The notes beneath the pieces were generated by a model, which made no database searches, was not told the DNA's origin, and worked only from the letters and a program-made list of their open reading frames with translations. A stretch of DNA of 21,394 nt from a virus. Positions 1-21,394 of the stretch are shown here, one piece after another. Numbering within the stretch: the stretch's first letter is position 1; each line of letters opens with the position of its first letter. Made by a program: the position numbers and the translations under genes. Location: positions 1 to 21,394 of IMG/VR virus record IMGVR_UViG_3300018079_000039. One strand, written 5' to 3'.

Positions 1-162
1 TCCGGTGTCTGCAAAAATAGCCGCCCGCCCTCGGCGCAATGCCCAGGTAACGAGCGCCTCTTGGTGAGGAAACATGTCGGCATGAACATGCCGCGTATCG
101 ATCAAGCCGGTTGGCAGTGTCAACGCCAATTTGCGCTCGATCAACTCTGCATAGTCCAACAT
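1..162 (-). CDS. Phage superfamily 2 helicase, N-terminal fragment (cut by window edge)
   Basis: The 54 visible residues begin MLDYAELIERKLAL and continue to FPHQEALVTWALRRGRAAIF and ADTG, where the window ends. The FPHQ segment followed by ADTG looks like the Q-type motif and the start of Walker A (expected to continue as GKT) of the SNF2/DEAD-type helicases found in many phage replication regions. The family's role is ATP-driven DNA remodelling or unwinding; a replication role here is inferred. The start is the ATG at 160-162, preceded by a GGGAAA ribosome site. It is the last gene visible in the leftward operon, 29 bases after the preceding gene. The helicase core lies outside the window, so the exact subfamily is open. 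Confidence 0.78.
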   Translation of the reverse strand, partial: MLDYAELIERKLALTLPTGLIDTRHVHADMFPHQEALVTWALRRGRAAIFADTG

Positions 163-191
163 AGATTTCCCATGGGGTGATTAACCTTGCA

Positions 192-515
192 TTACGCGCC
201 TTCGGTTTCGGTGTCAAGCGCAAGTCGCGCCCATCTTGCACGTTGCCCGGCACTGCGGTTGCGGAATTCAAGACGCCGCTTGGCGACAATAATCTTGGGA
301 TGTTTGCAACCCTTGTCTGAGGCACACCAAATGTACAGTGTGTCGTAGAAACTCTGCACAACACAATTCTTCGCCGGCCTTCTCTTATCGCAACAGAGGC
401 ACCAAAGCAGTCGATTTGCCGACCACTGAACAGTGAACGGTTGGAGACCATTGTTGTCTGTCCAATTAGTCGCAGGCTGTATCTTGGCGGTGTAAATGTG
501 TACTAGCGACACCAT
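192..515 (-). CDS. Small zinc-finger-like phage protein
   Basis: About 107 residues. Cysteines at roughly 39, 42 (CLCC), 51, 64 and 70 (CASDKGC) could bind zinc. The stretch after them (KHPKIIVAKRR and a run of Arg) is strongly basic, which suggests nucleic acid binding. I recognise the general type, a short phage zinc-ribbon protein, but not a named family. The start is uncertain. ATG codons at 518 and 515 and a GTG at 512 follow an AAAGG that overlaps the stop of the previous gene (TGA at 523-525). The ATG at 515 or the GTG at 512 has the better spacing. It is probably translationally coupled to the gene upstream. Confidence 0.65.
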   Translation of the reverse strand: MVSLVHIYTAKIQPATNWTDNNGLQPFTVQWSANRLLWCLCCDKRRPAKNCVVQSFYDTLYIWCASDKGCKHPKIIVAKRRLEFRNRSAGQRARWARLALDTETEGA

Positions 516-522
516 CATCCTT

Positions 523-693
523 TCACGGTGCGACACACTGCCACACCACAGCCACGACAATCGCCACCAGGATCACCCACAGCGCGCGCCGGCTCGTGTG
601 CGTTGGCTTGCGCCGGCGCGATAGGCGAGCGGCTATGGCGCGGATTTCTGCATCGGTTTGATGCATGTGCGCGTTATGCTCGTTGGGCTTCAT
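523..693 (-). CDS. Small C-terminally anchored membrane protein
   Basis: 56 residues starting MKPNEHNAHMHQTDAEIRA. The N-terminal part is hydrophilic. A basic patch (RLSRRRKPTHTSRR) is followed by one hydrophobic segment, ALWVILVAIVVAVVW, at the C-terminus. This suggests a single-span inner membrane protein with the basic side in the cytoplasm. The ATG at 691-693 was chosen because GAGGG lies just upstream and the ATG overlaps the stop of the preceding reading frame (ATGA at 690-693). A longer frame is open to 801, but it lies antiparallel to nothing coding and inside the preceding gene, so I do not use it. Function unknown. Confidence 0.6.
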   Translation of the reverse strand: MKPNEHNAHMHQTDAEIRAIAARLSRRRKPTHTSRRALWVILVAIVVAVVWQCVAP

Positions 694-881
694 GTTGCCC
701 TCACAAACTTGCGCACGATGTAGCGCAGACCCTTGTTCCGCTGAACGCCGCTCCGTGTAATTCCCGTGGTGTAGCGATTCGCCGCGGCACGGGTCTTGCA
801 CTATTCAAGCACCACGGCACAGCCATTCCGGTTGACCATGATGACGAGCCAATAGTGCGTTGGGATTTGCGGTCGCTTCAT
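690..881 (-). pseudogene. Small phage protein gene interrupted by an in-frame amber codon
   Basis: Reading from ATG at 881, the frame runs MKRPQIPTHYWLVIMVNRNG CAVVLE and then hits TAG at 801-803. The same frame continues without another stop as CKTRAAANRYTTGITRSGVQ and on to KFVRAT, ending with TGA at 690. Both halves look like one compact basic phage protein of 63 codons. Both ends show ATGA overlaps with their neighbours (878-881 and 690-693), which is what an intact member of this operon would have. An alternative ATG at 908 with AGGAT upstream is in the same frame. The simplest reading is a nonsense mutation. Suppression in the host, or a sequencing error, could also explain it. Function unknown. 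Confidence 0.6.
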
Positions 882-1153
882 TCCGCCTTCGTTGTCAGGC
901 CACGCCATGATTTATCCTGATGAGAAACTGTACCGAGGAATTCGCTTCTTCCGTATTCGATCGCGCCTTGTATGGACGCACTCAGAAATCCCCACGTCAT
1001 CCCGTCCCAATGCGCATACAAACTATGAGCCGAAGTGATTCGCAACATGTAAACGCCGATGTGCACTGGCTTGAGAGTGGTTCGCGCCATGTAAACGCCG
1101 ATGTGCACTGGCTTGATATTCATCGAGAACCAGGTTAGTTTTGGTCTGCTCAT
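878..1153 (-). CDS. Small phage protein with a duplicated N-terminal segment
   Basis: 91 residues. The frame carries two tandem copies of a 14-residue block, IKPVHIGVYMARTT and LKPVHIGVYMLRIT. A body with HWDGMTWGFLSAS follows, and the protein ends QDKSWRGLTTKAE. The W-x-G-x-x-W and terminal WRGL pattern resembles small phage early proteins of about 70 residues that begin with a single KPVH-x-GVY, so one copy is probably extra. The start at 1153 overlaps the previous stop (ATGA at 1150-1153) and has GAGG five bases upstream. A second in-frame ATG at 1123 would still include both copies. Function unknown. Confidence 0.65.
   Translation of the reverse strand: MSRPKLTWFSMNIKPVHIGVYMARTTLKPVHIGVYMLRITSAHSLYAHWDGMTWGFLSASIQGAIEYGRSEFLGTVSHQDKSWRGLTTKAE
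1033..1116. repeat. 42-bp tandem direct duplication
   Basis: Positions 1033-1074 and 1075-1116 are two adjacent 42-bp units that match at 38 of 42 positions by direct comparison. The last 29 bases of each unit (1046-1074 and 1088-1116) are identical. The unit is 14 codons, so the host reading frame on the minus strand is kept. Confidence 0.9.
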
Positions 1154-1401
1154 TCGAACCTCAACTTCTCGAACTTGGCAAGCTGCTTGCGTAGCGATGC
1201 CAGTTTCCGGATTCGAGCGGCATTCGCTGCGACGACAGCGGCCTCGCGAGTAAGGAAAACCTCATCACCAACATCGAGACGATAGGACCATCGCCCGCGC
1301 TCGACCGTACGAATGCGCTTGTCGCCTTCGCGATAGTCCTCGTCCGTATTTTGTTCTCTGATGCCTTTGGTCAAGGCGTATTTGGTGATCCAGACTTTCA
1401 C
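1150..1401 (-). CDS. Hypothetical phage early protein
   Basis: 83 residues, MKVWITKYALTKGI at the start. The middle (WSYRLDVGDEVFLTREAA) looks beta-rich, and the C-terminal helix is strongly basic (RIRKLASLRKQLAKFEKLRF). This is a recurrent type of small phage early protein of unknown role, typically 75-90 residues, so the length is normal. The start codon is GTG at 1399-1401 with AGAGG upstream. It is the first clear gene of the leftward operon after the regulatory region and overlaps the next gene by ATGA. Confidence 0.75.
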   Translation of the reverse strand: MKVWITKYALTKGIREQNTDEDYREGDKRIRTVERGRWSYRLDVGDEVFLTREAAVVAANAARIRKLASLRKQLAKFEKLRFE

Positions 1402-1571
1402 GTTGGCCTCTTGCGGTTAAGAATTTGATACACGCGCTCCGCTCTTAATAGCTCTGAAAACGAGATGGTGCGCTCTGTGATTCAGAGCGCGCTTGCCGTT
1501 AATGCACTCCATGCAAAAGAGTGCAGAGAAATGCCTTAAGTTGTCAATTTTTTCGCACGAACGACAGACGA
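1402..1571. other. Non-coding leader with two hairpins and a -35-like box
   Basis: No convincing gene. Two inverted repeats are visible. One is an 8-bp perfect stem at 1470-1477 and 1483-1490 (GCGCTCTG, loop TGATT). The other is a 6-bp stem at 1504-1509 and 1519-1524 (GCACTC) with ATGCAAAA in its loop. On the minus strand a perfect TTGACA lies at 1547-1542. Seventeen or so bases further on there is only a poor -10 (TGCACT), so a promoter for the leftward operon is possible but not proven. A 31-codon minus-strand frame at 1417-1512 has no ribosome site and is not called. Confidence 0.45.
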
Positions 1572-1766
1572 TCATGCTAATTCCCGAAAGAAATCAGCAG
1601 CCTTGATTTTGCCGCCGGTCGCAGTCTCAATCGTTTTCCAGTGCTCGACACGGACACCATTCTTGCGCCAGTGCTGGATCAACTGGCGCGAAACTCCGCA
1701 CAGCCGCGCCAACGAATTGACGCCGCCCACCGCTTCAATGGCTCTGTCGATCGCTCGCATTTGCAT
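1572..1766 (-). CDS. YdaS/Cro-like helix-turn-helix regulator
   Basis: 64 residues starting MQMRAIDRAIEAVGG. The core VNSLARLCGVSRQLIQHWRK is a clear helix-turn-helix, with GVSRQLIQHWR as the recognition helix. The arrangement of GG, LA, C/GVS, W and a short C-terminal helix fits the YdaS/Cro-like regulators of lambdoid prophages. It should act as a DNA-binding switch for the two divergent early operons. The chosen ATG (1764-1766) lies inside an inverted repeat arm, so autoregulation is likely. An ATG at 1760 is a close alternative. No ribosome site is visible, so the message may be leaderless or the start slightly different. No CI-type repressor is present in the window. Confidence 0.75.
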   Translation of the reverse strand: MQMRAIDRAIEAVGGVNSLARLCGVSRQLIQHWRKNGVRVEHWKTIETATGGKIKAADFFRELA

Positions 1767-1805
1767 CGTGTGGCATACACTAATGCAAATTTCGCTTGCA
1801 TGCAA
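1759..1805. promoter_or_regulatory. Candidate operator cluster between divergent early operons
   Basis: ATTTGCAT at 1759-1766 pairs with ATGCAAAT at 1783-1790, making a perfect 8-bp inverted repeat with a 16-base gap. A second perfect palindrome, TTGCATGCAA, is at 1796-1805. The sites lie between the regulator gene and the first rightward gene, and the regulator's start codon is in the first arm. Another ATGCAAAA occurs at 1511-1518. These are the best candidates for binding sites of the 1572-1766 regulator. Binding is inferred from position and symmetry. Promoter hexamers are not clear on either strand. Confidence 0.55.
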
Positions 1806-1854
1806 ACGTTTTTTATGGCACGCTCTGTCCCTCGAGCAACACATCGGGACAATC

Positions 1855-1950
1855 ATGACTACCGACCAAGCCTACGTCAACGCACTCGCCACCGAGTTTC
1901 AGCTTCGCGCGCTGCTGGACGCGATCCGCAGGCAGTGGAGGATGGTATGA
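1855..1950 (+). CDS. Very small first gene of the rightward operon
   Basis: 31 residues, starting MTTDQAYVNALATEFQLRAL and ending RRQWRMV; probably one amphipathic helix. A GGGA lies six bases before the ATG. Its stop overlaps the next start (ATGA at 1947-1950), the pattern shared by the following genes, which is the main reason to accept it. Function unknown. Confidence 0.5.
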   Translation: MTTDQAYVNALATEFQLRALLDAIRRQWRMV

Positions 1951-2069
1951 GCGTCTCATTGGCCGCTGACCCGCTAGATAGATTCACGCCATGGTTTGAT
2001 GAGGACTCAGTTGGAAGAAACGAGCGCGTTATCTCCCTACTACTGATGCACGCAATGGAGACAACATGA
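1947..2069 (+). CDS. Small hypothetical phage protein
   Basis: 40 residues, MSVSLAADPLDRFTPWFDED at the start and ISLLLMHAMETT at the end. The GGAGG five bases upstream and the ATGA overlaps at both ends (1947-1950 and 2066-2069) support it. The longer open frame upstream to 1641 runs antisense through the regulator gene and is ignored. Function unknown. Confidence 0.55.
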   Translation: MSVSLAADPLDRFTPWFDEDSVGRNERVISLLLMHAMETT

Positions 2070-2359
2070 CTAACATCCTGAAAATGATCGCCGACGATCC
2101 GAACCTCGATCCAGCGTTCGCCGCAGCGCTCGAACCTGAGCGCGTGTCCTGCCTGCCGGTAACCATTACACATGGCCGCCTGCCGCTATCCGGCTGCGGC
2201 ACCATAACCTACAGCGGCAAGGATCGGGATGCGGTCGAGGCTAAGGCCAAGACCGGGCAAGACCATATCGACTACATGCGCTCGCCGTCCCTATCGATGC
2301 CGTGCCGGCAGCCGGATGGAACATGGTTCGTCGTGTTGACATTTTTCGGAACGGACTGA
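2066..2359 (+). CDS. Hypothetical phage early protein
   Basis: 97 residues starting MTNILKMIADDPNLDPAFAA. A helical N-terminus precedes a segment rich in beta-forming residues (VSCLPVTITHGRLPLSGCG) and a final strand GTWFVVLTFFGTD. No family recognised. The ATG has GGAG six bases upstream and overlaps the preceding stop. Confidence 0.65.
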   Translation: MTNILKMIADDPNLDPAFAAALEPERVSCLPVTITHGRLPLSGCGTITYSGKDRDAVEAKAKTGQDHIDYMRSPSLSMPCRQPDGTWFVVLTFFGTD

Positions 2360-2362
2360 GCC

Positions 2363-2743
2363 ATGAGCATGTCCTATTATTACTTGCGTGCTCCATTCAC
2401 GTCGGTGCGTCTGGAACACATCGGCGAGCACGACAAAGTAACGCTTTGGGAGAATGGCGCCAATGCTGGAACGCTCACTTTGAGTAAAGGAGTCGGGCGG
2501 AAATTCCTCTACATGATGACTGATCATGTTGATGATTCGCAAGCTCCTATGCGAATTTATTGGGGCGACAGCGACAAAGGATGTGTCGTCACCGAAAATG
2601 TGCGTGGACTCGATCCAGATCTGATGCTCATCAGCGAATACGGCGAGCCTCTACGCGTCAGCGAGATTCGCGACCGCGCCGGCCATGTGCGCAAGGACAA
2701 GATGCCGGGGGAATTGTTCGGATACGATGAGGCGAAGCCATGA
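2363..2743 (+). CDS. Hypothetical phage early protein
   Basis: 126 residues starting MSMSYYYLRAPFTSVRLEHI. The composition is mixed and soluble, with a beta-rich N-terminal half (DKVTLWENGANAGTLTLSKG) and a charged C-terminus (RDRAGHVRKDKMPGEL). No transmembrane segment or known motif. It follows the preceding stop by three bases and overlaps the next gene by ATGA. Function unknown. Confidence 0.7.
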   Translation: MSMSYYYLRAPFTSVRLEHIGEHDKVTLWENGANAGTLTLSKGVGRKFLYMMTDHVDDSQAPMRIYWGDSDKGCVVTENVRGLDPDLMLISEYGEPLRVSEIRDRAGHVRKDKMPGELFGYDEAKP

Positions 2744-3015
2744 GCGTTGACTACAGAGATTTGCCATTGCACATGCAAGATGCCGCACGAGAATACGTTG
2801 AGCACGGGCAACCGCCTGGTGGCTTCTTCCGCTATGTTCTCGAAAATAGACTAGCCGAGGCTTGTAGACATGCCGATAACACTAACATCCATTACATGCG
2901 CGAGTGGGCCAACTGGCTATACGGAGAATGCCCAATACCAGCATGGGGATCGCCGGCAGAGGTTGACGAATGGATTAACAAACACGCAGCCAAGCGCGCA
3001 GAGGGAAAGCCATGA
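2740..3015 (+). CDS. Small phage protein of the 'YVEHGxPPGGF' type
   Basis: 91 residues. The pattern LPLHMQDAAREYVEHGQPPG, then FFRYVLENRLAEACRHAD and IPAWGSPAEVDEWINK, is one I recognise from many temperate phage early regions, where its role is unknown. Length and motif order are typical. GAGG eight bases upstream and ATGA overlaps at both ends support the start. Confidence 0.78.
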   Translation: MSVDYRDLPLHMQDAAREYVEHGQPPGGFFRYVLENRLAEACRHADNTNIHYMREWANWLYGECPIPAWGSPAEVDEWINKHAAKRAEGKP

Positions 3016-3260
3016 GATTTATCGATGACGGTGGGTCGGCTTTCCCTCAGCCGGGATGGATAGATAGTGACGGTAGTCATCACTTCCCAGCCGATGGATA
3101 CGGAATGGGCGGGATGACTTTGCGCGACTACTTTGCCGCGGCAGCACTAGCGCATCCGTCTACGCACGACCAACCGGCATATGACACGCCAACGGATCAC
3201 GCAGCAGCATGGGCCTACTCGGTTGCCGATGCGATGCTCGCCGAGCGATCTAAGCCATGA
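3012..3260 (+). CDS. Small phage protein, 'DGGxAFP...MTLRDYFAA...VADAMLAER' type
   Basis: 82 residues. The order of motifs FIDDGGSAFPQPG, GMTLRDYFAAAALA and AYSVADAMLAERSK is a familiar small phage protein with no assigned function. A GAGGG ribosome site lies six bases before the ATG. It is joined to its neighbours by ATGA overlaps on both sides. Nothing appears to be missing compared with the usual length. Confidence 0.8.
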   Translation: MRFIDDGGSAFPQPGWIDSDGSHHFPADGYGMGGMTLRDYFAAAALAHPSTHDQPAYDTPTDHAAAWAYSVADAMLAERSKP

Positions 3261-3508
3261 TCCCGCGCGCTCCTGCCGCCATCATCGCCGCTGGCATTGG
3301 CCTGTTGGGCTGGGCATGGGGTCGCTGGGTGAACGAAAGCGATGCGAAGGTCGAGCGCGACATCGTGCGGATGCAGGCGCATACGATCTGCGATGGCCCC
3401 GCATGGATCGACGCCGACGACGACCGACACGTGCTGTGTGCCACTGGATCGATGCGACTACTCCGAAGGAGAAACGATGACAATCTATGTGGTGATGATT
3501 CGAGATAG
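3257..3508 (+). CDS. Small protein with an N-terminal membrane segment
   Basis: 83 residues. Residues 7-22 (AAIIAAGIGLLGWAWG) could span the membrane or act as a signal anchor. The rest is soluble and has three cysteines. The start is the ATG in the ATGA overlap at 3257. The end (TAG at 3506-3508) runs 32 bases into the next gene, which is longer than the other overlaps here. The last 20 residues (RRRNDDNLCGDDSR) look unlike a natural terminus. A small frameshift near the end is possible but cannot be shown. Confidence 0.5.
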   Translation: MIPRAPAAIIAAGIGLLGWAWGRWVNESDAKVERDIVRMQAHTICDGPAWIDADDDRHVLCATGSMRLLRRRNDDNLCGDDSR

Positions 3509-3740
3509 ACACACAGACACAGAGGCGCACCTGTTCTCCACATCTGAGAAGGCGATTTCATTTGCCCAAAGCTACTTAGTAGGTTGCGGTGATTCGGCGC
3601 AGTACGTTGATCCAAAAGACGCCACGATGAGTTCGAAAGAGTTGGAGTCTGCTGGTTGGTTGTTCTACACCTGCTACTCAGCAGAGGGCGATTGCGTTTG
3701 GATGTTGCCGAAAGAAGTAGACAACAGCACGGTGAAATAA
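3477..3740 (+). CDS. Hypothetical phage protein
   Basis: 87 residues beginning MTIYVVMIRDRHTDTEAHLF. The opening strand, then a helix (STSEKAISFAQSYL), an acidic middle and a C-terminal strand pair (WLFYTCYSAEGDCVWMLPKE) suggest a small alpha/beta fold. AAGGAG six bases before the ATG is one of the best ribosome sites in the operon and fixes the start. Its TAA overlaps the next ATG (TAATG at 3738-3742). Function unknown. Confidence 0.7.
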   Translation: MTIYVVMIRDRHTDTEAHLFSTSEKAISFAQSYLVGCGDSAQYVDPKDATMSSKELESAGWLFYTCYSAEGDCVWMLPKEVDNSTVK

Positions 3741-3871
3741 TGAACCGCAGAACCCGCAACTTTTGGCTCGCTATCGCCCGCTTCTTTGACCGCCATGCGG
3801 CGTGTGTCAGGCGCATGATGCGAGCGGGAACGCCCAAACGCGGCCCACGCATTCCGAAGGTGACGCCATGA
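3740..3871 (+). CDS. Short, very basic hypothetical protein
   Basis: 43 residues, MNRRTRNFWLAIARFFDRHA at the start. Arg and Lys make up about a quarter of it, and the first half could form an amphipathic helix. Starting at 3740 gives a TAATG overlap before and an ATGA overlap with the ERF gene after. A nucleic-acid or membrane contact is possible but only a guess from composition. Confidence 0.5.
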   Translation: MNRRTRNFWLAIARFFDRHAACVRRMMRAGTPKRGPRIPKVTP

Positions 3872-4623
3872 CCGACACAACAGCCCCGGCAATCGTACAA
3901 GCGTCAGACACCGCATCGCTGATGCGGATCATTGAGCGAGCGACGACCGATCCTGCCTTCGATGTCGCCAAGTTGCAGGCGTTGCTTGACGTGCGCGACC
4001 GCTGGCTCGCCGGCGAAGCGAAAAGGGCTTATGACACCGCATTCGCCGCCTTCAAGGCCGAGGCAGTGCGGATTGTCAGGAACACAAATATCACGGATGG
4101 GCCGCTACGCGGAAAACAATACGCAAATCTGTTTGCCTGCGTTGATGCTCTCACGCCAGCGCTATCCAGAAACGGCCTTAGTTCCAGTTGGTCAATCGTC
4201 AAGGACGAAAAGGAATGGATTGAAACTGCATGCATTCTGAAACACGTCAGCGGTCATTCCGAGATTAGCAAAATGGGCGGACCACCAGATACCGGCGTGG
4301 CAAAGAACGCGATTCAAGCGCGTGCAAGCTCGTTGAGCTATCTTGAGCGCTACACATTTCTGGCCGTAACAGGCATGGCCACTGCCGATCAGGACGATGA
4401 TGGCGGAGGGGGCGGTGACGGTGACCCGCCACCCGCCGATCCTTGGACAGATGAGCTTCGCGCTGCCGGCAAATCGGCAGCAGGCAATGGAGTCAAGGCC
4501 TATCGAGGCTGGTGGCGAACGCTGACTGAAGAATTTCGCCTCGCCGCGGCGCCGACAAAACAGCATGGCGACTTCAAGACCGTCGCCAACGATGCAGATA
4601 CCATGAAAAAGGCCGCAGCATGA
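3868..4623 (+). CDS. erf: ERF-family single-strand DNA annealing protein
   Basis: 251 residues. The core matches the ERF type of phage recombinase: helices around LMRIIERATTDPAFDVAKLQ, then AFAAFKAEAVRIVRN, KQYANLFACVDALTPALSRN, an SSWSI strand, and KNAIQARASSLSYLERYTFL before a Gly/Asp/Pro-rich linker. ERF proteins form rings and anneal complementary strands during recombination. The C-terminal part after the linker (YRGWWRTLTEEFR) is probably a separate small domain. It lies directly before a YqaJ exonuclease and overlaps it by ATGA, the usual exonuclease/annealase pairing. The start at 3868 overlaps the preceding stop and has AAGG upstream. Confidence 0.88.
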   Translation: MTDTTAPAIVQASDTASLMRIIERATTDPAFDVAKLQALLDVRDRWLAGEAKRAYDTAFAAFKAEAVRIVRNTNITDGPLRGKQYANLFACVDALTPALSRNGLSSSWSIVKDEKEWIETACILKHVSGHSEISKMGGPPDTGVAKNAIQARASSLSYLERYTFLAVTGMATADQDDDGGGGGDGDPPPADPWTDELRAAGKSAAGNGVKAYRGWWRTLTEEFRLAAAPTKQHGDFKTVANDADTMKKAAA

Positions 4624-5282
4624 CTCAAGACGCGGCCGGCGGCCCCAATCCAAGCAATCCGCTGCAAGGAACCGCCGATTGGATACGCGAACGGATCGGC
4701 TGCTTGACCGCATCACGCATGGCGGATGCGATGGACTTCCTGAAAAACGGCAATTCAAGTGCGGCGCGAACGAAACTGATGCGCGGGTTACTCGCAGAGA
4801 GGCTTGTCAATGCAGCGATGGATCACTACGTCACGCCCGCAATGGAGTGGGGCCTCGCACACGAGGCCGGCGCACGCGATCGCTACGAGGCGATTAGTGG
4901 AAACCTCGTGCAGCTTGTCGGATTCGTCCCGCATCGAAGCATAGAATGGTTTGGCGCCAGCCCAGACGGGTTCATCGACGACGATGGATTGGTAGAGATC
5001 AAGTGCCCAACTACGCCGGCGTACATCGCTTGGCGGACCGCAAGCGTAGTGCCAGAGGAATACAAACCACAAATGCTTGCCCAACTTTCCTGCACGCGAC
5101 GTAAGTTCTGCGACTTCGTTGCATTCGATCCAAGGGTCAAGGAAAGGCGCTTGCAGTTGTTTGTCCGCCGCTTCACGCCGGTTGAAGCCGAGATCGCCGA
5201 AGTCGAAATACGGGCGATTCAGTTCTTGCGGGAACTGGATTCCATGTTCGACGCATTCCACGCGAAGGAAGCGCATGACTGA
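4620..5282 (+). CDS. YqaJ-type (lambda exonuclease-like) recombination nuclease
   Basis: 220 residues. The motifs are in the family's order: RIGCLTASRMADAM near residue 26, the AMEWGLAHEAGARDRYE helix near 74-90, GASPDGFID with Asp at about 116, VEIKCP with catalytic Glu 126 and Lys 128, and YKPQMLAQL near 148-155. This PD-(D/E)XK fold digests one strand of double-stranded ends to expose single strands for the partner annealing protein encoded just upstream. Length is typical and all metal-binding residues are present, so it should be active. Overlaps: ATGA with the ERF gene, eight bases with the next gene. Confidence 0.9.
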   Translation: MTQDAAGGPNPSNPLQGTADWIRERIGCLTASRMADAMDFLKNGNSSAARTKLMRGLLAERLVNAAMDHYVTPAMEWGLAHEAGARDRYEAISGNLVQLVGFVPHRSIEWFGASPDGFIDDDGLVEIKCPTTPAYIAWRTASVVPEEYKPQMLAQLSCTRRKFCDFVAFDPRVKERRLQLFVRRFTPVEAEIAEVEIRAIQFLRELDSMFDAFHAKEAHD

Positions 5283-6102
5283 AATTGTCGAGTATTCCAA
5301 GACCGAGGCCGCGCTGACTGAACTTGCGAGCACATACAAAGGCGTGATCTATGAAGTTGCAAAACCTGATGGCATGAAAGCCGCGATACTCGCGCGGGCC
5401 GACATCCGCGGTTACCGAGTGGCGCTGGAAAAAATGCGAGTGCAAATCAAAGAGCCTGCATTGCGTCGCACTCAGTTGATCGATTCCGAGGCGCGACGCA
5501 TCACTGCCGTATTGACCGCACTTGAAACGCCGATCGACGATCAGATCAAGGCAGAAGAGCGCCGCAAAGAAGAGGAAAAAACGGCGGTAGTGCGAGCCGA
5601 ACAAGCGCGTATTGCGGCTGAAGAAGCTGCCCGCAAAAAGATCGAAGAAGAAAAACTCGCAGCCGAACGTGCTGAGATCGCGCGCCAACGTGCGGAACTT
5701 GAAAAGGCCGAGCAAGCCCGCATCGCCGCCGAGACGGCCACACGGATGGTAATTGAAGAAGAGCAGCGCGCGTCCCGCATGAAGATTGAGCGGGAACAGC
5801 GTGAGGCGCGTGCTGCGATTGAGACACAAGAACGCGAAGCGAAGCGCATACGCGAAGCCGAAGAACTCAAGCTAAAGGCAGAACGAGATCAGCTGGAAGC
5901 AGAGCGGCGCAAGGTCGAGGATGCGGCCCGAAAAGCGCGCGAAGCAGAAGAAGCGGCGGACAGAGAAGTTGAACGCAAGAAAAATGAAGTTCTCGATGCC
6001 ATGGAAATGCTCAGGATATTTCAAGCGCGATTTAGGCATCTACCACGGTTTGCCGAGATCGTGCGCGTTATCGACTTACATCTGATTAGGGAGGCAGCAT
6101 GA
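5275..6102 (+). CDS. DUF1351-like coiled-coil phage protein
   Basis: 275 residues. The N-terminal 90 (GVIYEVAKPDGMKAAILARA to ETPIDDQIKAEERRKEEE) resemble the DUF1351 layout often seen beside phage recombination genes. Residues about 95-240 are a long Glu/Lys/Arg/Ala coiled coil with repeated EQARIAAE-like segments. The last 35 residues form a distinct hydrophobic end (MEMLRIFQARFRHLPRFAE). GAAGGA just before the ATG at 5275 supports that start; it overlaps the nuclease gene by eight bases. A structural or partner role in recombination is inferred from context. The coiled coil itself gives no enzymatic clue. Confidence 0.75.
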   Translation: MTEIVEYSKTEAALTELASTYKGVIYEVAKPDGMKAAILARADIRGYRVALEKMRVQIKEPALRRTQLIDSEARRITAVLTALETPIDDQIKAEERRKEEEKTAVVRAEQARIAAEEAARKKIEEEKLAAERAEIARQRAELEKAEQARIAAETATRMVIEEEQRASRMKIEREQREARAAIETQEREAKRIREAEELKLKAERDQLEAERRKVEDAARKAREAEEAADREVERKKNEVLDAMEMLRIFQARFRHLPRFAEIVRVIDLHLIREAA

Positions 6103-6365
6103 CCCGCAAATACCAGAAGCGCAGCACAATGACCCGCGACGAGGCTTTGGCCGTCGCCGAGAAGTACGCCGGCAAATCGATTACGGAAGCGGCGTTCGAT
6201 GCTGCTAGTCAGCCACCGCAAGGGGAGGCATTGATCGGCGCAAAGCAACCGATGACGATTACAAGTCGCGTCGTCGAGGCCGAGAATCGCTTGGCGAGTA
6301 CGCTCCAATGGCTCGACGAGATCGATGCCGAATTGAGAAAGATCAGCGCGCGGATCGGACTCTAA
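6099..6365 (+). CDS. Small helical hypothetical protein
   Basis: 88 residues. It starts MTRKYQKRSTMTRDEALAVA and has a predicted long C-terminal helix (VVEAENRLASTLQWLDEIDA). GGGAGG five bases before the ATG and the ATGA overlap fix the start; a second ATG at 6129 is less likely. It probably belongs to the recombination operon. Function unknown. Confidence 0.65.
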   Translation: MTRKYQKRSTMTRDEALAVAEKYAGKSITEAAFDAASQPPQGEALIGAKQPMTITSRVVEAENRLASTLQWLDEIDAELRKISARIGL

Positions 6366-6390
6366 ACCAACCAACACGAAAGGATTACCA

Positions 6391-6777
6391 ATGAAAGCCA
6401 CGAAACCAACGGCACCGACAATACAACGCCAAGGCGATGTGTTGATCGTCTCTGTTACAAAATTGCCGGACGGCTGCGTCGAAATCCAGCCTGATGCGGC
6501 TGGTCGTCTCGTGCTTGCCTACGGCGAGGCCACCGGCCATGCGCATGCAATCCAGGTGCGTGAGATGGGGCCACAAGCGGCGGACGAAATAACCGAAGCG
6601 CTGATCGCGCGCTGCCGGCTGTACCGATCTCCTGCCGGCGACCGCTATCTGGTCGTCGATGCACCGGTGCAGTTGCTCCATGAAGAGCACACGCAACAAG
6701 ACATCGGCATCGGCATCTATGAGATTCCGGCTCAGATGGAATATGACGCATCGACAATACGCCGCGTGGCTGACTGA
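6391..6777 (+). CDS. Phage protein of the 'GDVLI...GEATGHAHAI...HEEH' type
   Basis: 128 residues. Recognisable motifs are QRQGDVLIVSVTKLPDG, VLAYGEATGHAHAIQV, YLVVDAPVQLLHEEHTQQDI and a C-terminal IYEIPAQMEYDASTIRRVAD. This beta-rich protein with conserved His residues (GHAH, HEEH) is common in phages and some bacterial regions, but its activity is not known. The histidines suggest metal binding. The insert around ADEITEALIARC may make it slightly longer than the usual form. The ATG follows AAAGGA at good spacing after a 25-base gap. Confidence 0.75.
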   Translation: MKATKPTAPTIQRQGDVLIVSVTKLPDGCVEIQPDAAGRLVLAYGEATGHAHAIQVREMGPQAADEITEALIARCRLYRSPAGDRYLVVDAPVQLLHEEHTQQDIGIGIYEIPAQMEYDASTIRRVAD

Positions 6778-6798
6778 ACCCATGATGAGGGGCGCCTG

Positions 6799-8328
6799 AT
6801 GAAATACCTTGACAAGCTCACGCCTGAGCAGGAAGCACGGATGCAGTCCTGGGCTGACGAATGGATTGCTACCGGGTTGCGTACTGGGTCAGCCGATCGA
6901 TCGACATTTGAACGTGCCGCCAAGAAGTGCTACGAGTATGCCGATATCAAGTGGCCGCGCAATGTTATTTGGGTAAGCTCGCCCATTGTGATGGCAATAG
7001 CTGCACCAGTTGCTGCTTTGTTGATTCAAGTCATGCGTAAGCACGACGCGGTGCGCGACGCGGTGGGCGACGCGGTGCACGACGCGGTGCGCGACGCGGT
7101 GGGCGACGCGGTGCACGACGCGGTGCGCGGCGCGGTGCACGACGCGGTGAGCGGCGCGGTGCACGACGCGGTGGGCGGCGCGGTGCACGACGCGGTGGGC
7201 GTCGCGGTGCACGACGCGGTGGGCGTCGCGGTGGACGACGCGGTGGGCGGCGCGGTGGACGGCGCGGTGCACGACGCGGTGCGCGTCGCGGTGGGCGGCG
7301 CGGTGCACGACGCGGTGGGCGGCGCGGTGCGCGACGCGGTGCGCGTCGCGGTGGGCGGCGCGGTGCGCGACGCGGTGGGCGTCGCGGTGGACGGCGCGGT
7401 GCGCGACGCGGTGGGCGTCGCGGTGCGCGACGCGGTGCGCGTCGCGGTGGGCGGCGCGGTGAGCGGCGCGGTGCGCGACGCGGTGGGCGTCGCGGTGGGC
7501 GGCGCGGTGCACGACGCGGTGGGCGTCGCGGTGGGCGGTGAAAAACAGATACATCATGCAGTCAAGGATGTTATCTGTCGCAGCTGGGCCAACTACATCG
7601 GCGGTCAATTCTGGCCAAGCGGCTGGTACTGTGGTGGCGCGTTCATGTCATTTTTCCGCGAAATCTGCTCGCTGGAACTCGCAGGCGACCTGTGGGAGCG
7701 TGGTCTCGCCTATGAAGATACGATCAAGTCAGCGTGTTGGTGGTACCCGCACCGCGACTTCGTCATAGTTTGCGAGCGGCCGGTATTTATCAAACTTGAA
7801 CTGGCCAATCCAGCCCGCCCGCACGGAATAGGTTCACATCGCTTGCACGGTGACGGTGGCCCGGCAATAGTTTGGCCGGATGGATGGGGCGTGTACGCAA
7901 CGCACGGTGTGCGTGTTCCGCCTTGGATCATCGAACAACCTGACGCAATAACAGTTCAGTTGATCAACAAGGAAACTAACACCGAAATACGCCGGATCAT
8001 GATCAAGTTGTACGGATATGCTAAATATCTGTCCGACGGTAATTTTGATCTGATCGAAGCGCGCGAGACAAATGATGCATTAGTCGGTCTGCGTGATTGC
8101 AAACTATGGAAGAGTAGCGACACAGTGCTGCTGGACATGCTCAACAGTACGCCTGAGCCTGATGGCTCGACAAAACGCTATGTGCTACCGGTTGATCCGC
8201 AAGCCTACAACGGCCGTGCATCGCGTGAATGTCTAGCGGCTATGGCTAGTACGTGGCGAAAACCATCGGACCCGACACAACTTTATTTTGCGTCGCCGGA
8301 GCACTATCGGCCGATGGTGGAATCGTAA
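6799..8328 (+). CDS. DUF6745-like protein with a 41-copy tetrapeptide repeat
   Basis: 509 residues. The N-terminus (LTPEQEARMQSWADEWIATG, then WVSSPIVMAIAAPVAALL) and the region after residue about 265 resemble DUF6745 proteins. Key parts are CWWYPHRDFVIVCERPVFIK, RLHGDGGPAIVWPDGWGVYA, THGVRVPPWIIEQPDAITVQ, a RRIMIKLYG segment, GKLW-like CKLWKSS and LLDMLNSTPEPDGSTKRYVL. Residues 82-245 are 41 copies of a four-residue unit, (H/R/G/S/D)(D/G/V)AV, which replaces the usual short linker in this type of protein. I know of DUF6745-like proteins with similar repeats mainly from actinobacteria and cyanobacteria, so its presence in a phage recombination operon is unusual. Molecular function is unknown. 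AGGGG six bases before the ATG supports the start. Confidence 0.75.
   Translation: MKYLDKLTPEQEARMQSWADEWIATGLRTGSADRSTFERAAKKCYEYADIKWPRNVIWVSSPIVMAIAAPVAALLIQVMRKHDAVRDAVGDAVHDAVRDAVGDAVHDAVRGAVHDAVSGAVHDAVGGAVHDAVGVAVHDAVGVAVDDAVGGAVDGAVHDAVRVAVGGAVHDAVGGAVRDAVRVAVGGAVRDAVGVAVDGAVRDAVGVAVRDAVRVAVGGAVSGAVRDAVGVAVGGAVHDAVGVAVGGEKQIHHAVKDVICRSWANYIGGQFWPSGWYCGGAFMSFFREICSLELAGDLWERGLAYEDTIKSACWWYPHRDFVIVCERPVFIKLELANPARPHGIGSHRLHGDGGPAIVWPDGWGVYATHGVRVPPWIIEQPDAITVQLINKETNTEIRRIMIKLYGYAKYLSDGNFDLIEARETNDALVGLRDCKLWKSSDTVLLDMLNSTPEPDGSTKRYVLPVDPQAYNGRASRECLAAMASTWRKPSDPTQLYFASPEHYRPMVES
7042..7533 (+). repeat. 12-bp tandem repeat, 41 units, in-frame
   Basis: 492 bp of perfectly phased 12-bp units of the form (cac/cgc/ggc/agc/gac)(gac/ggc/gtc)gcggtg, with a partial extra unit to about 7539. 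The gcggtg half never changes. The unit is four codons, so gain or loss of copies keeps the reading frame. The region is far more GC-rich than its flanks. Confidence 0.97.
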
Positions 8329-8344
8329 TGCTAAGGCAAAGCCG

Positions 8345-8680
8345 ATGAGACTTCCAGAACTTCCAGAACTTCCAGAACCTTCCAGTGCCGTATTCTCGTC
8401 AGTTGAAGGTGAACAGCAGCGCACGCCGTATGGCGGGTACAGCACGGATCAGATGATCGCCTATGGCCACGCCTGCACAGAGGCAATGCATGCCTACGTC
8501 ACAGACCAAGACAAAGCGCTTGAGTTTGCACTCAAACTGCAACCTGATCCGGATGGGGCATTACTTGACCGTGCACGCATCGCCGAAGCACGCGTCGCCG
8601 AGCTTGAACAATTACTGGCCGATCAACATAACAGACTTTTGGAGGACTACCGATGTCTGACCGATATGATGGGACCATAA
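8345..8680 (+). CDS. Hypothetical phage protein with a short Leu-Pro-Glu repeat
   Basis: 111 residues starting MRLPELPELPEPSSAVFSSV. Three perfect 9-bp units CTTCCAGAA (8351-8377) encode the LPE repeat. The body is acidic and helical, ending in a likely coiled coil (RARIAEARVAELEQLLADQH). The ATG at 8345 has AAGG eight bases upstream; an in-frame ATG at 8288 lies inside the previous gene and is less likely. Its last 28 bases overlap the next small gene. Function unknown. Confidence 0.6.
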   Translation: MRLPELPELPEPSSAVFSSVEGEQQRTPYGGYSTDQMIAYGHACTEAMHAYVTDQDKALEFALKLQPDPDGALLDRARIAEARVAELEQLLADQHNRLLEDYRCLTDMMGP

Positions 8681-8751
8681 CCAATGCCCGCGCGATGCGG
8701 CGTGTAATGAAAGCGCTTGGAATTTATGCACCAGATGTAAAACACGATTGA
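8653..8751 (+). CDS. Tiny basic phage protein
   Basis: 32 residues, MSDRYDGTITNARAMRRVMK at the start and PDVKHD at the end. Perfect GGAGG at 8641-8645 stands seven bases before the ATG, the strongest ribosome site in this region, so I accept it despite its size. Function unknown. Confidence 0.55.
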   Translation: MSDRYDGTITNARAMRRVMKALGIYAPDVKHD

Positions 8752-8772
8752 CCGGCCAGGCTGTAGCGGACG

Positions 8773-8799
8773 CGCCATCAACAGGATGAGCAAACAGTA
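8773..8799 (+). repeat. 27-bp direct repeat, copy 1
   Basis: CGCCATCAACAGG followed by ATGAGCAAACAGTA. It matches copy 2 at 9034-9060 at 25 of 27 positions. It lies just upstream of the small membrane protein gene at 8808. Confidence 0.85.
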
Positions 8800-8807
8800 G
8801 AGAGACG

Positions 8808-9008
8808 ATGAGAGACATTGGAACTATCTTACGTCGCGTAATGGTTGATCTCTCGATCACGGAGGATGAGGCTAAGGTTGCGCACATTTATCTCGACTGT
8901 TGCTTGAAACGACAGAAACGATTCATAACATGGCTCGGCGTATTGTGCGCAATGCTGCTGGCGCTTGTTGCTACAATGTGGGGAGGACGAGCAATCGGTT
9001 GGCTATGA
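8808..9008 (+). CDS. Small single-span membrane protein
   Basis: 66 residues. A charged N-terminal half (MRDIGTILRRVMVDLSITED) is followed by basic KRQKR and one hydrophobic segment (FITWLGVLCAMLLALVATMW). The basic residues before the span predict the N-terminus in the cytoplasm. A GAGAG sits before the ATG. It is an early gene, so a holin role is unlikely; superinfection or host-takeover functions are possible but unproven. Confidence 0.65.
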   Translation: MRDIGTILRRVMVDLSITEDEAKVAHIYLDCCLKRQKRFITWLGVLCAMLLALVATMWGGRAIGWL

Positions 9009-9061
9009 CCCTAAGAGATATATGGCGCAAGCACGCCATCAACAGGTTGAGCAAGCAGTAA
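9005..9061 (+). CDS. Possible 18-residue peptide
   Basis: MTLRDIWRKHAINRLSKQ, opening with an ATGA overlap with the preceding gene and ending in TAA. Its second half lies in copy 2 of the 27-bp repeat. Copy 1 encodes the similar AINRMSKQ and stop, in a frame without its own clear start. Too short to be sure. Confidence 0.3.
   Translation: MTLRDIWRKHAINRLSKQ
9034..9060 (+). repeat. 27-bp direct repeat, copy 2
   Basis: CGCCATCAACAGG followed by TTGAGCAAGCAGTA; two mismatches to copy 1 at 8773-8799. It sits just before the ribosome site of the gene at 9077. Confidence 0.85.
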
Positions 9062-9076
9062 CCGAAGGGGCTACTA

Positions 9077-9390
9077 ATGAGCAATGACGTGACTCTCCTC
9101 CCAGATGGTAGTGCATTCATAATTGGACCATTCCCGCTGCCGAAAGACCATTGGCTGTACGCGCGAGAGCCGAATGGGATAATGAACGCGACTGCATGGC
9201 GGATACGCCGCATCCGATATTGACAAACGCGCAGCGAGAGGCAGTAGCTACGGCAGCACGGTATGCGATTCGCGGAGCGACAATGTGCGGAAAGGAAAAC
9301 GACTTCGATCCCGACGCGCTAGTACTAAACTTAGTATACGCCATCTGTGGTCCGGCCGGGGTTTTTTCGGAATCATGCACATGCCGATAG
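9077..9390 (+). pseudogene. Phage 'LPDGSAF...RYAIRGATMCGKExDFDPDALV' protein, split by a frameshift
   Basis: The first half, from ATG at 9077 with GAAGGGG upstream, reads MSNDVTLLPDGSAFIIGPFP LPKDHWLYARE and then goes out of phase, stopping at 9223. The second half is in the frame one base back: EWDNERDCMADTPHPILTNA, then ARYAIRGATMCGKENDFDPD and ALVLNLVYAICGP, to TGA at 9390. Together they match, in order and spacing, a single phage protein of about 100 residues that I recognise from many phages (SFPLPKDHWLY near the start, RYAIRGATMCGKE-DFDPDALVQN near the end). A one-base loss between about 9160 and 9195 explains it. No standard slippery heptamer is visible there. An ATG at 9196 could still produce the second half. 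Function of the family unknown. Confidence 0.65.
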
Positions 9391-9713
9391 CCTTCGACCT
9401 TGTGGCGCACCTTCGGCGACAAGCCGAGTTCAGCGCACGCACGTTCGGGCCTGGCGCTCGCGTGGAGGGCGTGACCGACCACATCAGCAAGGAGCTGAAG
9501 GAAGTGCGCGACAGTGGCGGTGCACTGAGCGAGTGGGTGGACGTGATCATCCTCGGCCTCGACGGTGCATGGCGCAGCGGCGCTACGGCCGAGCAGATCG
9601 TTGCAGCAATCGCCGCGAAACAGGCCAAGAACGAGGGTCGCAGGTGGCCTGACTGGCGTACCGCCGAGCTGGGCAAGGCCATCGAGCACGACCGCACCAC
9701 GGACGTTGCATGA
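9381..9713 (+). CDS. DUF550 MazG-like dATP/dGTP pyrophosphohydrolase
   Basis: 110 residues. HLRRQAEFSARTFGPGARVE, VTDHISKELKEV, LSEWVDVIILGLDGAWRSG and AKQAKNEGRRWPDWR are hallmark segments of DUF550. The metal-binding pairs EXXE (Glu 38 and 41) and EXXD (Glu 51 and Asp 54) of the MazG fold are present. Enzymes of this fold convert a (deoxy)nucleoside triphosphate to the monophosphate plus pyrophosphate. MazZ, known from phages that carry 2-aminoadenine, belongs to this domain type, but many ordinary phages also have DUF550 genes. ATG at 9381 has GGA nine bases upstream; ATG at 9375 is an alternative. It is the last gene of the rightward operon. Confidence 0.85.
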   Translation: MPIAFDLVAHLRRQAEFSARTFGPGARVEGVTDHISKELKEVRDSGGALSEWVDVIILGLDGAWRSGATAEQIVAAIAAKQAKNEGRRWPDWRTAELGKAIEHDRTTDVA

Positions 9714-9753
9714 GGCTGATGCCTAAATGAGGCCAGGGCGCTTGGCAAAATAT

Positions 9754-9987
9754 TCATTGAGACGGCACGATCGCGAGAAACGGCACCTCAAAGTGCACCC
9801 GTACGTAATGCCAGCGACCGTCGATCGTGATCTTGCGGTACAAATGGATTGTGCGCGGAGCATCAGGTCTGTAGGTTTTCACCAGCTCAGGGCCGAGGCG
9901 TTGGCACAGCTCACCGAAAGTCAGACCGTCTAATTCGCTGCCTGGTTCGATCACGAATGCGTGCAAGGACTTCGGCGGTTTGATCAC
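9754..9987 (-). CDS. Hypothetical late-operon protein
   Basis: 77 residues, starting with GTG: MIKPPKSLHAFVIEPGSELD, then LTFGELCQRLGPELV and a basic beta-type C-terminus (TIHLYRKITIDGRWHYVRVH). No family recognised. The GTGA overlap (9984-9987) with the preceding gene couples the two. It is the end of the leftward late operon, 40 bases from the converging DUF550 gene; no clear terminator is visible between them. Confidence 0.6.
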   Translation of the reverse strand: MIKPPKSLHAFVIEPGSELDGLTFGELCQRLGPELVKTYRPDAPRTIHLYRKITIDGRWHYVRVHFEVPFLAIVPSQ

Positions 9988-10217
9988 TTGTCCGCCCCCG
10001 CGGGAACGTACTCGTAGGTGATCCTGACTCTGATCCTGCCGTGAACCGCGCGCAAGTGATAGGGATCGAAGATCGTGTGCACGATGTATCGGTCCCAGCG
10101 TCGTTTGTAGATCGCCCGCCCTTTGGAGTCGTGTACGATCCCGCCGCCGGCCCTCACGATCGCATGAGCAACGGCCTTTGCAACAGCTCCGAACGGGAGA
10201 TCATCGACTGCCGCCAT
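9984..10217 (-). CDS. Hypothetical late-operon protein
   Basis: 77 residues: MAAVDDLPFGAVAKAVAHAI, a glycine-rich turn, then many aromatic and basic residues (YKRRWDRYIVHTIFDPYHLR) and a C-terminal strand (GRIRVRITYEYVPAG). It overlaps the end of Rz by 17 bases. The C-terminal pattern of alternating charged and hydrophobic residues resembles that of the next gene, so the two may be distant paralogues. Function unknown. Confidence 0.6.
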   Translation of the reverse strand: MAAVDDLPFGAVAKAVAHAIVRAGGGIVHDSKGRAIYKRRWDRYIVHTIFDPYHLRAVHGRIRVRITYEYVPAGADK

Positions 10218-10677
10218 TCGGCCACGCGGCGATCATTTTGGCAAGGTCGGCTGCATGGAGTTCAGCCGCGTCAGCCATTCTTCCCGCTTCGCCGTCAGCC
10301 TCTGCAAATAATTCCCCGAGGCGGGCGGCACGGTTACGACAGGCATCGAGGGAGTCTGTGGCGGGGCCACGGGCGCCGATGGCAGCAAGGGCGTCGCGCA
10401 GCCCACGAGACTCAGTGTCAGAGCGCTTGCGAGCATTCTGTACGGTTTGCAGGTCTTTTGCATGGCTTGCCTCGGCGGCGTGAAGTTTGGTTGACCAGTC
10501 TTGCTCGATCTGCCGGTTCTCGGCTTGCTGCGCGGCGATCGCCGTTTGATTCTCAGCCGCCGCCTTGTTCCACTTTGCCGCCCAGATATTATCAGCGAGC
10601 TTGTAGCCTCCCCACCCCGCCGATGCGGCAATGGCGGCGGCGATGACGGCATAGGCGATCAGGCGGTACGGGATCAT
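10201..10677 (-). CDS. Rz: Rz-like inner membrane spanin subunit
   Basis: 158 residues. Residues 5-24 (RLIAYAVIAAAIAASAGWGG) form an N-terminal membrane anchor. The rest is a long charged helical periplasmic region (AAENQTAIAAQQAENRQIEQ onward) with Ala-rich segments and one Cys. This is the usual i-spanin layout. Together with Rz1 it fuses the inner and outer membranes at the last step of lysis in Gram-negative hosts. The start is the ATG at 10677, in an ATGA overlap with the small membrane gene upstream; the longer frame to 10728 is not needed. Rz1 is embedded in another frame. Confidence 0.85.
   Translation of the reverse strand: MIPYRLIAYAVIAAAIAASAGWGGYKLADNIWAAKWNKAAAENQTAIAAQQAENRQIEQDWSTKLHAAEASHAKDLQTVQNARKRSDTESRGLRDALAAIGARGPATDSLDACRNRAARLGELFAEADGEAGRMADAAELHAADLAKMIAAWPNGGSR
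10233..10463 (-). CDS. Rz1: Rz1-like outer membrane spanin lipoprotein, nested in Rz
   Basis: 76 residues. MQKTCKPYRMLASALTLSLV then G-C gives a signal peptide with lipobox LVGC and lipidated Cys at residue 22. The mature part is proline-rich (PLLPSAPVAPPQTPSMPVV), the mark of o-spanins, and ends in a basic helix. It lies completely inside the Rz gene in a different frame, as in lambda. The ATG at 10463 has GAGG six bases upstream. The frame is open much further 5' but only as a shadow of Rz. Confidence 0.87.
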   Translation of the reverse strand: MQKTCKPYRMLASALTLSLVGCATPLLPSAPVAPPQTPSMPVVTVPPASGNYLQRLTAKREEWLTRLNSMQPTLPK

Positions 10678-10778
10678 CGGGACAACGCTCCGGCAAGCAC
10701 GGCGATCAGTACCACGAATAAAAGCCATACCGCGATCGTCTTGAGTTCACGCGTGTAGGCGTCTTCACCGGGCGTCAA
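10674..10778 (-). CDS. Tiny single-span membrane protein upstream of Rz
   Basis: 34 residues from a TTG start at 10776-10778: TPGEDAYTRELKTIAVWLLF then VVLIAVLAGALSR. One strong membrane segment (TIAVWLLFVVLIAVLAGAL) follows an acidic N-terminus. GAGGAAAAAGG lies just upstream and the TGA overlaps the Rz start (ATGA). Position between the candidate lysin and Rz suggests a holin- or antiholin-like lysis protein; this is inferred. The unusual start codon lowers certainty. Confidence 0.55.
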   Translation of the reverse strand: MTPGEDAYTRELKTIAVWLLFVVLIAVLAGALSR

Positions 10779-10788
10779 ACCTTTTTCC

Positions 10789-11238
10789 TCAAATCTCGGA
10801 AGTCTCATCGGCGTTCTCGATCGTGATCCAGACCTGCTCGCCAGTTTGCCGCGCCTTCAGCAAGGCATCAAAGAGCCGATTGTAGGCGACCTTCGAGTCG
10901 CGCAACGACTCCGCATGCCATGCCACACCGACCAAGATGCAGCCGAGTGTGTCGGCATCAGTGTTTCCCGAATGAATCCTAATGCCATGGAAGCCTGGCA
11001 CGTTAAGCAGCAGCGGCATGTCCGCGCCGAAGCGGTTCGAGTACGTGATGATGATCTCGTATCGTCCTGCCGGGATAGCAGTCTGCCCGTACACCTTTTT
11101 GCCTTCATCGGCAGACGTGGCAGGATCGTCCACCCTGACCATGTCTTCGAGACTGAAACACTCCAACTTGTCGCCGATGTAAAGCTCGCCGAGCGTGCTG
11201 TGGGCGCCGGATTCATCACGTTTGAGAGTGAGTTCCAT
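10789..11238 (-). CDS. DUF5675 family protein, candidate peptidoglycan-active lysis enzyme
   Basis: 149 residues. MELTLKRDESGAHSTLGELY, FSLEDMVR, VYGQTAIPAGRYEIIITYSN, LLLNVPGFHGIRIHSGNTDA and DTLGCILVG match the DUF5675 pattern. The block with His 89 and Gly-Cys 99-100 resembles the HG...GC active site of L,D-transpeptidases (YkuD type), so activity on peptidoglycan is a reasonable inference; the family's activity is not established to my knowledge. It sits among membrane proteins and Rz/Rz1, where an endolysin is expected, and no other lysozyme or amidase is seen in the window. TGATG overlap with the gene upstream. Confidence 0.82.
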   Translation of the reverse strand: MELTLKRDESGAHSTLGELYIGDKLECFSLEDMVRVDDPATSADEGKKVYGQTAIPAGRYEIIITYSNRFGADMPLLLNVPGFHGIRIHSGNTDADTLGCILVGVAWHAESLRDSKVAYNRLFDALLKARQTGEQVWITIENADETSEI

Positions 11239-11612
11239 CAGATGTGATCCGCATCAAAGGGATTAAGGAGTTTCTGAAACCAGCGCGCGATCGACCCCTG
11301 CCAGTCGTCGTCGTTAACATGCCGGCGGCATCTGCGGGTGTACGTCCATGACCAGAATGCCCACCGCTTCCAGCCTTTCTCTTTCTCGCCCGGAACGCCC
11401 CAAGGCCATTCCAAAAACAGCAGTGAGCCGGCCGTCGCGTTGAAGACCAGATCGAGGATGTAGCCGATCGCGATCGGAGGCCCGATCAATGCGTAGGTTG
11501 TCCAAAGGAACTTCTGCCCGGCCAAGTGCGCCGTATGCCAAGCGCCGAAGATGATAAAGCAGAGATAGAACACCCAGATCAGACCGCCGGTCCAGAGCAC
11601 GAGATCAATCAT
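11238..11612 (-). CDS. Two-span membrane protein of the late/lysis cluster
   Basis: 124 residues. Hydrophobic segments at about 5-25 (VLWTGGLIWVFYLCFIIFGA) and 38-58 (WTTYALIGPPIAIGYILDLV) are followed by a soluble tail rich in Trp and Arg (RRCRRHVNDDDWQGSIARWF) ending NPFDADHI. I recognise the C-terminal pattern (CRRHxxDxxWxGxxARWF...DPFDxxH) from phage genes near holins, of unknown role. ATGA overlap with the gene upstream; GGAG eight bases before the ATG. Confidence 0.7.
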   Translation of the reverse strand: MIDLVLWTGGLIWVFYLCFIIFGAWHTAHLAGQKFLWTTYALIGPPIAIGYILDLVFNATAGSLLFLEWPWGVPGEKEKGWKRWAFWSWTYTRRCRRHVNDDDWQGSIARWFQKLLNPFDADHI

Positions 11613-11905
11613 CTTTGCTCTCCAACGATGGTAGGCGGTTTGCGGCAGTGTTTTCGTACCTTAAGCAGGATGCCAAGGCCAAAGATCAATATGCCGGCGT
11701 ACAGCAATACGGATTGCGGCTTCGCGACCTCATCCTGAACAACATGGCCGATCCGCACAACGCAGGCCAGGCCGACGACACTCATCCCGAGGCGTTGCAC
11801 CCAATTGTCGCGGTACTTTTCGCTCACGCTGCCCCAAAAACACAAGGCAAGGATGCCAAGCATAAGTGCGATGGCAATGAATTCCATGAACCCGAGATCG
11901 CCCAT
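11609..11905 (-). CDS. Two- to three-span membrane protein of the lysis cluster
   Basis: 98 residues. Membrane segments at about 7-25 (MEFIAIALMLGILALCFWGS), a weaker one at 40-52 (GMSVVGLACVVRIG) and one at 66-82 (VLLYAGILIFGLGILL), then a basic tail (KVRKHCRKPP). Size and topology could fit a holin or antiholin, but no sequence family is recognised. GGAGG six bases before the ATG gives a strong start. Confidence 0.7.
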   Translation of the reverse strand: MGDLGFMEFIAIALMLGILALCFWGSVSEKYRDNWVQRLGMSVVGLACVVRIGHVVQDEVAKPQSVLLYAGILIFGLGILLKVRKHCRKPPTIVGEQR

Positions 11906-11906
11906 A

Positions 11907-12227
11907 TTAGCCTCCGATCCGTTTTTTGACTGCCTCCAATATCACGGTCCACGCCTCCGAGACGTTCGCGGCCTTGATCATCTCGTAGACTTTGCCGGCG
12001 CAAATCATGCCGAATAAGCCTACGGCTAACCCGATGAACGAGATAGCACCCGCATGCGTGATGTCCATCATCCACGCAATCCACGGACCGACGTAATAGG
12101 AGATCGCGCTACCGCCGACCCAGGTGCTCAGCTTCAGGCCCCACGTGCCTTCGAGCCAACGCAAGGCAATCCCGCTGCCGATGGCACCGGGCGCGGCCTG
12201 TACGACTTCCGGAGGGATTTCCATCAT
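11907..12227 (-). CDS. Candidate phage holin
   Basis: 106 residues. An N-terminal region (PPEVVQAAPGAIGSGIALRW) leads into two or three membrane segments: LSTWVGGSAISYYVGPWIAW, then GAISFIGLAVGLFGMICAGK, and a charged C-terminal helix (VYEMIKAANVSEAW). The SxxSYY-G and GLFGM-xxAKVxE pattern resembles putative holins of proteobacterial siphophages. Holins form lesions in the inner membrane to trigger lysis. The ATG at 12227 overlaps the previous stop (ATGA) with AAAGG just before; the next codon is also ATG. Confidence 0.65.
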   Translation of the reverse strand: MMEIPPEVVQAAPGAIGSGIALRWLEGTWGLKLSTWVGGSAISYYVGPWIAWMMDITHAGAISFIGLAVGLFGMICAGKVYEMIKAANVSEAWTVILEAVKKRIGG

Positions 12228-12346
12228 TGTCCTTTACGAACGATCAACTTGAGCACGTCGGTGTACTTGCCGTCACCCTTCAGGCGCCAGGCGGCGTAGG
12301 CAAGGCCGGCAATGAATGCGATTGCTCCAACGGTTGCGGTAAACAT
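12224..12346 (-). CDS. Tiny membrane protein upstream of the holin candidate
   Basis: 40 residues: MFTATVGAIAFIAGLAYAAW, then RLKGDGKYTDVLKLIVRKGQ. The first 20 residues form one membrane segment and the rest is basic. Perfect AAGGAG six bases before the ATG and an ATGA overlap with the holin candidate make it credible despite its size. It may modulate the holin; no family recognised. Confidence 0.65.
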   Translation of the reverse strand: MFTATVGAIAFIAGLAYAAWRLKGDGKYTDVLKLIVRKGQ

Positions 12347-12370
12347 GATTGCTCCTTGTCCTTCGGTTGC

Positions 12371-12450
12371 TCAATTCGGATCGTATTCCGCGGCCAAAGC
12401 GGCTGCCACATCCTTCTTGAAACGTCCTGAAATTTCCAGATTGATTTCAT
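12371..12450 (-). pseudogene. Possible small gene disrupted just after its start codon
   Basis: A perfect AAGGAGG is followed, after a four-base gap (AGTT), by ATG at 12448-12450. The frame from this ATG (MKSIWKFQDVSRRMWQPLWP) runs 56 codons and far into the next gene. The frame shifted by one base reads like a natural short protein: EINLEISGRFKKDVAAALAA then EYDPN and stop at 12371. One base lost right after the ATG would give MKINLEISGRFKKD. This is a judgement on protein-likeness only. Confidence 0.35.
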
Positions 12451-12459
12451 AACTCCTCC

Positions 12460-13839
12460 TTAGAACGCTGCCATGTAGGTCACAGATACATAGGTGTTTG
12501 CCACTGCTGCCCATGTTGGACACATGAGATTTCCATTAGGAAGCATCATCGCCGACGAATGACTTACACCGCTCGTGTCACTGAATGCACCACCACCACC
12601 TGCTTCTGCTGGCGCGATCGCCGCTGGGAACGCATTGAAAAACGACGTTCCGGAAGTCGAGGCAATCGTGGTCGTGCTCGTTGCTTTAATAATGACGAAC
12701 ACCATCTTGCCACGCTTGACATATCTACCTGTATATGTTGGCGTGCCTACTACGGTGAATCCATTGGCTGTAGGAGTAAACGTTCCCTCCATCGGTTCCG
12801 TGTACACCGTGTTGCGCGCCCCACTGTTCACGACTTTGGTTGTCGCAACAATTTGCGGGCAGATCACGATGTTATCGACTGCCTCAGAACCGGCGAAATT
12901 AATTCCATTCGTCAATGCGCCGGCATTTACGTCGATCGATGTAATTAGAAATGTGTCGAGTTTGCCAAACGTTCTAATGCCGTTATCTGCGGTGGCATCG
13001 ATTGATTCAATTGACCCTTCCCATTTATTCGCAGCTAGCGGCAACGTCACCCCTGATGCACCTATTACCAGTGCATCGTCTTTCCAATTGGCAAGTAAGT
13101 GCCACGAAATATGATTGTCATTGAATGCGGAAAGGCCGGCCCCTCCAGTTACCGGGTTATCAACTTGAATGCAGTTGTTCACAAAACCACCGCCATCTAT
13201 TCCGCCAAATTCAAATCGACTATTGATGATGGCGCGATCCTGAGCCGGGGCAAACGTCACCATACTGCGAGGAGAACCGCTGGTGAACTGCAACATATGA
13301 CGGATAAATACCTTGCTTTGCTGAAAGTGATTGCCACCGAATTGAGGTTCGTCAACTGTCGGGTTGAATAGAACCATTGTTTGTCCTGCGCTACCGCCAG
13401 ATCGTTGCAGCACGCAGTCCATGTCCACAGTGCAATTATCGAGCGTGTTGAACGTCAAGACATTGCCGCTGATGTTGTCCCACCGGATAATGCAGCCCTT
13501 GAAGATGTAGTTCATATAGGCGGCAGGGCCGATACTCACGGCCGTTGTGCAGTTAATCCTGTTGACATGCGCTCCGGCTGCCGTGACCCCAGGACCAATA
13601 ACTTCCAGCGAATAGCCGTTGGTCTGCGCGTAGTTGATGGCTTCTTGCAGGCCTGACGTGGTGGTTCCTGCGGTGCTGATTAATGTCGAATCCGGCGCCA
13701 CGACGACCCACAAACCGCCGGAACGAGTCATCAACACGGTCGCAGGCTTTGGTAGCGTGGCTTGAAACGTAAGCGTCTCTGGTCCTGCTGCCTCGACCAA
13801 CGCGATTCCTGCTCCTGCGGTTGCGGTTCTAATTGCCAT
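12460..13839 (-). CDS. Tail spike with beta-helix fold
   Basis: 459 residues. After an N-terminal attachment region (PETLTFQATLPKPATVLMTR) comes GLQEAINYAQTNGYSLEV, the typical start of a pectate-lyase-like right-handed beta-helix. Rungs with alternating hydrophobic residues and Asn follow (SGNVLTFNTLDNCTVDMDCV and onward). The C-terminal 110 residues (GTFTPTANGFTVVGTPTYTG, then RYVKRGKMVFVIIKA) are a beta-sandwich often found at phage fibre tips. Its likely role is binding or cutting surface polysaccharide; catalytic residues cannot be assigned by eye. The ATG at 13839 is in a TAATG overlap with the fibre gene. Confidence 0.75.
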   Translation of the reverse strand: MAIRTATAGAGIALVEAAGPETLTFQATLPKPATVLMTRSGGLWVVVAPDSTLISTAGTTTSGLQEAINYAQTNGYSLEVIGPGVTAAGAHVNRINCTTAVSIGPAAYMNYIFKGCIIRWDNISGNVLTFNTLDNCTVDMDCVLQRSGGSAGQTMVLFNPTVDEPQFGGNHFQQSKVFIRHMLQFTSGSPRSMVTFAPAQDRAIINSRFEFGGIDGGGFVNNCIQVDNPVTGGAGLSAFNDNHISWHLLANWKDDALVIGASGVTLPLAANKWEGSIESIDATADNGIRTFGKLDTFLITSIDVNAGALTNGINFAGSEAVDNIVICPQIVATTKVVNSGARNTVYTEPMEGTFTPTANGFTVVGTPTYTGRYVKRGKMVFVIIKATSTTTIASTSGTSFFNAFPAAIAPAEAGGGGAFSDTSGVSHSSAMMLPNGNLMCPTWAAVANTYVSVTYMAAF

Positions 13840-14984
13840 TATGCGTATTCCCAAACAAGCACGATGCCGTCGGCACCAGAACTGGAAGGGCCACCCCCGG
13901 CACCGCTATTCGCTTCCCCTGTTGTCGCAGTTCCACCACCTAGACAAGCCGATGATCCGCCGGAGGCAACAGTACCGACATTGCCGCGGAGATTTATATC
14001 GCCGCTGGAACCTACACCAGCACTACCGGATGTATTGCCACCGGTCGCTGTTGCGTGTGCTCCAAAGCTTGAACTATTTCCATTAGCGCTAGTCGCGCCA
14101 CCAATGCCAACAGTAACGGTTTCTGTAGCCCCCAACGAAGCAAGCAGAACGTGCTTTTTTGAATAGCCTCCTGCACCACCGCCATTAGAGGCACCATTGC
14201 CGCCGGCGCCGCTTGCCTGTACTTCAACCAACACAGAGCCGACCTCCGTAGGACGTGTCCACGTGCCTGATGCCGTGAATTTCGTTAGCCGCAACAAACT
14301 TCCGGTAGGCACCGCAACCATAAGTATGCCATCGACAAAAATCGTTCCTGCACTTGTGCCAACTCCAGGCACACCGCCGGTGAACTTGACTTTCGCAAAT
14401 CTCGAAGTGCTCGGCGCCGTAACCCGTCCGCGTTTTGCCGTATATACGGTTTCTGTATTTGCCAATGAGTAAACCGTAGAGACTGAAATTTGCGCTTGCG
14501 CAGAGTCGTACCAAACAATCTCCAACTTGCTTGATACGTTTGCGATACTTCCTTTCACATAACAGGAAGCACTAAAAATTCGACCATCGGCGACAGGAAT
14601 AAAGGCGCTTGTTAAAATATCGCCACCACCGTTTGCCGTACTGCTGCTTGTAATCGAAGTCGCGTAAGACCCATCGATAACGTTCGAGGCGGTACTCGTA
14701 ATAACGATCGACCCGCCGGTGTATTGGGTGACGGTCCACGATGTCAATGCACCAACTTCAAATGATCCGTTACGAACGTAGTTCGAGCCGATTTCGATGA
14801 GTACCGAATCGACTCCATCGTGACTGTGATTCTGCACGGCACCAGTAGTGAAGCTCGCGCCAAGCCACTCGCGTAAGTGGATCAGGTCATCACGAATGCC
14901 TGTCATCAGCGCCTGATCGGCAGGCGACTCTGCGTCTACCGCGCCATCGGCAATCGTGACCCACGCTTTAGAGATTGCAGTCAT
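13839..14984 (-). CDS. Tail fibre protein with a glycine-rich tip
   Basis: 381 residues. The N-terminus (KAWVTIADGAVDAESPADQA, IHLREWLGA, NHSHDGVDS) is a known phage tail-fibre attachment pattern. Residues about 65-220 form a beta-sandwich that looks carbohydrate-binding (NYVRNGSFEVGALTSW). The C-terminal 120 residues are dominated by Gly, Ser, Ala and Asn (GAGGNGASNGGGAGGYSKK onward) and close with DGIVLVWEYA, typical of polyglycine-rich receptor-binding tips. It should recognise the host surface alongside the spike. Confidence 0.78.
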   Translation of the reverse strand: MTAISKAWVTIADGAVDAESPADQALMTGIRDDLIHLREWLGASFTTGAVQNHSHDGVDSVLIEIGSNYVRNGSFEVGALTSWTVTQYTGGSIVITSTASNVIDGSYATSITSSSTANGGGDILTSAFIPVADGRIFSASCYVKGSIANVSSKLEIVWYDSAQAQISVSTVYSLANTETVYTAKRGRVTAPSTSRFAKVKFTGGVPGVGTSAGTIFVDGILMVAVPTGSLLRLTKFTASGTWTRPTEVGSVLVEVQASGAGGNGASNGGGAGGYSKKHVLLASLGATETVTVGIGGATSANGNSSSFGAHATATGGNTSGSAGVGSSGDINLRGNVGTVASGGSSACLGGGTATTGEANSGAGGGPSSSGADGIVLVWEYA

Positions 14985-14985
14985 G

Positions 14986-17007
14986 TCAGATTATCAAATA
15001 ACCTGCGGTGCCGCCGCTCATCAAACCGGAGGCATTACAAATGTAAGCGTACCGTTTTTCATTCGCCGTTGCTGAACCAAAATTCGCCTGTCCGTTAGGA
15101 GCGATAAATGCATATCGCCGGCCGGCAAACGTTGTCGTCTGTGCCACGACCTCGCGCTTATCCGACTCCTCGGACACACTCAAGATTCGACAACGTGACA
15201 CTTTGGCATTGCCTTCAGTGTCGGTCAACAAGTCGGTCGTGACGTCTGCCAGTTCACCAAGCTCGACCGGAGTCATGCGATCAATGTCGAATGCAATTTC
15301 GTATGGCGCATCCCTGACGTAAGACAATCTTCGCGCGACTAGCGCTGAAACATGAATCTCATTCGCGGCGGACAACCACGAGCTTTGCTGAACGTCCGTC
15401 CGAGTATCGGCATATTCGAGATCACTTTGAGCTTCGGTGTCAATCCTGACTTCCGCGCGGAGATAGTTTTTGTTTTCTCTTTCATTGTCCGTTGCCGATC
15501 GAATGTCATAGTATTGCGCCGTTTGAGTGAGTCGTGATCCATCCATACGTGAGATATCGACGGACTTCAGTATCATCGTATCGTTTGTGTATGCTTCGCC
15601 TGATGCGCTGATGTTCGGAACGTTTACCTTGAACTGGACAAGTTGTGCAACCGGGTTCCACCACACCATCAGGTTCAGGTCTTCGCAGAGGTTAGACAAT
15701 TCATTGATGATGGTTTCCGGCTTGCTTCGACAAGTTGTAATATAGGCAACCTCACGAAGCCAAGTCTCATCCTCGAATGCGAGCATCGTTGTATCGATGT
15801 ATTGTGTTGCAATCCCGCCGGCCTCAAGCAATTCCTGTACAACATCACGAACACGTGCCGATGACCAGACCTTGCAAAGCTGTACCTGCTTATCGAAATT
15901 GTGTGACTCTCGCGTCGTGCCGAACTGCGCTCGATACGTTCCGTCGGTGAGGATCAACACATCGTTAGAACGTGACGAAAACCTGATGATCTCATCGGAG
16001 ATTCGAAAGTATCCGGAGTCACCGTACTGTGCGCCATTTCCTGAACCGACATCGATCCGCAAACGGACGATCTCGAACTGAGACGTTGTGTCAGGCAACA
16101 CATTCCACGCTGCGACAGTCGCCGTTAGAGTGGTCCCAACATATCCACTCAACACACGACGCTGGCCTGACCCGGCTCCACCGGTGATGAAGATTTCCAT
16201 ACCATCATATTCAGCATTGATAGCCGAGGCGCCATTAGGCAAGACAACGGTTGTCAGCGTGGACGATTGAATGAATCCGGTGAAGTATGTATCCGGAAAC
16301 TCAACTACCAACTTGCCGTCGGTCGCCGCAGGAATGACAGCCTTCTCCAGCAGTTTGATCGGGTCGGCAAGTGTGATCTTGATCGCACCGGACGAATCAG
16401 GCCCGGCGATTGAATCGATGATGAATCGCTGCTCCTCGAAATAGACCTCGCTGTATGGCTCGGCCAGGAAGCCGCGGCGGATTCTCGCCGGTCGGCCGAA
16501 CGTGTACAGGTGTCGCGCCTGGAACCTGCGCCAGAACGTGCCGCCCGCAACGGCCGCACGCGTGTCAACGTATGGGTCTAGCTCGGTGTCGTTGTCTGTC
16601 TCATCAACCAGTGTGCAGGTCGCCCTTGATCGGATCGCAAGACCTTTGCCGGGCTGAATCTCGGTCGGAGCGATATCGATGTTCGTCAGGTATGGCCGAG
16701 CAGTCTGTCCAGGTTGCGCCGGCATGCCGCGAAGACAGAACTTGAGCGTTTGCACGGTCTGGATAAAGTTCGGTTTATCCTTGCACGTGCTGAAAGTGTT
16801 GTAGCACTTGGTTCCTGTGGCAGTGCATGGCGTAATGCCGAATGTGTTGGCGCATACACTCACATCCAATTCAAGATACGCCGCGGTGAACCGATCATGA
16901 GCCTGTGCCGGATCAGTCCCAAGCACAAGCTGCGCACCGGAAGCCGTGAAGACGGGGATGCCCGTAGGGCTGACGACAAAGGCGCGTGGGGCGATGGGCT
17001 TGGTCAT
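14986..17007 (-). CDS. Siphovirus tail tip / baseplate protein
   Basis: 673 residues, one of the two largest genes. A cysteine-rich motif near residue 68 (CYNTFSTCKDKPNF, then FCLRG) is seen in tail tip proteins of several siphophages. The long remainder is beta-rich with no membrane segment; it contains HLYTFGRPARIRRGFL, repeated strand pairs and a C-terminal part with ALVARRLSYVRDAPYEIAFD, like baseplate hub and tail-tip domains. It lies between the smaller tip gene and the fibre, in the position of lambda's tip module. Host cell attachment and DNA ejection are the inferred roles. One base separates it from the fibre gene. Confidence 0.75.
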   Translation of the reverse strand: MTKPIAPRAFVVSPTGIPVFTASGAQLVLGTDPAQAHDRFTAAYLELDVSVCANTFGITPCTATGTKCYNTFSTCKDKPNFIQTVQTLKFCLRGMPAQPGQTARPYLTNIDIAPTEIQPGKGLAIRSRATCTLVDETDNDTELDPYVDTRAAVAGGTFWRRFQARHLYTFGRPARIRRGFLAEPYSEVYFEEQRFIIDSIAGPDSSGAIKITLADPIKLLEKAVIPAATDGKLVVEFPDTYFTGFIQSSTLTTVVLPNGASAINAEYDGMEIFITGGAGSGQRRVLSGYVGTTLTATVAAWNVLPDTTSQFEIVRLRIDVGSGNGAQYGDSGYFRISDEIIRFSSRSNDVLILTDGTYRAQFGTTRESHNFDKQVQLCKVWSSARVRDVVQELLEAGGIATQYIDTTMLAFEDETWLREVAYITTCRSKPETIINELSNLCEDLNLMVWWNPVAQLVQFKVNVPNISASGEAYTNDTMILKSVDISRMDGSRLTQTAQYYDIRSATDNERENKNYLRAEVRIDTEAQSDLEYADTRTDVQQSSWLSAANEIHVSALVARRLSYVRDAPYEIAFDIDRMTPVELGELADVTTDLLTDTEGNAKVSRCRILSVSEESDKREVVAQTTTFAGRRYAFIAPNGQANFGSATANEKRYAYICNASGLMSGGTAGYLII

Positions 17008-17750
17008 TCAACCACCGCAGTCAGGTCGAAACTCACATCAGCTTGCGCGGCCTGGTAGTGCGGCAAACGAAGATCATCGCCGGCCGTCACCAAATATGGT
17101 TCCGCGTCAACGCCGGCATTCCACTGCCAGCCGAACGGAGTCGCTCGCAGATGAGCACGCCACGCCGGCAGGAACGTTGCCCGAATCCAAGTCCAGGATG
17201 TGCGCCGGAATGTCACCGCTTGCGACCATTCGACGAACTGCGTCACCTTGCCGAGCGGCTGACCGTTCTCGTTCCGGTTCGTCCGCGTCACGCTTGATCT
17301 GGATAGCGGGTCAAAATCTACGCTGAGGAATCCGTCCGGCTCAAGCTTCACTCCGGCAGCAACAATCGCCAAGCTCGGCATTGTCGTCCCGGTTATCCTG
17401 ATCCGCCAGTACCGAAACGACGTTGATGTAAACGTTCGGGCGAATGCAGCGTTGCTTATTGGCGTCAATGTGTCAACAAGAACGTTCGATGCAGCAAAAT
17501 TATCCGTCGATCCGCGAAGCTCAATCGTCGCCGCCTGCGTGAACAGGTCGTGGCCGTAGACGAACCAGTAGTCGGCAGCCTGCGCAGTCAGGCAATCCAC
17601 CGTTACCGTAGCCGGCAAAGCAGTTGGCTTCCACCATGTGTACGGCCGCCAGTCCCATAGGTTATCCGCGTGAAACGGCAACGCCGCAGTCGTGCTCGCC
17701 GTCACGATGCCGTCGGTGAAATTGTTATCGTATAAGATGCGTGGCTTCAT
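17004..17750 (-). CDS. Minor tail (distal tail-like) protein
   Basis: 248 residues. The opening (RILYDNNFTDGIVTASTTAA, NLWDWRPYTWWKP) and the following strands (TVTVDCLTAQAADYWFVYGH, FRYWRIRITGTT) look like a jelly-roll with a discoidin-like module. The C-terminal half (FVEWSQAVTFRRTSWTWIRA) is also beta-rich. It is encoded right after the tape measure and overlaps the large tip gene by four bases, the place where distal tail or tip-initiating proteins are found. No closer family recognised. Confidence 0.65.
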   Translation of the reverse strand: MKPRILYDNNFTDGIVTASTTAALPFHADNLWDWRPYTWWKPTALPATVTVDCLTAQAADYWFVYGHDLFTQAATIELRGSTDNFAASNVLVDTLTPISNAAFARTFTSTSFRYWRIRITGTTMPSLAIVAAGVKLEPDGFLSVDFDPLSRSSVTRTNRNENGQPLGKVTQFVEWSQAVTFRRTSWTWIRATFLPAWRAHLRATPFGWQWNAGVDAEPYLVTAGDDLRLPHYQAAQADVSFDLTAVVE

Positions 17751-19597
17751 GATTGCGTCACCAGCAAATCTGCGCCATCACTAATAGCTTCGTTCAATAA
17801 CGGCAGAAGTTCATCCCGAATCTGGCGCGCAGAGAATGCGCTGCCGACCAGCGTCACGTTGATTGTCTGCCGTTGTCTTGCCGTTACGCTGGCATTGGCA
17901 GTCGGACTCGGTACGTCGAATCTTCCTTGCCCAGGTATTACAGGCACAGCACCGCCGGCCGCAGCACCGCCGCCAAACGACGTGGACCTGATTCTTTGCA
18001 CGTTCGCAAGTCCGGCCGCGATCGCAGCAGCAGCAGCGATGGCACCAAGTATGGGACCAACATAAGGAATGCCGGCCATCGCCGAGAACGCGGCCGTAGC
18101 CGACTTGTATGTGTTGATGACCGTCTCACCGATCGCCGCGGCCTTGCCGACTTCGAACATGCTGCGAGACTTGGAATTCATTAGTGCAGATAATTGATTC
18201 AGGAAAAATCCAGCCGAGTCAAAATCGAGTTTTCGATACAGGCGGTTTATCCCGAACCTGCGGCGGGCCTCTTCTTCTTCGATATCGAAGAGTCTTTGCT
18301 GATGATCCTGTTCGGCCTTTTCGCGCAAATCTTGAAACTCGCGCTCAGTGATTAGCTCATCCTCGCGGAACGCGATCAACGCAAACGATCGTTCTAGATA
18401 GGTGCGATTTTCAGTTTCAAGTTGCGTTTCGAGCGAGAACCGCAACGACTCAAGCCGAGCATCCTGTGAATCCTGGAATGCCTTCGACTCTCGCGCGATC
18501 CGCTCAAGTGTTTTCTGGGCTTCTTCTTCTGATCTTTTGAAGGCTTCTGTTGCTTTTTCTTCGGCATCATCAACCAGCTTAAGCCGGAATAACTCGCGCT
18601 TCAGTTCATCATCTCTTAGCTTGGCAAGCGCTTCTTGAGCTTTCTTCGCTTTTTCTGCGGCCTTCTCATCGATGATCGGGGCATCTACTCGGCCTTGATC
18701 GCCCCTATCCCGTCGAAGGAATGCTCTCGCCTGATCCTGAATCCGCGTGATAAGTGCCTCAGTTTCGCGAAGCTCTATATTCGCAGCCTGAATCATCTCC
18801 GGGTTGCGCTGGGTTTCGAGTTCCTTACGGAGGGAAGCGACACGCATTTGCAAACGCGCGAGAACTTTGTCGCTTGAATTCTCGGACTCACTGCCGCTGA
18901 TAGCGATGAATGAATTTACAATCGCAGCAGTCGCACCGCCTACGCTTAGCTTCAATTTCTCCCAGCTTGTTGAGAGTTTGTCTATTTCAGATTGGAGCTT
19001 GACCGCACTCTGAATTGCTTCTTCTGATACTCCGCCGAACTTAGTCAAACCTTCGCGGCCCTGATTTAGGAACGCCGTCATTCGCGCGCCGGCACGGCCG
19101 AACAGGTCTACAGCTAATGCATTCTTTGCGAGACCATCATTGAACGTGGAGAACCTATCAGCAACATCACCCAGAATCTGCTCCGTGTTACGCAGGTTGC
19201 CGCTTGAGTCCTTGAGCGATATTCCGAGCGCCTTGAACAAGGCGACCGCTTTCTCGTTACCTCCCGCCGCCTCGGCGATCTTGACGTTCAGCTTTGAGAT
19301 ACTCGTGGTGAACTGATTAGAATCTACGCCGGCAGCTCTAGCCGACAATTGAAACGCAGAAAGCGATGATGCCGCAACACCAATGCCTTGCGCAGCCTCA
19401 TCGAGATCATCAAGGGCATTGACGATATTAGTCAGACCGGAGATTATGGCGGCGCCGCCGATGACGGCACCGAACGCAGCACTCGCAGCGCCAAGCCCGC
19501 CGAACGAGCCAGCTAGACCAGCAAGGGATTTGTCGATCTGGCGAAAGACGCTTGAGGCGTTGTCTTCCGCGGTGATCTTGATCTTGGATTCAGCCAT
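17747..19597 (-). CDS. Tail tape measure protein
   Basis: 616 residues. The start (KIKITAEDNASSVFRQIDKS, then LGAASAAFGAVIGGAAIISG) and KFGG-type segments are typical of tape measures. The middle (about 270-450) is a long charged coiled coil (EKAKKAQEALAKLRDDELKR). A hydrophobic Ala/Gly-rich segment lies near residues 500-530 (GIPYVGPILGAIAAAAAIAA). The protein scaffolds tail tube assembly and sets its length, then takes part in DNA entry. It follows the chaperone frames with an eight-base overlap, the standard order. It is short for a tape measure, which suggests a fairly short tail. Confidence 0.88.
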   Translation of the reverse strand: MAESKIKITAEDNASSVFRQIDKSLAGLAGSFGGLGAASAAFGAVIGGAAIISGLTNIVNALDDLDEAAQGIGVAASSLSAFQLSARAAGVDSNQFTTSISKLNVKIAEAAGGNEKAVALFKALGISLKDSSGNLRNTEQILGDVADRFSTFNDGLAKNALAVDLFGRAGARMTAFLNQGREGLTKFGGVSEEAIQSAVKLQSEIDKLSTSWEKLKLSVGGATAAIVNSFIAISGSESENSSDKVLARLQMRVASLRKELETQRNPEMIQAANIELRETEALITRIQDQARAFLRRDRGDQGRVDAPIIDEKAAEKAKKAQEALAKLRDDELKRELFRLKLVDDAEEKATEAFKRSEEEAQKTLERIARESKAFQDSQDARLESLRFSLETQLETENRTYLERSFALIAFREDELITEREFQDLREKAEQDHQQRLFDIEEEEARRRFGINRLYRKLDFDSAGFFLNQLSALMNSKSRSMFEVGKAAAIGETVINTYKSATAAFSAMAGIPYVGPILGAIAAAAAIAAGLANVQRIRSTSFGGGAAAGGAVPVIPGQGRFDVPSPTANASVTARQRQTINVTLVGSAFSARQIRDELLPLLNEAISDGADLLVTQS

Positions 19598-20218
19598 CTT
19601 TCAGCACATCCCGCAGCGCGTACAGCCTCTCCAACATCAAGACTTCATCATCTACACCTTCGACCGCCATCAGATACAACACGTCAGGGAATCGAACCTC
19701 ACTCCCGAGCTTGTTCCAGATGTGGATCGCGGCTTCGTTTCCTCCGGTCAATGGTGGAAGGTGTTTTGTGTTGTCTCCGGGTTGGCAGAATCCCATCTTG
19801 ACCATGTTCGCCTCCTGCCGATCGGAGCGAACATGGTCCGTCAGTTTTTTATCTCGGCTTCCTTCTTCGACTTTCGTTCGTCGTACCGTCTCACCAACTC
19901 GCGAAACCCGTCGTCATAAAGCTCCGGCCATTTGTCGAACACGTACTCCACAAGCTCTGGCGCGAATGCCATCGGATCGGTCGGGAGATCATCTGCTAGA
20001 TGGCACATACGCACACCAGTCCATCCGACGATGGCTTGGTTCATTACCACCGGTTGAAGCCTGCCCATATCTAATGGCTCGCCCTTCGAATGCACTTGTC
20101 TCATAGCCTGCCGCATTTGCATCTCTGTCGGGATGCGAAGCTTCAAACCGATCTCGTCTTTCTCAAATGTGAATTCACGGCTTGCCTCAATCCTGAGTTT
20201 CAGTTCTGCCGCATCCAT
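19590..20218 (-). CDS. Tail assembly chaperone, frameshifted long form (G-T-like fusion)
   Basis: The first 125 codons are those of the short form. At A AAA AAC (19850-19844) the ribosome is expected to slip back one base and continue CTG ACG GAC..., a frame open from 19844 to TGA at 19590, adding 84 residues (TDHVRSDRQEANMVKMGFCQ to LRDVLKDG) for a total of about 209. This is the lambda G/G-T arrangement: the same gene order (tube, chaperone, tape measure), a slippery heptamer at the end of the first frame and a second frame without its own independent need for a start. An internal ATG at 19805 with AGGAGG could also make a 71-residue product alone. Long and short forms would together load tube subunits on the tape measure. 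Confidence 0.8.
19800..19850 (-). promoter_or_regulatory. Programmed -1 frameshift signal: slippery heptamer and hairpin
   Basis: A AAA AAC at 19850-19844 is a canonical -1 slippery heptamer in the correct phase (codons ATA AAA AAC), directly before TGA. After a five-base spacer (TGACG) a perfect 12-bp stem forms between GACCATGTTCGC (19838-19827) and GCGAACATGGTC (19811-19800), with a 15-base loop. The loop's 3' end and stem hold the AGGAGG and ATG (19805) of a possible internal start. Confidence 0.85.
19841..20218 (-). CDS. Tail assembly chaperone, short form (G-like)
   Basis: 125 residues: MDAAELKLRIEASREFTFEK, an alpha-helical body (MQMRQAMRQVHSKG; FAPELVEYVFDKWPELYDDG), ending in charged KSKKEAEIKN. 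It lies between the tube and tape measure genes, as lambda G does. The ATG at 20218 follows AAGG, and the TGA at 19841-19843 comes directly after the slippery site. Sequence similarity to lambda G is not claimed; identity rests on position, size and frameshift. Confidence 0.8.
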   Translation of the reverse strand: MDAAELKLRIEASREFTFEKDEIGLKLRIPTEMQMRQAMRQVHSKGEPLDMGRLQPVVMNQAIVGWTGVRMCHLADDLPTDPMAFAPELVEYVFDKWPELYDDGFRELVRRYDERKSKKEAEIKN

Positions 20219-20224
20219 AAATCC

Positions 20225-20872
20225 TTAATAGCGCGTCACGAGATTAGCGAGAGTAAATGTGAGGTTTGTAGTCAGCGGAGAATTCAATGCAATCGTCGGC
20301 GTGCGCTGGATCGCCCAGTACCCGGTTCCGTAGATAATCGATCCGCTCGGCAAGGTAAATCGAATTGCCATTAGGGCTTTGGCATCGGACGCAGTAGTGA
20401 CCACGGCCACGTAGCCTTGCGTTGTGTCATCGAGCATTGTGAATGTGAACGTTGACGGACTCTCGACGGTCGGAATCTGCTTCTGGATCACGTCTTCCAG
20501 CGTCGTCACATCGGCGAACTGAGTCTCGCCACCGGCGAACGCAACCTCACGGATGCCATTCAGGCTTACCCACGTTGATATTTCTCTCACCGATCCAGTA
20601 CCTTGGCCAGCCGGGAAAAACGTTGTCGAAGTCGTGTTGATGTCATCGAAGGTCACGTCATTGGTCGCGACCGCCGAAGCTCGAACAACTCGTTTGTCGA
20701 GACGCCCCCATCCGGATATGACTTCGAGAATGTCGTTGACAACAACGCCGTGCGAAGCTTCAAGCGTGGCGACCGCCTCGGTTGCATTCGAGATCGCCGT
20801 CATGCTCTTGACAGCGGCGTACACGGAAGCAACTGCAACTGATGTGCCGGTGGATAGCGTTACGGTTGCCAT
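20225..20872 (-). CDS. Major tail tube protein
   Basis: 215 residues. The sequence (VYAAVKSMTAISNATEAVAT, ILEVISGWGRLDKRVVRAS, DVTFDDINTTSTTFFPAGQG, GSVREISTWVSLNGI, GGETQFADVTTLEDVIQKQI, VTTASDAKALMAIRFTLPSG, GYWAIQRTPTIALNSPLTTN) is a well-known tube type of lambda-like siphophages. The protein forms the stacked hexameric rings of the tail tube. Location between the terminator and chaperone genes agrees. A GGA lies before the ATG at 20872. Confidence 0.88.
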   Translation of the reverse strand: MATVTLSTGTSVAVASVYAAVKSMTAISNATEAVATLEASHGVVVNDILEVISGWGRLDKRVVRASAVATNDVTFDDINTTSTTFFPAGQGTGSVREISTWVSLNGIREVAFAGGETQFADVTTLEDVIQKQIPTVESPSTFTFTMLDDTTQGYVAVVTTASDAKALMAIRFTLPSGSIIYGTGYWAIQRTPTIALNSPLTTNLTFTLANLVTRY

Positions 20873-20881
20873 GTCTCATTC

Positions 20882-21325
20882 CTAAAGTAGTGTCCCCGGC
20901 GCATTCGCCGCCGTGTAAACCGATGTCTCGTACCTGAGCGCCATGCGTGCAATTGGTCTGTCCGCCTCGCCGGCGAATTCAGGCCTATCCGTCGCCGTCA
21001 GTCTCAGGTAAATTTGTTTGCCGCCTACAGTCAACACAACCCCCAATGCAACCTCGACCTCTTCCGCAATCTGATCCAGCAAATTCGAAGCATCGGCTAT
21101 GCTTTTCGTGATCGGCTCAACCGCGATCTCTAGAATACGCAGCAATATAAGGGGCGAGTCCAAAGACTCTACTGTCACGGACTCGCTGCACGTCACCAGA
21201 AGTCCCGGTAGCTGATTCTCCTGAAACTGATACGGGTCTTCGGTGTAAACCCTTGCCCCCGTTGTAGCCAATCCTGTTACCGCAGTAACTACAGCGTCGC
21301 GCACCAGTTTGCGGGCGTGTGCCAT
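20882..21325 (-). CDS. Tail terminator / minor tail U-like protein
   Basis: 147 residues: ARKLVRDAVVTAVTGLATTG, RVYTEDPYQFQENQLPGLLV, LLRILEIAVEPITKS, LDQIAEEVEVALGV and IARMALRYETSVYTAANAPG. The order (helix with VRDAV, R-V-Y-xx-R/E-P-Y, EIAVE strand, long helix, strand, Y-E/R-T-x-VY end) fits the U-type terminator that caps the tube and connects it to the head. It lies just upstream of the tube gene. It ends with TAG, normal use of this codon. Confidence 0.75.
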   Translation of the reverse strand: MAHARKLVRDAVVTAVTGLATTGARVYTEDPYQFQENQLPGLLVTCSESVTVESLDSPLILLRILEIAVEPITKSIADASNLLDQIAEEVEVALGVVLTVGGKQIYLRLTATDRPEFAGEADRPIARMALRYETSVYTAANAPGTLL

Positions 21326-21394
21326 CTACTGGCGCTCCAATAACAGCACCGTTATCCCCGTTCCGTCCGGTTCGATCCCAACTACTTTGTAGGA
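21326..21394 (-). CDS. C-terminal end of a head-tail joining protein candidate (cut by window edge)
   Basis: The last 22 residues, SYKVVGIEPDGTGITVLLLE then RQ and TAG, are visible. The strand-turn-strand end and position before the tail terminator suit a head-tail connector or stopper, but too little is present to identify it. Its TAG stop touches the ATG of the U-like gene. Confidence 0.5.
   Translation of the reverse strand, partial: SYKVVGIEPDGTGITVLLLERQ

Follow-up and report, generated by a model that had tools for sequence, protein, structure and literature searches.

A candidate lambda G/GT-type -1 frameshift signal with a co-varying hairpin in a divergent phage tail chaperone gene

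Phage lambda makes its tail assembly proteins gpG and gpGT through -1 slippage. The binding partner of G is the tape measure protein, and that of T is the tail tube protein (PMC5009743). This G/GT arrangement is widely conserved (PMC5009743). The structures that stimulate such slippage generally begin 5-8 nt after the slippery heptamer, and in prokaryotes they are not always found (PMC4066793).

The locus described here lies in a virus record of 21,394 nucleotides (IMGVR_UViG_3300018079_000039). We analysed its whole length, called the window below. This 21.4-kb record is probably a fragment. The window resembles lambda in its gene order, in a -1 slip site near the 3' end of G, and in a chaperone with its G-T extension before the tape measure gene. 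In contrast with lambda, the slip site reads A AAA AAC, a hairpin that is conserved and co-varies stands 5 nt downstream, and the G sequence matches none of the Pfam models searched. The Phage_TAC_4 loci (PF08748) of the Pseudomonas and Vibrio siphophages AH14a, AUS531phi, PS-1 and Vaitephage are a second point of comparison. They share with the window the tail-tube family upstream and the position of the gene. Likewise, they have an in-phase G GGA AAC or A AAA AAC, a T reading frame in -1 and, in most, the tape measure gene downstream. However, the G and T of the window belong to a different sequence class, and comparing their profiles with Phage_TAC_4 gave no significant result (probability 5% and 9%). 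PF08748 is matched by all 14 members of the sister class, whereas at E 0.01 neither the window nor any of the 23 members of its own class matched it, the gathering score not being reached.

Gene order and candidate slip site in the tail module

The minus strand of the window carries a siphophage-like tail module, which runs from the tail terminator through the tail tube, ORF1 and the -1 frame to the tape measure. Its features are the following:

21325-20882, minus strand: tail terminator, the gene upstream of the tail tube gene
20225..20872, minus strand: major tail (tube) protein (PF08813, E 2.7e-48), upstream neighbour of ORF1
19841..20218, minus strand: ORF1, predicted G-like tail assembly chaperone of 125 aa (AlphaFold, VIA-align 2, BFVD, weak PHROG 313 match)
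19844..19850, minus strand: slippery sequence A AAA AAC, a heptamer in the reading phase of ORF1 and abutting its TGA (19843-19841)
19800..19838, minus strand: putative stimulatory hairpin, a 12-bp stem (19838-19827 with 19811-19800) with inner pairs (19826-19824 with 19815-19813)
19803..19816, minus strand: AGGAGG-CGAAC-ATG, located in the hairpin's 3' half; candidate internal start that would give a 71-aa product (19805-19590)
19590..19850, minus strand: -1 frame (T-like domain), closed by the TGA stop at 19592-19590; 86 codons when counted from the heptamer
17747..19597, minus strand: tape measure protein (PHROG 9483, E 3e-56)

ORF1 is thus placed between the major tail protein gene and the tape measure gene, which is the lambda G/GT-type order. 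It ends in GAG ATA AAA AAC TGA, which puts the A AAA AAC heptamer in phase. Between heptamer and stem lies the spacer TGACG. These 5 nt fit the published range of 5-8 nt (PMC4066793) and were counted in favour of frameshifting. The arms of the stem, GACCATGTTCGC and GCGAACATGGTC, are 100% complementary over 12 bp and are separated by 15 nt. Among four short inverted repeats in the window, this stem is the only perfect one. The predicted fold of the RNA has -28.6 kcal/mol, compared with -16.5 +/- 2.8 in shuffled sequences (z -4.3), and 0 of 200 shuffles were as stable. The first-pass annotation had listed the in-phase heptamer, the TGA, the 5-nt spacer, the perfect 12-bp stem and a -1 frame open to 19590. 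Every one of them is present, and the reading frames agree with its product lengths of 125, 209 and 71 residues, the fusion being 125 + 84 aa.

The heptamer by itself is weak evidence, as 5 copies of AAAAAAC lie in the window and 2.1 would be expected. The combination of heptamer, hairpin and -1 frame, together with its conservation, far exceeds chance.

From the sequences and the predicted models, we consider it very probable that a tail assembly chaperone gene is read here through a programmed -1 ribosomal frameshift of the lambda G/GT type. The majority of ribosomes would terminate at the TGA at 19841 and release the 125-residue G-like chaperone. A minority would move back by one base on the A AAA AAC heptamer, aided by the hairpin that begins 5 nt further on, and continue into the 209-residue G-T fusion. 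In line with lambda, G may coat the tape measure protein and T may recruit the tail tube protein. What the sequences and models show is the signal, its conservation and the chaperone-like fold, and from these we infer the slippage, its rate and the assembly roles of G and G-T.

At its other end, the T frame runs into the tape measure gene. At 19597-19590, minus strand, the stop of the T frame and the ATG of the tape measure gene overlap (ATGGCTGA). This ATG has only a weak Shine-Dalgarno sequence. A similar overlap, or a very close spacing, is seen in several relatives, which suggests translational coupling.

Heptamer and stem among related loci

ORF1 has diverged too far to be searched for directly, so the tail tube protein was taken as the anchor of the survey. 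A tblastn search of ORF1 against named phages, with queries from the window and three relatives (L004, L007 and L158), gave no match, and an ORF1 profile search of 369 genomes found nothing. Searching by gene order in 399 genomes recovered two prophage-like loci, L158 and L159. In a script-filtered pattern scan for the heptamer with GACCATGT, the only tail-chaperone sites were those of the window, a near-identical copy and L007. With the tail tube anchor, 552 viral-contig stretches matched, 374 were confirmed and 80 were fetched. A locus was scored positive when the gene after the tail tube had a heptamer in phase, with a -1 frame extending 50 codons or more beyond its stop.

This gave 86 positive loci, with the window, prophage-like loci and named phages among them; a large number are near-identical. 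They span several sequence classes, and PS-1, phiPMW, AH14a, AUS531phi and Vaitephage are among the named phages. The heptamer is AAAAAAC in 40 loci, GGGAAAC in 27, AAAAAAA in 15, CCCAAAG in 2 and AAAAAAG in 2. An in-phase X XXY YYZ heptamer with a downstream -1 frame is present at all loci with a recognisable chaperone and sufficient downstream DNA. In the loci without a call, either the contig ends too early (here L185 and L216 still have an in-phase heptamer) or the chaperone is not recognisable. The latter are L181 and L184, where no recognisable chaperone adjoins the tail tube gene.

Two further observations concern these loci. L184 has, in the usual position of the chaperone, a 280-codon ORF with HNH-endonuclease-like features (2214-3056), possibly a homing endonuclease insertion. 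The in-phase heptamer is C CCA AAG in L208 and L209, and A AAA AAA in L183/L191-like and L204-like loci. Each of these has a distinct T sequence, so the slip motif seems to have changed within one tail-tube family.

For the hairpin, we compared the class of the window itself, which has a T of 80-96 codons. Its 23 non-redundant members were aligned gap-free from the heptamer. Pairing in one register (column i with 64-i, positions 13-23) reaches 66.4%, against 27.3-45.5% in the other registers tested. When whole 3' arms were swapped among the sequences, the observed pairing was reached in 0 of 5000 trials, in a control that ignores the tree, so that shared ancestry remains. With the window and its two nearest relatives omitted, it was reached in 47 of 5000 by the same tree-blind control. 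Five sequences have 7 of 11 pairs changed on both sides with pairing retained; their covariation score is 0.709, compared with 0.298 in shuffles that ignore the tree (0 of 500).

The sequence of the stem differs among members. It is of the form CATGT.../...ACATG in the window, L007 and L211, of the GCGCGCATC/GATGCGCGC type in L186, L217 and L229, and GCGTCTCAC/GTGAGGCGC in L158. About seven of the 23 members show a weak stem or none in the shared register. L008, L177, L230, L242 and L244 have no good stem there, so the stem is common and not universal. The single register and the changes on both sides with pairing retained indicate that the structure of the hairpin is under selection. Both its distance from the heptamer, within 5-8 nt, and its compensatory conservation are those of a stimulatory 3' structure. 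Two checks had been proposed for this locus. Co-variation of the stem was found, as compensatory changes in the same register. Relatives that keep both proteins and lack the heptamer were looked for in the survey, and none was found.

Predicted chaperone and T domain

The AlphaFold model of ORF1 has a pLDDT of 95. With VIA-align 2, the best solved folds are YqbN (3KLU, Z 6.6) and RBSTP2171 (3FGX, 6.2). They are followed, each at Z 5.3, by ORF19 of a PICI-like element (5IR0) and the tail assembly chaperone of HK97 (2OB9), and the next row drops to Z 2.8. The likeness to HK97 2OB9 and YqbN 3KLU extends over 91-96 residues, although sequence identity is about 10%. In BFVD, the best named matches of ORF1 are mostly tape measure or tail assembly chaperones and tail proteins. 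Foldseek returned no match of the model in the PDB under E 0.001. Because the Z values are middling and Foldseek found no significant PDB match, the evidence for a chaperone-like fold in the ORF1 model is supportive rather than proof.

ORF1 of the window had no match in Pfam, and its match to PHROG 313 ('Tail assembly chaperone') was weak (E 0.015). For the 23 class members, the G sequences matched nothing in Pfam and PHROGs at E 0.01, and the T sequences nothing in PHROGs at the same threshold. Judged from these sequences, the locus is a known kind of phage device, and its G/T family lies outside the models of Pfam (G) and PHROGs (G and T).

The T domain is conserved as a protein in the 23 relatives. 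Its alignment begins at the heptamer, upstream of the putative internal start. It has a conserved K-L, and then a helix (residues 2-18 of the T model). The core W...GGW.PERWPVY is found in most members and is kept only in part by the window. ORF1 ends in a long helix (residues 98-124), so the G-T fusion probably joins this C-terminal helix to that of T. In close pairs, which are not independent, the -1 frame shows 75, 39 and 122 changes at codon positions 1, 2 and 3. Over the whole frame, this direction fits selection; the first 20 codons have too few changes.

If this reading holds, frameshifting in tail chaperone genes, with a 3' hairpin that is selected and co-varies, would extend to a family that the Pfam and PHROGs models do not detect. 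Annotators could then join G and T correctly in such phages. The covariation of the stem would also offer a natural series for measuring stem strength against the ratio of G to G-T.

Rival readings and the ATG inside the hairpin

The gene order, the conserved heptamer with its -1 frame, the co-varying stem and the predicted fold all strongly back the -1 frameshift proposed in the first-pass annotation. We weighed three other readings against it. ORF1 and T might be separate genes, with T made only from its own start and the heptamer and hairpin incidental. Some public records do annotate T as its own CDS with an internal start. Nevertheless, this is very improbable given the in-phase heptamer at every locus where the chaperone is recognisable and the sequence long enough. 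The -1 frame is also conserved as protein back to the heptamer, and a good internal start near the beginning of T is absent in most of the 23 relatives. Even less credible is a hairpin that acts as a transcription terminator or attenuator and not as a frameshift stimulator. A stable stem between two reading frames would suit it, but the spacing from heptamer to stem is fixed while the sequence varies, and the tape measure gene further downstream is part of the same tail module. The terminator was rejected because no T run follows the stem.

The third reading gives the hairpin two uses. Besides stimulating slippage, it would hide the AGGAGG and the ATG at 19805, and a termination-coupled start would produce a free 71-residue T domain. 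Ribosomes ending at the TGA at 19841 would melt most of the stem and so permit coupled initiation. In IS911 orfA/orfB, the frameshift stimulator likewise has a frameshift-independent role (PMC5009743). There the second role is experimentally supported; in the window, on the other hand, the putative start is part of the downstream stem and lacks conservation. The AGGAGG lies at 19816-19811 and the ATG at 19805-19803, in the -1 frame. Its Shine-Dalgarno is strong (-9.6 kcal/mol), one of only four of such strength among 190 ATGs on 11 kb of the minus strand. A ribosome terminating at 19841 leaves only about -9 of the -25 kcal/mol of the stem, so that coupled reinitiation is physically possible. 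The ATG is also present in L007 (=L226) and L211, the two distinct relatives closest to the window.

However, an ATG at T codon 15 occurs in just 3 of the 23 non-redundant relatives. The Shine-Dalgarno weakens to -5.2 in L007 and almost disappears in L211 (-1.6), so it is strong in the window alone. Several relatives retain the stem and encode Ala at codon 15. L188 and L198 have a GGAGGC-like sequence with no ATG, as expected from Glu-Ala codons. Moreover, the ATG is fully paired in the free hairpin, and the 71-residue product would lack the greater part of the linker helix (T model, residues 2-18). The AGGAGG and ATG stand, then, as sequence inside the hairpin, whereas the comparison gives no support to a conserved function as internal start, the stem being kept with neither. 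We regard the two uses as unlikely. With the ATG rare, the Shine-Dalgarno fading and the stem kept with Ala, the motif is probably a by-product of coding Gln-Glu-Ala-Asn-Met within a stem-forming sequence. If the second use were real in this phage and its nearest relatives, one RNA element would set three chaperone products (G, G-T and T).

Two other minus-strand ATGs with a strong Shine-Dalgarno lie at 12450 and 12346. Each may be the start of a short, unlisted gene that lies downstream of the tail region. Elsewhere in the window, a run of repeats of about 12 nt (GCGGTG + 6 nt) extends over 7046-7540 on the plus strand, inside the ORF at 6799-8328. It encodes D/G-A-V-x units, and the GC content is locally higher there (68%).
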